A DNA stretch of 64,000 nucleotides from an uncultured Acidobacteriia bacterium (GTDB lineage Bacteria; Acidobacteriota; Terriglobia; Bryobacterales; Bryobacteraceae): assembly GCA_903875575.1 (NCBI GenBank), contig CAIQWJ010000093.1, positions 1 to 64,000 of the forward strand. The letters are read 5' to 3'. The notes below the pieces were generated by a model. The model did no database searches, had not been told where the DNA came from, and saw nothing but the letters and a program-made list of their open reading frames with translations. Positions within the stretch are counted from its first letter, which is position 1. Every line of letters starts with the position of its first letter. The position numbers were made by a program, and so were the translations under genes. Of the stretch, positions 1 through 64,000 are shown piece by piece.

Positions 1-172
1 ACGCGCTTAGGGTTTAATTAAGCAGCGTATGCAAACTGCATGTTATTGGCAGTTTTTGTTTTCCGATCGTTTTACGGGAGCTCGGAACCCGGCACGCCTC
101 TCACACCACAATTCAATCCCGTCGAAGCCGTTGCGCCCCCAATTGCGCGACAACCCCATTATAGCGCTCTTT
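1..172. other. Window edge, no gene seen
   Basis: This is the stretch downstream of the secretin stop codon. I see no reading frame with a recognisable product or a ribosome binding site on either strand. The open frames here are antisense to the secretin or run off its end. Confidence 0.4.
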
Positions 173-1828
173 CTAGAACGGCGTATAGGGCCGCGAATCC
201 GTCCCCACCCGCAACCCCTGCGTCACCATCTCCTCCGGCCCCTGATACAAAATATGCGGCCGAATCCCAATCAGCAAACTCCCCGACTCCTCATCCACAT
301 TCGTTTGCTGAAACAACCGCCCCAGCCATGGAATCCGGTTCAGCCCCCACGTCCCCGTCGAACTCTTCGAATGCTGGTGCCCCATCAGCCCCGCCACCAC
401 CGCCCACTCGTCGTTCCGCAGCCGGATATTTGTCGTGATCTTGTCCTTCCCAATCACCGGAATCCCGCTCGCCGATTGCCCCGTCAACACCTCGTACGAC
501 GCCTCAATAATCAGACTCACGTCGTCCGCGCCATGCACACGTGGCGTCGCCTTCAGGTCCAGCCCCAGATTCTCCCAACTGATCGCCGGTGCCGACGTGA
601 AATTCGGCACCGTCGAGCCCGTCGTATTCGAAGACGCGCCGATGTAACCGCCCGTAATGATCGGATACTTCTCGCCCACATGGAACGTGCTCGCCTGCCC
701 GCTCCCCGCTCGCAGGCGCGCCGAATAGAGCGAACGCCCGCTGGATGATGTCTCGTTAAACATCGCCTGCACCTCGGCAGCAGCCACCCCGATCAGCGTG
801 CGCCCGCCGCCAAACGAGAGCAGGTTTGCCAACCCCGCCGGCAAAGATGACGGGACTACATTCAACTGTCCAATCGCCACCTTCGCCAGCGAGACCAGCG
901 GAAAACTATTCGTGGAACTCAGTCCGTAATTGATCACGTCGCTGTCGGAAACCTGCAGCAGTTCCAGATCGATCATCACCTCCGGATGATATGCAAACAA
1001 CTGCGCGAGCAGCGCCTGCGCCGGAGCCGCGAATGAGATCTTGTCGCGCAGCACAATCTGGTTGTTCGTATTGTCCACGCTGACCTTGGAAACATTCGTC
1101 GCCTGCCGCACCACCTGTACGATCTCCGTCAGTTCCTGCGTCGAAATCGACTGCGGCACCGGCAGCGTCAGTGCCACAAACTGCTCCAGATCGTTCCGCT
1201 TTGCCGGCGAATCCTGCGCCACCAGAATCGCGTGCGCGGAAACCGGGACGATAAACGACTTCGTGGCCGCCTGCACCGCGTCGAACGCCTCTCGGTAATT
1301 CACCTGCGTCAGACGAAAATGCACCGGAGTGCCGCCCTCCGGGTAATCGCTGTCAAAAACCAGCTGTAACGAGTAGCGCTCGGCCACTTTCTGGAACAGC
1401 GCGCGCGGTGCAGCGGTGAAATCCAGATCGTACCGGCCCATATCGGCCTTCAGCATCGGTGGACTCGACAATTCCCGTTCACCCGCCAACTCCCGCGCCG
1501 TGATGCTGTCGTACATCGGCACGGAGACGGTCCCGACGTACTGCTCGACGGACGTCGTCCCGGTGCCACGCATCTGCGTCGCGCCGCTGGCCTGCAACGC
1601 CGCCGCCCGGTCCCGATACCCGCGATTTTTCGGCTGCAACGCCGAGGCCTGCGAATAATAAACGTACGCCTGCCCGATATCCCCGGCCTTCTGCGCCTTT
1701 TTGGCCTTCTTCACCAGGGCCGAGGCCAGTTCGGAAGGTGGATCCTGATCGAAGCCCGCAGCCCGCACCGCAGGCGCAAACGCGGCAATCAGGCACAACA
1801 CCGGACTCAGGACGGACCTCATCACCAT
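173..1828 (-). CDS. Secretin, type II/III secretion or pilus outer-membrane channel
   Basis: Outer-membrane secretin of the GspD/PilQ superfamily, about 551 aa; such proteins form the ring-shaped exit channel of type II secretion or type IV pilus machines. From ATG at 1828 (or 1822) there is a signal peptide of about 20 residues (VLSPVLCLIAAFAPAVRA). A short alanine/lysine-rich TPR-like stretch follows, then N0/N1-like regions, with the secretin core in the last ~180 residues (segments VPVIGKDKITTNIRLRNDEW and LNRIPWLGRLFQ). The reading frame stays open upstream to 2245, but that part is antisense to the MscS gene and low in complexity, so I reject it. Known of the family: the core is a beta-barrel. 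Which system it serves cannot be told, because the downstream neighbours lie outside the window. Confidence 0.85.
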   Translation of the reverse strand: MVMRSVLSPVLCLIAAFAPAVRAAGFDQDPPSELASALVKKAKKAQKAGDIGQAYVYYSQASALQPKNRGYRDRAAALQASGATQMRGTGTTSVEQYVGTVSVPMYDSITARELAGERELSSPPMLKADMGRYDLDFTAAPRALFQKVAERYSLQLVFDSDYPEGGTPVHFRLTQVNYREAFDAVQAATKSFIVPVSAHAILVAQDSPAKRNDLEQFVALTLPVPQSISTQELTEIVQVVRQATNVSKVSVDNTNNQIVLRDKISFAAPAQALLAQLFAYHPEVMIDLELLQVSDSDVINYGLSSTNSFPLVSLAKVAIGQLNVVPSSLPAGLANLLSFGGGRTLIGVAAAEVQAMFNETSSSGRSLYSARLRAGSGQASTFHVGEKYPIITGGYIGASSNTTGSTVPNFTSAPAISWENLGLDLKATPRVHGADDVSLIIEASYEVLTGQSASGIPVIGKDKITTNIRLRNDEWAVVAGLMGHQHSKSSTGTWGLNRIPWLGRLFQQTNVDEESGSLLIGIRPHILYQGPEEMVTQGLRVGTDSRPYTPF

Positions 1829-1870
1829 GTTTGACGCCCGAACCGGGCCAACCGTGCAGATTCCGCCCGG

Positions 1871-1912
1871 CACCTTGCCCAAACCAGCCCCCCACCTTGC
1901 CCAAACCGGCCC
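1871..1912. repeat. Two ~20-bp direct repeats in a divergent promoter region
   Basis: The motif CACCTTGCCCAAACC(A/G)GCCC occurs at 1871-1890 and again at 1893-1912 (one mismatch), 22 bp apart. It lies between the divergent secretin (start 1828) and mscS (start 1937) genes. The 22-bp period would place the copies on similar faces of the helix, so they could bind a regulator; this is inference. Confidence 0.5.
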
Positions 1913-1936
1913 CGTCCCCCACAATAGGACTTGGCC

Positions 1937-2989
1937 ATGCACCAAATGCTCGATGACCCGTTTGTGGTCGTCATCCCCCTCGCCCTCCTCTTCGCCACCG
2001 TTGTCGCCGGACTCCTGTTCCGAAAAATCCTTTTCCGCGCCGTCCGCGGCTGGGCGAAAAGCGCCGATAGCCAGCTCGACGTCCTGTTCATCGACACGCT
2101 CCGTGGCCCCATCGTCCTCTGGTCGGTGATCCTCGGACTCCACCTGGCCACCCAGAATTCCGAGATCCCGCACCGTTATCTCGACTACTTCCCGGTCACC
2201 CTGAAGGCCCTCTGGGGGCTGTCGCTCACCCTCGCCGCCAGCCACTTCGCCGGCAATATGGTGCGCTTTTACGGCAGCGCCGTGGCGGGCGTCCGCTCCG
2301 TCACCAGCCTGAGCGAAAAGCTGGTCCAGTTCTCCATCCTGATCGTGGGCCTGATGTGGCTATTGAAGGTCGTTTTCGACGTCAGCCTGACGCCCGTCCT
2401 CACTACCCTCGGAGTCGGCGGTTTGGCCGTCGCGCTGGCGTTGCAGGACACGCTTTCCAACCTTTTCGCCGGCTTCTACGTCTCCGTCTCCGGTCTCGTG
2501 AGAATCGGCGATTACATCAAGCTGAATTCCGGCGAAGAAGGTTTCGTTGCCGATATCAACTGGCGATGCACCACCATGCGGACGCGGGTCAACAACCTGA
2601 TCGTCATCCCCAACAACAAACTGGGTCAGGCCATCTACACCAACTACTTCCTGCCGGATGGCCGCATAGTCGCGTCCATCCTGTGCGGCGTCGCAGGCGA
2701 CAGCGATGTAGACCAGGTTGAACGGGTTCTCACGGAAGAAGCAACAACCGCCGCGGCCGAAATCGAACAGGTGCTTTCCGACCCGCCGCCGCAGGTTCGC
2801 TTCAACCCAGGCCCCTGGAACGGAAGTCTGGTCTTCCAGGTGGTCTTCAGCGTGACCCAGTTTACGGATCTGCCGGTAACGCGCAGCCAGTTGCGCAAGC
2901 GATTCTTCAAGCGATTACGCAAAGAAGGTATCGTCGTCTTCTTACCTGCTCCGTCCACTCCCGGTGCCAATGACTTCCCCGGCGATTGA
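1937..2989 (+). CDS. mscS: MscS-family small-conductance mechanosensitive channel
   Basis: A channel of the inner membrane that opens under membrane tension and releases solutes on hypo-osmotic shock; 350 aa from ATG 1937. AGGA at 1926-1929 lies 7 nt upstream and supports this start over the in-frame TTG at 1931. Hydrophobic segments occupy the N-terminal third. The pore-helix signature follows as GGLAVALALQDTLSNLFAGF, and then the beta domain (GDYIKLNSGEEGFVADINWR, with the conserved R-T-R-x-x-N-N-L-I-V-I-P-N run). This is the usual MscS order and length. It is divergent from the secretin gene, and its last 20 bases overlap the next methyltransferase gene, so the two may be co-translated. 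Confidence 0.92.
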   Translation: MHQMLDDPFVVVIPLALLFATVVAGLLFRKILFRAVRGWAKSADSQLDVLFIDTLRGPIVLWSVILGLHLATQNSEIPHRYLDYFPVTLKALWGLSLTLAASHFAGNMVRFYGSAVAGVRSVTSLSEKLVQFSILIVGLMWLLKVVFDVSLTPVLTTLGVGGLAVALALQDTLSNLFAGFYVSVSGLVRIGDYIKLNSGEEGFVADINWRCTTMRTRVNNLIVIPNNKLGQAIYTNYFLPDGRIVASILCGVAGDSDVDQVERVLTEEATTAAAEIEQVLSDPPPQVRFNPGPWNGSLVFQVVFSVTQFTDLPVTRSQLRKRFFKRLRKEGIVVFLPAPSTPGANDFPGD

Positions 2990-3431
2990 ACTCACCCGCT
3001 CACTGGAACACGTAACGCCGGGTCGGGCTCTCGACCTCGCCTGCGGCAGGGGCCGGCACGCGATCTGGCTGCGGGACAAAGGCTGGCAGGTGACCGCGGT
3101 GGATCAGGTCATCGCGCCAATGGAAGGCATCACCTGCGTCCAGGCCGATCTGGAGCAAGAGGGCTTCGCAATCGAACCGCAAGCCTGGGATCTGATCGTA
3201 GTCTGGCTGTACTGGCAATCGTCCTTGCTGCCAGCGATAGCGAAAGGCATAATCCCGGGAGGCATCGTAGCGTTGGCCGGCAAGATGGAAGGCCGCTTCG
3301 CCACCAGTTTGGCAAACTACCGCGAAGCCTTCCAGGGCTGGCACGAACTCTCAACCGGTGAAGACCACCACAATGCCCACTTTATAGCGAGACGCACCCA
3401 GCCGCCGCAGGCGGCAAACCCTAACAGCTGA
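2970..3431 (+). CDS. Small class I SAM-dependent methyltransferase
   Basis: About 153 aa from ATG 2970. GTG at 2964 is an alternative. It carries SAM-binding motif I (ALDLACGRGRHAIWL), an acidic residue at the end of the second strand (VTAVDQ) and a WDLIVVWLYW segment as motif II. It starts inside the 3' end of mscS and ends convergently inside the dus gene tail, so it is packed on both sides. The substrate is unknown. It is shorter than most class I methyltransferases (usually about 200 aa), and the C-terminal substrate region looks reduced. Confidence 0.7.
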   Translation: MTSPAIELTRSLEHVTPGRALDLACGRGRHAIWLRDKGWQVTAVDQVIAPMEGITCVQADLEQEGFAIEPQAWDLIVVWLYWQSSLLPAIAKGIIPGGIVALAGKMEGRFATSLANYREAFQGWHELSTGEDHHNAHFIARRTQPPQAANPNS

Positions 3432-4482
3432 CCGCTGAAAGCTGATCGCTGAAAGCCGCCGGTGGCTGCGCCGCCACCGGAGCAAAAAACTCGTCCACCA
3501 ACCTCAAAATCTCCACCGCATCATGCACTTTATAAATCGAAGTCCGCAGATGCGCCCCACCCCGCACTCCATGCGTGAAGTAAGTCGCGAACTGCTTCAT
3601 CTTCCCGGCCGAGTCATCCTCGCTCCTGTCGAGCAGCATCCGGTAATAAGTCCGCATCATCTGGTACCGATCCAGCTCCGTAGGCTGCACGTAACTCCCC
3701 GTCGCCAGATACTGCTCAATCTGTCGGAAGATCCACGGATTCGACGACGCCTGCCGCCCGATCATCACCGCATCGCATCCAGTCTCTGCCACCATCCGCA
3801 CGGCATCCTCCGGCGTGAGGACATCGCCATTCCCGATCACCGGAATCTTCACCGCGTCCTTCAACGCCGCAATCCGGGTCCAGTCCGCATGCCCCGAGTA
3901 ACCCTGCTCGCGAGTCCGCGGATGCAGCGCCACCGCCTGTAACCCGCAATCCTCGGCCAGACGACCCATCTGCACCATCACGAGCTCGTTATCGTTCCAG
4001 CCCGCGCGAAACTTGCACGTCAGCGGAATCGTGATCGCCTTCCGCACAGCACGCAGAATGTTCTCCACCAGAGGCAGATCCCGCAACAGCCCCGACCCGC
4101 CATTGCACTTTACAACCTTCTTCACCGGACACCCGAAGTTGATATCCAGAAAATCGAACCCCAGATCCTGACAAACCCGCGCCGCCTCCGCCATCACCTC
4201 CGGGTCCGACCCAAACAGTTGCGCCGAAATCGGATGCTCCGCCGGATCGAACGTAAGATACCGCGCGACAGTCCGGTTGCTCGCCTTCAGATTGCCGGTT
4301 TCCACTTCACGCGCCGCGCTGACCCCATGCGAGCTGGTGAATTCTGTCATAATCAGACCGCACCCACCAAGGTCGCGGATGAAGCGGCGGAAAACGGTAT
4401 CTGTCACTCCCGCCATGGGAGCGAGGACCGTAGCCGGTGCCAGCGTGACGTTGCCGATGCGAAATGACGAGGGGAAACCCAC
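3421..4482 (-). CDS. dusB: tRNA-dihydrouridine synthase, DusB type
   Basis: FMN-dependent reductase that converts uridine to dihydrouridine in tRNA. The TIM-barrel part shows APMAGVTD at the N terminus, the catalytic-cysteine segment FGCPVKKVVK, HPRTREQGYSGHADW and the phosphate-binding IPVIGNGDVLTPEDA. I take GTG 4482 as start, with GAGA just upstream, giving 353 aa, the normal size. The frame is open further upstream to 4653, but there it is antisense to the plus-strand gene at 4519. The last residues (AAFSDQLSAVSC) are encoded by an interspersed repeat found again at 13003-13029, so the C-terminal tail has been re-written by repeat sequence. It ends convergently with the methyltransferase, overlapping by 11 bp. 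Confidence 0.92.
   Translation of the reverse strand: MGFPSSFRIGNVTLAPATVLAPMAGVTDTVFRRFIRDLGGCGLIMTEFTSSHGVSAAREVETGNLKASNRTVARYLTFDPAEHPISAQLFGSDPEVMAEAARVCQDLGFDFLDINFGCPVKKVVKCNGGSGLLRDLPLVENILRAVRKAITIPLTCKFRAGWNDNELVMVQMGRLAEDCGLQAVALHPRTREQGYSGHADWTRIAALKDAVKIPVIGNGDVLTPEDAVRMVAETGCDAVMIGRQASSNPWIFRQIEQYLATGSYVQPTELDRYQMMRTYYRMLLDRSEDDSAGKMKQFATYFTHGVRGGAHLRTSIYKVHDAVEILRLVDEFFAPVAAQPPAAFSDQLSAVSC
3424..3456. repeat. GCTGA/GCTGAAAGCTGA interspersed repeat, copy 1
   Basis: Tandem GCTGA-type units (core GCTGAAAGCTGATCGCTGAA) lie at the junction of the convergent methyltransferase and dusB ends. The reverse complement of a closely similar block is found at 13003-13029. It supplies the stop region and last ~11 codons of dusB. 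Confidence 0.6.
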
Positions 4483-4518
4483 TATCTCAGTGTAGCGTCG
4501 AACCACCAGGAGAAGCGA

Positions 4519-4851
4519 ATGACCAAATCCCGGATCGCAGTTTTCGCCATAGCCGCGCTCCTGGCAACAGGAATAGCGCTGGAGGTATCGCGCAAGCCGG
4601 TTCCTGTGCATACCCCGGTGGCATCCCCCGCGGTCATCGCCGAACCTCTCCAATTCGCCATTCCCGCGCTGATACCGCCCCCCGCATCACCCGTACACAG
4701 CGTCACGCGCTCCAAACCTGCGCTGGTCTTCCCGCCACCCCCGCCACCGGCAACCAAACCCGCAGAATCCGTAACCTTCCCAATCACGCAGCCCGATTCA
4801 GGCGGCATCTTCACCGGCAGCGACCCCATCAACCCGCTCATCTACCACTGA
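4519..4851 (+). CDS. Small proline-rich exported or membrane-anchored protein
   Basis: 110 aa, not recognised. A hydrophobic N-terminal segment (residues 5-22, IAVFAIAALLATGIAL) is a signal peptide or anchor. The rest is low-complexity, rich in Pro, Ala and Ser, including a run of six prolines near residue 71, and should be unstructured in the periplasm. AGGAG about 7 nt upstream of ATG 4519 is a good ribosome binding site. It diverges from dusB with only ~36 bp between the starts. No function is proposed. Confidence 0.65.
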   Translation: MTKSRIAVFAIAALLATGIALEVSRKPVPVHTPVASPAVIAEPLQFAIPALIPPPASPVHSVTRSKPALVFPPPPPPATKPAESVTFPITQPDSGGIFTGSDPINPLIYH

Positions 4852-4897
4852 TCAACCGGTTTAGCCAGGTGTATACTCGGGCCGAGGGCAAGGTACA

Positions 4898-5853
4898 GTG
4901 GCGCTTCGAACAATGACATTAATTATCCTCGGAATTTTAGGAACTTTAGGCGTCATATTGGCCCCTGGTTCATTTGCGCAGTCGCTGACGAGTCAATTGG
5001 GGCATGAGTTTACTGCTGCGTCGGTGCGACTCGACAAAGACGCATACGTTCTGCGAGTAACAGGCTCGAAGCAGGGTGGTCCCGGAACCAGCGAGCCGGG
5101 GCGCTTCACTTATAAGCAGCAGCGGCTGCAGCCGATCATCTTGTTCGCTTATGGGCTCGAACGTACACCTGACCAACTTCTCGTTCCCGCTTGGCTCGCC
5201 GACCCGCGGCCGACAGGTTTATTACGATCACCGCGACGATACCCCCGAACACGACGGATGCGGAATTCCATCGTATGCTTCAGAATTTGCTGGCCAGCCG
5301 CTTTCACCTCGCCCTACATCACGAGACCAAGACCTTCCCTGGCTTTGATCTAGTCGTAGCTACTGGCGGCCCGAAGGTGAAAGAATGGGTCCCCGATCCG
5401 AACGGTGCAGCGGTGCCTCCGGGGAAAGAGGAGCAGGAATTTCCTCGTTTACAGCCGGGTCAGCCTGGATTTGCAGCTGGGTTCTCTACTGGACAGGAGG
5501 GAACAGTGATCCGTTTGACCAATCGACAATCCATGGACCAGTTTGCTATCCGCATCGGACCCCTTTTAAACGCGTCGCTAGGCCTGCCCGGTGATGTCCC
5601 GAAACCGCGTGTAGCGGATAAGACGGGATTGAAAGGAATCTACGAGTTCAGACTGACTATCGAGCAGGGCGCTGCGCCTGCGGCAGTCTTGCCGCCCGCA
5701 AACGAAATCGTCGACGTCTCGTCTGGCCTGAGAGGAGAGTCCCTGTTCACTCTACTTCAGAAGCAATTGGGGCTGAAGTTGGTGAAGGCGAAAGATGTAC
5801 CGGTCGATGTGCTTGTCATCGACCATATGGACAAAGCTCCGACCGAGAATTGA
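4898..5853 (+). pseudogene. TIGR03435 (DUF3738) soil-associated protein, frameshifted
   Basis: Exported protein of the acidobacterial TIGR03435 family, whose function is unknown. Start GTG 4898 (AAGG 5 nt upstream) or ATG 4913; signal peptide LGILGTLGVILAPGSFAQ; then the typical 'FTAASVRLDK...GRFTYKQQ...PAWLAD' start. The frame breaks near 5203-5205. The upstream frame runs off to a stop at 5353, while the downstream half (AADRFITITATIPPNTTDAE onwards) continues in the +1-adjacent frame to the conserved ending VIDHMDKAPTEN at 5853. One inserted base in the CCCG at the break would restore a 318-aa protein of normal length, so it is a recent single-base lesion or a sequencing error. It ends at a strong terminator. 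Confidence 0.85.
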
Positions 5854-5908
5854 AGGGGCGACCGGATTTGCCGATATTCGGGTATGGAAGATTCCGGCCA
5901 AAAACAAA

Positions 5909-5951
5909 AACGCCCGCGCTGCACGAATTCGTGCAGCGCGGGCGTTCTTTT
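5909..5951. terminator. Perfect 38-nt palindrome, bidirectional Rho-independent terminator
   Basis: Bases 5909-5946 form a perfect inverted repeat with two 19-base halves centred on GAATTC (AACGCCCGCGCTGCACGAA and its exact complement). It is flanked by AAAACAAAAA on the left and CTTTTG on the right. It lies between the convergent TIGR03435 pseudogene and the NYN gene, where a two-way terminator is expected. Confidence 0.85.
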
Positions 5952-5967
5952 GTTAGCTGGTATTACT

Positions 5968-7905
5968 TTACGCCGAAGGCGCTCTGCGCTTCCGCGGCGC
6001 CGCCGATTTCGCTCTCGCCCGTCTCGGTGCCGGCACCACATTCCCGTCCACTTCCCGACCCGTATTCTTGCGAACACCCTTTTTCGGGCGCTCCGAACCA
6101 GCCGTCGGCTGACCCGGCACCACCGGTTGCGGACCCTCGTCCTCTTCCGTTTCATCGGGCAGCGGCAGCGGTTCCGGTTCCGCCACAGCCGGCGGATGGA
6201 ATTCGGCACCAAGATAAACCAGCAAACCCTGCGTCTCGTCCGGCACAATCCGTACCACGGTCTTGTCCTGAGAGAAATTCAGGAATTCGCTGAACTCCTG
6301 GAACCCATAAGTCTTCCAGTCGAATGCGGGAGATTCCTCGGCAACCCGCGCCTGCAGGTCCACCGCCGTCACACCCTCTTCGAGTTCCAGACGATGATTT
6401 TCCAGCACGTCCCGCAGGAACGGCAGAGCCTCTTCCGGACGGATCGTCTTTTCCGGAGCGCCACCACGCTTGCGCGAGATCATGTAGCGGCCTTCGCCGC
6501 CCGTCACCAGAATCAGATCGCCCTTGCGAAGTCTCTCGATGAAGTCCGTAAACGAACCCGCGCCGTAAGCGCGCTCGCTGAAGCTCGAATCCAGCTGGAG
6601 CATCGTCGATTTCAGAAGTCCGAGTTGCGGACGCACTTCGCGCCGCTCCAGAACCTGCAACGCACGCTCTACCAGCGGCATCGCCTGGTGCAGATCGAGC
6701 GCCGGACGGCGTGACTGCTGCTCCCTCGGATCTCTCTGTTCACGCGGTTCACGCTGTTCCCGCTGCACGTGAGGCGCGTTCTGCTGGCCGCCTTCTTTCG
6801 GAACGGACTGCTGTTGCTGCTGCGGGCGGTCGCCGCCGGACTGCTGCGGACGGTCCTGCCTGTCGCGGTCCCGATCACGTCCGCCATCGCGTCCACCGTG
6901 GTCGCGATGCGAACGCGTGGAGCGGCTGTCGTCCAGCATCGATTCGTAGCTGATGAACTCATGGCAGTTCTTCTGCAGAATCGTGCTCGTGAAGGCCTTG
7001 CCGCCCACCACGAATACCGTCTTATCGTACTGCTTCAGCTTGTTGACCAGCGCCATGAAGTCGCTGTCGCCGCTGACAATGGCAAACGCATTGATGTGAT
7101 CGTGCGTGAACGCCATTTCCAGCGCGTCGAGCGCCAGGTTGATGTCGCCGCCATTCTTATCGCCGCGGGGCGAGGGATCGCGCTGCACCATCTGCACCGC
7201 GTACTCCGAAAGCTGGCGGGTGGAATTCTCCATCCGTCCCCAGTTCGCGTAAGCGATCTTGGTGACGATTTCGCCGCGTTCCTTGAGAGCTTCAAGAACC
7301 ACCGACACGTCGAATTCCCGCTGCAGCGTCGATTTCACGCCGATTTCAATATTGTCGAAGTCGATGAAGACCGCAATCTTCAGATGCTTTTCCATGTGTG
7401 TTCTGTAACCGCTTGCCTTCTGCGGCTCACGCCGCTCCATTTCATACCGCGCTTCAGCCCGTCCCGCTTCGTACCGAGGCTGCGGACGTACTGCGTCAAA
7501 CCGCTCGCGACGCGAGGCATCGAAACGGGGTTCGCGTTCGCGATTGCGATCCGCGCCATACGGTGCCTTCCGGCGCATGCCCTGCGGACGCGGTTCCCGG
7601 CGGGGTTCGCCGGATTCCGCTTCCTGCATCTGCGGCTGGTCATCCAGGTCGGCGTCGTTCGGCTGTTCGCCGAAACCTTCCGGCTCAATCCGCGAAATCT
7701 CCGCCTGCATCTCCTGTGGAACTTCTTCCTGCACCGGCTCCGGCTTTACGGGCTCGGCCTTGACAGGTTCCGGCTGGGCGGCTTCCACCACTACTTCTTC
7801 TTGTCGCGGCTCGGTTTCGCGCTTTTCCACTCGCGGGTGCCGCTGCCGCGTCTCGCCCTGCATTGTTACGCTTTGCGCACCCGAGTGCGTATCCATTTTT
7901 TCCAT
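5968..7905 (-). CDS. NYN (PIN-like) nuclease-domain protein with two LOTUS/OST-HTH domains
   Basis: 645 aa. A disordered acidic/arginine-rich N terminus (about 1-170, with repeated PEPVK/PEPVQ) precedes a LabA/DUF88-type NYN domain (about 175-320). This carries the acidic residues expected for Mg-dependent RNA cleavage: IAVFIDFDNIEIG, GGDINLALDALEM and AIVSGDSDFMALV. After an R/D/Q-rich linker with REQRxPREQ repeats come two LOTUS-like winged-helix modules (near 415-490 and 505-590) and a basic tail. The known role of such combinations is RNA binding and turnover; the bacterial target is unknown. Its ATG 7905 shares one base with the stop of the upstream B12-binding gene (TAATG), so the two are translationally coupled. 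It ends at the 38-nt palindrome. Confidence 0.85.
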   Translation of the reverse strand: MEKMDTHSGAQSVTMQGETRQRHPRVEKRETEPRQEEVVVEAAQPEPVKAEPVKPEPVQEEVPQEMQAEISRIEPEGFGEQPNDADLDDQPQMQEAESGEPRREPRPQGMRRKAPYGADRNREREPRFDASRRERFDAVRPQPRYEAGRAEARYEMERREPQKASGYRTHMEKHLKIAVFIDFDNIEIGVKSTLQREFDVSVVLEALKERGEIVTKIAYANWGRMENSTRQLSEYAVQMVQRDPSPRGDKNGGDINLALDALEMAFTHDHINAFAIVSGDSDFMALVNKLKQYDKTVFVVGGKAFTSTILQKNCHEFISYESMLDDSRSTRSHRDHGGRDGGRDRDRDRQDRPQQSGGDRPQQQQQSVPKEGGQQNAPHVQREQREPREQRDPREQQSRRPALDLHQAMPLVERALQVLERREVRPQLGLLKSTMLQLDSSFSERAYGAGSFTDFIERLRKGDLILVTGGEGRYMISRKRGGAPEKTIRPEEALPFLRDVLENHRLELEEGVTAVDLQARVAEESPAFDWKTYGFQEFSEFLNFSQDKTVVRIVPDETQGLLVYLGAEFHPPAVAEPEPLPLPDETEEDEGPQPVVPGQPTAGSERPKKGVRKNTGREVDGNVVPAPRRARAKSAAPRKRRAPSA

Positions 7906-8312
7906 TAATTTCCTGCCACGGGGCCCACGGCCTCGTGGACTGCTTTTACTATGGTTTCCAGTGAAGCGCCGGGCTGGAAAACTGCTGCCACGCCCTGCCG
8001 CTCCAGCTCCCGCGCATCTTCGCGCGGAATAATCCCCCCGACAATGACTCGGACGCCTGCCATGTCATTCTGCCGCAGCAACTCCATCACACGGGGGACG
8101 ATGGCGTTGTGCGCCCCGGAAAGCATCGATAAGCCGATCACCTGCACATCTTCCTGCAGGGCGGCGTTCACAATCATCTCAGGGGTCTGTCGCAAACCAG
8201 TATAGATTACTTCCATGCCCGCGTCCCGCAGAGCCTTTGCGATTACCTTTGCGCCACGGTCATGGCCGTCAAGGCCAGGCTTCGCGACAAGGACGCGTAT
8301 AGGAGTAGTCAT
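7905..8312 (-). CDS. Cobalamin-binding small subunit, methylmalonyl-CoA mutase C-terminal type
   Basis: 135 aa from ATG 8312. It is a stand-alone B12-binding Rossmann-like domain homologous to the C terminus of methylmalonyl-CoA mutase and related acyl-CoA mutases. The motif GLDGHDRG supplies the D-x-H-x-x-G cobalamin ligand (the His coordinates cobalt), followed by GLSMLSGAH and [10 protein letters not shown] as expected. It would need a separate catalytic large subunit, which is not in this window. A second in-frame ATG at 8339 lies 9 nt after TACGAT on the minus strand and could be a near-leaderless start adding nine residues. It is coupled to the NYN gene by a 1-nt overlap, a pairing with no obvious metabolic reason. 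Confidence 0.88.
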
Positions 8313-8411
8313 ATCGCGGTTTGCGACCGCTGGACCCATGGTAGCAGTATCGTATGTGATAGCAGTACCCGCCACCCATTTGTGTAGCGGGTACCGCCAC
8401 CCCCGGCGGAA

Positions 8412-9485
8412 CTACCGCCGATTTACTTCTGCCGACCGAACGTCACCATCCTGCAGGTTCACCGAGCAGGAGAAATCGAACCAGACCGGCCTTCCCCGTT
8501 CAAGCCCGGACGCCACACCGACAACATAGTCGTTTCTACCTGGCCTGTCGTCAATATTTACCGATCCGAAGTCGATCCGACTGTAGCCGTCCCGCGCCAG
8601 GCGCTGCTCCACAGAGACTTCGCAGCCCTGAATCGCGCGGCTTGTCGCGGCCTCGCCATACATGCTTTCGTTGTTCCGCATCGGCTGGATATCGGCGGAG
8701 CGCACCATGCCGGTATCGAAGTTCACCGAGCAGGAGAACCGATAGCTGCGCGGACGCCCCTGGCGAACGTTGCGCGCTTCGAAGAAGCCCGTGACAAAGT
8801 CATTGCGGCCGGGTTGATCGTCCATCAGGGTGCGACGGAAAACGATCTCGTTCGCGCCATAGCGCCGTGCCGCCTGCGTTCTTACGTAGGTCTGGCAGCC
8901 CTGGATCGCCTCGTCCGTTCCGAAGCGGTTGCCACGGCGGTCGCCATTGTCCCGACCGTTCAGGTCGCGGCGGTCCTGCATAGGCGGGCCCTGCATACCC
9001 CGATCCTGCGGCATGGGCGGTACGGGCGCGGGCATCACCGGCACCGGGCCATTGCGCGACATTTCGCCCATCCCGCGCTGGTCGCCCACACCCCAGGTAA
9101 CTTCAAACGTATAACCTTCCTGACCGTTATCCGGATCATCGATTCGGATGGTCGCGACGCCGCCATTTTGCGGAGCCTGCAGCAACTGCTGTTGGCCCCG
9201 GCCATCGATGCCCCGGAACCGGAAGTCGGCCGGGTTGGCGGGCAGGGGTGACGTACATTCAAAGCGCTTCCACTGCGGGGACTGGCCTTTCAGGTTGCGC
9301 AGCGTGGCCACGTCTCCCCTGATTTCCACCTGGGCGGCTCCATCCACCACCACCTCCACCACACACCGGCCTTCGCCTGGGTTACGCATATTCAGCGGCA
9401 CCGAGCGTTTCTGCAACGTTTGGGCCTGCGCGACTACCGTCAGCGTCGCGAGCGCGACGAAACAACCTGCATATCTGGATAACAT
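8412..9485 (-). CDS. Exported protein with duplicated Cys-containing C-terminal module
   Basis: 357 aa, family not recognised. AGGAGG 5 nt upstream fixes ATG 9485, which is followed by a signal peptide (YAGCFVALATLTVVAQAQ). The N-terminal half is beta-rich and ends in a low-complexity Pro/Met/Arg/Asp-rich linker. The C-terminal third is an internal duplication. Both copies read AIQGC-x(~35)-D(D)-x-PGRND(F/Y)V-x(~15)-F(D)xSCSVN-x-(D)G-x-VRSA. Each has two cysteines that could form a disulphide in the periplasm. It sits just upstream of the B12-binding gene with ~70 bp between, and is probably a separate transcription unit. Confidence 0.75.
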   Translation of the reverse strand: MLSRYAGCFVALATLTVVAQAQTLQKRSVPLNMRNPGEGRCVVEVVVDGAAQVEIRGDVATLRNLKGQSPQWKRFECTSPLPANPADFRFRGIDGRGQQQLLQAPQNGGVATIRIDDPDNGQEGYTFEVTWGVGDQRGMGEMSRNGPVPVMPAPVPPMPQDRGMQGPPMQDRRDLNGRDNGDRRGNRFGTDEAIQGCQTYVRTQAARRYGANEIVFRRTLMDDQPGRNDFVTGFFEARNVRQGRPRSYRFSCSVNFDTGMVRSADIQPMRNNESMYGEAATSRAIQGCEVSVEQRLARDGYSRIDFGSVNIDDRPGRNDYVVGVASGLERGRPVWFDFSCSVNLQDGDVRSAEVNRR

Positions 9486-9537
9486 AAGGACCTCCTCGTG
9501 ACTTCTTGCAATCCGGGGGCCAATGACGCCCGGTCCG

Positions 9538-11304
9538 CTATTCCCACTCAATCGTGCCCGGTGGCTTGTGCGTCAGGTCATAATAGACGCCCGCGATTTC
9601 GGGAATCTCCAGAACCCGCGCGGCCATGGCACGCAACAACTCATCCGGCATCGTGACCGAATCGGCCGTCATGCCATCCACCGAAAAGATCGGGCGAAGC
9701 ACGACAGAATCGCGCGACTCGCCAGATCCCATCGGGATCAGGATCACCGGGAACTGCCACACGCAATTGTCGAAGCCCGATTCGTGCGACATCTGCCGGA
9801 CAATCCCGTCAGCCCGCCGCAACAATTCCAGGCGGCCGTGCGTAATGTAACTCGAAAACACGCGCTGGTGGCTGAGCGGTTCGCGCGCGGCCACACACGC
9901 CATCACGCGATTCACGCCCGTGCTGCGATTCACCAACTCCGTCGCCTCATCCTGTAGCTTCGCGGCCGCGGACGGGAACGCATCAATCGCGAGAACGGGG
10001 GCGTAGCTGCGGGAATCCCCCTGGACGCCGACCGAGTGCACCGGCACCAGCCAGCCTTCCGAAAAACGTGTCACCGCGTGCTCTTCCGCCGAGCACAGGC
10101 AGCGGATTGCGAGTCCCGGGCCTGGAAACGGGTGCCGGTCCAGCAACAATCCCGAAAGACCCATTTCTCGACCAATCTTGCGCACTTCGTCCTTGTAGAA
10201 GTCCGCCAGTGGCTCCACAATCAGGCCCTGCTCCATCAGTTTCTGGATGCCGGGAACGCGGTTGTGGTGCGTCTTAATCGTCGCCGCTTTCGATTGATCG
10301 CGGTTACTGCCGCCCGATTCGATTGTATCGGGATAAATAGTTCCCTGCCCCAGAATCCAGGTGCCATCCGCCAGGCCGCGTTCGGCCATAATCCGTTCCT
10401 GCACCTTCACAAATTGCTCGCCGATAATATGGCGCTTCAGTTCCGGCTCGTAAACGCCTTCCAGCGGAGCCAGGAATTCCTCTTCCGCGTGAATCACCGT
10501 CACCACATCGTGTCCGAGACCCGCGAACGTCTCTTCCACAAACTCCGTCTCGCCTTCGCGCATCAGGCCGGTATCCACGTACACGCCGCAGACGCGCTCG
10601 CTGCCCAGCGCCGAGAGGCACAACGAAAATGCCACCGTGGAATCCACCCCGCCACTCACGAAGAAGAATACGTTGCGGCCCGCCGCGCGATCCCGAATCT
10701 GGTCTTCCACCTGGGCGATCCGGTTGGCCGGATTCCAGTCTTTATCGCACCCGCAGATGCGGAAGAGGAAGTTCTCCAGGATCTTCGTGCCCTCGGTGGT
10801 GTGGACCACCTCGGGATGAAACTGCACGCCGTAGATACGGCGGACCGCGTCTTCAATCGCGGCCGTCGCGCATATCGTCGTCGACGCCAGCACCCGAAAA
10901 CCTGCGGGCGGCGCCGCCACCAGATCGCGATGCGACATCCAGATCTTCTGGTGATCGGTCAGCCCCGCGAACAGCAAGGAATCCGTAACCTTCAGGTCCA
11001 GGAACGCCAGGCCAAACTCGCCCTTATCGCCCTTGCGCACTTCACCACCCAAAAGCTGGGTGATCAGTTGCTGGCCGTAGCAAATGCCCAGCGTGGGAAC
11101 GCCTGCCGCGAGGACGGCAGGATCCATGCTGGGGCTGGACTGGTCATAGACGCTGCTCGGGCCACCCGAGATGATGACGCCACGCGCGTGACGAAGCTCC
11201 GCCACGGGAGTTTCGCTCGGGAAGACGGCGGATGAAACGCCGAGTTCACGCACCTTTCGGGCAATCAAGTGGCAATACTGGCCACCGGTGTCGAGGACCG
11301 CGAT
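9538..11304 (-). CDS. guaA: GMP synthase (glutamine-hydrolysing); start codon unclear
   Basis: It amidates XMP to GMP, the last step of guanine nucleotide synthesis. The N-terminal class I glutamine amidotransferase part has the nucleophile in GICYGQQL and a His-Glu pair in FHPEV. The ATP pyrophosphatase part has the P-loop SGGVDST, then HPFPGPGLAIR, and ends with the dimerisation tail THKPPGTIEWE. The first canonical start (TTG 11268) would remove the conserved first strand. Upstream codons still read IAVLDTGGQYCHLIARKV, yet no ATG, GTG or TTG occurs between the preceding in-frame stop and TTG 11268. I extend to ATC at 11304 as the most plausible non-canonical start; a base error is the alternative. 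It lies 14 nt behind the ctpA stop, in one operon. Confidence 0.92.
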   Translation of the reverse strand: MAVLDTGGQYCHLIARKVRELGVSSAVFPSETPVAELRHARGVIISGGPSSVYDQSSPSMDPAVLAAGVPTLGICYGQQLITQLLGGEVRKGDKGEFGLAFLDLKVTDSLLFAGLTDHQKIWMSHRDLVAAPPAGFRVLASTTICATAAIEDAVRRIYGVQFHPEVVHTTEGTKILENFLFRICGCDKDWNPANRIAQVEDQIRDRAAGRNVFFFVSGGVDSTVAFSLCLSALGSERVCGVYVDTGLMREGETEFVEETFAGLGHDVVTVIHAEEEFLAPLEGVYEPELKRHIIGEQFVKVQERIMAERGLADGTWILGQGTIYPDTIESGGSNRDQSKAATIKTHHNRVPGIQKLMEQGLIVEPLADFYKDEVRKIGREMGLSGLLLDRHPFPGPGLAIRCLCSAEEHAVTRFSEGWLVPVHSVGVQGDSRSYAPVLAIDAFPSAAAKLQDEATELVNRSTGVNRVMACVAAREPLSHQRVFSSYITHGRLELLRRADGIVRQMSHESGFDNCVWQFPVILIPMGSGESRDSVVLRPIFSVDGMTADSVTMPDELLRAMAARVLEIPEIAGVYYDLTHKPPGTIEWE

Positions 11305-11318
11305 TTGGGCTGGAGAGA

Positions 11319-12926
11319 CTACTTTGCCGCCCTCTCTGCGCGCTTCTTGCTCACCGTGAGCAACAACGCTTCTGCCTTAGGCATAGCGGCAACAGCAGCT
11401 TCCACTTCGGGATCGGTCTCCAGGGCATACTTGGTGGATTCATCCACGTTGAAACCCGTCTTGTAGATCTCGCCCTGCATACGATGACGAATCGCCTCGT
11501 ATTCTTTGGTGAAAGCGGCTTCGGTGTACTCGATCTTCTGATCCTTCAGCCAGCCCTTGAGCGCGTTCATCTGGGCCGTATCGAAATTCCAGCCTGCGGG
11601 GAGCTGCTCTTTGTGAATGGAGAAAAAATGCTTGGTGTAGTTCTGGAAAACGTACTTGCCGTACAGTTCGATTTCCAGCGGGCCGGGCTTCGGCACTTCG
11701 AACTTCTCGTCCGGTGAGATACCGCCGCCGCCATACACCGTGCGACCGCCATCGGTCATCTTGACGTCCGAAAGGTTACGCGCCTCGGTGTCCTTGCGGT
11801 AATAGTAATCAAAGAACGAAACGCTGGAGTAGTCGCGCTGGATCAGACGTCCGCTGGGCGTATAGTAACGCGCGGTCGTGAGCGCAAGACCGGTGTTTTC
11901 CTGAAGAGGATACACGGTCTGCACGAGTCCCTTGCCAAACGTGTTGTCGCCCAGAATCCAGGCACGGTCATGATCCTGCAAAGCGCCGGACACGATCTCC
12001 GAAGCACTGGCGGAATTGCGATTCACCACCACCACGATCGGATAGTTCAGGCCGTGATTGCCGTCGCTCGCCTTATAAGAGCGTTCCTGCGAAGCGCGGC
12101 CGTGGTGCGAGACCACCTCGGCACCTTTGGGGAGCAGGTGACCGGCTACTTCAACCGCCTGTGTCAGCAAACCGCCCGGGTTGCCGCGCAGATCGAGAAC
12201 CAGACCCTTGAGATTGTTTTCGTCCAGCTTCTTCAGGCCGTTGATGAAATCCGCGCCCGTCGTTTCAATGAAACCGGTGCTGTCGATGCGAATATAGCCG
12301 ATGCCGTTCTTCAGCATGAAAGCGGCCGAAACGCTGGAACGATTGATTTCGTCGCGCAGCATTTCCACCGTGAGTTCGTCGGTGCCTTCGCCGCGCTGGA
12401 CCTTCACTTTGACCGCCGTGCCGCGCGGTCCCTTCAGCAGGTCGACCACTTCCGTGGAAGTGAGGCCGTCGGTCTTCGTGCCGTTCACGTTGACGATCAC
12501 GTCATTGGGGCGAAGACCGGCCTTATAGGCGGGAGAACCAACGAAGGGCTCCACCACGATGGTCTGGAGAACGCCCGCCACGTTCGTGCGGGGCTCAATC
12601 CTCATGCCGACACCATAATAATGTCCGCGCTGGTCTTCCTTCATCTGCGCGAGGGCCTTCGGATCAAAGAAGTTGGAGTGCGGATCGAGCGTGCGGAGCA
12701 TGCCCTGGATCGCGCCACCGTAGATGGCCTTATCCGCGTTGATCGGGTCCGCGAAATTCTGCTCCACGGTGGAGTAGAGGCGCGTGAAGTCCTTGACGCT
12801 GGCGCTGATGTCGTCATCGCCGCTGGCAGCGGAGGCGATGGTGGTGTTGGGGCCATAAAGGCCGCCAAGAACCGCGCAGGCGAGGACCAGAAGCGGGATC
12901 AGGATGAAGGACCGGAATTTAGCCAT
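11319..12926 (-). CDS. ctpA: C-terminal processing peptidase (S41, CtpA type)
   Basis: 535 aa periplasmic serine protease that trims or degrades proteins from their C termini. N-terminal membrane anchor/signal (residues 7-24), a PDZ domain near 100-185 (FVGSPAYKAGLRPNDVIVNV), then the S41 core with LDLRGNPGG, the catalytic-serine motif NRNSASASE (302-310) and the catalytic lysine K332 in GDNTFGKGLVQ. The Ser-Lys pair is intact. The C-terminal ~130 residues are the usual DUF-like extension. It is the first gene of an operon with guaA downstream. The region upstream (to 13061) is AT-rich near the start, as expected for a promoter. Confidence 0.92.
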   Translation of the reverse strand: MAKFRSFILIPLLVLACAVLGGLYGPNTTIASAASGDDDISASVKDFTRLYSTVEQNFADPINADKAIYGGAIQGMLRTLDPHSNFFDPKALAQMKEDQRGHYYGVGMRIEPRTNVAGVLQTIVVEPFVGSPAYKAGLRPNDVIVNVNGTKTDGLTSTEVVDLLKGPRGTAVKVKVQRGEGTDELTVEMLRDEINRSSVSAAFMLKNGIGYIRIDSTGFIETTGADFINGLKKLDENNLKGLVLDLRGNPGGLLTQAVEVAGHLLPKGAEVVSHHGRASQERSYKASDGNHGLNYPIVVVVNRNSASASEIVSGALQDHDRAWILGDNTFGKGLVQTVYPLQENTGLALTTARYYTPSGRLIQRDYSSVSFFDYYYRKDTEARNLSDVKMTDGGRTVYGGGGISPDEKFEVPKPGPLEIELYGKYVFQNYTKHFFSIHKEQLPAGWNFDTAQMNALKGWLKDQKIEYTEAAFTKEYEAIRHRMQGEIYKTGFNVDESTKYALETDPEVEAAVAAMPKAEALLLTVSKKRAERAAK

Positions 12927-13002
12927 AGCGTTAGACAGACCTTTTTAGAAGTATAGCAATATTGATAAGACGTCATTTAGGACAAAACGTTTCAGGAGAG
13001 CC

Positions 13003-13029
13003 ATCAGCGGTCAGCTTTCAGCACTCAGC
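13003..13029. repeat. GCTGA/GCTGAAAGCTGA interspersed repeat, copy 2
   Basis: The stretch ATCAGCGGTCAGCTTTCAGC plus CACTCAGC is the reverse complement of the repeat type at 3424-3456. It lies in the 135-bp gap between the ctpA start and the end of the FG-GAP gene. Confidence 0.55.
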
Positions 13030-13061
13030 CTTCCATACGTTCACCCTCCGGCCGCATGCCG

Positions 13062-14351
13062 CTACTTCGGGGCCGCCGCCTTCGCTGCAGCCGTCTTCGC
13101 CACCTGCGCCTTCGGCATCTTTGTCAGGTTTTCAGCGATGAAAACCCCGCTCTTGCCCCCGGCCACCACATCCAGATCGCCGTCGCCATCAATATCCACC
13201 GTCCGCACCTGAAGCCCGGCACCCATGCGACTGCCGTAGTCGATCAGATGCCGGATCCATTCCACGCCCCCGTTCCCGGTCGCCTTGCGGTATTCATACC
13301 AATAAAGACCCAGCGGCTCTTTTTCCCCAGGGTCGCTGCCATTGTGGGCCATGTAGCGCTTGCCCGTGACCAAATCCGACTGGCCATCCCCATTGATGTC
13401 GATCAATTCCGTCGCATGCGCCTGGGACCACGAGTTATCAATGGTCCGCCGTGTCCACGTCGGCTCCTTGCCCGCCTGCGCAGGTCCCTGCTCCAACCAG
13501 AAAATCCCGTAATCGTGAGCTGCGGTCGTGAGAATATCCTTGCGCCCGTCGCCATTGATATCCAGCACGTACATGTACCCGAACCTGGTGCGCGCCGGCG
13601 GTGTGGGCGGAGTGACAGGCATCACACCCGCGCGACCGGCCGGTGCCGGCGGCAAATCCCAATCCGTGGCATGGAACGTCCACTCGGCGGCGTCGGATGA
13701 GGGGTCCGCCGGGGCCTCAAACCAGCCTTTCGGCGTAATGATGTCGTTGCGGCCATCGCCATTGATGTCGCCCGCGCCGATGCCATGGCCGTAGCTCTGC
13801 TTGCTGACCACATGCTTCACCCATTTGTGATCTTTCAGTTCAAACCAGGCAAGCGGCACATTGGCGCGGTCAAACTCCGGCAGCAGTTCCAGCGCCTTGC
13901 CATCATTATTCAGATCCACCAGAAACGCGAATTCAGTCGGGCCACTGGCGTCGATCTCCGTCTTGACCCATTCCTTGACCGCAGGCGAAGCGACCGTCTT
14001 GCCCGGATTCCGCAGCCAGACAATATTCCCCGAAAAATAGCCAAACTGCACGATATCGGGGTAGCCATCGCCATCCACGTCCACAATCAGGTCGCTGAAG
14101 TTGTCCACGTAGTTGGAAGTGAAGTTGATATCGCGAAGGTGGTGCTTCTTCCAGGACGGCGCTTCATACCAGGAATCGCCGGAGACGATGTCCAGGAGGC
14201 CGTCCTTATTGATGTCCACCACGGCGGTGGTTTCCGTGGCACCGGGATCGATCATTTTGACGCGAAAGGTGATGTCGGCGGGGCGACTGGCCGCCGCCAG
14301 CAGGGCGGCGGTTGCCAGCGGGAGGATGAGCTTGCGCATGGTTGACATCAT
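13062..14351 (-). CDS. Exported FG-GAP/VCBS-repeat protein
   Basis: 429 aa from ATG 14351 (AGGAGG 10 nt upstream); ATG 14339 is an alternative. A signal peptide (LILPLATAALLAAASRPA) is followed by seven FG-GAP/VCBS-type repeats, each with a calcium-binding D-x-(D/N)-x-D-G-x-x-D loop: DINKDGLLD, DVDGDGYPD, DLNNDGKAL, three DINGDG loops and DIDGDGDLD. Such repeats fold into a beta-propeller like that of integrin alpha chains. The protein is exported or surface-bound; its ligand or activity is unknown. The C terminus is Lys/Ala-rich (AKTAAAKAAAPK). Confidence 0.85.
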   Translation of the reverse strand: MMSTMRKLILPLATAALLAAASRPADITFRVKMIDPGATETTAVVDINKDGLLDIVSGDSWYEAPSWKKHHLRDINFTSNYVDNFSDLIVDVDGDGYPDIVQFGYFSGNIVWLRNPGKTVASPAVKEWVKTEIDASGPTEFAFLVDLNNDGKALELLPEFDRANVPLAWFELKDHKWVKHVVSKQSYGHGIGAGDINGDGRNDIITPKGWFEAPADPSSDAAEWTFHATDWDLPPAPAGRAGVMPVTPPTPPARTRFGYMYVLDINGDGRKDILTTAAHDYGIFWLEQGPAQAGKEPTWTRRTIDNSWSQAHATELIDINGDGQSDLVTGKRYMAHNGSDPGEKEPLGLYWYEYRKATGNGGVEWIRHLIDYGSRMGAGLQVRTVDIDGDGDLDVVAGGKSGVFIAENLTKMPKAQVAKTAAAKAAAPK

Positions 14352-14439
14352 ATATCGTTTACCTCCTCTCCAGGGACGATGGCTCAAAATGCCTGCCCGA
14401 GTCGTGACTCCGCATTCGCTAAACTCGCGTCAGCACTCC

Positions 14440-14967
14440 ATGAACCTGATACTTCGGTCGGCGGTGGACACAGATATTCCCGCTCTCACCGTTTTAATTG
14501 CACTCTCTGTCCGCCAGCTGCAGGCCGGAGACTATACCCCTTCGCAACTGGAAGGTGCCCTGCAGTCTGTCTACGGAGTGGATACACAATTGATACGGGA
14601 CGAAACGTATTTCGTGGCCGAGGTCGGCGGCACCATCGTCGCCTGCGGAGGCTGGAGTAAGCGGCGGACTTTGTTCGGGGCCGATCATTGCGCCGGCCGG
14701 GAAGATTCCCTGCTCGATCCAACGCGCGATTCGGCGAAAATTCGAGCGTTTTTTGTGCATCCCGATTGGGTGAGGCGAGGAATCGGTGCTCGCCTGCTGG
14801 AGGTCTGCGAACAGGCGGCGCGCTCTCAGGGCTTCTCACGATTCGAAATGGGGGCGACTCTGACCGGCGTCGCGTTGTATAAAGCCCGGGGCTATCGCGA
14901 AGTAGAGCGGATAGAAGTGGCTCTCGACGCCGGAGAAGTGCTGCCCATAGTGAGAATGGCCAAATAG
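14440..14967 (+). CDS. GNAT-family N-acetyltransferase
   Basis: 175 aa from ATG 14440, with ATG 14389 as a less likely in-frame alternative; neither has a clear ribosome binding site. The GNAT fold is supported by the acetyl-CoA-binding region FFVHPDWVRRGIGARLLEVC (R-x-x-G-x-G/A type) and the C-terminal LTGVALYKARGYREVERIEV strand. Substrate unknown. It is divergent from the FG-GAP gene with under 100 bp between. Confidence 0.88.
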   Translation: MNLILRSAVDTDIPALTVLIALSVRQLQAGDYTPSQLEGALQSVYGVDTQLIRDETYFVAEVGGTIVACGGWSKRRTLFGADHCAGREDSLLDPTRDSAKIRAFFVHPDWVRRGIGARLLEVCEQAARSQGFSRFEMGATLTGVALYKARGYREVERIEVALDAGEVLPIVRMAK

Positions 14968-15100
14968 GGTTTAGCCAGGGAGCGGGCTCCTCTCCTGCCT
15001 CCCCCGCGACATCCGAACCTGTTTTCTTCTGACCCGGTTTTTGGGTTAGACTCGAATCTACCGATCCGGCAGGAATTACGTCGTTATCCTGGAGGATTAC

Positions 15101-16738
15101 GTGAAATCTTTGGTCGCCCTGTTGTCGCTCACCGCCTCGCTCGCGGCACAGACAGCCATCGTGGAATGCGTCGTCGTCAACCAGACGACCCGCCAGCCGC
15201 TGAGCGACGTCCACATCCGCGTCCTCACCGGCGACGTCGCCACCGTCAGCGTGGAGCGCGTCTACGGCGCCATCAGCGACCGCGCCGGCCATTTCTCCAT
15301 CTCCGGCATCAGGCCGGGTCTCTACCTCATCGTCCCGGAACGCACCGGCTACGTTTTCGTCCGCACCCCCGGGCCCATCCCGGCGCCGGTTCTCGCGCTC
15401 AAGCCCGGCCAGCACATTACCGACCAGCAGGTGGAAATGACCCCCATCAGTTTCGTCTCCGGCCACGTGGTCGACGACTCCGGCGACCCCGTCCCCCGCG
15501 CCTCCCTCCAACTCCGCGCCGCCCCGCCCGATACCGACTTCGTCAATCCCTTCGCCGTTCCCCTCCCCAACTACACCGACGATCACGGCGAATTCCACGT
15601 CGTCGTCTCTCCCGGCAACTACTACGTGCAGGCCACGCCGCGCAACTATCAGCCCAGTTCAGCCGGTCCGTACGTTGCGACGTACTATCCGAGCAGCGCC
15701 AATCTCAGCGAAGCGTCACCCGTTCAGGTGACGCCCGGTCGCGACGTCACTTCCATCGAAATCCGCCTGACGCATTTCCGTCCGCCCACACCCGGCGCAG
15801 GCACCGCGCAACCTCTGTCCGTCAGTGGTCTCGTGACAGGCATCCCCGATGGGGCGCGCCCCACCGTCATGCTGCTCAGCCGGACGAACTCCGTTCAGAT
15901 GCAGCCCTATCGCGGGGCCGCTGTGAACCCCGAGGGCAAGTTCAACCTCCCTGGCATGCCGCCAGGAACTTACCGCGTATACGCGCAATTCGGGCAGGGC
16001 AAGATGCGACTGCAAAGCCAGCCGCTGGACGTCCAGCTCACCGCCGCCGACGCCGGCAATCTCCAGCTCCGCCTCGCCCCGGCCGAGGATCTCACCGGCT
16101 CTCTGGAAGTCGCCGGCGAAACGCCGGGTGCCGCACCCGCCCGCAAGCTTTCGGTGAAGCTGGAATCCATCGAGCCAAGCGGCCTCGGCACTCCCGAAAC
16201 AACTCCCGCCGAAGTCGCGAAGGACGGCACCTTCCGCATCCCCGCCGTCTTCCCCGGCCGCTATCGCCTCCGCGTGGAGCCGCTTCCTGACGGAGCCTTC
16301 ATCCGTTCCGTCACGCTGGACGGCGCACCGGTCGACGACGCCGCCTTCGAGTTTTCCCCCGGAGCCGCCCGCCTCAAAATCGCCATCAGCCGCAATGCCG
16401 GTCAACTCTCCGGTAACGTACTCGGCCATGATGGCGCACCGCTGACCAGCCCGCTGGCCGCAGTCTTCGTCTGGAAGAATGCTAACCAGATCCAGCCCGA
16501 ACACAACCCGGTCGCCAATAGCCAATACGCTCTCAAAGAGCTGCGGCCCGGCAAGTATCGCGTGCTCGCAGTGGATGCCTTCGACTTCACCAATCTCGCC
16601 GGGGCCAACGATCCGGATCAGTTCGCCAAAGCCCTGCTGACCGCAGCTGAGGAGATCGAGATCAAGGAAGGCGTCCGCATGGTGAAGAATCTCAAAGTAG
16701 TCGCGAAGGAGGATATCCATGTCCAGCCCAAACAGTAA
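15101..16738 (+). CDS. Exported protein with carboxypeptidase-regulatory-like domains
   Basis: 545 aa. GGAGG precedes GTG 15101, followed by a signal peptide (LVALLSLTASLAAQ). Repeated beta-sandwich modules of the CarboxypepD_reg/Cna-B type follow, recognisable as G-x-(V/F)-x-(D/N)-x-x-(T/G)-x-x-P-(L/V/A) openings and 'GxFxIxGIxPGxYxL' closings (HFSISGIRPGLYLIV, KFNLPGMPPGTYRVY, TFRIPAVFPGRYRLR). Such proteins are abundant in Solibacter-type genomes. They are thought to bind carbohydrate or act in cell-surface assembly, but the role is unproven. Its last 20 bases overlap the next, similar gene. Confidence 0.85.
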   Translation: MKSLVALLSLTASLAAQTAIVECVVVNQTTRQPLSDVHIRVLTGDVATVSVERVYGAISDRAGHFSISGIRPGLYLIVPERTGYVFVRTPGPIPAPVLALKPGQHITDQQVEMTPISFVSGHVVDDSGDPVPRASLQLRAAPPDTDFVNPFAVPLPNYTDDHGEFHVVVSPGNYYVQATPRNYQPSSAGPYVATYYPSSANLSEASPVQVTPGRDVTSIEIRLTHFRPPTPGAGTAQPLSVSGLVTGIPDGARPTVMLLSRTNSVQMQPYRGAAVNPEGKFNLPGMPPGTYRVYAQFGQGKMRLQSQPLDVQLTAADAGNLQLRLAPAEDLTGSLEVAGETPGAAPARKLSVKLESIEPSGLGTPETTPAEVAKDGTFRIPAVFPGRYRLRVEPLPDGAFIRSVTLDGAPVDDAAFEFSPGAARLKIAISRNAGQLSGNVLGHDGAPLTSPLAAVFVWKNANQIQPEHNPVANSQYALKELRPGKYRVLAVDAFDFTNLAGANDPDQFAKALLTAAEEIEIKEGVRMVKNLKVVAKEDIHVQPKQ

Positions 16739-18401
16739 ACCGCTCCCCCGCATGCTGCTGCTGAGCCTGCTTGCCGCCGCCGCACTGCCCCCAATACAAG
16801 CCCAACCGCCACAGCAATTTCAGCCGCAAGCGCCCCCCACCGGCAACGGGTCCGTCTCCGGCACAGTCACCAACTCGGTGACGGGTGCGCCTGTGCTCCA
16901 CGCGCATGTGATCGTGATGGTCATGGGCAATAGGGGCATGCGCTCCTTCAACGCCGATACCAATGCCCAGGGCGGCTTCACCGTCGAAAAACTGCCACCC
17001 GGGCGGCTCGCCTTCACCGTGGACCGCGCGGGCTTCGTGGCGTCGTCGCAGCTCCTTGCGAATGCCGATCTGCGTCCCGACGAAAAGAGAGAGGGGCTCA
17101 AACTGACCCTCGCCCCCACCGGCGGAATCTCCGGCCGCGTGCTCAATGCCGAAGGTGCCGGTGTCCAGGGCGCGATCGTCTCGCTCGATGGAGCCACAGT
17201 CGGAACCGACCCCGCTACTACAGACGAAAAGGGCCAGTTCCGCATCAGCGGCATCCCCCCGGGCAAGTATCGCCTGTCCGCCAATCCGAACGCAATGCCC
17301 TTCCCCCCGGAGATCCGTACCGACGGCACGCACGAAACCCATGACGCCCGCACCTACTATCCCGACGCGCTCACCGTGAGTGCCGGACTGCGCGTGGAAG
17401 TAGCAGCCGGCACCGAGGTCTCAGGCATCGATATCCGGCTCGTCCGCACCCCTGTCGTCACGCTGAGCGGCAGAGTCGTGGATATACCCGCAGGGAGCAA
17501 AGCGTCGGTTCGCGCGGTCTCCAGTGTGGCCACCGGCGGCACCGTGAAAACGGCGAACATCGTCAAAGCGGATGGCTCGTTCCAGATCTGGCAGCTCGAT
17601 CCGGGAAAATACACCGTGGTCGCCACCACACAGAATCAGGGTTCCGTGCGCGGCCTGCAATCCGCCCCTGTCGATATTGAAGTGCAGGGCCAGGACATCG
17701 GCAATGTCGAACTGCGCATGGTGCAGCCCTTCGACGTATCCGCCCGCCTGGGCTTCGACGATGCCAAAGCGCGCGAACGTCCCACCATGCAGGTACGCCA
17801 GGGTCCGCAGCAGATGGCTCCAGCACAAAACGCCCCGCCCCAACCGCAGCCGCGACGCATCGCACTGCTGCCGCAGGGGCAGACCTTCGTCGGTATGAAC
17901 ATGCAGCAGGCCGATGTTGGCGATGACGAATCATTCACAGCCGAAAAGCTCCAGCCCGGCCGCTACCGCGTGGCACCGTCGTGGGGCGTGTACGTGAAAT
18001 CGGTGAGCATTGGCGGCATGGAAACGGAAGGCGACATCCTCGATCTGCGCAACGGCCCGGTCGGCGATGTCACCGTAACGCTGGGGGCGTTGACCGGCGA
18101 AGTCTCGGGAGTGGTGACCGATTCGAGCGGGCCGGCTGCCGGCGTGAACGTGGTGATCTTCGGGGAAGGCACCTTCGGGCGCCCCCCGATGGGCGCGACG
18201 TCCGCCGCCGATGGCACCTACAAATTCGCGGCGATTCCACCGGGGAAATATCGGTTGCTCGCCGGTGACAACGATATCCTGACACAAGCCACGCGGGGCA
18301 GGGATACGGACGAGTACGCCGACACAGTGGAGACCATCAACGTGCTGCCCGACGCCAAAATCACCAAAACGCTGGTGAAGCGCACGTCAGGTGCGAGATA
18401 A
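16719..18401 (+). CDS. Exported protein with carboxypeptidase-regulatory-like domains, paralogue of upstream gene
   Basis: 560 aa. AAGGAGG, 5 nt before ATG 16719, lies inside the 3' end of the preceding gene, so the two are translationally coupled. Signal peptide PRMLLLSLLAAAALPPIQAQ; then a Pro/Gln-rich stretch and successive CarboxypepD_reg modules (GSVSGTVTNSVTGAPVLHAH, GISGRVLNAEGAGVQGAIVS, GEVSGVVTDSSGPAAGVNVV), each closing with a 'PPGKYRL' strand. It has the same architecture as its neighbour and is probably an old tandem duplication. An internal insert near 365-395 (Gln/Pro-rich) is unlike the rest. Confidence 0.85.
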   Translation: MSSPNSKPLPRMLLLSLLAAAALPPIQAQPPQQFQPQAPPTGNGSVSGTVTNSVTGAPVLHAHVIVMVMGNRGMRSFNADTNAQGGFTVEKLPPGRLAFTVDRAGFVASSQLLANADLRPDEKREGLKLTLAPTGGISGRVLNAEGAGVQGAIVSLDGATVGTDPATTDEKGQFRISGIPPGKYRLSANPNAMPFPPEIRTDGTHETHDARTYYPDALTVSAGLRVEVAAGTEVSGIDIRLVRTPVVTLSGRVVDIPAGSKASVRAVSSVATGGTVKTANIVKADGSFQIWQLDPGKYTVVATTQNQGSVRGLQSAPVDIEVQGQDIGNVELRMVQPFDVSARLGFDDAKARERPTMQVRQGPQQMAPAQNAPPQPQPRRIALLPQGQTFVGMNMQQADVGDDESFTAEKLQPGRYRVAPSWGVYVKSVSIGGMETEGDILDLRNGPVGDVTVTLGALTGEVSGVVTDSSGPAAGVNVVIFGEGTFGRPPMGATSAADGTYKFAAIPPGKYRLLAGDNDILTQATRGRDTDEYADTVETINVLPDAKITKTLVKRTSGAR

Positions 18402-18540
18402 AAGGACTGTCCGTAGTGAGCAGTCCCTGCCTGACATTTTCTCCCGGCTGAGGATTTTGGCGGAACGCTTTACTCCGCGATCTCCGCCAGCTACGATCAT
18501 GAATGCCCGCGATCTGCGCGAAATGAATGGAGCAAAGCAT

Positions 18541-18870
18541 ATGAGCCTGAAGAGCATTGAAATTTCGGTCGACAAAGGAAAGCTGAAACTGAATCCTCCG
18601 ACTTTGCAGGTGGCCCTGGACGATTACGTGCAGTGGTGCGTCAAGCCGAATAACGGCATCAACGCCGCGACAGTCGATGCAACCTCTTGTCCCTTTGGCG
18701 GCGGTGGCATGATCAATATAGGTTGGAACGTCAGCTTCTCACCGTGCTTCCCGTGCCCGGCGCCAGCGATCACACTCAAAGGAAAGTTTCAGTATTCCGT
18801 CTGTGCATGCGTCGGAACCGCCCCAAACAGCGTTTCGCTGGTTGAGTCCGGCGAACTGGTAGTCGGCTAG
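18541..18870 (+). CDS. Small six-cysteine protein, unknown
   Basis: 109 aa from ATG 18541, preceded by GGAG. The frame is open upstream (ATGs at 18499 and 18523), but only this start has a reasonable binding site. No signal peptide is visible. The N terminus (IEISVDKGKLKLNPPTLQVA) looks like a beta-sandwich opening and resembles the start of cupredoxin-like folds; that is a weak impression. Six cysteines occur as QWCVKP, TSCPF, PCFPC and VCAC, some in CxC/CxxC-like spacing suited to a metal site or disulphides. It follows the two surface-protein genes by ~140 bp. Confidence 0.6.
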   Translation: MSLKSIEISVDKGKLKLNPPTLQVALDDYVQWCVKPNNGINAATVDATSCPFGGGGMINIGWNVSFSPCFPCPAPAITLKGKFQYSVCACVGTAPNSVSLVESGELVVG

Positions 18871-19184
18871 GCGAATCGCCGCCTTTCCCTGCCTTCTTGG
18901 CGCTCGTTGCGAACCTTGGTGCCTTTGCGTGCAAAGCCCGGCTCAGTTCTCGTTCGGCTTCTCATCAATGTGGTCGTTTAGTTCACCGCACGATCTCTTC
19001 ACCTTGCGGCTACGCTATCCGTGCACAACCGCGAGCGTGTGGGCCGCAAAGCTGAAGCGATCTTTTTCATTCACAAATTTCACAAAAATATATTCAGCTT
19101 ATTCCTCAATGACTTAACGAAAAACCGCTCCCTGACCCCTTCCCCACGCATGTTACTTATTCAATCGGGAAAGGACCCACAACC
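18871..19184. other. Intergenic region, no gene seen
   Basis: About 314 bp between the Cys-rich gene and the SEC-C gene. No supported gene. The 3' part (about 19060-19130) is AT-rich and probably holds the promoter of the SEC-C gene, whose binding site GGAAAGGA lies ~8 nt before its ATG. Confidence 0.4.
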
Positions 19185-19838
19185 ATGTCAACTCAGGCTC
19201 AGCAAACGGCTAACGCAATTAACTCTCAATCCTCCACCGGCCCCACCTCCGAAGCAGGCCGCGCCACCTCCTCGAAGAACGCCCTCAAACACGGCCTCTT
19301 CTCCACCGCAGACTTCATCCTCCCAGGCGAACAACCCTTTTACGACCACCTCGTCGAATCGCTCGAAAGCGAACTCGCCCCCGTTGGCATCCTCGAAAAC
19401 ACCCTCGTCGCGGAGATCCGCCGCGCCACATGGCGTCTCCGCCGTTGCAGCCTCATGGACGAATGGATTTGCCGGGGGCTCAGGAACCCAATCCTCGAAG
19501 ATTTCGAGGAAAAAACGCAGCTCTCCGTCGACCGCGCCCGCACCCTCTACAATCGCCTGCTCCTCAGATGCCAGGCCGAACTGCGCAAACTTCAGGCCGA
19601 ACGCCGCAGCCGCGAGGCCGCCCCCGTGGAAGTTCCGCAGGCAGCCAGGACAGGCACAGCCCCTGCCCCAATATCCAAATCGGCTTCGTTTTGTAAAAAT
19701 GAAAATCCGCAGCCACCGGTGCCCACAGGCACCGATCTGTTAGCGACGCCGCGAAACGCCGTCTGCAACTGCGGTTCAGGTCAGAAATACAAGCGCTGCT
19801 GTGGTCGGAACGCCCCCGCCATCCTCCACGCTGCCTGA
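19185..19838 (+). CDS. SEC-C motif protein, unknown function
   Basis: 217 aa. GGAAAGGA upstream supports ATG 19185. The N terminus has the short motif GPTSEAGRATSSKNALKHGL, shared by a family of uncharacterised acidobacterial and proteobacterial proteins (from memory). The middle is alpha-helical and charged (about 45-150). The C terminus ends with a complete SEC-C zinc motif, CNCGSGQKYKRCCG, as found at the end of SecA and in many unrelated proteins, where it binds zinc. The phrase GGCTTCGTTTTGTAA occurs inside the gene near 19682 and again just after it near 19842, a sign of a small local duplication. Confidence 0.75.
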   Translation: MSTQAQQTANAINSQSSTGPTSEAGRATSSKNALKHGLFSTADFILPGEQPFYDHLVESLESELAPVGILENTLVAEIRRATWRLRRCSLMDEWICRGLRNPILEDFEEKTQLSVDRARTLYNRLLLRCQAELRKLQAERRSREAAPVEVPQAARTGTAPAPISKSASFCKNENPQPPVPTGTDLLATPRNAVCNCGSGQKYKRCCGRNAPAILHAA

Positions 19839-20343
19839 ATTGGCTTCGTTTTGTAACTTCGTTTTATTCGAACAGGCCGGATACGCGCCATTCCCGTCTG
19901 AGAGCGGAAAACGGAGGACGGACTTAGCAGGGTGCTGAAAAACTCACAAAACCGCTTGCCGGCGCGCGCGGCCTCAGAAGGCGGCTGATGTTTCGACAGA
20001 ACTTACTGCGCCGCGACTGCGAGGGAGCGGTCACAAACCTGCTGTTAGATCTTGCCTCGAAAATGTTCCTTCGAGCGTTGGTTAATATTCAGGGCTTGGG
20101 TTATTGCCTTTTGTTCTTGATGGCCGTCTCTGACGAGGAGCTCCGGCCAATGGTTCTTTCTCAACTGAATATCCCTGTGCGGATTGGCGAGCCCGAACTC
20201 CCGCCGCCGCGGCAGCTTTCGTCGGACCGGCTTTGGGAAATTTGCCAGGCGAACTTGCCCCCGGCTGATTCGATCGCGTTTCCGAACATTTTCATCTCCA
20301 GGAGTGCCCCGCACCTCGGGCCGTAGAGTTGAAAACCGAATAA
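19839..20343. other. ~500-bp region with possible mobile-element remnant, no supported gene
   Basis: It contains the stretch GGGTGCTGAAAAACTC near 19931, which resembles (from memory) terminal sequences of some insertion elements, followed by a GC-rich stretch. A 112-codon plus-strand frame (19988-20326) and a 90-codon minus-strand frame overlap; neither has a recognisable product or ribosome binding site. I see no matching opposite end and no transposase, so at most this is a degraded or solo element end. Confidence 0.35.
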
Positions 20344-22113
20344 CTACTGCGTAACGTTTACGGTCACACCAGGCTGTGACGGGTAGCCGCCCACTATCAC
20401 CTGCACCAGTTCCGTGCCCGGAATCAGGTTTGTCGGAATCTGGAAGTTCACCTGCATCACCCCGGCCACCAGCGAGGGCGATCCACCCGCGTAGGTCGGC
20501 GTCACGAACTGGCTGCCGATCTTCACCTGCACCGCGAGATTCGGCAGTGGGCAGGATGCCGTCGTCACGCAGGTCAGCGACGCGGGCTTGCCGTCCACCG
20601 CTGCGCTCGTATAGCCTTCGCCTGTCGCATAGAGCGTCATGAAACTACCCAGGCGCGCCGGATTCGCAGCGCTGTTGATGGTTCCATCCGCCACGTTGAC
20701 CGCGGCAGCCTGGCCGACGCCGGAAGCATCGCGCGTGAAAACATTCGGCACACGGGCTGAGACCGGCACGGAAGCCGTAAAAGTCTTACCCGAATAGGTC
20801 ACCGCAATCGACGCGCTCGCTGACCCGGAGATCCCATAAGGAGCCACCACCGCTACCAGACCGTTCGATGTATAAACGATCGGCGCGGACGTCCCGTTAA
20901 ACGTAACCGACGTTCCCGCCAATGTGGTCGGAAAGAGCCCGTTGGTGAGAGTGAACTGCGTGAGCGTGGCCGGTCCCAGGCCGGAACCGTATAGAGTCAC
21001 AATCTCGCCTGGCGCGATGGTACCCGGCTGCAGCGCCGAACCGGGCAACTGGCTGGCCGCGTCCTGCACGCCGACCGAAGAAGCGACCGGCACCAGACGC
21101 CGAATGATGTGGTTCTGTGTATCGGCCACCAGGATGCTGCCATCCGGAGCCACAGTCAGTCCGCTGGCCTGATTCAGAGAGGCAAGCGAACCAGGTCCGC
21201 CATCGCCACCATAACCCGGTGCGCCGTTGCCGGCAATCGTAACCACTCCGCCGCCGGGTAGGGCCTTCCGAACCGTCGAACTCGCCCCGTCCACAAAGTA
21301 AAAATTACCCGCTGAATCGATGCCGAGCCCTTTGGGCGTCACGTTGGAAACGACCGTCGTGATGTTGCCGCTCGCATCCACTTTGCGGATATTGTTGTTG
21401 CCGGTGTCGCCGATGTAGAGGTTGCCGGCGGCGTCGATTGCCAAAGAACTGGGGAACGCCAGCGTCGCCTTCGATGCCGCGCCGCCATCGCCGGAGTTGC
21501 CATAAGCGCTGGTGCCTGCGAAGTTGGAAATGACGCCCGCGCTGGTCACCATACGGACCACCGATGCCGCGTAATCGGCCACGTACAGATTGCCCCTGGA
21601 ATCAAGGACCAGCGCACCGGGTGAAATAAACGGAGCACCGGAAGCCGCACCACAGTAAGGCACGGCGGAGTTACCGGCAAAGGTCGTGATACCGGCGGAA
21701 GTATCCACCTTGAGAATCCGGCATGTGGAGGTATCGGAAAGATAGACGTTGCCGCTGGAATCCACCGCGATCCCATGGATATCTGTTAGATTGGCGTTCA
21801 GAATCGCGTCCCCACCCTTGGTTCCAAGAGGGGAGTTGCCTGCCACCATGCTGATGTTGCCGGTACTCAGCGTTACCATGCGAACGGTTCGGGTGTAGTA
21901 ATCGCCAATGTAGATGTTGCCCTTGGAATCCGTGACCACAGTGGACGGCGAGTATAGGTTCGCGCTGGTGGCAGGGGTTGCCGTGAAATCGCCATTAGCA
22001 GGATATAGACCTGAGGCCTGTGGCCTGCCGGCAACCGTGGAAATCGTATACTGCTGGGCGGCAACCAGGCCAGCCGTGGCAAACAACAGGCAAACAGTCT
22101 GGAGACTCTTCAT
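20344..22113 (-). CDS. Exported NHL-repeat protein with TIGR03437-like C-terminal domain
   Basis: 589 aa. Signal peptide SLQTVCLLFATAGLVAA; then about six NHL beta-propeller repeats (residues ~20-335) with the hallmark pattern 'A-x-D-x-x-G-N-(I/L)-Y-(I/V)-(G/A)-D' (DSKGNIYIGDY, DSSGNVYLSDT, DSRGNLYVADY, DAAGNLYIGDT, DSAGNFYFVDG, DGSILVADT). The last ~230 residues match the Solibacter TIGR03437 domain: IAPGEIVTLYGSGLGPATLT, Ig-like strands, and FMTLYATGEGYTSAA. It is exported and the function is unknown. This fusion is characteristic of the Solibacter lineage. No Shine-Dalgarno is seen before ATG 22113. Confidence 0.85.
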   Translation of the reverse strand: MKSLQTVCLLFATAGLVAAQQYTISTVAGRPQASGLYPANGDFTATPATSANLYSPSTVVTDSKGNIYIGDYYTRTVRMVTLSTGNISMVAGNSPLGTKGGDAILNANLTDIHGIAVDSSGNVYLSDTSTCRILKVDTSAGITTFAGNSAVPYCGAASGAPFISPGALVLDSRGNLYVADYAASVVRMVTSAGVISNFAGTSAYGNSGDGGAASKATLAFPSSLAIDAAGNLYIGDTGNNNIRKVDASGNITTVVSNVTPKGLGIDSAGNFYFVDGASSTVRKALPGGGVVTIAGNGAPGYGGDGGPGSLASLNQASGLTVAPDGSILVADTQNHIIRRLVPVASSVGVQDAASQLPGSALQPGTIAPGEIVTLYGSGLGPATLTQFTLTNGLFPTTLAGTSVTFNGTSAPIVYTSNGLVAVVAPYGISGSASASIAVTYSGKTFTASVPVSARVPNVFTRDASGVGQAAAVNVADGTINSAANPARLGSFMTLYATGEGYTSAAVDGKPASLTCVTTASCPLPNLAVQVKIGSQFVTPTYAGGSPSLVAGVMQVNFQIPTNLIPGTELVQVIVGGYPSQPGVTVNVTQ

Positions 22114-22318
22114 TTAGGGTTGGACACCATCGTTCAGTTTTTGCGGTCGGATGCACCGGTCCCGCGGCTTCAAAGGTGAGACGTTCACGCACGGAATTCC
22201 GTTGCGAACTTCTGTTTCGCTCACTCTGAGCCGCAGCCCGACTCTGCCGGATGCGCTAAAGGCAATGATACCAGCGCACCAGCGGCAATCCCGGAACGGG
22301 TATGGCAGAATCGGGATT

Positions 22319-23824
22319 ATGCGATCTGCCTTCACGCGGCGTGGCCTGCTCGAATTGGCGGCGCTGCTGCCTGCCTGGCAGGCGGCAGGACAAGCGCCTG
22401 TCGGGCGCGTGGTAGCTGAGCCCCCGGCGGATCGCGACCCGGTGGAGCAACCCACTCCGGAAAGCTTCCGGGTCTACACGGAAGCCCCGCGGCTCTTTCT
22501 GTCCACCTCGCGCCTGCGCCTGCTCAGGCGGGAACGCGAACGCCGATCCATCCGCTGGGAACAGTTCGAGACGCTCTGGCAGGCAGGCACCCAGTACCCG
22601 GAATTCGGCTGGACGGCGGCGCTCCGGTACCAGATCGCCGAGGAAGGTGCCGTCGGTCGTCAGGCCGTCACCTGGGCCGCCAACGCGGCCCCCGATGGGA
22701 AAGCTCCGGTGTCGGACGGCGTCCTCCGGCAGATCGCAATCGTGGCCGATTGGTGCGCGCCCCTGCTGTCAGCCGACGACAAGGCGCAGATCTATCCGAA
22801 GCTGGAACGGGCGATGGCAGGACCGGCGGGCAACCTCGCCGCCGCGCGGACGAAGACCCTGGCCGCCATCGCGCTCTCGGAGGCGAAGCCGGACTCAGCG
22901 GTGAAAGCCCTCCGCGAAGTATATGAGGGTTTCTGGCTGGGCACGTTCCTCCCCGGCCTGCGCGCGGCGAAATTGCACGTCTCCAGCTCCGACGCCAATG
23001 CCATGTTGGAATTGATGCACGCCTTCCGGGACAACCTGAATTTCGATCTCCGGCAGACCTTCGGCAAGTGGTTCCGCGACTACCCGCTCACCCACATCCT
23101 GGCCCACTACCCTGAACCGTTCCCCGCCGCCGAGAACGAGTACCGGATTCCAGTGGACCCGGAAATGGATAAGCGCGGTCCGGATGTCACGAAGGCCACG
23201 CTCTCACGCGCCGCCGAACTGGCCATGGTGGCGCTCGATTCCAATGCGCCGGAGACCCAGCTGCTCCAGGGCTTCCTGATGAACGACCGCTTCCTGATGC
23301 GCGGGGCGCTGGGTATTACGTATGAAATGCTGTGGGCCAACCCCTACCAGCCGGGCCTGAGTTACTATCATGTGCCGCTGGTGGCGCATGACGAAGTGGG
23401 AGGCGAGTTGTACGTTCGCTCGTCATGGGAAGACGATGCCCAACTGCTCGCCTTCACCGGCGGTCAGCTCCAGTTGTTCGCCAACGGAGAAATGGTGAAG
23501 GTGGACCCCGGCGTGGAACACGTACCGATCGACGTGACGGAGGCCACCGTGTTCTTTGCCCGGGGCACCACAAAGTTCCGTGTGCCCGATCGTAAGCCGG
23601 TGGAACAGCCCCGCAATCCGGCCGACGCCGATCCCGACCAGCCCCCCGACGATCTGCCTCAGGATGACGTCTTCATCATCGGGCTCAACGCAAAGCGCCG
23701 CTATCACGTGGAAGTGGATGGCGAAGGCATGCTGGAAACCGCGTCCGACGTGGGCGGCATCGTCTACCTGCCCGGTCTGCCCGCCGGAGCGAGCGTGAGA
23801 TTCGGTCTGGCCCCGCCGGTCTAG
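22319..23824 (+). CDS. Exported protein, possibly heparinase II/III-like, function unknown
   Basis: 501 aa from ATG 22319. A twin-arginine-like signal opens it (TRRGLLELAALLPAWQAAGQ). The first ~330 residues are alpha-helical, with motifs like PRLFLSTSRLRLLRRERERR and DWCAPLLSADDKAQIYPKLE that recall the alpha/alpha toroid of heparinase II/III-type lyases. The last ~170 are beta-rich (LYVRSSWEDDAQLLAFTGG), as in the beta-sandwich of the same enzymes. This is architectural resemblance only; I cannot confirm a catalytic set. An acidic Pro/Asp-rich linker lies near residue 425. ATG follows a CAGAAT hexamer by 7 nt, with no Shine-Dalgarno. Confidence 0.7.
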   Translation: MRSAFTRRGLLELAALLPAWQAAGQAPVGRVVAEPPADRDPVEQPTPESFRVYTEAPRLFLSTSRLRLLRRERERRSIRWEQFETLWQAGTQYPEFGWTAALRYQIAEEGAVGRQAVTWAANAAPDGKAPVSDGVLRQIAIVADWCAPLLSADDKAQIYPKLERAMAGPAGNLAAARTKTLAAIALSEAKPDSAVKALREVYEGFWLGTFLPGLRAAKLHVSSSDANAMLELMHAFRDNLNFDLRQTFGKWFRDYPLTHILAHYPEPFPAAENEYRIPVDPEMDKRGPDVTKATLSRAAELAMVALDSNAPETQLLQGFLMNDRFLMRGALGITYEMLWANPYQPGLSYYHVPLVAHDEVGGELYVRSSWEDDAQLLAFTGGQLQLFANGEMVKVDPGVEHVPIDVTEATVFFARGTTKFRVPDRKPVEQPRNPADADPDQPPDDLPQDDVFIIGLNAKRRYHVEVDGEGMLETASDVGGIVYLPGLPAGASVRFGLAPPV

Positions 23825-23852
23825 ACCGACAACCCCGGGGCCCAGGCCCCCC

Positions 23853-23965
23853 GCCCAAAGCCGCTCGAGCCACCACAGGACTCCCATTGCCTCAGCCCCT
23901 GCCCAAAGCCGCGCGAGCCGCCAACGACGGCCCAAGTCCCCCGCCCAACACCCCGCGAACCGCCG
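23853..23965. repeat. Three degenerate direct repeats in an intergenic region
   Basis: GCCCAAAGCCGC(T/G)CGAGCC occurs at about 23853 and 23901, and a diverged copy (GCCCAACACCCCGCGAACC) at about 23943. The spacings are 48 and 42 bp. The region is very C-rich and lies upstream of the holin-like gene. Confidence 0.5.
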
Positions 23966-23989
23966 CCCGCGGACAGCCCGGATTTCGGT

Positions 23990-23995
23990 TATGAT
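23990..23995 (+). promoter_or_regulatory. -10 element TATGAT 6 nt before the holin-like ATG
   Basis: TATGAT at 23990-23995 is followed by six bases and then ATG 24002. With normal promoter geometry the transcript would start at or next to the ATG, making a leaderless mRNA. There is no Shine-Dalgarno. No good -35 hexamer is visible. Confidence 0.4.
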
Positions 23996-24001
23996 TGGGC
24001 A

Positions 24002-24340
24002 ATGAGACACTGGCTCATTCATTGGCTGCTCAGCGCGGTGGCGCTGTTAATCGTCGCGAACGTCGTCCCCGGCATTCAGGTGGATGGCCTGGGCTCGGCC
24101 TTCATAGCGGCCATCGTGATCGGTCTGGTCAGTGCCACGGTCGGGCTGGTGCTGAAGATCATGCTGCTGCCGTTCATCATCGTGACGCTCGGCCTCGTGT
24201 ACTTCCTGATCAACGGACTGATGCTGAAACTGGCCTCGGCCCTTGTGCCCGGCTTCCGAGTGAACGGGATTATGGCGGCGACCATCGGTGCGATCCTGCT
24301 GACCATAGTGGATTACTTTTTGAACCAGCTGGTCCTGTAG
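24002..24340 (+). CDS. Phage-holin-IV-like small membrane protein (PF04020 type)
   Basis: 112 aa, almost entirely hydrophobic, with four predicted membrane helices (about 5-22, 30-50, 54-75, 86-108). The pattern NVVPGIQVDGLGSAFIAAIV, FIIVTLGLVYFLINGLMLKL and VPGFRVNGIMAATIGAILL is typical of the 'phage holin family / membrane protein YvlD' group. These are chromosomal proteins in most bacteria despite the name; the role is unclear, perhaps envelope stress. No phage genes are nearby. Confidence 0.85.
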   Translation: MRHWLIHWLLSAVALLIVANVVPGIQVDGLGSAFIAAIVIGLVSATVGLVLKIMLLPFIIVTLGLVYFLINGLMLKLASALVPGFRVNGIMAATIGAILLTIVDYFLNQLVL

Positions 24341-24344
24341 AGTC

Positions 24345-25358
24345 TCACCGCCAGGTCCGGTCGATCTCCCGGCCGAACCACCACACTGAGCCCGCCCACG
24401 CCGCGACGCAGAGCAACAACACCAGAGGACTGCTGTAGACCACGGCGGCTCCAGCCATGGTCATTGGCAGAATCTGCGCGATCGCGTCGCCAAACGACGG
24501 ACCTGCCCGGAACCGCCACCGGTTCTGAAACCGCAGCGTATGGATGCTGGTCTTGTGACCGACGGCGAGCGCCACCAGCGCCGCTCCCATGGCACCCGGC
24601 AGCGATAGCGGCGCGGCCACCAGCAGCGCCATCGTCAGATAGGCAACGTCCTTCGCCAACAGCAGCTTCCAGCCGGCCATAGGCATCAGCCGATACCGCG
24701 TGATCCCCGCCGCGCCCTCCAGCCCGAACAGAGTCAGCGCACACGTCGAGATGGACAGCATCGCGACCATGGTGAGCGGGTAGAAGGCTGCGGGCGGCAG
24801 CAGACCCGCAAGTCGCCAACCGAGACTCGCCAACGCGATCAGCGCGCCGCAGCAAAAATCAAGCGACGCCAGCATCTCCCGCAGATTCTTCCGGATCAAC
24901 TGCCCGAGCGGTCCGGGGAACCGTGGCAACGGCAGCCTGGCTAAACCACTGCCTCGGGCAGCACGCCCTGACGTGAGAAACCCGGTGGCCACCACTCCGG
25001 CGGCCAACAACACGAGTCCATGGGAAGCCCGCTTCCACAACGCCAGCGCCACCACAAGCCAGGTGATGGGATTCAGCCACGGACTCACAATCCGAAGAAT
25101 GCGCCGCTCGATGTCCTCAAGCGGCCAGAGCCGCAACCGCACCGGGGGAATGGCACGAAGCGGGTCGGAACTCATGGGCAGCAGGACGATCACTCCCATG
25201 ATCAGGAGGAGGACGCCAGCGGCAGGCGCGTCCAACATGAACAACAGCGCCACCGCCGTGTAGTTGAGGTTATTGCCGGAGAACCGGAACGAGTGCCGGT
25301 TCCGTTCCGCCGCGCGCGCCAGCCATTTCAGAATGACCCGCGGCCGCGCGAGGTTCAT
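24345..25358 (-). CDS. ABC-2-type transporter permease
   Basis: 337 aa from ATG 25358, which overlaps the stop of the ATPase gene by ATGA and so decides the start against the upstream ATG at 25379. It is an integral membrane protein with several helices (for example YTAVALLFMLDAPAAGVLLL, ITWLVVALALW, MALLVAAPLSLPGAMGAALV, VLLLCVAAWAGSVWWFG). It pairs with the ATPase directly upstream and is the last gene of a three-gene operon. The substrate is unknown. Confidence 0.8.
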   Translation of the reverse strand: MNLARPRVILKWLARAAERNRHSFRFSGNNLNYTAVALLFMLDAPAAGVLLLIMGVIVLLPMSSDPLRAIPPVRLRLWPLEDIERRILRIVSPWLNPITWLVVALALWKRASHGLVLLAAGVVATGFLTSGRAARGSGLARLPLPRFPGPLGQLIRKNLREMLASLDFCCGALIALASLGWRLAGLLPPAAFYPLTMVAMLSISTCALTLFGLEGAAGITRYRLMPMAGWKLLLAKDVAYLTMALLVAAPLSLPGAMGAALVALAVGHKTSIHTLRFQNRWRFRAGPSFGDAIAQILPMTMAGAAVVYSSPLVLLLCVAAWAGSVWWFGREIDRTWR

Positions 25359-26098
25359 CGTTTTCCGTGGCCCAGCCACGAAAGGTCTTCCGTCACCGGC
25401 GCTTCAGCAACTTCGAAATAGATCTCTTCGAGAGGACGAGTCAATGCGGCGGCGGTTGAGTTCCAGACGATCTTACCGCCGCGAATGATCACGAACTGGT
25501 CGGCAAGCCTGCTCGCCATGGGAAGGATGTGCGAGGTGAGGAAGACGGTGATGCCGCGCGAAGCTGCGGCACGCAGCAAGCCGGCCATGGCGCTCGAAGT
25601 GACGGGATCCACCGCCTCAAACGGCTCATCGAGAAACAGCGCTTCGGGATTCGGCAGCAGCGCCATAGCGAAGGCAGTCTTCTTCCGCATGCCGTGGGAA
25701 CAACTGCGCGCAGAGGTGCGCCTGCCTGCGGTCAGGCCGAGCACCGCCAGAAGACTTTCCGTTCGCTCTCTCGCCGTGTCTTTGTTCAGGCCATAGATAT
25801 CGCCGGTGAACTGGAGGTGCTCGTCAATCGTCAGATCGTCGAACAGCCCCAGGTTCTCCGGCAGGACGCCGATCTTACTCTTCGCGGCCACGGGGTCCGC
25901 CGCCACATTGACGCCGCAAACAATGGCCTCACCGGACGTGGGAGCCAGCAGTCCGGTCAGCATGCCGACCGTGGTGGACTTCCCCGCCCCGTTCGGGCCA
26001 AGCACGGCACAGATAGAGCCTGAAGCGACTTCGAGCGAAATGGAATCGACTGCGGTGAATGTTCCGAAGCGCCGGGTCAGCTGGCGGCAGGAGATCAT
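25355..26098 (-). CDS. ABC transporter ATP-binding protein
   Basis: 247 aa nucleotide-binding subunit: Walker A GPNGAGKST, a signature region CSHGMRKKTAFAMALL (the S-x-G-M-R-x-K type usual in ABC-2 export ATPases), Walker B ALFLDEPFEAVDP and the H-loop ILTSH-like FLTSHIL. It overlaps both neighbours by 4 nt (ATGA), an arrangement that couples the translation of exporter, ATPase and permease in a fixed order. Confidence 0.9.
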   Translation of the reverse strand: MISCRQLTRRFGTFTAVDSISLEVASGSICAVLGPNGAGKSTTVGMLTGLLAPTSGEAIVCGVNVAADPVAAKSKIGVLPENLGLFDDLTIDEHLQFTGDIYGLNKDTARERTESLLAVLGLTAGRRTSARSCSHGMRKKTAFAMALLPNPEALFLDEPFEAVDPVTSSAMAGLLRAAASRGITVFLTSHILPMASRLADQFVIIRGGKIVWNSTAAALTRPLEEIYFEVAEAPVTEDLSWLGHGKR

Positions 26099-28380
26099 AC
26101 AGTCGCCTGCCTCGCGCCCGCTGCGAGCTTACTCGAATCCCGCAGGCGCTGTACGGCGATTTCCGACAGTTCGCGTTTCAGATCCGGGAAGCGGTCAATG
26201 AGCTTCGTGAACTGTCCGCGTCCGAGCGAGATACAGGTGGTTACTGCAATGGTGCGGATGGTGGCAGTTCTGGGGAAGCCTGTGATGAGCGTGATCTCGC
26301 CGAAGAAGTCGCCATCGGTCAGAACGTTGACGCAGAGAGTGCGGCCGGAGTGTTCCTCCGTCCGCCAGACTTCCACTTCGCCGCGGGCGATGATGTAGAA
26401 CTTATCGCCCGGGTCGTTCTGGCAAACGATGTCGCGGCCGGCCTCAAAAGTCTCCGTGGCAAAGAACGGTGCCAGTTCCGCCAGAATTGGCTCATCCAGT
26501 TTTTCCAGAATCGGCATGGAACGAAGGCGCTGCGCATCCACATCCACATGGCGGCCGTCAGGCGAGAAGCGAAACCCAGCCTGTTTGCGCCAGAGATTCG
26601 CATAGGTCCCGTCCATAGCCATCAGTTCGAAGTGACTCCCCTGCTCCACGATCCTTCCCTGATCGAAGACAATGATTCGGTTCGCGTGGGCGGTGGTGGC
26701 CAGGCGGTGAGTCACGGATATCAGCGTGGTGGTCTGAGCCAGTTGCTTCAGGGTCTCATTGATGGCAATCTCCTCGGCCGGATCGAGCGCCGAAGAGATC
26801 TCATCCAGCAACAGTATGGCTGGCTGCCGCAAAATGGCGCGGGCGAGAGCCATTCGCTGCGTCATCTCGCCGGACAGCGCAAGGCCGTTGGCACCGACGT
26901 GAGTATCGAAGCCCGCGGGCTGTGCATGAACAAAGTCGAGAAGGCCTGCTGCGCGGGCGGCCTCCGTGATCGCTTCCTCAGTGGAGGACGGCAGGCCCAT
27001 GCGGATATTCTCGCGGATGGACGAATTGAAGACGAAACCGTCCTGAAGGACCACGCCCATTTGCGCCCGCAACGAGGCCTGAGTGACCTGACGAAGGTCA
27101 TGGCCATCGATGGTCACGCGCCCGCTGGAAGGGTCGTGAAAACGCATGAGCAGATTCAGCATCGCGCTCTTGCCCGCGCCACTGGGACCGACCAGAGCCG
27201 TATAACTGCCTCCTGGAATCCGCAAACTGATGTTGCTGAGACTGCTGTGCGCATAGTGCCGTTCGCCATCCGCCTGCGACTCGGTCTCCACCTCTCCCTT
27301 CGCCTGACTGAAGCAGACGTCGGAGAAGACGATTTCAGAGCGGAAAGCCGGCAGTACCCGGGCATCCGGAGCATCCACCACCGCCGCTGGTTCCCGCAGA
27401 CTCTCCTGAATCGCGCCATAGGCGTTCTGGGCGATCAACAGGACGGGAAGGTATTCCACCAGGTAAAGGAGCGACGTACCCAGCACTGCGGCCAGCATCT
27501 GCAGACTGACCATGTTGCCGATGGACATCTGGCGGGCGAACACGAGCCACAGACTGAGGGCAAGAACGAAGACCTGCTCAAGGAGGATTCCTGCACCTGT
27601 GAAGCGTTCCATGAATGCGCTCCACAGGCCTGCCGTCATCGTGCTACGGGCCAAAGCGTCATTGCGGGAGCGGAAGGCGGCTGCGCCAAGGTGTTCAATC
27701 GCAAAGGCGCGGATTACCGCCTGAGCGGCCAGGCTTTCCTGCACGACGCTCAACACGTGCGTTTCCCGTTCCCGGGATTCGTGATCGGCGTTCGATGTCT
27801 TCGGCGTCATGACGCGCGGGGCAAGCAGAGCCCAGGGCCAGAGCACCACCCCGATCATCCCGACATGCCACTCCAGACGGAGCATGGCCACCGTGGCAAG
27901 CAAGCCTGCGGTCAACGGCAGGACGCCCCATGAGATGGCCAGGGAAAAAGCATTCTCCACGGCTGACAGATCGCTGGAGAAGCTTTCCAGCATACTGCGC
28001 CTGTCTAACTCGGAATGGAACTGCGTCGAAAGGCTTTGCAGCCTGCGGAACATGCCCTGACGCAACCCGGCCAGCGAACGACTGCGCAGGCGGGCGAATG
28101 TAAAATCGCGAAAGAAACCGGCACCAAGCGACGCGGCGAGAGCACAGCCGACGACGAGAAAAAATGCTTCCAGGGCAGCGCGGTTCCGGCTCTTCGCCAC
28201 GGTTTCAATGAAATAGCCGACGCTCAACGGAAGAAAGCAACTGAAGCCGGCCTCGATAGCCACCAGCAGCCAGACGATCGCTACCAGGAATCGGGTACGC
28301 CCCGGCAACAGGCGGACACTCGCCGGATCGCCCGATCGTTGCGCAGACGTCGTCGCCCCCGGGCGCGTGCTTGCTGCCAT
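26095..28380 (-). CDS. ABC exporter half-transporter fused to a cyclic-nucleotide-binding-like domain
   Basis: 761 aa from ATG 28380 (28398 possible). N-terminal transmembrane domain with six helices (about 30-310), then a nucleotide-binding domain (about 355-595) with Walker A GPSGAGKSA, Q-loop VVLQDGFVF, signature LSGEMTQRMALARA, Walker B ILLLDEISSALD and H-loop ISVTHRL. The signature is LSGEM rather than LSGGQ. The last ~130 residues form a cyclic-nucleotide-binding/CRP-like domain (VCQNDPGDKFYIIARGEVEV, GDFFGEITLITGFPRTATIR, with the phosphate-binding G-E-x(2)-L/I-x(3)-x-R-x-A pattern). It is probably an exporter gated by, or sensing, a small ligand. First gene of the ABC operon. Confidence 0.88.
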   Translation of the reverse strand: MAASTRPGATTSAQRSGDPASVRLLPGRTRFLVAIVWLLVAIEAGFSCFLPLSVGYFIETVAKSRNRAALEAFFLVVGCALAASLGAGFFRDFTFARLRSRSLAGLRQGMFRRLQSLSTQFHSELDRRSMLESFSSDLSAVENAFSLAISWGVLPLTAGLLATVAMLRLEWHVGMIGVVLWPWALLAPRVMTPKTSNADHESRERETHVLSVVQESLAAQAVIRAFAIEHLGAAAFRSRNDALARSTMTAGLWSAFMERFTGAGILLEQVFVLALSLWLVFARQMSIGNMVSLQMLAAVLGTSLLYLVEYLPVLLIAQNAYGAIQESLREPAAVVDAPDARVLPAFRSEIVFSDVCFSQAKGEVETESQADGERHYAHSSLSNISLRIPGGSYTALVGPSGAGKSAMLNLLMRFHDPSSGRVTIDGHDLRQVTQASLRAQMGVVLQDGFVFNSSIRENIRMGLPSSTEEAITEAARAAGLLDFVHAQPAGFDTHVGANGLALSGEMTQRMALARAILRQPAILLLDEISSALDPAEEIAINETLKQLAQTTTLISVTHRLATTAHANRIIVFDQGRIVEQGSHFELMAMDGTYANLWRKQAGFRFSPDGRHVDVDAQRLRSMPILEKLDEPILAELAPFFATETFEAGRDIVCQNDPGDKFYIIARGEVEVWRTEEHSGRTLCVNVLTDGDFFGEITLITGFPRTATIRTIAVTTCISLGRGQFTKLIDRFPDLKRELSEIAVQRLRDSSKLAAGARQATV

Positions 28381-28465
28381 AGGCAAACAGTATCTCACGG
28401 TTTGGGGCGACGACTTTCAGGCTGACCGCACGGTCAGGTTGTCGAAGCGCCGAAAGGCTGGTGTT

Positions 28466-30106
28466 ATGATTCCGTTCACGCTTATGTGGCAACATCAGTA
28501 CACCCCGGCCGGGGGAAGCCTGGCCCTCTCAGCGCTGGCGGCGGCACTCCCGGTAGCAGCGCTCCTCATCGTCCTTGCCGGTTTTCGTAAGGCCTCCTGG
28601 ATTGCCTCGCTGGCAGGTCTCGCGACGGCGGCGGTGGTCGCGGTCGCGATCTACGGCATGCCGGTGTCGCTGGCCGCCAGCGCCGTGACGTATGGAGCCG
28701 CGCAGGGCCTGTTTCCAATCGGCTGGGTGGTATTCGCGGCAATCCTGCTCTACAACATCACGGTCGCAACGGGTAAATTCGAGGTCGTACGAAACTCCGT
28801 TGCCAATCTGACGTCAGACCGGCGCCTGCAGGCGCTGCTGATCGCGTTTGCCTTCGGAGCCTTTATTGAAGGCGCCGCCGGCTTCGGAACGCCGGTCGCG
28901 GTAGCCGCAGCCATGCTGACTGGACTTGGTTTCCGGCCGTTTCGTGCCGCCACAATCTGCCTGCTGGCGAATACAGCTCCGGTGGCTTTCGGGTCGATCG
29001 GTACGCCGCTGATCATGCTTGCCACGGTTACCGGCTTGCCGCTTCTGCAACTGAGCGCGGGCGTAGGAAGAATCTGCGCGCCTGTCTCGCTGTTCATTCC
29101 CGCGTACCTGATTCTGGTGATGGGCGGGTGGAGAGCGCTGCGGGGAGTCCTGCCGGCCGCACTGCTTTGCGGTCTTTCGTTTGGCGGCGTGCAGTTTCTG
29201 GTTTCGAACTACATCGGGGCGGAATTGACCGATATCCTGGCGTCGCTCAGCGCCGTGGGCTCGCTGGTGATTCTGCTGCGTTTCTGGAAGCCGGGGGACG
29301 ATTTCCGACTGGAAGACGATGGGCCAGTACCGGCCCGGGTCGAGATCCCGACAGGCAGCATGATATCGGCCTGGACGCCCTTCGCGTTGCTGGTGGCCTG
29401 CGTCCTGATCTGGGGTTATAAACCCGTACAAACAGAACTGGGTCACCTGGCAATCAAGTTCCCGTGGCCCGGTCTGCACCGCCTGATCACGCGAATGCCT
29501 CCGGTGGCAGTGAAGGCGACACCCTACGACGCCATTTACACCTTCAACTGGCTTTCCGCATCCGGCACGGCCTGTCTGGTGGCTGCTCTGCTCTCGGCGC
29601 TGGTGGCTCGCATGAAACCGGCGGCGTTTTTCAGTGTTCTGGGCCGCACGATCCGGCAACTGGTGATTGCGGAAACGACGATCGCTACGGTCCTGGGTCT
29701 GGCATTTCTGATGAACTACTCCGGGGCGACCGGAACGCTTGGCCTGACGTTTGCAACCACGGGAAAGCTATTCCCGTTTTTTGGTGCGCTGCTGGGCTGG
29801 ATGGGAGTTTTCCTGACGGGCAGCGATACGTCCGCCAACGCTTTATTCGGAAGTCTCCAGGTGGTGACGGCACAGAAGCTTCACATGAGCCCTGTATTGA
29901 TGGCCGCCGCCAACTCCAGCGGCGGTGTGATGGGTAAGATGATCAGTCTGCAGAACATCGCCGTGGCAGCGGTAGCTACCTCTCTCGCAACCGAGGACGA
30001 GAGCAGGCTGTTCCGGTTCACACTGCGCCATAGCGTGTTTCTTGCCTGTGTGATTGGCGCCATCGCAATGGTGTATGCGTATGCAACGCCAGGCTTCACG
30101 CAATAG
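28466..30106 (+). CDS. lctP: L-lactate permease family transporter
   Basis: 546 aa from ATG 28466 (AAAGG ~9 nt upstream). The opening MWQHQYTPAGGSLALSALAA is the usual LctP/LldP start, followed by about 12-14 hydrophobic helices and the family segments FGAFIEGAAGFGTPVAVAAA and GSDTSANALFGSLQVVTAQ. It imports L-lactate (or D-lactate or glycolate) with protons across the inner membrane. It is divergent from the ABC operon. No lactate dehydrogenase gene is adjacent. The frame is open further upstream, but there it overlaps the divergent gene. Confidence 0.92.
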   Translation: MIPFTLMWQHQYTPAGGSLALSALAAALPVAALLIVLAGFRKASWIASLAGLATAAVVAVAIYGMPVSLAASAVTYGAAQGLFPIGWVVFAAILLYNITVATGKFEVVRNSVANLTSDRRLQALLIAFAFGAFIEGAAGFGTPVAVAAAMLTGLGFRPFRAATICLLANTAPVAFGSIGTPLIMLATVTGLPLLQLSAGVGRICAPVSLFIPAYLILVMGGWRALRGVLPAALLCGLSFGGVQFLVSNYIGAELTDILASLSAVGSLVILLRFWKPGDDFRLEDDGPVPARVEIPTGSMISAWTPFALLVACVLIWGYKPVQTELGHLAIKFPWPGLHRLITRMPPVAVKATPYDAIYTFNWLSASGTACLVAALLSALVARMKPAAFFSVLGRTIRQLVIAETTIATVLGLAFLMNYSGATGTLGLTFATTGKLFPFFGALLGWMGVFLTGSDTSANALFGSLQVVTAQKLHMSPVLMAAANSSGGVMGKMISLQNIAVAAVATSLATEDESRLFRFTLRHSVFLACVIGAIAMVYAYATPGFTQ

Positions 30107-30114
30107 GTGCGCGG

Positions 30115-30639
30115 TCAGGAAATCCGGTACTCAAGTCTGCGGCGGGATTTTTCGCGGGCACGCTCGGTCAGCTCTTTCACGCTTTCCAGCATAGGCCGGA
30201 GATTCACGGCGCAGGGCGCAACCTCATTCAGCAGCAGACGCAGTTCGATGCTCCACATGGCGAAGATAAATTCCAGCTTCTCTTCCACCAGCGCCAGCGA
30301 CGAGCTTTCCGGGTCGGTTCGCGCCCGCAGCGCGCTCTCCGTCGCCAGGCGATGAAGCCGGTGGAAATCGCGTGAAAGAACCCTCAGATACTCCCGAAGA
30401 ATCTGGCGTTGCAGCTTCTTGTAACGGGTGGCCTCTTCGGGCCCCCGATGCTGTGTGAGAAAGCCGACGTCGAGCCGTTCGGCAAGTCTCAGCATCGGCG
30501 TGTAAGATTCCGGAGAGAATGTTTCGAGCCAGGCCTCCACCGCGGCGAGGTTCTCCTCCTGCCGCCGCCAGGGCTTCCGCCACAACACAATCGCCCCGAG
30601 GGCCGCCACGAACAGGGCGGCCAGAATTTCTCCGATCAT
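30115..30639 (-). CDS. Membrane-anchored helical protein, unknown
   Basis: 174 aa. One N-terminal membrane helix (EILAALFVAALGAIVLW) is followed by a basic stop-transfer (RKPWRR) and a long, charged alpha-helical cytoplasmic part (about 30-174) that may form coiled coils. It is not a family I recognise. It ends 8 bp from the lactate permease stop on the opposite strand. Confidence 0.6.
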   Translation of the reverse strand: MIGEILAALFVAALGAIVLWRKPWRRQEENLAAVEAWLETFSPESYTPMLRLAERLDVGFLTQHRGPEEATRYKKLQRQILREYLRVLSRDFHRLHRLATESALRARTDPESSSLALVEEKLEFIFAMWSIELRLLLNEVAPCAVNLRPMLESVKELTERAREKSRRRLEYRIS

Positions 30640-30766
30640 TCGTTTATACTTTGCTTCCGTTGGTCAGGAGCCGAAACCGGTCCGACCGGATATTGATTCA
30701 TGATAGTTCATTCCCGCGGACATCGCATGGACCAATTTGGCAGCATTTGTAAATTAATACCAATTA

Positions 30767-31522
30767 TTACTTCTTTACCCTTCCGCCGACATCGACCAGT
30801 AATGAATTCATTTCCTTCAACCTTCTGTGCAGGGCCGCCCGATTGTCATTGGCGTCCGGATGAATGGACAGCGATTGGCGCTCGCCATCGGGATTCAGCA
30901 TGGCAGTACCTGCGATCAGCAGCGCTGAACAGATCAGCATTTCGACGGAATTCACGATTGCTTCATGACTTGCGCTGGACATCCGCATGGAGAGGGCATC
31001 CGAAGCGAGAGCCAGGCCCCAGCAGGCCGAATACCCAACGCAGTAGAGCCTCCGGTTGCGCGGGAGTTCCAGACGGAAACGATAGACGAAGAACAAGATT
31101 GCAAACAGAAAGGCCAGCACGCCTACTCTGACGGACAGATGCACGATGGCGAACGACCGAAGGAAGGGGAATCTGCCCACATTCGTCAGGAAACCGTACA
31201 GCGCGAATCCAGCAGCCACCGCCATGGCGGCAACCGTGCTGCAGTTGATGATTCGCCGCCCGGCCGCCGCAATTCCGGGATAGTCTTCCAGAATCAGCCA
31301 GCACAACTCCAGCACCACCAGATAACTGAGCACCCAGAGAGTCGGCGTAATACAAAAATACGCGAGAGCATAATTCCGGGTAGTGAAGGGAATCCATGAC
31401 AGGCCCGCTGTGCCCAGGATCTGCAGAACCAGGTAGCTACACAGAAATCTGTAGCGGCCCGCCAACCCGATGAGGACCAGCCGCAGCAGCAGCGCCAGGT
31501 AACAGGCCGCCTGAAAGGTCAT
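30767..31522 (-). CDS. Multi-pass membrane protein, unknown
   Basis: 251 aa from ATG 31522 (MTFQAACYLALLLRLVLIGL); the frame extends upstream into galT, which makes the longer form unlikely. About seven hydrophobic segments are spread to residue ~215, then a short charged tail. Its family is common in acidobacteria but uncharacterised (from memory). It lies 49 bp after galT, so it may be the last gene of that operon. The AT-rich stretch 30740-30770 follows its stop codon. Confidence 0.6.
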   Translation of the reverse strand: MTFQAACYLALLLRLVLIGLAGRYRFLCSYLVLQILGTAGLSWIPFTTRNYALAYFCITPTLWVLSYLVVLELCWLILEDYPGIAAAGRRIINCSTVAAMAVAAGFALYGFLTNVGRFPFLRSFAIVHLSVRVGVLAFLFAILFFVYRFRLELPRNRRLYCVGYSACWGLALASDALSMRMSSASHEAIVNSVEMLICSALLIAGTAMLNPDGERQSLSIHPDANDNRAALHRRLKEMNSLLVDVGGRVKK

Positions 31523-31571
31523 GATGTAGTGCAGTGTCAGCAAACCCTCTTCATCAGCCTTTCCTGGGGAA

Positions 31572-32525
31572 TCAGATTGCGTGCGGCGGGGCGCTCCGTA
31601 ACTCCGCGGCCTTTTCCTCCGCAACAGTATCGTTGAGGAACAATCCGGTTCCCGATTCTACACCGGCAATATATTTGATCTTGTCCCGGCTGCGCTGGAT
31701 GGGGCGGAACTCAACGTAGAAGTGAAAATACGGATGCTGGCCGCGCGAGGGACGCTGCCGCACCATCATCATCAGAGGCATGGGAAAGCCCCAGAGGTTG
31801 TCATATTTCATACGGACGGTTTTGATCACGCCGCCCAGTTCTTCGCGCTCCGTCGGGGTGAGGTCAGAAAGAGAAGAAGCGTGGCGTCGCGGATAGATAT
31901 GGATCTCGCCCGGATATTTGGCATGGAACGGTACGAAGACAACGAAGAGTTCCGACTCCAGGACAATGCGGGTCCCGGCATGGAGTTCTTCCGCCAGCAG
32001 CCGGCAGTAGAGGCATTCCGAGTCCCGTTCCAGGTGCAGTCTGGCCGACTCCAGTTCTCGCTCCAGCAGGGGCGGCAGGAGCGGGAGCGAATAGATCTGC
32101 CCATGCGGATGCGGCATAGTGACGCCAATCGCTTCGCCCGCGTTTTCGAAGACGAAGACGTACGCGATATCGGGATTCGCGAAGAGCTCTTCCGTACGGG
32201 TGCGCCATAGCTCCACGACCTTCGCCCAGTGGGCAGCGGGCATTGCGGCCGGGGACAGCTTGTGATCGGAATGATACAGAACGACGTCGCAGGCACCTCT
32301 GCCGCCAGTCGTACCGAAGATCGCCGGCTGATCTTCAAATGGCGCATTTTCAGGACTGAAGGCAGCGAAATCATTCGGGTAGAGGAGGGTCTCGTATTGG
32401 TCCGGCACTTTGCCGGAGCCGGGACAGAACGGACACCAATCCTTTGGCATCTGCGGACGATTCTGACGGACAGCCGCCACCGAAACCCATTCCCGCAACA
32501 GCGGGTGCCAGCGTAGTTCGCTCAC
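31572..32525 (-). CDS. galT: Galactose-1-phosphate uridylyltransferase
   Basis: 317 aa. It transfers UMP from UDP-glucose to galactose-1-phosphate in the Leloir pathway. It has the Zn-site cysteines CPFCPGS near residue 31, the FENAGEAIGVTMPHPHGQIY active-site block with the H-P-H nucleophile motif, a second CxxC-like pair (ECLYCRLL) and the C-terminal H-x-H-F-Y segment (HPYFHFYVEF). It overlaps the start region of the deacetylase upstream by 4 nt (ATGA). No galK or galE is present; the PfkB-type sugar kinase in the same operon may supply a related step, which is inference. Confidence 0.92.
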   Translation of the reverse strand: MSELRWHPLLREWVSVAAVRQNRPQMPKDWCPFCPGSGKVPDQYETLLYPNDFAAFSPENAPFEDQPAIFGTTGGRGACDVVLYHSDHKLSPAAMPAAHWAKVVELWRTRTEELFANPDIAYVFVFENAGEAIGVTMPHPHGQIYSLPLLPPLLERELESARLHLERDSECLYCRLLAEELHAGTRIVLESELFVVFVPFHAKYPGEIHIYPRRHASSLSDLTPTEREELGGVIKTVRMKYDNLWGFPMPLMMMVRQRPSRGQHPYFHFYVEFRPIQRSRDKIKYIAGVESGTGLFLNDTVAEEKAAELRSAPPHAI

Positions 32526-33229
32526 AGGCTGCGGACGGGGAAAGCGACGACGTCGTCAATCCTCATCGTCTCCTTCACGACATAGGGCTCGCCGTATTTC
32601 ACGCCGATCAGATTGCCGTAGAAGCGGGCGATGGCGGCCAGGCGCTCACGAATTTCCGTTTCATCGGGAAACAGAGTCTCGCCTTCGATCATGGAGCCGT
32701 ATTGCGAACGGTAAGCGAACAACGATTCCATGCGCTTCTCAAAGTAGCGGGTAATGTCCACCACAAAGGACGGGGTGACATTCGCATAAATCGAAGAGTA
32801 GATGATTTTGTGCGGGCGATGCGGTTCAGTGTACTGATCGATCTTCTTCAGCCCTGCGAGGAAGCACGATTCGTAGCCGATTTCCGACGCACGATAGTGA
32901 TCGGGGTGACGCCCTGTCCAATACGGGAGGATCACGGTCTTCGGACGCAAGACCCGGATCTTATAAGCCAGGGTCATGCGTCCGGCCATGGAGTTTTCAA
33001 GGCGCGCGTCCGGAAAATGCAGATTCTCGCGGTGCGAGACGCCGAGAATCTTCGCCGCCGCTTCCGACTCTTCCACACGGATCTCCGGCGAGCCGCGGGT
33101 TCCCATGTCGCCGGCCGTCATATCGATAATGCCGGTGGAATAACCGGCTTCCGCCATGCGCAGCAGCGTGCCGCCGCAGGTCTGTTCCACATCGTCCGGA
33201 TGCGCCGCGATGGCAAGTACGTCAACCAT
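32522..33229 (-). CDS. bshB1: LmbE-family N-acetylglucosaminyl-malate deacetylase, BshB1-like
   Basis: 235 aa Zn-dependent deacetylase. The AHPDDVEQTCGGTL metal-binding start and the later GRHPDHYRASEI are family hallmarks, and the length and the PSFVVDITRYFEKRMESLFAYRSQ tail match BshB1 rather than MshB. BshB1 removes acetate from GlcNAc-malate in bacillithiol synthesis. Other bsh genes are not in the window, so the pathway assignment is tentative. It overlaps galT by ATGA and follows the rhomboid gene by 21 nt. Confidence 0.85.
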   Translation of the reverse strand: MVDVLAIAAHPDDVEQTCGGTLLRMAEAGYSTGIIDMTAGDMGTRGSPEIRVEESEAAAKILGVSHRENLHFPDARLENSMAGRMTLAYKIRVLRPKTVILPYWTGRHPDHYRASEIGYESCFLAGLKKIDQYTEPHRPHKIIYSSIYANVTPSFVVDITRYFEKRMESLFAYRSQYGSMIEGETLFPDETEIRERLAAIARFYGNLIGVKYGEPYVVKETMRIDDVVAFPVRSL

Positions 33230-33250
33230 TTCTTTCCTCTTTCATTTTGG

Positions 33251-33919
33251 TTACCAACGCGCGTCGGAAGGCCGCAGATAGCGACGACGCGATCCCATGA
33301 CCGTCACGAGCAACATACCAGCAAGGAAACCGCCAATATGGGCGAACCAGGCGGTGCCGCCATCGGAGACCTGCGTCTGTACGAGCGAACCATAGCCGTT
33401 GAACAACTGCGTCACAAACCAGAAAATCACGAAAAACCAGGCGGGAATCTCGGTGGTGGTCACGAAGACAAGAACAAACACCAGAGTATGAATCCAGGCG
33501 CGGGGGAACTTTAACAGGTAAGCGCCCATGACCCCGGCAATGGCACCGCTCGCTCCCACAGTTGGGGTGTGGGAATAGAAGTTGAACGCCAGATGCACGA
33601 AGCCCGCGGCAACGCCGCACAAGAGATAGAAGCCGAGGAATTTCAGATGGCCCATGGCGTCCTCCAGGCTCTTCCCGAAAGCCCAGAGGAAGAGCATGTT
33701 GCCGATAATGTGCATCCAACCGGCATGCATGAACATCGACGTGACCAGAGTGGACAGCCGGAAATGAGCGGGCACCATGGCGTAGCGCGCCATGAAGTCA
33801 TTGCGGGAAAAATCATCCAGCGTGATTTCATGGAAAAACACCATGGCGCACACGATGATCAGCAGAATCGTTACGATGGGCGGAGTGGTAACGGGGCGAT
33901 CGTCCCGAAGGGGAAACAT
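33251..33919 (-). CDS. Rhomboid-family intramembrane serine protease
   Basis: 222 aa with six membrane helices. The catalytic serine lies in GASGAIAGVMGAYLL and the histidine in AHIGGFLAGML; the first loop carries the W-x-H-I-I-G-N-M motif (MHAGWMHIIGNMLFLWAFG). All catalytic positions are present, so it should be active and cleave membrane proteins within the bilayer. Its ATG shares one base with the TAA stop of pfkB upstream. Confidence 0.92.
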   Translation of the reverse strand: MFPLRDDRPVTTPPIVTILLIIVCAMVFFHEITLDDFSRNDFMARYAMVPAHFRLSTLVTSMFMHAGWMHIIGNMLFLWAFGKSLEDAMGHLKFLGFYLLCGVAAGFVHLAFNFYSHTPTVGASGAIAGVMGAYLLKFPRAWIHTLVFVLVFVTTTEIPAWFFVIFWFVTQLFNGYGSLVQTQVSDGGTAWFAHIGGFLAGMLLVTVMGSRRRYLRPSDARW

Positions 33920-34884
33920 TAAGCGCCCTGCGCCCGTCCGGCGATTTCAGGACGGCTGCGGCGATGACCGTGTGCTATCAGTTGCCGGACCTCATCGAGC
34001 GTCGCGATGTGTCCCCGCGCACCATTGGCGGTGCAGTTCAGCGCGGCCATGGCATTGGAAAACTCAAGAGCTTGGGCGAGAGGCATCTTCTGTAGCACAG
34101 AATAACAGAACGCTCCATGAAACACGTCGCCCGCACCGGTGGTGTCGAGGCAATTCATCGTGAAGCCGGGCGAGTAAAAATAGCGGCCCTGCGCACGGGC
34201 CAGTGCGCCATCCGCACCTAACGTCATGGCTGCAACCGGCATCCCGTGCTTTTCCTGGATGTGGGCCAACGCCTCGAAAGGATCGTCGATGCCGGTCCAG
34301 CGTCCTGGGAAGTCGGAACTGGCAATGAGGTAGTCCACCAGAGGGAGCACGCGGTCGAAGCCGGCGTAGATGGTGTCCACGTCCACGGTGACCGGAATGC
34401 CGTGCTCACGGGCGATGCGCGCGGCGTGTTCAACGGCCGCAGTGTCATGACCATCTATGTGCAACAGGCGGGCGCTGGTGATTTGCCCGGAGGTGATCTC
34501 TTCGGGGGCGATGCGCAGACAATCCGGCCTGCGCCACAGCACGGTGCGTTCCCCGGTGGACTGGTCCACGATGATGTAGGCCGACTGGTTGGGGCAGTTT
34601 TCACGAAGCTGCACGTCATCGAGATTGATGCCGGAGCCACGCAGGCTTTCCAACTGAATGCGGCCCCGCTCGTCGCTGCCTATAGTGCCGATGTACTTTG
34701 TGCGCAACCCGAGCTTCGCGCAAGCCACCATGGCGGAGGCAACCTGGCCGCCGGGAGAAAGCGTTTCGCTGAGAAAGGGAACCTTGCCTCCGTATGCCGG
34801 AAACTTCGGCACCACGAGCACTGTGTCGGTGGCGTTCAGTCCGACACCAACAACGTCAAATTCCTTCGCGTTCGGATCAGGCAT
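33919..34884 (-). CDS. PfkB-family carbohydrate/nucleoside kinase
   Basis: 321 aa ribokinase-fold kinase. GGQVASAMVACAKLG corresponds to PfkB signature 1, and DTTGAGDVFHGAFCY is signature 2 with the anion hole and catalytic Asp of GAGD. The substrate (sugar or nucleoside) cannot be told from the sequence. It overlaps dcd by 8 nt and rhomboid by 1 nt within a tightly packed operon. Confidence 0.9.
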   Translation of the reverse strand: MPDPNAKEFDVVGVGLNATDTVLVVPKFPAYGGKVPFLSETLSPGGQVASAMVACAKLGLRTKYIGTIGSDERGRIQLESLRGSGINLDDVQLRENCPNQSAYIIVDQSTGERTVLWRRPDCLRIAPEEITSGQITSARLLHIDGHDTAAVEHAARIAREHGIPVTVDVDTIYAGFDRVLPLVDYLIASSDFPGRWTGIDDPFEALAHIQEKHGMPVAAMTLGADGALARAQGRYFYSPGFTMNCLDTTGAGDVFHGAFCYSVLQKMPLAQALEFSNAMAALNCTANGARGHIATLDEVRQLIAHGHRRSRPEIAGRAQGA

Positions 34885-36004
34885 GAACCGGCGTCCGGAA
34901 GTGCTTGCTGAGTTTCAGGCCCTGCCGCTGATAATTCGAACCAATGCCTTCACCGTAGAGAGTGCGTGGGCGTTCCAGCAGCCGTTCGAAGACCAGGCTC
35001 GCGACGATCTGGCCGTCTTCGAGGATAAACGGGACCTCATGCGAGCGAACTTCCAGCACTGCGCGGGTGCCGTTGATTTCACCCGTGGAACCGTAGCCGA
35101 AGCCGGGATCGAAGAAGCCTGCGTAGTGGATACGAAATTCGCCGATGGTAGGATCATACGGCACCATTTCGGCTGCGTATTGCGGGGGAATTCGCACGCG
35201 TTCGCGGGAGGCGAGGATGTAGAAGTCTTCTGGGTCGAGCACCAGGGTGCGGCCTTCGTTGCGGCGAATGGGGTCCCAGAAATCTTCTGTCGCGTAGTGG
35301 CCGATTTTGCTGAGGTCGATGAGCGGGGCGTGTTTTTTCGCGCGATAGCCAATGATGGGGGAGCCTTCGATGCCTGCAAGATCTACGGACAACCGCAGGC
35401 CGTTTTCGATGTTGGCCTCGCCCCGCGATTCGTCAGGCAAATAGACAAGAGCTTCAGTACTGTCGATTTCGCGCAGGAGTTGATCGGAGGGTTGGTGGTC
35501 ACCCTGAAAGAGGCGCAATTGTGAGAGTCGGTCGCCCTGGCGGGCGACGACGCTGAAGGTGCGCGGCACGACTTCAGCGAAGAGACGGCCTTTGTAGCCG
35601 GCCGGAACGATTTCAAATTGCCGCCCTTCATCAGTGATCAGGCGGGTGAAGATATCCAGTCGTCCGGTGGAGCTTTTCGGGTTGGCCTTGCCAGAGATGT
35701 TGCCCGGCAGTGCCAATTCTTCCTGAAGCGGAACGATGTAGACGCAGCCTTTTTCCAGCACGGCGGGGCGGGTGAGATCGAGTGTGTGGAGGCGATATTG
35801 TTCGAGCTTGCTGGTTACCGTGGCGTTACCCGTCACCAGGAAACTGGCGCGTACGCGATAGGCTTCGGCACCCAGCCGCAGGTCAAGCGACGATGGCTGC
35901 ACCTGTTCCGGCAGGATTCCGGCGCGCGCTCTGATGGCGCCGCTTGCAATCATCTGCTCCAGTGACTGGGAGGGCAGGACACCGGTCTGTGTATCGGCGG
36001 TCAT
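34877..36004 (-). CDS. dcd: 2'-deoxycytidine 5'-triphosphate deaminase (two-domain DCD)
   Basis: 375 aa. This is the long, internally duplicated dCTP deaminase type (PF06559), about twice the length of the single-domain E. coli Dcd. It converts dCTP to dUTP for thymidylate synthesis. Both halves show dUTPase-fold strands: QPSSLDLRLG near 36, GNISGKANPKSSTGRLDIF near 100, EGSPIIGYRAKKHAPLIDLS near 235 and HYAGFFDPGFGYGSTGEIN near 315. Its start directly abuts the stop of the O-methyltransferase gene with no spacer. Confidence 0.88.
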   Translation of the reverse strand: MTADTQTGVLPSQSLEQMIASGAIRARAGILPEQVQPSSLDLRLGAEAYRVRASFLVTGNATVTSKLEQYRLHTLDLTRPAVLEKGCVYIVPLQEELALPGNISGKANPKSSTGRLDIFTRLITDEGRQFEIVPAGYKGRLFAEVVPRTFSVVARQGDRLSQLRLFQGDHQPSDQLLREIDSTEALVYLPDESRGEANIENGLRLSVDLAGIEGSPIIGYRAKKHAPLIDLSKIGHYATEDFWDPIRRNEGRTLVLDPEDFYILASRERVRIPPQYAAEMVPYDPTIGEFRIHYAGFFDPGFGYGSTGEINGTRAVLEVRSHEVPFILEDGQIVASLVFERLLERPRTLYGEGIGSNYQRQGLKLSKHFRTPVHA

Positions 36005-36676
36005 CTATTTCACGCGGGAGATCGACATGCCATCGATCTTATCTTTCAGGATGGGGAGCAGGATGGATTCGAGGCGGGGATCCGTGGCAATCAGCTTGTT
36101 ATAGGCTGTGACGCCTGCGGCCATCTCGTCGGGCGGGGTTGCTTTCAGGATGTCGCCATGACGGATCAGATTGTCGCCCACGATCACGGTGCCAGAGTGC
36201 GAGAGTTGCATGACCTGGTTCAGATAGCCAGCGTAGCCGATCTTGTCGGCGTCGATGAAAACGAAATCGAAGGGCTCTTCGCCGGCCTTGATCATGGCGT
36301 CCAGGGTTTCGCCTGCCTTGCCCACGCGGATTTCAACCATGCCACCCACACCTGCACGATCGAGATTTTTTCGGGCCACCACTTCGTGTTCCGGCTTCAG
36401 TTCCAGCGTGACGACTTTGCCATCGGCAGGCAGCGCGCGCGCCAGCAAAGTAGTGCTGTAGCCGCCCAGCGTGCCAATTTCGAGGACGCGCTTTGCGCCT
36501 GTCATCTTCACCAAAATGTACATCAGGCGGCCCTGGCTGGGAGAAATCGCGATGGCCGGCATGCCCGCAGCATCCGTGTCTTTCAGATTCTGCTCTAAAG
36601 CGTCATCCGGGGGCACGAACAGGCGGTCAATGTAATCGCTGATCCCGATCAGGAGGTCTTCGCGGACTGGTTGCAT
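36005..36676 (-). CDS. O-methyltransferase, class I (PF01596 type)
   Basis: 223 aa from ATG 36676, with AGGAG 6 nt upstream; the ATG at 36682 is too close to that site. SAM motif I is VLEIGTLGGYSTTLLARAL, the metal- and SAM-binding region is DFVFIDADKIGYAGYL, and VIVGDNLIRHGDI carries the D-N pair. It is a catechol/caffeoyl-CoA-type O-methyltransferase acting on a small hydroxylated substrate, unknown here. It is the first gene of the seven-gene minus-strand operon and is divergent from arsR. Confidence 0.9.
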   Translation of the reverse strand: MQPVREDLLIGISDYIDRLFVPPDDALEQNLKDTDAAGMPAIAISPSQGRLMYILVKMTGAKRVLEIGTLGGYSTTLLARALPADGKVVTLELKPEHEVVARKNLDRAGVGGMVEIRVGKAGETLDAMIKAGEEPFDFVFIDADKIGYAGYLNQVMQLSHSGTVIVGDNLIRHGDILKATPPDEMAAGVTAYNKLIATDPRLESILLPILKDKIDGMSISRVK

Positions 36677-36803
36677 TCCCATCTCCTGAATTGTACAGTT
36701 CGGGCGATGGATGACACCCAGAGTCCTGGAGCGGTAGTTCAGCGTAACCAGCCCGAGTTGAACGTATTCCAGATGCATTTGACAGTCGCGACCAGAATAT
36801 GCA

Positions 36804-36819
36804 ATCGTTAATCGACGAT
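36804..36819. promoter_or_regulatory. Putative ArsR operator, ATCGT-N6-ACGAT
   Basis: A 5-bp inverted repeat (ATCGT 36804-36808, ACGAT 36815-36819, 6-nt spacer) stands 5 nt before the arsR ATG. The geometry suits an ArsR/SmtB dimer site. The right arm with its preceding base, GACGAT, could also be a weak -10 element giving a near-leaderless arsR transcript. Confidence 0.4.
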
Positions 36820-36824
36820 AGAAA

Positions 36825-37178
36825 ATGAGCAGCCAAGCCAAGCGTGAGGATTTTTGCTGCGCCCCGGAACCGCCTCAGCCAGAGTTGACAATGCAGGCGC
36901 TCGAGGGGGCCGAAGCCGACGAAAATTTAGCGAAATTGGCGAAGGCGCTTGGGCACCCTGCCCGGGTCCACATCCTCCGGATGCTCTCACGGAAAGAGGC
37001 ACGGGTTTGCAGTCAGATCGTAGACGAGCTTCCGTTAGCTCAGTCCACCGTTTCGGAGCATCTGCGCATTCTGAAGGACGCAGGTTTGGTACGGAGCACA
37101 CAGGACGGCCCGAGGGTTGGTTACTGCATAAACTTCGACGGACTGCGCCGACTGAAGGCCCTGGTAGCAATCATATGA
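36825..37178 (+). CDS. arsR: ArsR/SmtB-family transcriptional repressor 1
   Basis: 117 aa winged-helix repressor expected to leave DNA when As(III) binds. The fold is shown by [20 protein letters not shown], the recognition helix [20 protein letters not shown] and the wing [11 protein letters not shown]. Cys 11-12 near the N terminus and Cys 62 before the recognition helix could form a three-cysteine metalloid site, similar to the Corynebacterium type and unlike the second ArsR here. It controls the plus-strand gapdh-arsJ-arsC genes downstream, by position. No Shine-Dalgarno is seen. Confidence 0.9.
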
Positions 37179-37187
37179 AGGAAGCTC

Positions 37188-37325
37188 ATGTCAATGACGA
37201 ACTGTGTACCCATCGCATCGTCCATCGTCGATGTTCGAACAGGGAACGGTGAACAGCTCGTGAGTGGCACCCAGGGGAACCGCGATCACATCGCAGAGAT
37301 GAGCAGCAGAACGGATAGCTTCTGA
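37188..37325 (+). CDS. Possible small ORF after arsR
   Basis: A 45-codon frame starts at ATG 37188 with AAGGA 5-6 nt upstream, directly behind the arsR stop, and ends at TGA 37325. The peptide begins MSMTNCVPIASSIVDVRTGN and is soluble, with one Cys. I recognise no family. The good binding site is the main support. It could equally be the remnant of a lost ars gene, or chance. Confidence 0.35.
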   Translation: MSMTNCVPIASSIVDVRTGNGEQLVSGTQGNRDHIAEMSSRTDSF

Positions 37326-37373
37326 CGGCAGGTATTCATATTATTCATCCGGCAAGGGACATTGGGAACAACT

Positions 37374-38393
37374 ATGACTAGAATCGCAATTAACGGATTT
37401 GGACGAATGGGAAGGCTTGCCTTCCGCGCGTTATGGGATCGGCCTGACGTATCGATTGTGCATGTGAACGAAATCAAAGGCGGGGCCACGACGGCAGCCC
37501 ATCTTCTCGAATTCGACAGTGTTCATGGCCGCTGGAGCCGGCCGACGACGGTCGCACCCGACCACTTCACCATCGATGGGCGGAAGGTGGCGTTTACCGA
37601 TGGCTCCAGGCCTGGCGACGTTGCGTGGGAAGCGAACGCCGTTGATATCGTCCTCGAATGCAGCGGCAAGCTGATCACGACGGAAGCACTGGAACCGTAC
37701 TTTGAACGAGGGGTTCGGAAAGTGGCGGTCGCCGCTCCCGTCAAAACCAAGGGTGCGCTGAATATCGTCATGGGCGTGAATGACCATCTTTACTCGCCCG
37801 ATGAACACAACATTATTACCGCCGCCTCCTGCACCACGAACTGTCTTGCTCCTGTGGTCAAAGTAATCCACGAGGGACTCGGGATTCGCCATGGCGTGAT
37901 TACCACGATTCACGACGTCACCAACACGCAGATCATCGTCGATGCTCCGCATAAAGACCTTCGAAGAGCGCGTTCCGCGCTGATGTCTCTGATTCCTACT
38001 ACGACTGGCTCAGCGACGGCAATTACGCTGATCTATCCCGAACTGAAGGGCAAACTGAACGGCGTTGCGATCCGCGTCCCGCTGCTCAACGCGTCACTTA
38101 CGGACTGCGTCTTCGAGGTCGAAAGACAGACCGACGTCGCGGAGGTCAACGGGCTGCTGAAAGCGGCTGCCGAGGGCGCTCTTAAGCGAATACTGGGATA
38201 CGAAGAGCGTCCGCTTGTCTCAATCGACTATGTTAACGATCCGCGGTCGGGCATTGTGGATGCCTTGTCGACAATGGTGATTGACGGTACTCAGGTGAAG
38301 CTGCTCGTCTGGTACGACAACGAATGGGGCTATGCCAACAGGCTCGCGGAACTGGCTCTCAAGGTTGGGGCGCTGTTGCCCGCACGTTCGTGA
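37374..38393 (+). CDS. gapdh: Glyceraldehyde-3-phosphate dehydrogenase, ArsJ-associated
   Basis: 339 aa from ATG 37374 (GGGA upstream). The N-terminal Rossmann fold opens with [19 protein letters not shown], the active-site cysteine is in [12 protein letters not shown], and the tail has [15 protein letters not shown]. In ars operons this enzyme is known to use arsenate instead of phosphate, making unstable 1-arseno-3-phosphoglycerate, which ArsJ then exports; together they expel arsenate. Direct linkage to arsJ (10 bp) and arsR supports this role over glycolysis. Confidence 0.93.
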
Positions 38394-38403
38394 GATTCAA
38401 CTG

Positions 38404-39648
38404 ATGACGAGTCTCCGCAGTTATGCGCTGGTTACCGGTGCCTATTGGGGGTTTACGATCACCGATGGAGCGCTGCGCATGCTGGTGCTTCTGCATTTTT
38501 ACAGACTCGGTTACGACGCTGTATCGATCGCATTCCTCTTTCTGTTTTACGAGTTCTTCGGTATCGTGACAAATCTCTTTGGTGGATGGATCGCATCGCG
38601 CTCGGGTGTCAAGGTTACTCTGTTTGGCGGGTTGATGCTGCAGATTGTGTCTCTGCTGATGCTGGCGGCGCAAAATCCGCGATGGTCCGCTCTGATTTCC
38701 GTGGTCTATGTGATGTCGGCGCAGGCACTTTCGGGGATCGCCAAGGATCTGACAAAGATGAGTTCGAAGAGTGCGATTAAGGCGATCGTGCCGGACAATG
38801 CGGACGGCACCCTGTTCAAATGGGTCGCTCGCCTGACCGGATCGAAGAACGCACTGAAAGGGTGTGGCTTCTTCGTGGGGGGCGCACTTCTGGCTGCATT
38901 GGGCTTCAAAGGAGCACTGGTGGCCATGGCAGTGGCTCTGGCCATCGTGCTGTTGGCCACGGCCGCGTCTTTGTCCGGCGATCTGGGACGTTCCAAGAAG
39001 AAGGTCAAATTCACGGCGCTGCTTTCGAAGAGCCGTGAAATCAACTGGCTGTCCGCCGCCCGATTGTTCCTCTTCGCATCGCGCGATGTCTGGTTTGTCG
39101 TCGGGCTGCCGGTTTTCCTCAGTCAGCTTGGGTGGTCATCGTATTCGGTGGGAGCGTTTCTGGCTTTGTGGGTGATTGGTTACGGCTTCATCCAGGCCGC
39201 TGTTCCCGAGCTTCTTCGTTTGCTGGGTGGCGGCAATACAATCGACGGGTCAGCCGCACGCCGATGGGCTGCGGTGCTGGTGCTGGTCCCTCTGGGGTTG
39301 ATCGCCGCGCTGCGGTCCGGCGCAGACCGGGGGACGGTGCTGATGACGGGCCTCGCCGTCTTCGCGGTAGTCTTCGCGGTGAACTCAGCGGTACATTCCT
39401 ACCTGGTCCTGATGTACACCGACGAAGATTCGGTGGCTTTGAACGTGGGTTTTTACTATATGGCGAATGCGGGTGGCCGGCTCCTCGGGACGCTGCTCTC
39501 AGGGCTGATCTTTCAATTGGCCGGCTTCGCGGGATGCCTCTGGGGGTCTGTAGCACTCGTTGTGGCGGCCGCGTTGCTATCGCTCAAGCTGCCGCGGGGA
39601 CACGCTGTTTCTCTTGCGGCGATACCCTCCGGGTCTGGCGGCGAGTGA
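38404..39648 (+). CDS. arsJ: Organoarsenical efflux MFS transporter ArsJ
   Basis: 414 aa with about 11-12 membrane helices and an MFS fold. The opening ALVTGAYWGFTITDGALRML and the segments FGGWIASRSGVKVTLFGGL and SAQALSGIAKDLTKMSSKSA are typical of ArsJ. It exports 1-arseno-3-phosphoglycerate made by the upstream enzyme. ATG 38404 lies 10 bp after the gapdh stop. The frame is open further upstream, but only inside gapdh. Confidence 0.92.
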   Translation: MTSLRSYALVTGAYWGFTITDGALRMLVLLHFYRLGYDAVSIAFLFLFYEFFGIVTNLFGGWIASRSGVKVTLFGGLMLQIVSLLMLAAQNPRWSALISVVYVMSAQALSGIAKDLTKMSSKSAIKAIVPDNADGTLFKWVARLTGSKNALKGCGFFVGGALLAALGFKGALVAMAVALAIVLLATAASLSGDLGRSKKKVKFTALLSKSREINWLSAARLFLFASRDVWFVVGLPVFLSQLGWSSYSVGAFLALWVIGYGFIQAAVPELLRLLGGGNTIDGSAARRWAAVLVLVPLGLIAALRSGADRGTVLMTGLAVFAVVFAVNSAVHSYLVLMYTDEDSVALNVGFYYMANAGGRLLGTLLSGLIFQLAGFAGCLWGSVALVVAAALLSLKLPRGHAVSLAAIPSGSGGE

Positions 39649-39689
39649 CTCAGATAGCCCTTCGCACCAATACTGTTCGGGAGACTCTC

Positions 39690-40124
39690 GTGGTTAAGAA
39701 GCGAGTCCTGATCATTTGCACGGGCAACTCGGCGCGGAGCCAGATGGCGGAGGCGTTGCTTCGGTTCGAGGGTTGCGACTCCTTTGAGGTCTTTTCAGCC
39801 GGAACACACCCGGCTACCGTACGCTCCGAGGCGGTGGCAGTCATGCGCGAGATCAACGTCGATATCTCCGCCCAGCGATCCAAGCCGATCACGGAGTTTC
39901 AGGGGCAACAGTTCGATTTCATCATTACCGTCTGCGACAAGGCGCGCGAAGAGTGCCCCATCTTTCCCGGAGAAGTAACGCGACTCCACTGGCCCTTCGA
40001 AGACCCGGCAACATTCCTTGAAGCTGGCGAACCGCGTCTGGCAGCGTTCCGCACATTGCGCGATCGAATCCAGGCGCGGGTCCTTGTATTCGTGGGCGAG
40101 AGTGCCCGGGGTTACCTATGGTAG
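39690..40124 (+). CDS. arsC: Arsenate reductase, low-molecular-weight phosphatase fold, copy 1
   Basis: 144 aa from GTG 39690 with GGGAG 7 nt upstream. The P-loop is CTGNSARS (C-x5-R), and a redox cysteine pair follows in TVCDKAREECPIFPG. This is the thioredoxin-coupled type related to S. aureus ArsC. It reduces As(V) to As(III), the substrate of Acr3 and ArsM. Last gene of the plus-strand ars operon, it ends 31 bp from a second arsC on the other strand. Compared with that copy it has a longer insertion near the C terminus and an extra tail. Confidence 0.92.
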   Translation: MVKKRVLIICTGNSARSQMAEALLRFEGCDSFEVFSAGTHPATVRSEAVAVMREINVDISAQRSKPITEFQGQQFDFIITVCDKAREECPIFPGEVTRLHWPFEDPATFLEAGEPRLAAFRTLRDRIQARVLVFVGESARGYLW

Positions 40125-40155
40125 GGCCAATAGGGAGTGGCTGGATTAAGACCAG

Positions 40156-40569
40156 TCAGACCGTGGCCAGCCCCCAATCCTGTATCTTTGCCCGAATCTG
40201 ATCGCGTACTTTACGGAACGAGGCATAGCGGACGGCTTCGGGTTCGCCGGTTCCGGCAGGGTCCACAAATGACCAGTGAAGGCGCTGCGTTTGGCCCGGA
40301 AATATCGGACAGACCTCGTTCGCGCGGTCGCAGACGGTTATCACGTAATCGAATTCCTGACCAGCGAATTCATCCACTGATTTCGAGCGGTGGCTTCTGA
40401 TGTCGATGCCGAGTTCGTGCATGACTTCGATGGCTTCCGGGCGCACGAAGGAGGGCTTCATTCCCGCCGAGAACACTTCCGCGCGATCTCCCATTTCGGC
40501 GCGCATCAGGCCTTCGGCCAGTTGGCTGCGGGCGGAATTGCCGGTGCAAAGGATAAGGATTCGTTTCAT
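40156..40569 (-). CDS. arsC: Arsenate reductase, low-molecular-weight phosphatase fold, copy 2
   Basis: 137 aa. The same motifs as copy 1: CTGNSARSQLAEGLM and TVCDRANEVCPIFPGQTQRL, so the catalytic and redox cysteines are intact. It lies 7 bp downstream of acr3 and probably shares its transcript. The two arsC genes differ enough along their length to be separately acquired paralogues rather than a fresh duplication; this is a judgement from reading both proteins. Confidence 0.92.
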   Translation of the reverse strand: MKRILILCTGNSARSQLAEGLMRAEMGDRAEVFSAGMKPSFVRPEAIEVMHELGIDIRSHRSKSVDEFAGQEFDYVITVCDRANEVCPIFPGQTQRLHWSFVDPAGTGEPEAVRYASFRKVRDQIRAKIQDWGLATV

Positions 40570-40576
40570 ATGGTTT

Positions 40577-41689
40577 CTATGTGGATTTATTGGCAGGGCT
40601 GTTATCGGCAGGGAACCAATGCCGCGTGCGATTGCAGGCGGCGCAAACTGAGAGCATCACCGGCACTTCCACGAGGACGCCCACGACCGTGGCGAGCGCC
40701 GCACCGGACTCCGGACCGAACAGCGCGATCGCCGTCGCCACCGCGAGTTCGAAAAAGTTTGACGCCCCGATGAGGGCTCCGGGAGCCGCGACGGAATGCT
40801 CTACTTTGAGCCACTTCATTAAGCCGTAGGCAAGGCCCGCATTGAAGTAGACCTGCAGCGTGATCGGAACGGCGATCAGGATCACGTGGAAACAGCGACT
40901 GGTAATGTTGTCCGACTGAAAGGCGAAGATAAGGACCAGGGTCGCCAGCAGGGCGGTGATCGTGAGTGGGGCGAATTTCGGCAGCAGCGTCTCCTCGAAC
41001 CAGACGCGACCGTGACTGCGAACCAGAAACAGACGGAGCAGCGTCCCGGCCACCAGCGGCACCACAATGAACACGATCACCGAGGTCAGCAGTACGTTGA
41101 AAGGAACGGTCAGCGAGGAGGCCCCGTGAACGAGAAACCGGACAATCGGAACAAAGAGGACCAGCATGATGAGGTCATTGACCGACACCTGCACGAGCGT
41201 GTAGGCCGCGTCTCCCTTCGTGAGATGACTCCAGACAAATACCATCGCGGTACACGGTGCGGCGGCAAGGATGATACAGCCCGCAATGTATTGGTCGGCC
41301 TCGGCGGGGGCGATGAAAGGCGCGAAAACAACGCGGAAGAACGCCCACGCCAGAAGGGCCATCGAGAATGGTTTCACTACCCAATTGATGAAGAGCGTCA
41401 CGAATAAGCCGGTTGGACGCCGCCCGACGTTTTTCACCGATGAGAAATCCACCTTCATCATCATCGGGATAATCATGAGCCAGATCAGCACGGCAATCGG
41501 GGCGTTGATCTGACTTCCGGAGCCCAGCTCCAGGCCTCGTAAACCAGCCATCGCACCGGGCAGCAATTTCCCCATGCCAATTCCGGCCGCCATGCAGAGC
41601 GCCACCCACACCGAGAGGTAACGCTCGAACGTGCCAAGGCCGGCGGGGACGTCGGCCGGTACCGCTGTAATTGCGTGACTATCCGGCAT
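40577..41689 (-). CDS. acr3: Arsenite efflux transporter, Acr3 family
   Basis: 370 aa, ten predicted membrane helices. Family segments are LIWLMIIPMMMKVDFSSV, the essential-cysteine region CIILAAAPCTAMVFVWSHL, VNDLIMLVLFVPIV and the GALIGASNFFELAVATAIA helix. It exports As(OH)3 driven by the proton gradient. It is divergent from the DUF486 gene with only ~50 bp between and is followed by arsC copy 2. Confidence 0.93.
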   Translation of the reverse strand: MPDSHAITAVPADVPAGLGTFERYLSVWVALCMAAGIGMGKLLPGAMAGLRGLELGSGSQINAPIAVLIWLMIIPMMMKVDFSSVKNVGRRPTGLFVTLFINWVVKPFSMALLAWAFFRVVFAPFIAPAEADQYIAGCIILAAAPCTAMVFVWSHLTKGDAAYTLVQVSVNDLIMLVLFVPIVRFLVHGASSLTVPFNVLLTSVIVFIVVPLVAGTLLRLFLVRSHGRVWFEETLLPKFAPLTITALLATLVLIFAFQSDNITSRCFHVILIAVPITLQVYFNAGLAYGLMKWLKVEHSVAAPGALIGASNFFELAVATAIALFGPESGAALATVVGVLVEVPVMLSVCAACNRTRHWFPADNSPANKST

Positions 41690-41728
41690 ACCCGCCCGCT
41701 TTTTTGAACGCGGCCGACATCGCCGGTC

Positions 41729-41734
41729 TACTAT
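41729..41734 (+). promoter_or_regulatory. -10 element TACTAT 5 nt before the DUF486 ATG
   Basis: TACTAT at 41729-41734, five bases, then ATG 41740, with no Shine-Dalgarno. The expected transcript start falls at the start codon, so this looks leaderless. The region is only ~50 bp wide and also has to drive divergent acr3. Confidence 0.4.
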
Positions 41735-41739
41735 GGCGC

Positions 41740-42075
41740 ATGCTCACTGTTTTGCTGCTGATTGCTTCGAATACGTTCATGACGTTTGCCTGGTACGGCC
41801 ATTTGAAACATCGTTCCGCCCCGCTTTGGGAAGCGATTCTCTTCAGCTGGCTGATCGCGCTTGGCGAATACTGCCTTCAGGTTCCGGCGAACCGGATCGG
41901 TTATGGCCGGTTTTCCGGCTATCAACTGAAGATCATTCAGGAAGCCATCACGCTGGTGGTGTTCGCGGTCTTCGCGTGGCTTTACCTGGGGGAATCAATG
42001 CGCTGGAACTATGCCGTTTCCTTCGTGCTCCTATTCGTGGCGGTGGCGGTGGCGTTTATCGGCAAGCCAGCCTGA
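41740..42075 (+). CDS. DUF486 small membrane protein (DMT-like)
   Basis: 111 aa with four hydrophobic helices. The sequence TVLLLIASNTFMTFAWYGHL, WLIALGEYCLQVPANRIGY and FSGYQLKIIQEAITLVVFAV is the DUF486 pattern, distantly related to EmrE-like DMT proteins. A longer frame starts at 41671 but overlaps the divergent acr3 start. It is the only gene in the island with no known arsenic role, and ends next to arsM. Confidence 0.88.
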   Translation: MLTVLLLIASNTFMTFAWYGHLKHRSAPLWEAILFSWLIALGEYCLQVPANRIGYGRFSGYQLKIIQEAITLVVFAVFAWLYLGESMRWNYAVSFVLLFVAVAVAFIGKPA

Positions 42076-42076
42076 T

Positions 42077-42934
42077 TTATGAGCAGCAACCCGGCGCGCA
42101 GCATGGGGCTTTCACCTGCGGCTTCACAGCGCGGATGAAAGCGCTCATGAATTTGCCATCCACCTGCGGGGCAATGGCGTCGACGTCAATGCCCTGCCCT
42201 GACAGAAAGGTGCGGGCGTCTTCGATGCGATAAACGCGGGTTGGCTCCACGCCGATGTTTTCGAAACCCGCGACGGCGAGCTTGTTCCGGTATTCCGTTT
42301 CTTCGAGCGCACCAGCCACGCAGCCGACCCACATCAGAACGCTCTCGCGGATCTCCGGCAGCATAGGGCCTGTCGTGACGACGTCGGACACGGCCAGGCG
42401 GCCTCCCGGCTTGAGGACGCGGAAGGCTTCGCGCAGGACGCGGTCTTTATCGGCTGAGAGATTGATGACGCAGTTGGAAATGATGACATCGAAACTGTTG
42501 TCTGGCAGCGGAATGTGTTCGATTTCGCCCTTGAGGAATTCGACGTTGGTGGCACCCGCCGACTGTTTGTTCCGCTCGGCGAGGGCGAGCATTTCGTCCG
42601 TCATGTCGAGGCCGTAGGCTTTGCCGGTCGGCCCGACGCGTCTGGCGGAGAGCAACACGTCGATGCCGCCGCCGGAACCGAGATCGAGCACGGTTTCGCC
42701 AGGAAGGAGTTCCGCGAGGGCGGTCGGATTGCCGCAGCCGAGAGAGGCGAGGACTGCTTCTTCCGGTAGCTGTGTGGTCTGGCCGTCGGTGTAGAGATTG
42801 CTGGTAATGGGGTCGCAGCAGTTGTCGAGCGCGGCGGCCGCGCCGCAGCAGGAACTGCCGCCGGACTTCACGCGCAGGGCCGCTGCGCCGTACTTCTCGC
42901 GAACAACGTCTCTGATACCTGTGCCCTCGTTCAT
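42077..42934 (-). CDS. arsM: Arsenite S-adenosylmethionine methyltransferase ArsM
   Basis: 285 aa. SAM motif I is [20 protein letters not shown]. As-binding cysteines are expected in [15 protein letters not shown] near 28-40, SLGCGNP near 65, SNCVINL near 157 and WVGCVAGA near 207, which matches the ArsM layout. It methylates As(III), giving volatile or excreted methylarsenicals. The C terminus ([10 protein letters not shown]) has extra cysteines typical of these proteins. It lies 4 bp after arsR copy 2. Confidence 0.93.
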
Positions 42935-42938
42935 GGAG

Positions 42939-43292
42939 TTACCTCGTCTTGCAAGTCTGAAAGAGAACTTTGACTGGAATTGCCTTGTTGCGGGTGCAGC
43001 ACTCAGCGTAGAGGAATTCGAGCATTTCCTGGAGGACGGCGGTGTTCGCGCGATAGCGCAGGAAGGTGCCTTCGCGGGAGACTTCGATAAGGCCTTCGTT
43101 GCGAAGTTTGTCGAGGTGGTGGGAAAGATTGGAGCCTGAGAGTTCGAGTTCGGTCTGGATCTCGCCGACTACGAGACCTTCCGGGTGAGCGGAGAGCAGG
43201 AGGCGGAGGATGCGGAGGCGTTGTTCGCTGCCGATGGCGGCGAACATGTCGGCGAAGCGCAGGGTCTGTTCGGCGCTCTTGAGCGTTTCCAT
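42939..43292 (-). CDS. arsR: ArsR/SmtB-family transcriptional repressor 2
   Basis: 117 aa winged-helix repressor: FAAIGSEQRLRILRLLLSAH, recognition helix LELSGSNLSHHLDKLRNEGL, and EGTFLRYRAN as the wing. The metalloid site is at the C terminus instead (Cys 98-99 in AECCTRNK, and Cys 114), like Acidithiobacillus ArsR, so it differs in type from copy 1. It is followed by arsM and is presumably autoregulated through the inverted repeat over its start. Confidence 0.9.
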   Translation of the reverse strand: METLKSAEQTLRFADMFAAIGSEQRLRILRLLLSAHPEGLVVGEIQTELELSGSNLSHHLDKLRNEGLIEVSREGTFLRYRANTAVLQEMLEFLYAECCTRNKAIPVKVLFQTCKTR

Positions 43293-43319
43293 ATTTCAAT
43301 GATAATAGAAATATAGAAA
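43286..43319. promoter_or_regulatory. Inverted repeat over the arsR-2 start, probable operator
   Basis: TTTCCATATTTC (43286-43297) and GAAATATAGAAA (43308-43319) are complementary except at one position, with a 10-nt spacer. The minus-strand TATTAT in this region (complement of 43302-43307) lies 9 nt before the ATG. The repeat covers the start codon and -10, as expected for an autoregulated repressor. Confidence 0.55.
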
Positions 43320-43345
43320 CGTGTCAAGGGCGTCGATGAGGAGAG

Positions 43346-44569
43346 TTACTTCACTTCGAAATGGATGGTCTCCGCAAACGCGCGGTTTGTCGCTTGTTCT
43401 GAGACGCTTACGTAGCCATCGTACAAGCCTGGAGAAAGGGTAAAATTCGAGCGATGCACGCCAACAGCCGCCTGAACCCGGTCCTGCCCCCCCACAACAG
43501 TCTGGCCCGAAGAACCGGAATTCGTACGGGTTCTAATTTGCTCGTTAATTACGACAGTACCGGAAAGAAAATCGAGCGGCACTGAAAACACGGAGAAGCT
43601 TCCGGCCAAATAGATCTGCACTGAAGCGTGCCTGCCCGGCAGTGCCCCAATGGTAGGGAGGGCCTCGAGAATACCTCGACCGACACGAAGCTGTCTAAGT
43701 ATCTCCCGATCGGTCTGCTGCTCAGGGTCGAGGCCCGCCGTCCCTTCAAACGTCGCTGTCGCCGTCGGATAGTTGATACGCATGGGACCGTTCCCAACGG
43801 GAAACTCCAACTCCACGCTGCTGTGGAAGTTTTCGAGGTAGTTATAGCGCCAGATCTGCGAGGGGTTCTGTGCGTTGGAACTGCGGTCGTCAATCTGGTC
43901 CGGCGGTCCATAGGCGATGTAGGTCCAGGGCATGGGGCCAGCGGCGGAACCAAATCTCGCCTGGGCCTGCGCAACCCGCCGGTTGTACTCTTCGGGTGCC
44001 ATGCCCGCTGGCATGAGCGACGCTCCACCGCGACCGCCGCCTGCGGGAGTAGTTGTGGGTGTGACCGCGCTCACGTCAATGGGATATATCGCGACGTTTG
44101 CCGTGGTCGCGGCGGTGATCGCGCTCTTCAATGCTTCCTGGTTTGCATCACCTGAAGGCATGCCGGCAGCGAAATACATCAGCGCTTTCTTCTGCGGGAA
44201 GGCACCCAACATTTTTGCCGCAGTCACGATGACAGCTACTTTGGCGTCCGGAGAATGGACGGGAATAGTGACTCCTGCCGCGTTTATCTTTTGGATGACG
44301 CTCTCCAGCGTAGCCGTATTGTCGGTAAAATCCTGGAGGAGCTCCACGGGTCCGGCCCCCGCTAACAGCACGCTCACACGATCTCCAGGCTGGAGCCTGT
44401 CGTGGACGTAACTGACGCCAGCTTGTCGGCTTCGAGCCTGCTCGTCCGCATTCATACCGCCGAAATCGAACAGGAACGCCACCAGGCGCCCGTTCTGCTG
44501 CTGCGCTGTCGCTGTTGGCGCAACAGGCGCCTCGGGTGTTGCCGCAGCGGGCCGCTGTCCCGTCGTCAC
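43346..44569 (-). CDS. TIGR03436-like vWFA / GWxTD-like domain protein; downstream part of an M56 frame
   Basis: A 407-aa frame from GTG 44569 with no ribosome binding site and no signal peptide. The vWFA-like part begins FLFDFGGMNADEQARSRQAG and continues with a MIDAS-like DFGGM and VSYVHDRLQPGDRVSVLLAG, typical of the acidobacterial VWFA family. A second part has a segment (YGPPDQIDD...QIWRYNYLE) recalling GWxTD proteins, and beta-rich ends. The frame is the same as the M56 gene upstream, broken only by TAG at 44585-44587, so the part after TAG is a 412-codon extension. Read through, it would place this domain outside the membrane as the sensor end of the protease. Otherwise it is an unexported orphan or a nonsense-mutated gene. 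Confidence 0.7.
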   Translation of the reverse strand: MTTGQRPAAATPEAPVAPTATAQQQNGRLVAFLFDFGGMNADEQARSRQAGVSYVHDRLQPGDRVSVLLAGAGPVELLQDFTDNTATLESVIQKINAAGVTIPVHSPDAKVAVIVTAAKMLGAFPQKKALMYFAAGMPSGDANQEALKSAITAATTANVAIYPIDVSAVTPTTTPAGGGRGGASLMPAGMAPEEYNRRVAQAQARFGSAAGPMPWTYIAYGPPDQIDDRSSNAQNPSQIWRYNYLENFHSSVELEFPVGNGPMRINYPTATATFEGTAGLDPEQQTDREILRQLRVGRGILEALPTIGALPGRHASVQIYLAGSFSVFSVPLDFLSGTVVINEQIRTRTNSGSSGQTVVGGQDRVQAAVGVHRSNFTLSPGLYDGYVSVSEQATNRAFAETIHFEVK

Positions 44570-44584
44570 CGGCGTGCGCGACGC

Positions 44585-45592
44585 CTACGCTAACTGCATC
44601 AGTGGCTGGATGAGTGCCGCGGGAGCCTGCGCCAGAATCGCGGGGGAATGACCTACGCCGAGCACCACGCCCACCGCCAGCGGCCCCGCAACCGCCACCA
44701 ATCCGGCAAATGCGAGAAGCGCCCTCTTCGCAATACTCAAACCCCGCACTCCGCGATTCAGCATGATGGCCTCGATTCTCTTCCTGATATCCGACCCTGT
44801 GACACCCGCCACGCACACCAGCGGCGATTCCATGTACAGTTTGCAGACGCCAAGGATCGCGTCGGCATAAACCCTCGGCTGGTTGCCGAGCCGCAGTACT
44901 TCTTCATCGCAGGCACGCTCCCGTTCGGCTAGCAAGCGTGCGCCGACCCACCAAACCAACGGATGGAACCAGAACACAGCTTCGACGATCATGTGGATCG
45001 ATGCCAGCAGGTTGTCACGCCGACGCACATGGCACATCTCATGCGCGAGCACGGTTTCCAGTTGCTGCGGTGTCAGGCTGTCCGCGATCCCCTCGGGTAG
45101 CAAGAGCACCGGACGCAGCCAGCCGACTACACCTGGTTCCAACAGGCCCGGCGCAACCCTGGTTTCGACACCTTCCAGTTGCAGGGGCACCGAGGCGTGG
45201 ACGGCAGCCCGGATACGCAGCCAGTTGCGCAGGCGCAGGGACGAGATTGCGATGAGCCCGGCGAGCCACAGGGCAACTATCGCGATCGGCCGCCAGTCGA
45301 CTGGGACGGGCGGCGGAGTACCAACAGACGGTTGGCTGGTGAACGGCCCGCTGACGTATTCGACGGCGAAGGCAACAGCTGGGGTGGCTATTTTCCGTGC
45401 CACGGGAGTCCATGCGAAGTAACTTCCCACTTTCATTAGCACCGCTAGCGGGATGAGGAATTTCATGGAGGCGCTGAACCACAGCCAGTGGCGAACCTGT
45501 GCGCGGTTACTGCGAAACAGAAGCGTCAACAGCGCCGCTGCGACGGCAAACCATGTGGACTGCCATAGATGAGTTGTGATTTCGCTGATCAT
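44585..45592 (-). CDS. M56-family (BlaR1/MecR1-like) membrane metalloprotease
   Basis: 335 aa to TAG 44585. N-terminal helices (WFAVAAALLTLLF, SMKFLIPLAVLMKVGSYFA, PIAIVALWLAGLIAIS) precede the M56 domain with the zinc motif HEMCH and, after FWFHPLVWWVGARLLAERE, the RACDEEV segment. A last helix near 300-320 (ALLAFAGLVAVAGPLAVGVV) would put any following domain in the periplasm. In BlaR1 that position holds the beta-lactam sensor. The protease normally cleaves the BlaI-type repressor. Here the next domain is a vWFA part behind an in-frame TAG. Distance to the TIGR03435 gene is 18 bp. Confidence 0.88.
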   Translation of the reverse strand: MISEITTHLWQSTWFAVAAALLTLLFRSNRAQVRHWLWFSASMKFLIPLAVLMKVGSYFAWTPVARKIATPAVAFAVEYVSGPFTSQPSVGTPPPVPVDWRPIAIVALWLAGLIAISSLRLRNWLRIRAAVHASVPLQLEGVETRVAPGLLEPGVVGWLRPVLLLPEGIADSLTPQQLETVLAHEMCHVRRRDNLLASIHMIVEAVFWFHPLVWWVGARLLAERERACDEEVLRLGNQPRVYADAILGVCKLYMESPLVCVAGVTGSDIRKRIEAIMLNRGVRGLSIAKRALLAFAGLVAVAGPLAVGVVLGVGHSPAILAQAPAALIQPLMQLA

Positions 45593-45610
45593 TTCGGGTC
45601 ATCCTTCGAT

Positions 45611-46372
45611 TCAGTTTTCAGTCGGAACCTTGTCCGCGCGGTCTACAACCAGGACGTCAACCGCTCGCTTGCGGCTCTGCAATTCGAGGCCGCATTGTGT
45701 TTTCAGGACGCTGTATAACGAGTCGCCAGGGGGCGAATCACTGCCGGAAATATTGTCCGCCGACTGGAAGGTCACGTCAATGTCATAGCTGCCCGGCAAG
45801 TCTGTTTCATCGAACACGGGTCGCTTCAGGTAGAGCGTCAGGAAATCGGTCAAAGCCGACAGAGATGCCGACCTGCCAACAGCCCGCAGGGTATCGCCAA
45901 TGGGAAACACGGCGATCTTGCCGGCAGGTGCGGCCGCCAATGCCGCGGGTTTCAGTTTCGGCCCGCTTTTAGAAACTACGAGACCTAACGCAGAAATCTC
46001 TTTGTTTTCCCGATGCGACACCATGTGGAAGCGCTCGTTGAGAAGGCCGCCGAGCATCGTCCGAAACTGGCTCTCATCCGTCCCGGGGGGCAGGGTGGCC
46101 GCGATGTCGTAGAGTTCGTCGGTCATCCACGCGGGCGTGACGAGTTGGAATTGCCGCAGGTCCCAGGCACGCATGAGAAGGGTAGTCAGGTTCACGCTGA
46201 CATAACTGATCCGGCCTGGAGAGCTTGTGCCCGGCCCGCCCGTCATTTGCATGCGCGCCTTTTGGGGACCGGTCACCTTCCTGACCGAGGCTGTTTCGAA
46301 GGCGGTTTGAGCGAAGGCGGCAGAGGCGAGGATTGCCGATATCGCGACGACCGATGCTGCCCGCCTGTTCAT
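45611..46372 (-). CDS. TIGR03435 (DUF3738) soil-associated protein in BlaI operon
   Basis: 253 aa with signal peptide (SVVAISAILASAAFAQ), intact. The opening FETASVRK, the middle PAWMTDELYDIAATLPPGTD and the ending VLVVDRADKVPTEN match the family. It overlaps the blaI stop by ATGA. In acidobacteria this family is often found near M56/BlaI genes, sometimes fused to M56 (from memory); it could be a periplasmic ligand or partner of the sensor, which is inference. Confidence 0.9.
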   Translation of the reverse strand: MNRRAASVVAISAILASAAFAQTAFETASVRKVTGPQKARMQMTGGPGTSSPGRISYVSVNLTTLLMRAWDLRQFQLVTPAWMTDELYDIAATLPPGTDESQFRTMLGGLLNERFHMVSHRENKEISALGLVVSKSGPKLKPAALAAAPAGKIAVFPIGDTLRAVGRSASLSALTDFLTLYLKRPVFDETDLPGSYDIDVTFQSADNISGSDSPPGDSLYSVLKTQCGLELQSRKRAVDVLVVDRADKVPTEN

Positions 46373-46749
46373 TTTGCCTTCCCCTTATCCAGCTTCTGGA
46401 TAGTCTTTTCGAGTTCACGCACGTCGGCGAGCGTGAGTTTCCCTGCTTCGGCCAGTTGCGCCATCATCGGCTGCGCTTTGCCGCCGAAGAAGCTGAGGAT
46501 TTCGTCGAGCAGTTTGTGTCGCGTGACGTCGCGGGCGACCAGCGGCTCGAAGATATCGGCATTGCCGATCTTGCGCACGCGGCGGACTGTCTGCTTGCCT
46601 TCGAGCCGGTAGACGGTCGTCTGGATGGTGGTGTAAGCGGGGCGAGGTTCGGGGAAGGCCTCCTGAATTTCGCGGATAGAGGCTTTTCCGTGGGCCCACA
46701 GGGCCTCCAGGATTTGAAGTTCCAGCTTGCTGAGTTTGGTCGGGCGCAT
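46369..46749 (-). CDS. blaI: BlaI/MecI/CopY-type repressor
   Basis: 126 aa winged-helix repressor. LSKLELQILEALWAHGKASI and AYTTIQTTVYRLEGKQTVRR are the BlaI wing and recognition region; the C-terminal helices dimerise. BlaI is inactivated by M56 protease cleavage, and such a protease is encoded two genes downstream in the same operon. The likely scissile region lies between the DNA-binding and dimerisation parts. Two operator-like sites lie 18-54 bp upstream of the start codon. Confidence 0.93.
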   Translation of the reverse strand: MRPTKLSKLELQILEALWAHGKASIREIQEAFPEPRPAYTTIQTTVYRLEGKQTVRRVRKIGNADIFEPLVARDVTRHKLLDEILSFFGGKAQPMMAQLAEAGKLTLADVRELEKTIQKLDKGKAK

Positions 46750-46766
46750 CTCTTTCTCACTGCCTC

Positions 46767-46803
46767 CTACTATTTCATGACTGATACTACTATGAAATAG
46801 TAG
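46767..46803. promoter_or_regulatory. Tandem BlaI-like operator upstream of blaI
   Basis: CTACTAT-GAA-ATAGTAG at 46787-46803 is a perfect 7+7 inverted repeat with the 3-bp centre of BlaI/MecI operators. A second, degenerate copy (CTACTAT-TTC-ATGACTG) lies at 46767-46783, 20 bp away. As a whole, CTACTATTTCAT (46767-46778) is also the exact complement of ATGAAATAGTAG (46792-46803). Binding to both would block the blaI promoter. Confidence 0.75.
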
Positions 46804-46869
46804 AACGCTGCAAGAGGATTTTTTTTGGGGGGCTTCGATTACGGAGCGGGAGGGCGCCGAGGTTACCGT

Positions 46870-48690
46870 TCAGCGGGTGAGGGTAACGAACTTGCCAGCC
46901 GTGGTCCGGACCGGGAAATCCGAATAGCGTGACAAGTGCTTTTCATCTCCTGCGCATTCGAGGCACACTACGGCGCAGGGCGTCGCGGTGATCGGCTGTG
47001 CGTAGCGTTTCGACGCGTTCTCGACAGCCGCGTGGATAAACGCGACGTTTGGATTGCGCTTCCGGAGCAGCGCCATCAGCGGATATTCGAGTTGGAAGTG
47101 CGTAATATCGAGGGCAACCGTGTCGCATTTAGCAAGGGCGGATTGCTGCGCGGTGTCCCGATAGGAAGCCGCGTTGTCCCACGGTTTCATGTCGGAGACA
47201 TACTGCTGGTCGCGTGCCACTTGCAGAACGCTGCCCGGCCCCCGCAATGGCCGTACCCAGTTTTCCAGGGTGGGTAATCGCGCGCCGTCCAGCAGGAGAA
47301 GGCACGCGGCAAGTTGAAGCAGGGTGGGAGTCAGGACTTCCTCCAGCATCGACGCCAGCGGCGCGCCCAACACGAACAGCGGCAGCAGCAATCGACCCAT
47401 GAAGAGTTGCCACTTCAGGTACGCGCTGTAGGCCACGAAGGCCGCCACCAGGGAGAGCGCGTACCAGCACTTCTCGCTGCCCCTCGCTTTCCATAAGATC
47501 GCGATTCCCAGCAACGTTAGTGCCAGCAACGCCGTACGATTTGGCGCGTCTGTTTCGTGATTGGCATTGCGGGGCGCGCGATAGAGAGTCATCGGCCACG
47601 TGGCTGCGGGATCATTCACGTCGATGCCCAGCGCTTCATGGGCGCGGGTTACAACGCGGAAGACAAGTTGGTTCCAGCGCTCGCTGCGGCCGCCCATTTG
47701 TTCGCTGGTATGGCGCAGGATATTGGAGACTGTTGGCTTCCAGCCTGGTGAATCGTTGCGCCAGCGGTAGACGCCGTCGCCCTGCGCGGAATCGAACCCC
47801 ATGATGGAACCGCTGAGTTCGTAGTTGCGGAGATACTGCGGGGCGTTGAGCGCGAATGCTATAGATCCCGCGGCCAGGGCCGGACCAATCATGCGCCAGC
47901 GCATCTTTTTGATGGCTGGCAGTAGAATCGCCGCGATCACGCACGGCGCGAACAGGTAGGCCGTCGCCTTCGTGTAAAACGCAAGCCCGCAGGCAACGCC
48001 CAAGAAGGCGGCGTCAAGCCACTTTACCGACTTCGCGAACTGAAACGCGAAGTAGACTGCCGTTACCAGCCACATCGCCATGAAGTAATCGTTCTTCGCA
48101 CCGGAACTGGCGAGAATACCCGAAGGCAGCGTGGCACAGAAAAGCGCTGCGATCCACTGGCCACGCTTTCTCGCGCCAAGGCAACCGGCAATTGCGGACG
48201 CACCCATGAGGCAGCCGATGGACGAGAACCACTGCACGAAGTTGATGAAGCGATCGCCGCCGGAAAGGAGATACGTGTGGAGCATCAGATACTCCGCCAG
48301 GGGCTGGAGCATGATCTGGTTCAGGTAGGGAGTGGGAAAGAAGCGGACGCTGTGTTGTTCGGCCCAGTAGATGATGCGTGGCATGTGATACGCCATGGCA
48401 TCAGAACTGTTGGGTGGGCTGAACGCGGCGGTAACGCCCGTCAGCGTCAGGATGGCGATGATCCCGAGCGCGCAGAGAACAACTACGGGATCAAAAGTGA
48501 AGGCTGGGAGCTTCACACGGAAGGCGCGTCTCGCCGCGGGCACAGACAACGCCGCCGCCATTGAAAGCAACCACGCGACGAGTAGTGGTCCACGCGTCAG
48601 GGCAGTGCAGGCACTCAGCCCTTCGGTGATAACCAGCAGAGCAAGGCCGAACAGGACGACCGCGTGCAACAAGCGGTCGCGGACTTCCAC
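46870..48690 (-). CDS. Multi-pass glycosyltransferase-39/PMT-like membrane protein
   Basis: 606 aa, with about 11 membrane helices in the first ~460 residues and a soluble C-terminal part. FSPPNSSDAMAYHMPRIIYW holds the acidic residue in the first large loop typical of GT-C enzymes. The family transfers sugars from lipid carriers (dolichyl- or undecaprenyl-phosphate) outside the cytoplasm; the acceptor here is unknown. Start GTG 48690 lies one base after the ku stop codon, with no Shine-Dalgarno, so it is translationally coupled to ku or the start is off. An internal region (450-490) is helix-rich, and a cysteine pair (CAVVCLEC) lies in the tail. Confidence 0.75.
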   Translation of the reverse strand: MEVRDRLLHAVVLFGLALLVITEGLSACTALTRGPLLVAWLLSMAAALSVPAARRAFRVKLPAFTFDPVVVLCALGIIAILTLTGVTAAFSPPNSSDAMAYHMPRIIYWAEQHSVRFFPTPYLNQIMLQPLAEYLMLHTYLLSGGDRFINFVQWFSSIGCLMGASAIAGCLGARKRGQWIAALFCATLPSGILASSGAKNDYFMAMWLVTAVYFAFQFAKSVKWLDAAFLGVACGLAFYTKATAYLFAPCVIAAILLPAIKKMRWRMIGPALAAGSIAFALNAPQYLRNYELSGSIMGFDSAQGDGVYRWRNDSPGWKPTVSNILRHTSEQMGGRSERWNQLVFRVVTRAHEALGIDVNDPAATWPMTLYRAPRNANHETDAPNRTALLALTLLGIAILWKARGSEKCWYALSLVAAFVAYSAYLKWQLFMGRLLLPLFVLGAPLASMLEEVLTPTLLQLAACLLLLDGARLPTLENWVRPLRGPGSVLQVARDQQYVSDMKPWDNAASYRDTAQQSALAKCDTVALDITHFQLEYPLMALLRKRNPNVAFIHAAVENASKRYAQPITATPCAVVCLECAGDEKHLSRYSDFPVRTTAGKFVTLTR

Positions 48691-48691
48691 T

Positions 48692-49531
48692 TTAGGCGCC
48701 GCCCGCTTTGCGTACGGCCACGCGACGCCGTTTGGGCTGCTCCTGACTCTCTTCGGCGATGGCCGGAGGCTTGCGCATTTCGAGACTCTTCTTCAGCGCT
48801 TCCATGATGTCGATCACCGGGGCGATGTGCGTCTCCGGCGTCTCCACAATGGCGTTACCTTCAATCTTCGCCTGAATCATTTTGCGCAGATTGTCGCGAT
48901 AGGTGTCAGTGTACTTCTGCGGCTCGAAATCGGCGGAGAGGGACTCCACCAGATTGAGCGCGAGGGCGAGTTCCTTGTCTCTGATGTTCTCCGTGTCCGT
49001 GCGAAATTCGTCCATCTTGCGAACTTCATCGGCAAAGTACATCGTGTGGAGCAGCAGGCCATGTTCGCCGGGGCGCATAATCACGATGTGCTCGCGGCTA
49101 TGCATGCAGACTTTGGCCACGCCGTAGTAACCTGTCTGCTTCATTGCTGCGAACAAGAGCGCGTAGGGCTTCTCTCCGCCTTCGTCCGGGGCCATGTAGT
49201 AGGAACTGTCGAGATAGACGGGATCGACCGCGTCACCCTTGACAAACTCCAGGATTTCCATCACCTTCGCGGTTTTTGGCGCGACTTTGCGGATGTCCTC
49301 TTCGTCGATAACGACGTACTTACCCTTCTCGTACTCGAAACCTTTGACGATCTGATCGCGCGTGATGGGCTTGTCTTCGGCCTGACAAAAAAGGACCTGC
49401 TTGACGCGCGAGTGGTCCTCTTTGTGGAGCTGGTTAAAACTGATAGTTTCGCCGCGCGCCGCCGTAAACAGGCGTACCGGAAGCGATACAAGACCGAATG
49501 TGAGATGCCCTTTCCAGGTGCTGGCAGCCAT
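48692..49531 (-). CDS. ku: Bacterial Ku protein of non-homologous end joining
   Basis: 279 aa homodimeric DNA-end-binding protein. The opening TWKGHLTFGLVSLPVRLFTA is the Ku start; the central beta-barrel has YGVAKVCMHSREHIVIMRP and the basic C terminus PKRRRVAVRKAGG. It binds broken ends and recruits LigD, whose gene is divergent 96 bp away. Length is normal. Confidence 0.95.
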   Translation of the reverse strand: MAASTWKGHLTFGLVSLPVRLFTAARGETISFNQLHKEDHSRVKQVLFCQAEDKPITRDQIVKGFEYEKGKYVVIDEEDIRKVAPKTAKVMEILEFVKGDAVDPVYLDSSYYMAPDEGGEKPYALLFAAMKQTGYYGVAKVCMHSREHIVIMRPGEHGLLLHTMYFADEVRKMDEFRTDTENIRDKELALALNLVESLSADFEPQKYTDTYRDNLRKMIQAKIEGNAIVETPETHIAPVIDIMEALKKSLEMRKPPAIAEESQEQPKRRRVAVRKAGGA

Positions 49532-49627
49532 ATATTTGCCACTCGAATTACGCCGGAAACTACTAAGCGCGCTTCATAATCCCCTCGTACAGCTATAACA
49601 TGAATGAGAGAACATTTCCACCTCCCT
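49532..49627. promoter_or_regulatory. Divergent promoter region of ku and ligD
   Basis: The 96-bp gap between the opposed ku and ligD starts must hold promoters for both. I see no convincing -35/-10 pair. No ribosome binding site precedes ATG 49628 of ligD; the run TTTCCACCTCCCT before it is pyrimidine-rich. Confidence 0.35.
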
Positions 49628-50416
49628 ATGTCTTTGCAGGAATACAACAGGAAACGGGACTTCACGAAAACGCCGGAACCGGCGTCTTCGGTGGCCGTTG
49701 CGTTGTCGGACCGCGGCGGGAAATTCTGCGTGCAGAGACACGACGCGACGCACCTGCATTACGACTTTCGGCTGGAAATCAGCGGGGCGCTGAAGTCGTG
49801 GGCGGTGCCGAAAGGACCTTCGCTGGACCCGACGATGAAACACTTCGCGGCCGAGGTGGAAGACCACCCCCTCGCGTACGGCGATTTCGAAGGTAACATC
49901 CCGAAGGGCAGTTATGGCGGAGGCAGCGTGATGCTGTGGGATCGCGGCACTTTCGAACTGATTGGCGAAGATCCGGCTGAGGTGCAACTGGAGCGCGGGG
50001 ATCTGAAGTTCCGATTGTACGGCGAGAAGCTGGCGGGGACGTGGGCCATCGTCCGCATGAAGGGCCGCGGCAAGGGCGAGCGGGCCGGCAAAGAGTGGTT
50101 GCTGATCAAGAAGAAGGATGAGGCGTCACAGGCGGGCTGGGATATCGAACAACATGCCGTCAGCGTGAAGACGGGCCGCACGCAGGCGGAGATCGCCGCG
50201 GATCTGCCGGCGAAGAAGAAGGCCGCACCCCGTAAAAAAAAAGTAACCACGCGGATCCTGCGAAGATCCCCGGAGCAGTACGCGCCGACATGCCGGGTTT
50301 CTTCCCGCCGATGGCCGCTGCGCTTGCGGATTCCATGCCGCGCGGTGACGAGTGGATGTTCGAAGTCAAATGGGACGGCGTTCGCGGGTTGGCGTTCGTT
50401 GAAAACGGCGCGATAG
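49628..50416 (+). CDS. ligD: LigD, N-terminal phosphoesterase part (frame-split)
   Basis: Start ATG 49628 (SLQEYNRKRDFTKTPEP is the usual LigD opening). The phosphoesterase domain (about 1-160) has the His/Asp metal centre QRHDATHLHYDFRLE and the block HPLAYGDFEGNIPKGSYGGG. A Lys-rich linker (KKKAAPRKKK) follows, and then nine A residues at 50234-50242. In this frame what follows is meaningless and stops at 50416. The ligase part continues in the -1 frame. Known of the family: the domain trims 3' ends before ligation. The fused product would be about 844 aa if one A is re-read or added. Confidence 0.85.
   Translation: MSLQEYNRKRDFTKTPEPASSVAVALSDRGGKFCVQRHDATHLHYDFRLEISGALKSWAVPKGPSLDPTMKHFAAEVEDHPLAYGDFEGNIPKGSYGGGSVMLWDRGTFELIGEDPAEVQLERGDLKFRLYGEKLAGTWAIVRMKGRGKGERAGKEWLLIKKKDEASQAGWDIEQHAVSVKTGRTQAEIAADLPAKKKAAPRKKKVTTRILRRSPEQYAPTCRVSSRRWPLRLRIPCRAVTSGCSKSNGTAFAGWRSLKTAR
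50234..50243 (+). other. A9-G slippery run between the LigD frames
   Basis: CGT AAA AAA AAA GTA in the upstream frame. A -1 slip on the tandem AAA codons leads to AGT AAC CAC..., which is the ligase frame (K-S-N-H-A-D-P-A-K-I-P-G-A-V-R). Adding one A by transcriptional slippage gives the same result. A weak 5-bp hairpin (GGATC/GATCC, loop of 7) starts ~11 nt downstream. Confidence 0.6.
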
Positions 50417-52161
50417 CGTTTTATACACGTAACAACAATCGCTGCGAACGCCAGTATCCCGAGTTGCAGGTACTGCCGCACTATGTCGATGCGCAGCAGG
50501 CGATTCTCGACGGTGAGATTGTCGCACTGAACGCTCAGGGCGTATCGAAGTTCGAATTGATCCAGCCGCGCATTCACACGCAGGATGCGGGGGCTATCGC
50601 GAAGATGGCAGGCAAGAGCCCTGTTCATTACTACGCTTTCGATCTGCTCTATCTGGATGGCTACGATCTGCGAAATGCACCGCTCGCCGAGCGCAAGTGC
50701 CTGCTGGAGAGGATCATCAAACCGTTTCCTTTGCTCCATGTATCCGGCCATCTGAACGGCTCCGGGGCCGATCTGCTGGAGGCCGCGAGACAGAACGGCC
50801 TCGAAGGTCTGATTGCAAAATCGGCGAAGAGCATCTATGAGTCGCGTCGGAGTAAGACGTGGCTCAAGCTTAAGGTCACTGCGGAGCAGGAGTTGGTGAT
50901 TGGCGGTTACACGCCGGGCGAGCGCGATACTTTCGGGTCCCTTGCCGTTGGCTTTCACGAAGGCGGCAAGCTGATCTACGCTGGGAATGTGGGGACCGGC
51001 TTTACGGAGAAGATCTTGCGGGAACTACTCACGCAGATGCAAACGCGCATACAAGACAAGATGCCGTTCGCGCCGGACAAGATGATTCCAAAAGGCACGG
51101 TCTGGGTGCGTCCGGACTTAGTGGCGCAGGTGAAATTCGCAGAGTGGACGAGCGACCGCAAGCTGCGTGCGCCGGTTTATCTCGGGCTGCGTGCCGATGT
51201 ACCGGCTGCGGATATCGGGCGGGAGACTGCGGTTGAGGGCCTGCTGCCTTCCGATAAGAAAGAGGTCGTAACGACGATCAACGGGCATTCGCTGAAGTTC
51301 ACGAACCTGGACAAAGTCTATTTCCCGGAGCACGGCTACACCAAGCGCGATCTGCTGAATTATTACGACGCAGTGGCACCGTTGTTGCTGCCGCATCTGA
51401 AAGACCGGCCTCTCTCTCTCAAGCGGTATCCCAACGGCATCCACGGCGAGTTCTTTTTTCAGAAGAATACTCCGGAGAATTATCCTTCCTGGCTGCGGAT
51501 TGAAACCATCGACAAGATTCGCTATCTGGTTGCGGACGACCGCGCCAGCCTTCTCTATCTGACGAACCTCGGCTGCATTGACCAGAATCCGGCAATGAGC
51601 CGCGTGGGTTCGCTGGAGAACCCCGATTTCATTCTCATCGATCTTGACCCTTACGAATGCGGTTACGACAAGATCGTGGAGGCCGCGCTTTTGGTGAAGA
51701 GCAAGCTGGATGCCATGGGCCTGACCGGTTACCCCAAGACAACCGGCGGCGACGGTCTGCATATTTACGTACCACTGGAGCCGCATTACAGCTTCGAGCA
51801 AGCGCGCGGGTTCGCGGAAGTCATCGCGCGGCTGGTGGCGGCGGAACGTCCCGATCTTTTCACCACGCCGCGGTCTGTGGAGAAGCGTGTGAAGAACCGC
51901 GTATATTTCGATTACATGCAGTTGGGCGAAACCCGGACGATCTCCGCCCCCTACGTGGTTCGCGCGCATCCGGGAGCACCGGTGGCAACGCCACTGGCAT
52001 GGGATGAAGTGAAGCCGGGGCTGGAACCGGGCCAATTCACGATTGCGAATGCGATGGATCGGTTCGCACGCGTGGGGGATTTGTTTGAGGGCGTGCTGAA
52101 GAAGCCGCAGAAGCTGGAACTGGCGCTGGGGAAACTGGAAGCCCTGCTGCGAAAGAGGTAG
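50290..52161 (+). CDS. ligD: LigD, ligase and polymerase parts (frame-split)
   Basis: From ATG 50290 (an internal Met of the fused protein) there are 623 aa. The ATP-dependent ligase domain (about 1-290) has its catalytic lysine in FEVKWDGVRG. The primase-polymerase domain (about 335-610) has the metal-binding pair in ILIDLDPYE, DGLHIYVPL and a third acidic site near VYFDYMQL. All are intact. The fused order, phosphoesterase-ligase-polymerase, equals that of Pseudomonas LigD and not that of mycobacteria. The ATG has no binding site, so without slippage this part should be poorly made. Confidence 0.9.
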   Translation: MPGFFPPMAAALADSMPRGDEWMFEVKWDGVRGLAFVENGAIAFYTRNNNRCERQYPELQVLPHYVDAQQAILDGEIVALNAQGVSKFELIQPRIHTQDAGAIAKMAGKSPVHYYAFDLLYLDGYDLRNAPLAERKCLLERIIKPFPLLHVSGHLNGSGADLLEAARQNGLEGLIAKSAKSIYESRRSKTWLKLKVTAEQELVIGGYTPGERDTFGSLAVGFHEGGKLIYAGNVGTGFTEKILRELLTQMQTRIQDKMPFAPDKMIPKGTVWVRPDLVAQVKFAEWTSDRKLRAPVYLGLRADVPAADIGRETAVEGLLPSDKKEVVTTINGHSLKFTNLDKVYFPEHGYTKRDLLNYYDAVAPLLLPHLKDRPLSLKRYPNGIHGEFFFQKNTPENYPSWLRIETIDKIRYLVADDRASLLYLTNLGCIDQNPAMSRVGSLENPDFILIDLDPYECGYDKIVEAALLVKSKLDAMGLTGYPKTTGGDGLHIYVPLEPHYSFEQARGFAEVIARLVAAERPDLFTTPRSVEKRVKNRVYFDYMQLGETRTISAPYVVRAHPGAPVATPLAWDEVKPGLEPGQFTIANAMDRFARVGDLFEGVLKKPQKLELALGKLEALLRKR

Positions 52162-54810
52162 TTACGTCAGTTCCCGCTGGAGAGCTTCGAGCACACGCAG
52201 CGCCTCCACCGGACGCATCTCGTCAATCTTCAGGCTGCGAATCTTCTCTTTCAGTTCGTCGGTATTCGGCTCGAAGAGGCGAATCTGCATCGGAGCCGCG
52301 ATCTCGCGCTGGGGGATGAGTTCGTGCTGTCGCAGGACTTCACGGGCCCGTTCGATGACTGCGACCGGAAGTCCTGCCAGGCGCGCGACTTCGATGCCGT
52401 AGCTGCGGTCGGCCTTACCTGGCTCCACCTTGTGCAGGAAGATAATACGGTCGCCCGCTTCCTTCACGCTCACGCTCAGATTGCGAAGGCCATCCAGTTG
52501 TCCGGCCAGTTCCGTCAGTTCGTGATAGTGCGTAGCAAACAACGTCTTCGCGCCGGTGACGGCCGAGATATGTTCCACCACGGCCCACGCCAGCGAGAGA
52601 CCATCGTAGGTCGCGGTACCGCGCCCGATTTCATCCAGAATGATAAAACTGCGCGGCGTGGCGGTATTCAGAATCACCGCCGTCTCTGTCATCTCCACCA
52701 TGAACGTGGAGCGCCCGCGCGCGAGGTTGTCTGAAGCACCAATACGCGTGAAGACGCGGTCAATCAGAGGCAACGATGCCGCGGTGGCCGGCACCCAGGA
52801 GCCCATCTGGGCCAGGATCACGATCAGCGCCGCCTGGCGAAGGTAGGTACTCTTACCGCCCATATTCGGGCCGGTGATCAGAGCGATGCGATCGGCCCCG
52901 TTATTCAAATAGAGGTCGTTAGGGATGAAACGACCGGCTTCTTCATTGGCCAGTTTCTCGATTACCGGATGGCGCCCGGCGTCAATCCGCATTTCGCCAT
53001 CAACGGAAAACGCGGGGCGGGCGTAGCGGTTTTCGGCGGCCACCTGCGCCAGAGCAGCCGAGACATCCAGCTCCGCAACCGCAGTGGCCGTGGCACGGAT
53101 TCTCTGCGACTGATCCGCCGTCTGCTGACGCAATTGATTAAAGATGCGCTTCTCGATCTCGAGAATCTTCTCTTCGGCGGAGAGAATCTTGTGCTCGTAT
53201 TCCTTCAGCTCCGGCGTGGTGAAGCGTTCGGCATTCACCAGAGTCTGTTTGCGTTCGTAATCGGACGGAGCCAGATGCTGATTGGCCTTCGAAATCTCGA
53301 TGTAATAGCCGAAGACGTTGTTGAAGCGAACCTTGAGCGACGCGATGCCCGTGCGCTGCCGTTCGCGCGCTTCAATCTGAGCGATGAACTGGCGACCGTT
53401 CTGGCTGAGATCGCGAAGCTCGTCCAGTTCCGGATCGAAGCCTGCGCGTACGGTGGCACCATCACTTATGTTGATGGGCGGGGCGTCGGAGAGCGCCGAG
53501 ACGATGGGGCCGCTGACCTCAGGCACCGAATCCAGCCGTCCAAAGGTATTGATCAGCCGCGTGGAAAGCGACTTCGACGCCAACCGCACGGCCTGTGCCA
53601 GCTTCGGCATCTGCTCCAGCGAACGCCCCAGCGCATGCAGATCGCGCGGCCCGGCGCTGGCGATCATCACCTTGGCCAGCAGGCGCTCAATATCCAGAAC
53701 GGGTGCGAGTTGCTTGCGCAGTTCCGCGCGCAGGATGGTCTCGCCGACGAGGTCGCCCACAGCATCGAGCCGGGCTTCAATTTCCGTCTGGTCGAGCGAG
53801 GGCCGCAGCAGCCGCTGGCGCATGAGACGCCCGCCCATACCGGTTGCGGTCTGGTCCAGAATCGAAATCAGGGTGGACTTGCTGTCGCTGCCGCCGGAAG
53901 AGAAGATTGGCTCCAGCAGTTCCAGATTCCGAACGGTGACGGAATCGAGCACCATGTTCTCGGCACGGTCAAAATGACGGGGCGGATCCAGATGATCCAG
54001 CGACGCCCGTTGCGTGTCGCGCAGGTAGTGAAGTACGGCTCCGGCAGCGCCCACAGCCGCCGGACGACCTGCCAGGCCGCAGCCATCCAGCGAGTGAAGC
54101 CGGAAGTGTTCGCGCAGAATGCGGTCGGCGTAATCCGGGCTGAAGACCCAGTCGTCCAGTTCCGTGGCCACCCAGCGCTTCTGGTCCGCCTGCGGGAAGA
54201 GTGACTGCTCCGGCGCGACGAGGACCTCGCGCACGCCGATTCCTTCCAGCATGCCGGGCAGCTCCTCGGCGGCGATTTCCGTGGCGCGGAATTCACCGGT
54301 GGAGACATCCACGTAGGCCAGCCCGACTCGCGGCCCGATCCGCGCCACTGCCGCCAGATAGTTATTTTCGTGTGAGCGCAGCAGGTGCGCGTCCGTTGCC
54401 GTACCCGGCGTTACAATGCGGGTAATTTCGCGTCGAACCAGTTTGGTACCCGGGCCCGCGGCTTCCATCTGATTACAGATGGCCACCCGGTAGCCCTTGG
54501 CGAGCAAACGCGCGATGTAGCCTTCCGAAGCGTGATACGGCACGCCGCACATCGGAATCGCCTGGCCCTTTTCTTTGTTGCGCGCGGTGAGCGTGATTTC
54601 CAGTTCCTTCGCGGCGATGACGGCGTCTTCCATGAAGAGCTCATAGAAATCGCCTAGCCGAAAGAAGAGGAGCGCGTTCGGGACCTGCTGCTTCAGCGCG
54701 TTGTACTGGCGCATCAGCGGCGTTGAGGCCGTAGGCGCGGCCGGTTCACTGTTCGACGCCACGGGCGCGGCGGCATCATTGTGCGGAGCGGCGGGTTCAG
54801 AAGGCGACAA
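52162..54810 (-). CDS. mutS: DNA mismatch repair protein MutS
   Basis: 882 aa from TTG 54810 (GGAGA 8 nt upstream). A ~30-residue Ala/Pro tail opens it, then the mismatch-binding domain (MRQYNALKQQVPNALLFFRL, GDFYELF with the Phe-x-Glu wedge), connector, lever and clamp, and the ATPase: Walker A TGPNMGGKST, signature NLARGRSTFMVEM, Walker B SFIILDEIGRG, then LFATHYHELT. Complete. It recognises mismatches and recruits MutL, which is not here. It is convergent with ligD (adjacent stops), so two repair systems lie side by side. Confidence 0.95.
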   Translation of the reverse strand: MSPSEPAAPHNDAAAPVASNSEPAAPTASTPLMRQYNALKQQVPNALLFFRLGDFYELFMEDAVIAAKELEITLTARNKEKGQAIPMCGVPYHASEGYIARLLAKGYRVAICNQMEAAGPGTKLVRREITRIVTPGTATDAHLLRSHENNYLAAVARIGPRVGLAYVDVSTGEFRATEIAAEELPGMLEGIGVREVLVAPEQSLFPQADQKRWVATELDDWVFSPDYADRILREHFRLHSLDGCGLAGRPAAVGAAGAVLHYLRDTQRASLDHLDPPRHFDRAENMVLDSVTVRNLELLEPIFSSGGSDSKSTLISILDQTATGMGGRLMRQRLLRPSLDQTEIEARLDAVGDLVGETILRAELRKQLAPVLDIERLLAKVMIASAGPRDLHALGRSLEQMPKLAQAVRLASKSLSTRLINTFGRLDSVPEVSGPIVSALSDAPPINISDGATVRAGFDPELDELRDLSQNGRQFIAQIEARERQRTGIASLKVRFNNVFGYYIEISKANQHLAPSDYERKQTLVNAERFTTPELKEYEHKILSAEEKILEIEKRIFNQLRQQTADQSQRIRATATAVAELDVSAALAQVAAENRYARPAFSVDGEMRIDAGRHPVIEKLANEEAGRFIPNDLYLNNGADRIALITGPNMGGKSTYLRQAALIVILAQMGSWVPATAASLPLIDRVFTRIGASDNLARGRSTFMVEMTETAVILNTATPRSFIILDEIGRGTATYDGLSLAWAVVEHISAVTGAKTLFATHYHELTELAGQLDGLRNLSVSVKEAGDRIIFLHKVEPGKADRSYGIEVARLAGLPVAVIERAREVLRQHELIPQREIAAPMQIRLFEPNTDELKEKIRSLKIDEMRPVEALRVLEALQRELT

Positions 54811-54876
54811 AGACGGGTCTCCGGTGGATCATATGGGAACTTCTATTGTCCATGGCCGGTATGGCGCGCCGATCCG

Positions 54877-56211
54877 CTATTTCGCCACAACCGATTTCGC
54901 GGGGCCCACCTTCGCCGGAAACGCGTGGTCCAGCACAGACCACATGAAGTCCACGGTCATACGAGCCTGATTGTGGCAGCTCATGCAGCCGAGCTGGGGG
55001 CGGGTCTGGTCGAAAGTTTCCATCGTGAGATTGGCGAACGCGGTTGTGGCACCGGCACCGGGAAAGGTGGTGGTCATTTCCCCGCCCTGCGTGGCCGGAA
55101 CGGGGGCCGCCTGATTGCCTTCCAGACGAGGCCACTGCGTGGTCGCGATTTGGTAAAACTCCCACGGCGTTTTTTGTAGTAGACGCTGATAAACCAGGCT
55201 CATCAGTTCTGTCTTCGGGTGGATGGGCGTCATCACGGAGCGGGTTACGTTATACGGCGTGGCAGGTTCCGGCTGGAGTGGTATCAGTTTCAGCGGATTC
55301 TCCGCAGGCATCGCATTCTTCTTATTGCCATCGTTGAAAGTGTACTTCCCTGGGTTTCCGAAAGCCGCAGGCGGCACGGCGTCCACCTGTTCGAAGGAGG
55401 ACCAGATCCACTGCGGACGGCTGGGGGTCTTCACCACAATATGCAGCCCCACAAGGCCCATGGAAATCTTCGAACATTTGCCGGTGTTGGCATCCTTCAC
55501 GATCGCCATGCGGGAATAGAAGCGCGCCTTTTGCTCCGGAGTGAAACCTTCAAGATCCAGCCAGGCGGCCTTAATGATGGTGGAGCCCATGGGAAAATTC
55601 ATCACCGGCAGATCGGGACGGGGCGTAGGCACCGGAGGCAGATTCGCCCGCAAATAGTACTTGTGGCTTACCAGATAGTCATAGGCAGTCTGGTTGTAGA
55701 GGGTCTGAAGGCGGACGTACTTGCCGTTCTGCGCCACCAACGGCCCTACGAGTTCGCCGACGCCGGCCTGACCGATATCGTCTATGCCCGACTTCGAGCC
55801 CAGCACCATGTCGCCAAATCCCGTCGTGGCGGCGCAGGCGTTTTGAGAGGGGGGATCGTATTCGTTGAACGTGCGCGGCGCGGACCCATCGTCATGAAAC
55901 AGTTCGTAGAGCGATTTGTAGGTTTCGAAGACGCGGGGACCGGGGCCGCCCGCCGTCTTCTTCGTGTCCGCCACGCCGCGCTTTCCCTGGGCTGCCGGCC
56001 AAACCATGGCGACAAACTCCCGCCAGGAAAAGTCGTCAAAATAGTCCATGGGAATGTCCGTGTAGCCTTCGGGAATGCAGACATCGCTGAGCGGAACGGG
56101 AGACGACGCGTCCTGCACCACGTCCTGCGGGCACACCTTGCCGGGTGCGGTCTCCGCGACACCCGCGAGCAGAACCACTAACGCCGTGGCCAGCAATATT
56201 CGAGACGCCAT
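54877..56211 (-). CDS. Exported protein with a single C-terminal CxxCH haem motif
   Basis: 444 aa. Signal peptide (ILLATALVVLLAGVAETA). The C-terminal ~40 residues hold one c-type haem motif, CMSCH. The long middle region (SWREFVAMVWPAAQGKRGVA, LYELFHDDGSAPRTFNEYD) belongs to no family I can name. It may be an electron-transfer or oxidoreductase protein of the periplasm. The gene is divergent from the isomerase gene, with a minus-strand TATATT 8 nt before the ATG and no clear binding site. Confidence 0.7.
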   Translation of the reverse strand: MASRILLATALVVLLAGVAETAPGKVCPQDVVQDASSPVPLSDVCIPEGYTDIPMDYFDDFSWREFVAMVWPAAQGKRGVADTKKTAGGPGPRVFETYKSLYELFHDDGSAPRTFNEYDPPSQNACAATTGFGDMVLGSKSGIDDIGQAGVGELVGPLVAQNGKYVRLQTLYNQTAYDYLVSHKYYLRANLPPVPTPRPDLPVMNFPMGSTIIKAAWLDLEGFTPEQKARFYSRMAIVKDANTGKCSKISMGLVGLHIVVKTPSRPQWIWSSFEQVDAVPPAAFGNPGKYTFNDGNKKNAMPAENPLKLIPLQPEPATPYNVTRSVMTPIHPKTELMSLVYQRLLQKTPWEFYQIATTQWPRLEGNQAAPVPATQGGEMTTTFPGAGATTAFANLTMETFDQTRPQLGCMSCHNQARMTVDFMWSVLDHAFPAKVGPAKSVVAK

Positions 56212-56219
56212 GGAAACAG

Positions 56220-56271
56220 AATATAATATTGGTGCCTGGCTTCAGGCAGATACCGGGAAATCGGATATAAT
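56220..56271. promoter_or_regulatory. Divergent -10 elements
   Basis: Minus strand: TATATT (complement of 56220-56225) 8 nt before ATG 56211. Plus strand: TATAAT at 56266-56271 about 28 nt before ATG 56300. The -35 elements are not clear. Confidence 0.45.
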
Positions 56272-56299
56272 AGCCGTGGCAGTCAGGGGAGTTCAGCGG

Positions 56300-57265
56300 A
56301 TGCATACAAGACGCGATATTGGCAAGTTCGCATTGAGTGGTTTGGCATTGAGGACGGCGGCCCTGGTTGGCTTGCCTGCATCTTCCGTGTTCGGCTCCGT
56401 GGAGGCCTCTCTGTCTGTTCGTCTGGGGGCGACAACGTGGAGCCTGCGTGACCTGCCCCGGGTGCCCGGTAAAGACAACGTAGAAGATCTGATTAAGCCG
56501 CTCAAAGATGCGGGCGTGACCGAAGTCGACCTTTGGTCTTACAACACGGAACCTGCGGGACCGAACTTCGGTCCCGGCGCGCCGCCGCCACCCGCTGCCT
56601 ATCCGGTGCAGGTTCACCACTTCACGCCGGAAGAAATTTCCGCCGCGAACATTGCTGTGCGTAAGCTGCTGCTCGATTACCGCATGACCACGCCAGAGAG
56701 CCACTACGAAGCGATCCGCGCGAAGCTGGCAGCCGCCGGAATCAAGGTTTCCGCGTATTCGGTGAAGTACGACGACACGTTTGCGGATGACGAGATCGAT
56801 GTGACATTCCGCCAGGCAAAGGCCTTGGGAGCGACTTCCATAACGGCGCTGGGACTCACGGCGGCAAGCAAGCCGGAAACCCTGAAGAAGCTGGTGCCGT
56901 TTGCCGAGAAGCACCAGATGAACGTGTCACTGCCGGATTTCGCATTCGCAGGGGCGTTGCCCTCGCCGCGATTCAAAGTGAATGCCGACATCGGCGCGAT
57001 CACTGCTGCGAACGGATCGCCCGTGGCCTTCATCCAGGAGAACCAGGCGTCGATCGCGCAGATCACTATTAAGGATCGGCGTCGCAATAAGGGCAAGAAC
57101 GAACAGTTCGGCGACGGCGATACGCCGATTCAGGAAGTGCTGCGCCTGGTGCGGGATAAGAAGTATGCGTTCCCGGTGTTTGTGGAGTACGAGTATCTGG
57201 GCATCGGAACGCCTGCCGAAGAACTGCAGCGCTGCATGGACTACGCGCGGGTAGCGATCGCTTAG
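56300..57265 (+). CDS. Exported sugar-phosphate isomerase/epimerase-like TIM-barrel protein
   Basis: 321 aa from ATG 56300 (GGGGAG upstream). N terminus HTRRDIGKFALSGLALRTAA is a twin-arginine-type signal (R-R-D-I-G-K-F), so export is likely. The rest follows the xylose-isomerase-like TIM-barrel pattern of IolE/IolI-type enzymes (LGATTWSLRDLPRVPG, AGVTEVDLWSY, FVEYEYLGIGTPAEELQRCM). Metal and substrate are unknown. Exported members of this family are common in Planctomycetes, Bacteroidetes and Acidobacteria. Confidence 0.8.
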   Translation: MHTRRDIGKFALSGLALRTAALVGLPASSVFGSVEASLSVRLGATTWSLRDLPRVPGKDNVEDLIKPLKDAGVTEVDLWSYNTEPAGPNFGPGAPPPPAAYPVQVHHFTPEEISAANIAVRKLLLDYRMTTPESHYEAIRAKLAAAGIKVSAYSVKYDDTFADDEIDVTFRQAKALGATSITALGLTAASKPETLKKLVPFAEKHQMNVSLPDFAFAGALPSPRFKVNADIGAITAANGSPVAFIQENQASIAQITIKDRRRNKGKNEQFGDGDTPIQEVLRLVRDKKYAFPVFVEYEYLGIGTPAEELQRCMDYARVAIA

Positions 57266-57324
57266 CACCGGCTTCAAGGCACGCCGTCCGTTTCGAGATC
57301 AACTTAATTCCGGTGGAGGAATCA

Positions 57325-57930
57325 ATGAAGACGGGGCGAATAGCTTTGATCGCGGTGTTGATTATGGCTGGGGTCGCTTCTACCCAACCCCGGAGCTATC
57401 CTAAGGCGAAGGTCAGTTTTACCGACTTTAAGGGCCTTGTCGCTGAAGTTGAGGAGCATCGGGCAAAGCGTTTGGTCGATCTGAACGCTTTCCTGGCAAT
57501 GAGCAAGGAGACTGGAACAATCATTCTGGACACCCGCTCTGATTTTCGCTTTGACCGCCTTCACTTGAAGGGGGCAAAGCACCTGAGTTTCACGGACTTT
57601 ACACAGGCGAATCTCGCGGGAGCTATCCCCGGCTTTCAGACAAGAATTCTCATTTATTGCAATAACAATTTTGATGGCAACCAGACGGATTTCGCAAGCA
57701 AGATAGCTCCGCCTGCGAAAAATGATTCGCTGAGGAGTCAAATGGAATCGCAGGCGAAACCGATCATGATGGCACTCAATATCCCAACGTACATCAATCT
57801 CTATGGTTACGGATACCGAGATGTCTACGAACTGGATGAGTTGGTGAATGTTCGCGATGGGCGAATCAGTTTCGAAGGAACTACTGTCCAGAGTAATACG
57901 ACGGAACCGGGCACGATTCGCCTCAGGTGA
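57325..57930 (+). CDS. Exported rhodanese-like domain protein
   Basis: 201 aa from ATG 57325, with GGAGGAATCA in front. Signal peptide ALIAVLIMAGVASTQ. A rhodanese fold is suggested by TIILDTRSDFRFDRLHLKGA (D-x-R and H-x-x-G-A), and the active-site Cys lies in ILIYCNNNFDGN, followed by NIPTYINLYGYG. Sulfur transfer is possible but unproven; the catalytic loop is unusually Asn-rich. It follows the isomerase by 59 bp on the same strand. Confidence 0.75.
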   Translation: MKTGRIALIAVLIMAGVASTQPRSYPKAKVSFTDFKGLVAEVEEHRAKRLVDLNAFLAMSKETGTIILDTRSDFRFDRLHLKGAKHLSFTDFTQANLAGAIPGFQTRILIYCNNNFDGNQTDFASKIAPPAKNDSLRSQMESQAKPIMMALNIPTYINLYGYGYRDVYELDELVNVRDGRISFEGTTVQSNTTEPGTIRLR

Positions 57931-57957
57931 GACGGCCGCCGCTTTGGCTGGCCGGGT

Positions 57958-58018
57958 TCTGCGTGCCCGTGTCACACCCTCCTGTGATCTCACTCCAGCG
58001 CGACTCTGCTACGATGCC
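57958..58018. repeat. Repeated promoter-like element, copy 1
   Basis: Core GCGYRCCCGYGTCACACC followed by ~30 nt and TGCTACGAT(GCC); the same arrangement recurs at 60588-60646. TGCTACGAT looks like an extended -10 (TGnTACGAT). A GTG at 58020 begins a short frame 4 nt behind the -10. Confidence 0.6.
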
Positions 58019-58019
58019 G

Positions 58020-58127
58020 GTGTCGAGGCAGTGGGCGGTTGTGTGCGATGAGCCCATACGGAAAGCGAAACGGAGGTCACGTGCGAGCCAAACCATTTCA
58101 TCAGAAAGCGTCAGAGGGATAGCGTGA
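58020..58127 (+). CDS. Possible 35-aa leader peptide before TIGR03435
   Basis: A GTG-started frame (VSRQWAVVCDEPIRKAKRRS...) beginning 4 nt after TACGAT and ending in a TGA that overlaps GTG 58124 of the next gene (GTGA). This arrangement couples translation of a leader to the following gene. The peptide is basic and polar, with no signal. The start and expression are inferred from geometry only. Confidence 0.35.
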   Translation: MSRQWAVVCDEPIRKAKRRSRASQTISSESVRGIA

Positions 58128-58834
58128 TCCGAATCGCAGTCGCTGCAATTTTCGCCGTGTCCAGCGTGGCGGCACAACCGGCCTTCGAAGCGGTTTCCGT
58201 CAGACCAAGCGTCTCTCCGGGCACTAGGGAACAGATCGATCCCGGACGGCTCGTGATGACCGGGCTAACATTGAGGGCGCTCATTCTGGAAGCCTACGGC
58301 GTGCAGGGATTTCAGACTGCCGGAGGCCCTGGTTGGGTCGATTCGGATCGATTCGACGTCCAGGCCGTCACGGCCGGCTCGAACAGTCGGGAGCAGCTTC
58401 TCGAAATGCTTCAGGCAGTTTTGGCGGATCGGTTCGGGCTGGTTCTCCACCGGGAGACGAGAGCACTCAGCGGATATTCGTTGACGGCCGATAAGGGTGG
58501 GACGAAACTGCAGGCATCGAAGGAGGCCGAGACCCAGATCGGCCTGCGGCCGTTGGTAAAGGACGAAGGGCGATCCATCCGAGTCATTCTCAAAAAGGCT
58601 TCGATGGCGTCTTTGGCCAGGTACATATCACAGCGGATGGACTGTCCAGTGGTCGACGGGACCGGGCTTGCGGGGTTCTTCGACTTCCAACAGGATCTGA
58701 CATTGGACACGGTCTTCGACCTGCCCACGGTCTTTGTAGAGATCCTACCGTCGCTGGGACTGAAGCTACAGCCCGCGAAGGTGCCCACGGAAATCCTTGT
58801 AATCGACCACGCCGCGAAACCATCGGGGAACTGA
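58124..58834 (+). CDS. TIGR03435 (DUF3738) soil-associated protein
   Basis: 236 aa from GTG 58124 (AGAGGG 6 nt upstream). Signal peptide IRIAVAAIFAVSSVAAQ; then FEAVSVRPS, GRLVMTGLTLRALILEAYGV, GGPGWVDSDRFDVQA, and the conserved end LVIDHAAKPSGN. It is intact and slightly shorter than the copies at 4898 and 45611. The copies differ widely, so this is an old family. It is downstream of a possible leader peptide. Confidence 0.9.
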   Translation: MIRIAVAAIFAVSSVAAQPAFEAVSVRPSVSPGTREQIDPGRLVMTGLTLRALILEAYGVQGFQTAGGPGWVDSDRFDVQAVTAGSNSREQLLEMLQAVLADRFGLVLHRETRALSGYSLTADKGGTKLQASKEAETQIGLRPLVKDEGRSIRVILKKASMASLARYISQRMDCPVVDGTGLAGFFDFQQDLTLDTVFDLPTVFVEILPSLGLKLQPAKVPTEILVIDHAAKPSGN

Positions 58835-59193
58835 ATCTGTCTGTTCGTCAGCGGGTTCACTTGGGCGTGTCACGCACAAACCGCCGAAGCGGGCGGGTAC
58901 CACCTCCGAGCGGATCGTCGGCAACCCGTACAGTGATCGAAGAAGCGCGGATCAGCCACCAAATCCCCGAGTCGCGCGTGATCCGGCCGGAGCACGCACT
59001 TGTACGAGACTTCTCGCTCATGTGGATTGGTTTCGGTTTGCCGACAATCCCGACAGAATCCACGCCTCCGTGGAACGCGGCGCGCGGCGGGAGGGGCAAG
59101 TCCGCGCGGGGAGTTTAGTCCGGAGACAAAATAGGCGCTTCAAAACAAGCCAATCCCAGTATCGGTCGAGAGCCGATGCGCGAATCGACCCTC
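58835..59193. other. Intergenic region, no gene seen
   Basis: About 360 bp between two convergent genes. Overlapping frames of 80-85 codons on both strands have no recognisable product or binding site. I see no terminator hairpin of note. Confidence 0.4.
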
Positions 59194-60198
59194 TCAGGGA
59201 AGCCGGAAATTAACCGCAACCACGATTGGACCAACAGGCACTGGCATGCCGCCACTCATCCCCGGCTCAAAGTGCCATTGCCGGACTGCCTGAATCGCTC
59301 TCTCGTCCAGACCATGCCCGACCGCGCGTACGATTTTCAGGTCGTTCGGCGTACCATCCGGCGCTACAACGACCGACACCAGAACAAGGCCTTCCACCCG
59401 GTCATCTTCAGCTTCCTTTGTGTAAGCGGGCTCGACCTTCGAAGCCACCCTGGGGTACGAGACTCCAGCACCGATCCGGTAAACTCCTGCAACTGAGACA
59501 GGCGATTCTCTCCCGAGTTGCGGCCCTTCGTCCTCCATTGTTCCGGTCGGAACCGAAAATGCGAACAGTGCTGCCGAATACCGCGGATTCAGATCGATTA
59601 CGGTGAACACAAGCTTGTCGACGGTGTGAAGATCGTTCCCGCCACCTGTCGTCTCGGATACATATCGGAGGATCAGATTTCTCTCTGGCTCGATACACAA
59701 TGTGTTCACGGCGTGCCAAGTAACGCCGTGATCCCTCGCCAAGGTCCAATCACCGCGAATCAGTTCGCAATTGTGAATCCCATCGGCAAGCTGCACCTGG
59801 TCACGACCGATTAGTGTTGCCGCAGTCGGATTATCCTCCACGTGTATCAAGTCAGCCAGGCTCATGGTACAGCCGCCCTGCCTCTGGCCCCTGTAAAACC
59901 CACTACCCCCTGTGTACAGTGTCTCGGCACCATCACACGTATTCTGCGATTGGTCACCGCCACTATTCTCCCGGTGCGTTCGTAAAGGGCTCTCGGCCGC
60001 GGCGCGGAAATAAATTGGCTGGTCCTTGATGTTCATTCCGGCGCCAGTCATTTCGCCAACCGTCGTACCCTCAGCCCGGAACGTTGTCGTTGTTCGCGCA
60101 GCGGCTATCGCCTGCTTCAACAAATCCAGTGCATGGTCATCGGCTTGGGCACATAGCAGCGGGGCGCAGATAAACATTGCCACCGGAAAGCCTTTCAT
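59194..60198 (-). CDS. Exported protein with TonB C-terminal domain
   Basis: 334 aa from ATG 60198 (TTG 60204 possible). A short hydrophobic N terminus (GFPVAMFICAPLLCAQ) is a signal peptide. The first ~225 residues form an uncharacterised beta-rich domain. The last ~90 match TonB_C: ASKVEPAYTKEAEDDRVEGL, VVAPDGTPNDLKIVRAVGHG and DERAIQAVRQWHFEPGM. It lacks the usual N-terminal membrane anchor plus Pro-rich spacer of a true TonB, so it is probably a TonB-like periplasmic protein. Confidence 0.8.
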   Translation of the reverse strand: MKGFPVAMFICAPLLCAQADDHALDLLKQAIAAARTTTTFRAEGTTVGEMTGAGMNIKDQPIYFRAAAESPLRTHRENSGGDQSQNTCDGAETLYTGGSGFYRGQRQGGCTMSLADLIHVEDNPTAATLIGRDQVQLADGIHNCELIRGDWTLARDHGVTWHAVNTLCIEPERNLILRYVSETTGGGNDLHTVDKLVFTVIDLNPRYSAALFAFSVPTGTMEDEGPQLGRESPVSVAGVYRIGAGVSYPRVASKVEPAYTKEAEDDRVEGLVLVSVVVAPDGTPNDLKIVRAVGHGLDERAIQAVRQWHFEPGMSGGMPVPVGPIVVAVNFRLP

Positions 60199-60587
60199 GT
60201 GCAAATGTTAACAGTTCGAATGTCTCGCGCGCCAAGTCGTTGTGTATCCGATTGTGGCGTGGCTGGCCAGAGCAGGTCGGTGACCGGTCGTTACGCGGAC
60301 CAGTCCAGCGAGAGTTGTTCGGGCGGACCGGCGTCGCGCACACTAATTCTTGTGTTATCGGTTGATTCTGAACGCTTTTCCCTCGATAGTTCTGGATCAC
60401 CGCGGTCCGGAAGTTGGCAGTTGCCATCAATTTGCCGGGAAACCCGCTAGCGTCGAAGTGTCACGCAGTTGCGTCCGAATCGCGTACCCCGTGTGATGCG
60501 AACAGGGCCTGATTCCGCTTGATCATCTGCCTTGAAGACAGGGCCAGGGAATTGACGGCTTGCAGCAGCACGGCTAGACAATCCGAA
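60199..60587. other. Intergenic region, no gene seen
   Basis: Divergent region upstream of the TonB-domain gene and the methyltransferase. No supported gene in its ~390 bp. The promoter-like repeat (copy 2) begins at its right end. Confidence 0.4.
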
Positions 60588-60646
60588 TCTGCGCACCCGC
60601 GTCACACCCCCTGTAAGCTTCCTCCGGTGCCACCTGCTACGATGCC
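60588..60646. repeat. Repeated promoter-like element, copy 2
   Basis: It has the same core and TGCTACGATGCC end as 57958-58018; the spacing of the two parts differs by 2 bp. TACGAT (60638-60643) is 6 nt before GTG 60650, so transcription should begin at or beside the start codon. Confidence 0.6.
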
Positions 60647-60649
60647 CCT

Positions 60650-61666
60650 GTGCCAAGGCTCCAGCACCCACCACGCGTGGATTTCTCCCCCGCCCGCTTC
60701 GCCGAATCTCTCGGTGCAGCTTGGCGGCGTCGTGCGCCACTCTTCGAAAACACCGAAGTGACCGCGTATCGAGTGCTCGATGGCCCCGGCGACGGCATGC
60801 CCGGCATCTATCTCGATCGCTATGGACCTGCCGCGGTGATGAACGTCTATGAAGACGCGCGCCTGTCGCCGACGTCGATCACCACTGCTGCGCAGTTAAC
60901 CCTTGAAATGCTGGCACCGTCGGGCGTTGAGGCAGTCTACGTCAAACCGTTCGCACGCGACCGAAGCAGACTCGGCGGACATTCGCCGGATGAGTCAAAA
61001 GCGGCCACGCCTCGCGCCGGCCGCACACAACCGGAATCCCTCACGGTGCAGGAGTACGGAGCGCACTTCGAAGTGCGTCTTTACGACGGGCACTCCACCG
61101 GTCTGTTCCTCGACCACCGGGAGCACCGTCGCTCGCTTTCACAGCGCAAGCTCCAGCGCGTCCTCAATCTCTTCGCCTATACCTGCGCCTTCGCCATGCC
61201 GCTGGCCGCGGCGGGTGCGTGCGTGACGAACGTGGACGTCTCAGCCCGCTACCTGGAGTGGGGGAGACGTAATCTGGCGCTCAACGGTTTGGAGCCGTCT
61301 GCCGCCCGGTTCTTCCGCATGGATGCGTTCAAATACCTGGCCTACGCCGCCAAACATCCTGAGGAGAGGTTCGATCTCGTCATTCTCGATCCACCCACTT
61401 TCGCGGCGGGCGATAGCCGCAGGGGAGTGAAGGCGTGGAAGGCGCTGGAGGATTACCCGGCGCTGGTGCAGGCGGCGGTCCGCGTGCTGGCGCCCAGAGG
61501 CTCGGTGTTTGCCGCCTCGAACACGCGGGAACTGGCCAACGCGGGCGCGCTCGCCCGGCTCATCACGAAGGCGATCGGCGCAACGCCCGCCTGGCAACCG
61601 CTCCCGCCCTGGCCCGTTGACGTCCGCGAGGCTGGCCGCGTGGCCGCCGTGCTCTTCACGCCTTGA
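60650..61666 (+). CDS. Class I SAM-dependent rRNA methyltransferase, RlmI type
   Basis: 338 aa from GTG 60650. The N-terminal part (AYRVLDGPGDGMPGIYLDRY) is the RNA-binding PUA/linker region, and the SAM domain shows VLNLFAYTCAFAMPLAAAGA, VDVSARYLEWGRRNLALNGL and the catalytic-type DLVILDPPTFAAG. The family methylates C5 of cytosine in 23S rRNA (RlmI/RlmK type); the exact base is not decidable here. No Shine-Dalgarno, and the -10 element is adjacent, so it is probably leaderless. Its 3' end overlaps the convergent pseudouridine synthase by 11 bp. Confidence 0.88.
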   Translation: MPRLQHPPRVDFSPARFAESLGAAWRRRAPLFENTEVTAYRVLDGPGDGMPGIYLDRYGPAAVMNVYEDARLSPTSITTAAQLTLEMLAPSGVEAVYVKPFARDRSRLGGHSPDESKAATPRAGRTQPESLTVQEYGAHFEVRLYDGHSTGLFLDHREHRRSLSQRKLQRVLNLFAYTCAFAMPLAAAGACVTNVDVSARYLEWGRRNLALNGLEPSAARFFRMDAFKYLAYAAKHPEERFDLVILDPPTFAAGDSRRGVKAWKALEDYPALVQAAVRVLAPRGSVFAASNTRELANAGALARLITKAIGATPAWQPLPPWPVDVREAGRVAAVLFTP

Positions 61667-62459
61667 CGTTCGGGATCTGAAGCTGTTCCGGTGCGACCTC
61701 AGCGGAAATAGCGTGAACTTGAGCCTCTACCGCCTCGGACAAGGCAGGCGCCCACTTCGCCCGGTCGGGATGCCATGGCGCCAGCCAGACGCGCCATTCG
61801 AGCGACGGAAATGTGCGTGCCGCCAGGATTGCATGCTCCAGATAAATCTCGTGCCCGGATGGGCCGCCATAGCGAATATCGCCCGAAAGAGGCGCTCCAA
61901 GGTGCGCCAGCATCACCCGAATCTGGTGGAGGCGTCCGGTGTGAAGCTGCACCAGGCAATGGCTCTCGCCGGGGGTATTTGGCACCGGAGTGACCAGCGT
62001 CACGTCCAGAAACGACGGCTTGCCGCCAGCCCGCACAACCCGCGCGGAAGCCCCGTCCACCTTGAGGTACGCTTTGTGAGCCCCCACGAGTTGGCCGGCC
62101 TTCGAACTCGGGAGCGCTACCTGCGCGACGTACCACTTGTGCCAGCGGCGCTCGGCAATCTCCTGCGAATAGTGGGCCGCGGCCTCAGCCGTGCGGGCCA
62201 CCAGCATTAGCCCACAGGACGGCGCGTCCAGCCGGTGCACGAGCCGCAGACCGGTGAAGCCCTGTGCCGCAAGGCGTCGCACGAACGAGTCGGCCGCCGC
62301 ATCGCGCGGGAGTTCGCTGGCCAGGCCGGCAGGCTTCAGCGCGACGATCTCATGCGGCGTGACGTGCAGGATACGGATCTGGCCGGAACGAGTATTGCGC
62401 TCGCGATTCAGAGGCTGCACTCGCGGGGATGCGCCCGCAGGGCGAAGAAAACGCGACAT
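61656..62459 (-). CDS. RluA-family pseudouridine synthase
   Basis: 267 aa. The catalytic Asp is in VHRLDAPSCGLMLVART; the later LHTGRLHQIRVMLAHLGAPL is the family motif. It lacks an N-terminal S4 domain, like the RluA/TruC-type short forms. It isomerises uridine in rRNA or tRNA; the target site is unknown. It is convergent with the methyltransferase, another RNA-modifying gene. Confidence 0.9.
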   Translation of the reverse strand: MSRFLRPAGASPRVQPLNRERNTRSGQIRILHVTPHEIVALKPAGLASELPRDAAADSFVRRLAAQGFTGLRLVHRLDAPSCGLMLVARTAEAAAHYSQEIAERRWHKWYVAQVALPSSKAGQLVGAHKAYLKVDGASARVVRAGGKPSFLDVTLVTPVPNTPGESHCLVQLHTGRLHQIRVMLAHLGAPLSGDIRYGGPSGHEIYLEHAILAARTFPSLEWRVWLAPWHPDRAKWAPALSEAVEAQVHAISAEVAPEQLQIPNVKA

Positions 62460-62526
62460 TCAGTTCCTTTGGATTCTGCGAACATTGGCTCGCAATCCAT
62501 TGTCGCTTAAAGAGGTTTGGAAGTGC

Positions 62527-63237
62527 TTAGCTGACACTGCGCAGCAACTCTTCGGCCCAGAGCGCGCCACGCGGATCGTCTTCATGCTTGAAGTAGACGT
62601 AAGCGTCGCGGCCCGCGTCCAGCAGCGTCCGCACCTGCGACGCAAGTTCTCCGCGCGCAGCGTCATCGTAATCGGCCTTGCGCAGCCGCGAGTAAACGAA
62701 ATCTGCCGTGAACACCTTCGGAACTTCCAGCTTGTCCGATTCAGCCAGACACAGCGCGATGTTGCTCTTCGCCAGCCGTTCATAAACCGTGTCATTCAGC
62801 CATGACGCGTGCCGAAATTCGAAGGCGAAGCGGATGTCGTTCGGCAGCAGTGGCAGATACTCGTCCAGTCGGGGTAAGTCGTATTTGAAGGTCGGCGGAA
62901 ACTGAAACAGCACGGGGCCCAGCCGTCGGGCAGCTCGCAGCGGTTCCAGCGTCTGCAGAAACAGTTCCGTGAACGTACCCGCATCCTTCATTTTCATGAT
63001 GTGGGTCAGCCGCATGTGCGCCTTACAGGAGAAGGCGAACTCGCCGGAGGTTGCCTCCAGCCAGCCACCCAGCGTCTTCGCCGAGGGCAACTGCCGGAAG
63101 GTGTAGTTCACCTCCACACTGTTCAGCCGGGTTGCATAGTATTCCAGAAACTTCTTCGCGGGAACATCCTTCGGATAGAAGTCCGGTTTCCAGGCCGGGT
63201 AAGAGAAGCCGGAGGTACCGGCAAAGAGTCGCGCCAT
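62527..63237 (-). CDS. DUF72 family protein (YecE-like)
   Basis: 236 aa TIM-barrel-like protein of the DUF72 family. GTSGFSYPAWKPDFYPKDVP, FSCKAHMRLTHIMKMKD, LGPVLFQFPPTFKYDLPRLD and YVYFKHEDDPRGALWAEELL are typical. The function is unknown; the family is often linked to nucleic-acid metabolism. I chose ATG 63237 over GTG 63243. It is divergent from the MFS gene. Confidence 0.9.
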   Translation of the reverse strand: MARLFAGTSGFSYPAWKPDFYPKDVPAKKFLEYYATRLNSVEVNYTFRQLPSAKTLGGWLEATSGEFAFSCKAHMRLTHIMKMKDAGTFTELFLQTLEPLRAARRLGPVLFQFPPTFKYDLPRLDEYLPLLPNDIRFAFEFRHASWLNDTVYERLAKSNIALCLAESDKLEVPKVFTADFVYSRLRKADYDDAARGELASQVRTLLDAGRDAYVYFKHEDDPRGALWAEELLRSVS

Positions 63238-63294
63238 TTCCACTTAGTTAAGCACACGGCGCGACCGGATACAATCGTCCGAAGTGAGATTCCA

Positions 63295-64000
63295 GTGAGC
63301 CAACAGACATCCCAGGCACCGTCCGACCAGAACGCGGCCGTCACCGCCAGTTTCCTCGGCTGGACGCTGGACGCTTTCGATTACTTCCTGGTCGTCTACG
63401 GCCTGACCGCAATCGCGAAGGATTTCCACCGCTCGGACAAGGAAATGGCGTTGTCGATTACGATCACGTTGGCATTCCGGCCGATTGGTGCCTTCCTGTT
63501 TGGCCTGCTGGCGGACCGCTATGGGCGGCGCACGCCACTCATGATCGACCTGATTTTTTACTCGATCATCGAAGTGGCCACGGCCTTTGCGCCAACCTAC
63601 ACATCTTTCCTGATTCTGCGCGCGTTGTTCGGTATTGGCATGGGCGGCGAGTGGGGCGTGGGCGCGTCGCTCGCAATGGAAAAGGTGCCGCCGCGTCTGC
63701 GCGGGCTGCTCTCCGGCCTGTTGCAGCAGGGTTACGCGCTGGGGAATCTTCTCGCCGCACTTTGTTACTTCTTCCTGTTCCAGAAGTGGGGCTGGCGGCC
63801 CATGTTCCTGCTGGGCGGCCTGCCCGCGCTGCTGGCGCTGTTTGTTCGCGTGAAAGTGAAAGAGTCGGAAGCCTGGGAGAAAACGAAATCGGCCGATTGG
63901 GGGCAGTTGTGGGCCGCTATCTTCTCCAACTGGAAGATCTTCCTCTACATTGCGCTGCTGATGACGTTCATGAATTTCAGTTCGCACGGCACGCAGGACA
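63295..64000 (+). CDS. MFS transporter, SHS/MHS-like carboxylate permease (truncated by window end)
   Basis: The frame is open from GTG 63295 to the window end, 235 residues so far. The N-terminal half of a 12-helix MFS protein: FLGWTLDAFDYFLVVYGLTA, FGLLADRYGRRTPLMIDLIF (loop 2-3 motif), LFGIGMGGEWGVGASLAMEK, LSGLLQQGYALGNLLAALCY. This is the sialate/lactate/metabolite:proton symporter type. A TACAAT lies about 20 nt upstream of the start. The lactate permease at 28466 suggests organic-acid use by this organism; the link is speculative. Confidence 0.88.
   Translation, partial: MSQQTSQAPSDQNAAVTASFLGWTLDAFDYFLVVYGLTAIAKDFHRSDKEMALSITITLAFRPIGAFLFGLLADRYGRRTPLMIDLIFYSIIEVATAFAPTYTSFLILRALFGIGMGGEWGVGASLAMEKVPPRLRGLLSGLLQQGYALGNLLAALCYFFLFQKWGWRPMFLLGGLPALLALFVRVKVKESEAWEKTKSADWGQLWAAIFSNWKIFLYIALLMTFMNFSSHGTQD

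What the first reader, a model, noticed from the sequence alone, without database searches (positions are those of the whole stretch)
43346..46803. BlaI-controlled sensor operon in which an M56 protease and a vWFA/GWxTD-like domain share one frame divided by a single TAG
Sequence: blaI, TIGR03435 and M56 overlap or nearly abut. The M56 frame ends in TAG (44585-44587), and the same frame continues for 412 codons with a vWFA-like protein that has no signal peptide and no ribosome binding site. The last M56 helix would place that domain in the periplasm, where BlaR1 has its beta-lactam sensor. Known: BlaI is cleaved by BlaR1-type M56 proteases. Inference: this may be a one-protein sensor-protease with a new ligand domain, regulated by a readthrough stop, or it was one before a nonsense mutation.
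Basis: partly seen in the sequence, partly recalled or inferred. Interest (0 to 1): 0.75.

Follow-up and report, generated by a model that had tools for sequence, protein, structure and literature searches.

The report
Sensor-protease gene split by stop codon
A soil acidobacterium carries a one-protein membrane sensor and protease, built like the penicillin sensor BlaR1 but with a different outer domain, and in this genome a single stop codon cuts the gene between protease and sensor, most likely a recent loss-of-function change and not a regulated read-through.

Summary
On the minus strand, blaI, a TIGR03435 protein and an M56 protease are followed, in the M56 frame and after one TAG (44587-44585), by 412 open codons encoding a vWFA domain (TIGR03436) and a GWxTD-like region. 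All 4 full-length relatives found (three same-genus genomes, one other genus) encode M56-vWFA-GWxTD as one unbroken protein of 716-775 aa behind a blaI; a matching operator precedes blaI in all five operons. So the fused receptor is real and the stop was seen only in this genome. Regulated read-through is not supported: the stop is not conserved, release factor 1 is present, and none of 41 tRNA genes found reads UAG. The downstream domain shows no faster evolution in this lineage, so the stop is recent, or a strain variant or base error that reads would settle. The wider picture is more interesting than the stop. The other 13 M56 proteins of this genome are long, and 12 carry a Pfam domain after the protease (TonB_C, SLBB/Poly_export, TPR, DUF3738, GWxTD, CarboxypepD_reg). 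BlaR1-like sensor-proteases look modular here; vWFA-GWxTD is one ectodomain for which my paper searches found no description. Ligand and targets are unknown.

The parts
46784..46813 (-). candidate promoter of blaI: TTGCAG (46813-46808), 18 nt, TAGTAT (46789-46784), read by eye; operator 1 fills the spacer
   Evidence: sequence; similar layout in the other four operons
46787..46803 (-). operator 1, perfect palindrome CTACTATttcATAGTAG, upstream of blaI
   Evidence: 0 mismatches; conserved in 5 of 5 operons as CTACTA-N5-TAGTAG
46767..46783 (-). operator 2, imperfect copy (cagtCATGAAATAGTAG), next to the blaI ribosome-binding site
   Evidence: sequence; TAGTAG half-site conserved in the five operons
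46369..46749 (-). blaI, BlaI/MecI-type repressor, 126 aa
   Evidence: PF03965 E 8e-23; 88-91% identical to the BlaI of G009, G001, G005
45611..46372 (-). stand-alone TIGR03435/DUF3738 protein with a signal-peptide-like N terminus (by eye), 253 aa
   Evidence: TIGR03435 E 1e-57, PF12543 E 4e-41; N terminus printed
44585..45592 (-). M56 metalloprotease part of the receptor, 335 aa, ends in TAG
   Evidence: PF05569 E 9e-30; aligned to S. aureus BlaR1 8exs; HEMCH and ERACD motifs 41 residues apart
44585..44587 (-). in-frame TAG in the variable linker, 13 residues after the AQ that follows the last hydrophobic helix; absent from 4 of 4 full-length relatives
43346..44584 (-). remainder of the same frame: linker, vWFA domain without an intact DxSxS motif, GWxTD-like region; 412 aa
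   Evidence: TIGR03436 and TIGR04514; von Willebrand A fold by Foldseek
42939..43292 (-). arsR-type regulator gene; neighbour, not part of the receptor
   Evidence: NF033788 E 8e-20; also beside the receptor in G009 and G005, not found in 13.0 kb around it in G001 or 13.4 kb in G079
42077..42934 (-). arsM-like methyltransferase gene; neighbour (specific name recalled, Pfam gives generic methyltransferases)
   Evidence: PF13847 E 7e-37; distribution as for arsR

Best explanation
The locus is a BlaI/BlaR1-like operon that probably regulates itself. Its receptor was encoded by one gene: a membrane M56 zinc protease whose last helix is followed by a periplasmic vWFA-GWxTD ectodomain. By analogy with BlaR1 (inferred), a signal bound outside activates the protease inside, which cleaves BlaI and opens the promoter in front of blaI. 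In this genome a TAG just after the last membrane helix ends translation. The cell would make an M56 protease without its ectodomain, and the vWFA-GWxTD part would not be made, or only in traces. The stop is recent and private to this lineage or strain (or a base error), so the receptor is most likely a fresh pseudogene or sensor-less remnant. Shown: architecture, stop absent from the relatives, operator conservation, no detectable acceleration after the stop. Inferred: topology, BlaI cleavage, ligand binding, loss of sensing.
For: Full-length relatives with no stop: G009 775 aa, G001 745 aa, G005 745 aa, G079 716 aa. In the order, 5 of 257 genomes show a full-length match to the downstream part, and only the window's copy is split from M56. 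Other unbroken fusions: M56-GWxTD in G232 and G104, M56-vWFA in G084, G070, G118, G175, G156. Of 123 M56 hits in 16 of 19 genus genomes, three have frames under 380 aa: the window (337) and two that run off contig ends (G007:C625 334, G009:C331 222). Window tip branch relative to the mean of the other four: 1.26 before, 0.96 after the stop; post/pre median 0.79, 5-95% 0.57-1.31, 100 bootstraps. Zinc motifs, and a sequence match to BlaR1 across them. Operator layout in 5 of 5 operons. No clear RBS at the nearest start after the TAG.
Against: No reads could be inspected, so a base error or mixed strain population is not excluded. Relatives are distant (51-56% identity to G009 over the whole frame), synonymous sites are near saturation, and only five sequences enter the branch test. 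The window copy breaks 18 of 81 post-stop columns invariant in the other four; the others break 10 of 73, 10 of 73, 21 of 84 and 31 of 94, so weak relaxation could hide. The single operator hit genome-wide is fewer than the reversed-pattern control gives (3 per strand); only its conserved place argues for function. The RBS test is weak (arsR and Ku also score low). Topology, signal, BlaI cleavage and targets were not established.
Confidence: 0.83

Rival explanations
1. The TAG is a base error or a minority strain variant in this draft assembly, and the population encodes the intact fusion. (A sub-case of the best explanation, counted inside its 0.83.)
For: Contig of a 110-contig draft genome; the downstream frame is intact and not accelerated; all 4 relatives are intact.
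Against: None of the other 13 M56 matches in the same genome shows an internal stop, though a further paralogue is broken (L232). Single-base errors in consensus contigs are uncommon (recalled).
Confidence: 0.22
2. Programmed or regulated read-through of the TAG makes a small amount of the full receptor beside the sensor-less protease.
For: Both halves stay in frame and look constrained.
Against: TAG absent from 4 of 4 full-length relatives; linker unconserved; release factor 1 present; no CUA anticodon among 41 tRNAs.
Confidence: 0.03
3. A real gene split: the two halves are translated separately, the second by re-initiation after the TAG, and work as two polypeptides.
For: A GTG begins 15 nt after the TAG, and an ATG at codon 44 has a fair anti-SD energy of -5.6.
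Against: The GTG has no clear ribosome-binding site and the ATG lies inside the vWFA domain; no signal peptide, so the domain would stay in the cytoplasm, away from its place in the fused relatives (by hydropathy); no full-length relative with this layout found.
Confidence: 0.05
4. M56 and vWFA-GWxTD were always separate genes that merely abut in one frame.
For: Separate TIGR03436-type proteins are common in these genomes.
Against: Four of 4 full-length relatives are uninterrupted fusions behind a related blaI.
Confidence: 0.02

Closest known systems
BlaR1/MecR1 with BlaI/MecI (S. aureus); PMC9834060 and PMC7593790, passages seen
   Same: M56 protease with HEXXH and EXXXD motifs in the same spacing, N-terminal membrane part, C-terminal domain after the last helix (in the relatives), adjacent blaI, palindrome in front of blaI
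   Different: ectodomain is vWFA-GWxTD, not a class D beta-lactamase-like sensor; no beta-lactamase among the ten window proteins scanned with Pfam; in this genome the gene is cut by a stop
M56-DUF3738 (TIGR03435) fusion proteins of the same genus
   Same: among the closest M56 relatives seen, also behind blaI (L225, L227-L230, L236)
   Different: ectodomain is DUF3738; here DUF3738 is a separate protein in the operon
TIGR03436 acidobacterial VWFA proteins and TIGR04514/PF20094 GWxTD proteins
   Same: vWFA and GWxTD regions match these models
   Different: mostly found apart from M56 in the loci searched (125 ORFs with vWFA only, loci partly duplicated); here attached to a membrane protease

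Membership tests
BlaR1/MecR1-type receptor | M56 zinc-protease domain with HEXXH and EXXXD motifs | tested here: met
   PF05569 E 9e-30; HEMCH and, 41 residues on, ERACD, as H201EXXH and E242XXXD in BlaR1; alignment to 8exs over both motifs
BlaR1/MecR1-type receptor | adjacent BlaI/MecI-type repressor gene with a palindromic candidate operator | tested here: met
   PF03965 E 8e-23; palindrome in 5 of 5 operons; binding not tested
BlaR1/MecR1-type receptor | C-terminal extracellular domain in the same chain | tested here: not met
   not met in the window (TAG); a C-terminal domain in the same chain in 4 of 4 full-length relatives
BlaR1/MecR1-type receptor | four transmembrane helices, sensor outside | tested here: inconclusive
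   hydropathy gives three clear segments in G009, two clear and three weaker ones in the window's M56; full-length model too poor, pLDDT 47.8
BlaR1/MecR1-type receptor | beta-lactam-binding sensor domain | tested here: not met
   vWFA and GWxTD instead; NF000326 80.0 bits against a cut-off of 400
BlaR1/MecR1-type receptor | cleaves BlaI on signal | not testable with these tools
   needs a bench test
TIGR03436 acidobact_VWFA | score over the curated cut-off (81.25) | tested here: not met
   window 74.6; G009 84.9, G001 83.7, G079 82.8 over it, G005 67.2 under it
TIGR04514 GWxTD_dom | score over the curated cut-off (28) | tested here: not met
   window 24.3; G009 32.1 and G001 30.9 over it; G005 and G079 no match at E 0.01
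programmed stop-codon read-through | stop codon conserved in orthologues | tested here: not met
   0 of 4 full-length relatives have it
programmed stop-codon read-through | a decoding tRNA or loss of RF1 | tested here: not met
   RF1 present; 0 of 41 tRNAs with a CUA anticodon; draft genome, so an unassembled gene is possible

The most novel reading that the evidence does not exclude
Bryobacteraceae run a large parallel set of one-step BlaI/M56 receptors in which one membrane protease module is combined with interchangeable periplasmic sensors (vWFA-GWxTD, GWxTD, SLBB/Poly_export, TonB_C, TPR, DUF3738, CarboxypepD_reg). The vWFA-GWxTD type senses an envelope signal that has nothing to do with beta-lactams, and the window is a natural sensor-less allele of it.
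Probability: 0.5. Interest if true: 0.6.

Novelty: new variant of a known kind. Interest (0 to 1): 0.42.

Why it matters
BlaR1 is studied as an antibiotic sensor. An acidobacterial genome with 14 M56 matches, 12 of the 13 unsplit ones with a recognisable non-penicillin C-terminal domain, suggests that direct repressor cleavage by a membrane sensor-protease could be a general signalling scheme in this group, with sensors swapped like those of histidine kinases. The vWFA-GWxTD receptor gives a concrete, testable example with a conserved candidate operator. The stop codon itself matters little unless reads and proteomics show that it is fixed and read through.

Tried and rejected
Read-through: rejected on non-conservation, RF1 and tRNAs. 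Always separate genes: rejected on 4 of 4 fused relatives. Re-initiation: no clear RBS at the nearest start, but the test is weak. Long-standing pseudogene: no extra stop in 412 codons and no acceleration. Codon dN/dS: synonymous sites near saturation, so only descriptive. Arsenic link: arsR and the arsM-like gene lie beside the receptor in the window, G009 and G005 but were not found in 13.0 kb of G001 or 13.4 kb of G079 (3 of 5), and a possible ArsR inverted repeat precedes arsR, so not taken as function. Genome-wide operator search: one site, control 3 per strand, so no regulon. The full-length structure model is too poor to use (pLDDT 47.8). The model of the window's downstream part (pLDDT 64.5, pTM 0.46) served only for the fold: Foldseek gives 108 matches at E up to 0.001, best 6e-6, and many of the 50 listed are labelled von Willebrand A or integrin I domains, with TM-scores by query length of only 0.2-0.3 because half the model aligns. 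No solved structure by sequence for this part at E 0.1. A class-wide search (399 genomes drawn evenly, E 1e-40) matched 1 of 399, the window's own; the four relatives would have matched and evidently were not drawn, so it says only that the family is rare. The genome-contig scan (best 80 of 162 kept) returned the same four contigs under public names (contig lengths agree), so it is not independent support. An in-frame TGA reported for the BlaI of G007 turned out to be the ordinary end of that gene. Paper searches (PMC library only; search listings, nine; 20 of 25 hits listed) showed no title on M56-vWFA or M56-GWxTD receptors. In PMC9834060, PMC7593790 and PMC12578637 I saw passages only; the last was a chance match.
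Full report
WHAT IS THERE. On the minus strand the window holds blaI (46749-46369), a secreted-looking TIGR03435 protein (46372-45611), an M56 protease (45592-44585, TAG at 44587-44585) and, in the same frame, 412 more codons ending at 43346. The upstream half is PF05569, E 9e-30. The downstream half matches TIGR03436 acidobact_VWFA (E 9e-21) and TIGR04514 GWxTD (E 3e-5), both somewhat under their curated cut-offs. The frame is open far beyond chance (about 1e-6). The downstream half has no signal peptide by hydropathy, and its nearest start codon has no clear ribosome-binding site; that last test is weak, since arsR and Ku next door score low too and an ATG at codon 44 scores -5.6.

THE TWO HALVES ARE ONE PROTEIN IN RELATIVES. 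Searching the downstream half in 19 genomes of the genus and in 200 genomes of the family gave four full-length relatives: G009, G001, G005 (same genus) and G079 (another genus). In each the open frame also contains the M56 domain: 775, 745, 745 and 716 aa, no stop inside. A search of 257 genomes of the order with an alignment showed full-length matches in the same five genomes and no others; only the best seven candidates per genome were scored and the weaker tail of the list is cut. Public contigs of the same lengths bear the names uncultured Acidobacteriia, Bryobacterales and Bryobacteraceae. Partial versions exist as unbroken fusions among the loci held: M56-GWxTD in G232 (5' end cut by its contig) and G104, M56-vWFA in G084, G070 (with TIGR03435), G118, G175 and G156 (with TonB_C). 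Of 123 M56 hits in 16 of 19 genus genomes, three frames are shorter than 380 aa; two run off contig ends, the third is the window.

THE STOP. It lies in a linker, 13 residues after the AQ that follows the last hydrophobic helix. In this column one relative has V, one Q, and two a gap, so the place is free to vary and no coding signal is conserved. RF1 is present. All 41 tRNA matches of the genome were read by ARAGORN and none has a CUA anticodon; the genome is a draft. If the stop were old, the silent half should evolve faster. That is not seen: the window's tip branch relative to the mean of the others is 1.26 before and 0.96 after the stop, bootstrap ratio 0.79 with a 5-95% range of 0.57-1.31. 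Against this, only five distant sequences were used, and the window copy breaks 18 of 81 post-stop columns invariant in the others (others: 10 of 73, 10 of 73, 21 of 84, 31 of 94; before the stop 21 of 166, the highest of the five). The most economical reading is a recent, private nonsense change, or a base error or strain variant that only reads can tell apart.

HOW IT MOST LIKELY WORKS. The M56 part keeps the BlaR1 zinc motifs in the same spacing (HEMCH, and 41 residues on ERACD; BlaR1 H201EXXH and E242XXXD, passage seen) and aligns to BlaR1 8exs across them. A blaI heads the operon in all five; in G001 an M56-TIGR03435 gene, and in the window a stand-alone TIGR03435 gene, lies between it and the receptor. 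BlaI is 88-91% identical among the genus relatives, while the window's M56 part is 66% and its downstream part 49% identical to G009: the repressor is kept, the outer domain diverges fast, as expected of a sensor. In front of blaI all five have CTACTA-N5-TAGTAG followed by TATCAG or GATCAG and a second TAGTAG half-site. By eye the first palindrome fills the spacer between TTG-type and TAGTAT/TAGGAT hexamers, a usual place for a repressor site. In the window's genome no other site occurs within two mismatches, though the reversed control pattern gives three per strand, so self-regulation is likely but no regulon is shown. By analogy with BlaR1, an outer signal would activate the protease, which cleaves BlaI. 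The outer domain has a von Willebrand A fold (Foldseek; model pLDDT 64.5). Its first metal motif DxSxS (motif recalled) is kept in none of the five sequences. A beta-rich GWxTD-like part follows. That suggests protein or polymer binding rather than metal-dependent adhesion; this is inference. With the stop, the cell would make a protease without ectodomain.

THE WIDER SETTING. The window's genome has 14 M56 matches over the cut-off. The 13 others have frames of 590-1000 aa. I scanned all 13 with Pfam, and 12 have a domain beyond the protease: TonB_C in five (L238, L239, L240, two in L241; L240 also CarboxypepD_reg), DUF3738 in two (L236, L237), Poly_export with SLBB in two (L234), SLBB alone in one (L235), TPR in one (L234) and GWxTD in one (L235). 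One 833-aa protein (L237) shows none. (My notebook entry says four TonB_C; five is what the calls show.) A further paralogue (L232) appears to have lost the protease core and frame but keeps an Lcl_C domain, so such receptors do decay in this lineage. This modular use of a BlaR1-like protease is the part a specialist may find new. Nine searches of the held PMC library showed no paper on it, but most subscription papers are not held, and the domain families themselves are known.

VERDICT. Observation confirmed; fused sensor-protease confirmed in relatives; regulated read-through not supported. The window copy is an ordinary interrupted gene of an interesting, modular receptor kind.

Noticed in passing
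L232 2318-4128 (G000:C22, about 75817-77627): Another BlaI-M56 pair of the same genome is broken: a 94-aa N-terminal piece, then, in another frame, the last helix and an Lcl_C domain; the HEXXH core appears deleted.
   Followed up: partly
L234-L241 (G000 contigs 37, 78, 59, 64, 24, 74, 52): Thirteen long M56 proteins in one genome; 12 with TonB_C, DUF3738, Poly_export-SLBB, SLBB, TPR, GWxTD or CarboxypepD_reg C-terminal domains; in L234, L235, L237 and L241 two or three follow one blaI.
   Followed up: partly
L060 967-2901 (G001): An M56-TIGR03435 gene overlaps the start of the M56-vWFA-GWxTD gene; the window has a stand-alone TIGR03435 gene at that place, perhaps what is left of such a tandem.
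   Followed up: no
window 43289-43320: Inverted repeat ATATTTC...GAAATAT in front of arsR (by eye), a possible ArsR operator; an arsM-like methyltransferase and an SBF-family transporter (ACR3-like by recall) follow.
   Followed up: no
window 42077-46749 against L244 and L245: Neighbouring arsR (89-95%) and arsM-like (86-87%) proteins and BlaI (88-91%) are far better conserved than the receptor between them, so the receptor evolves fast.
   Followed up: partly
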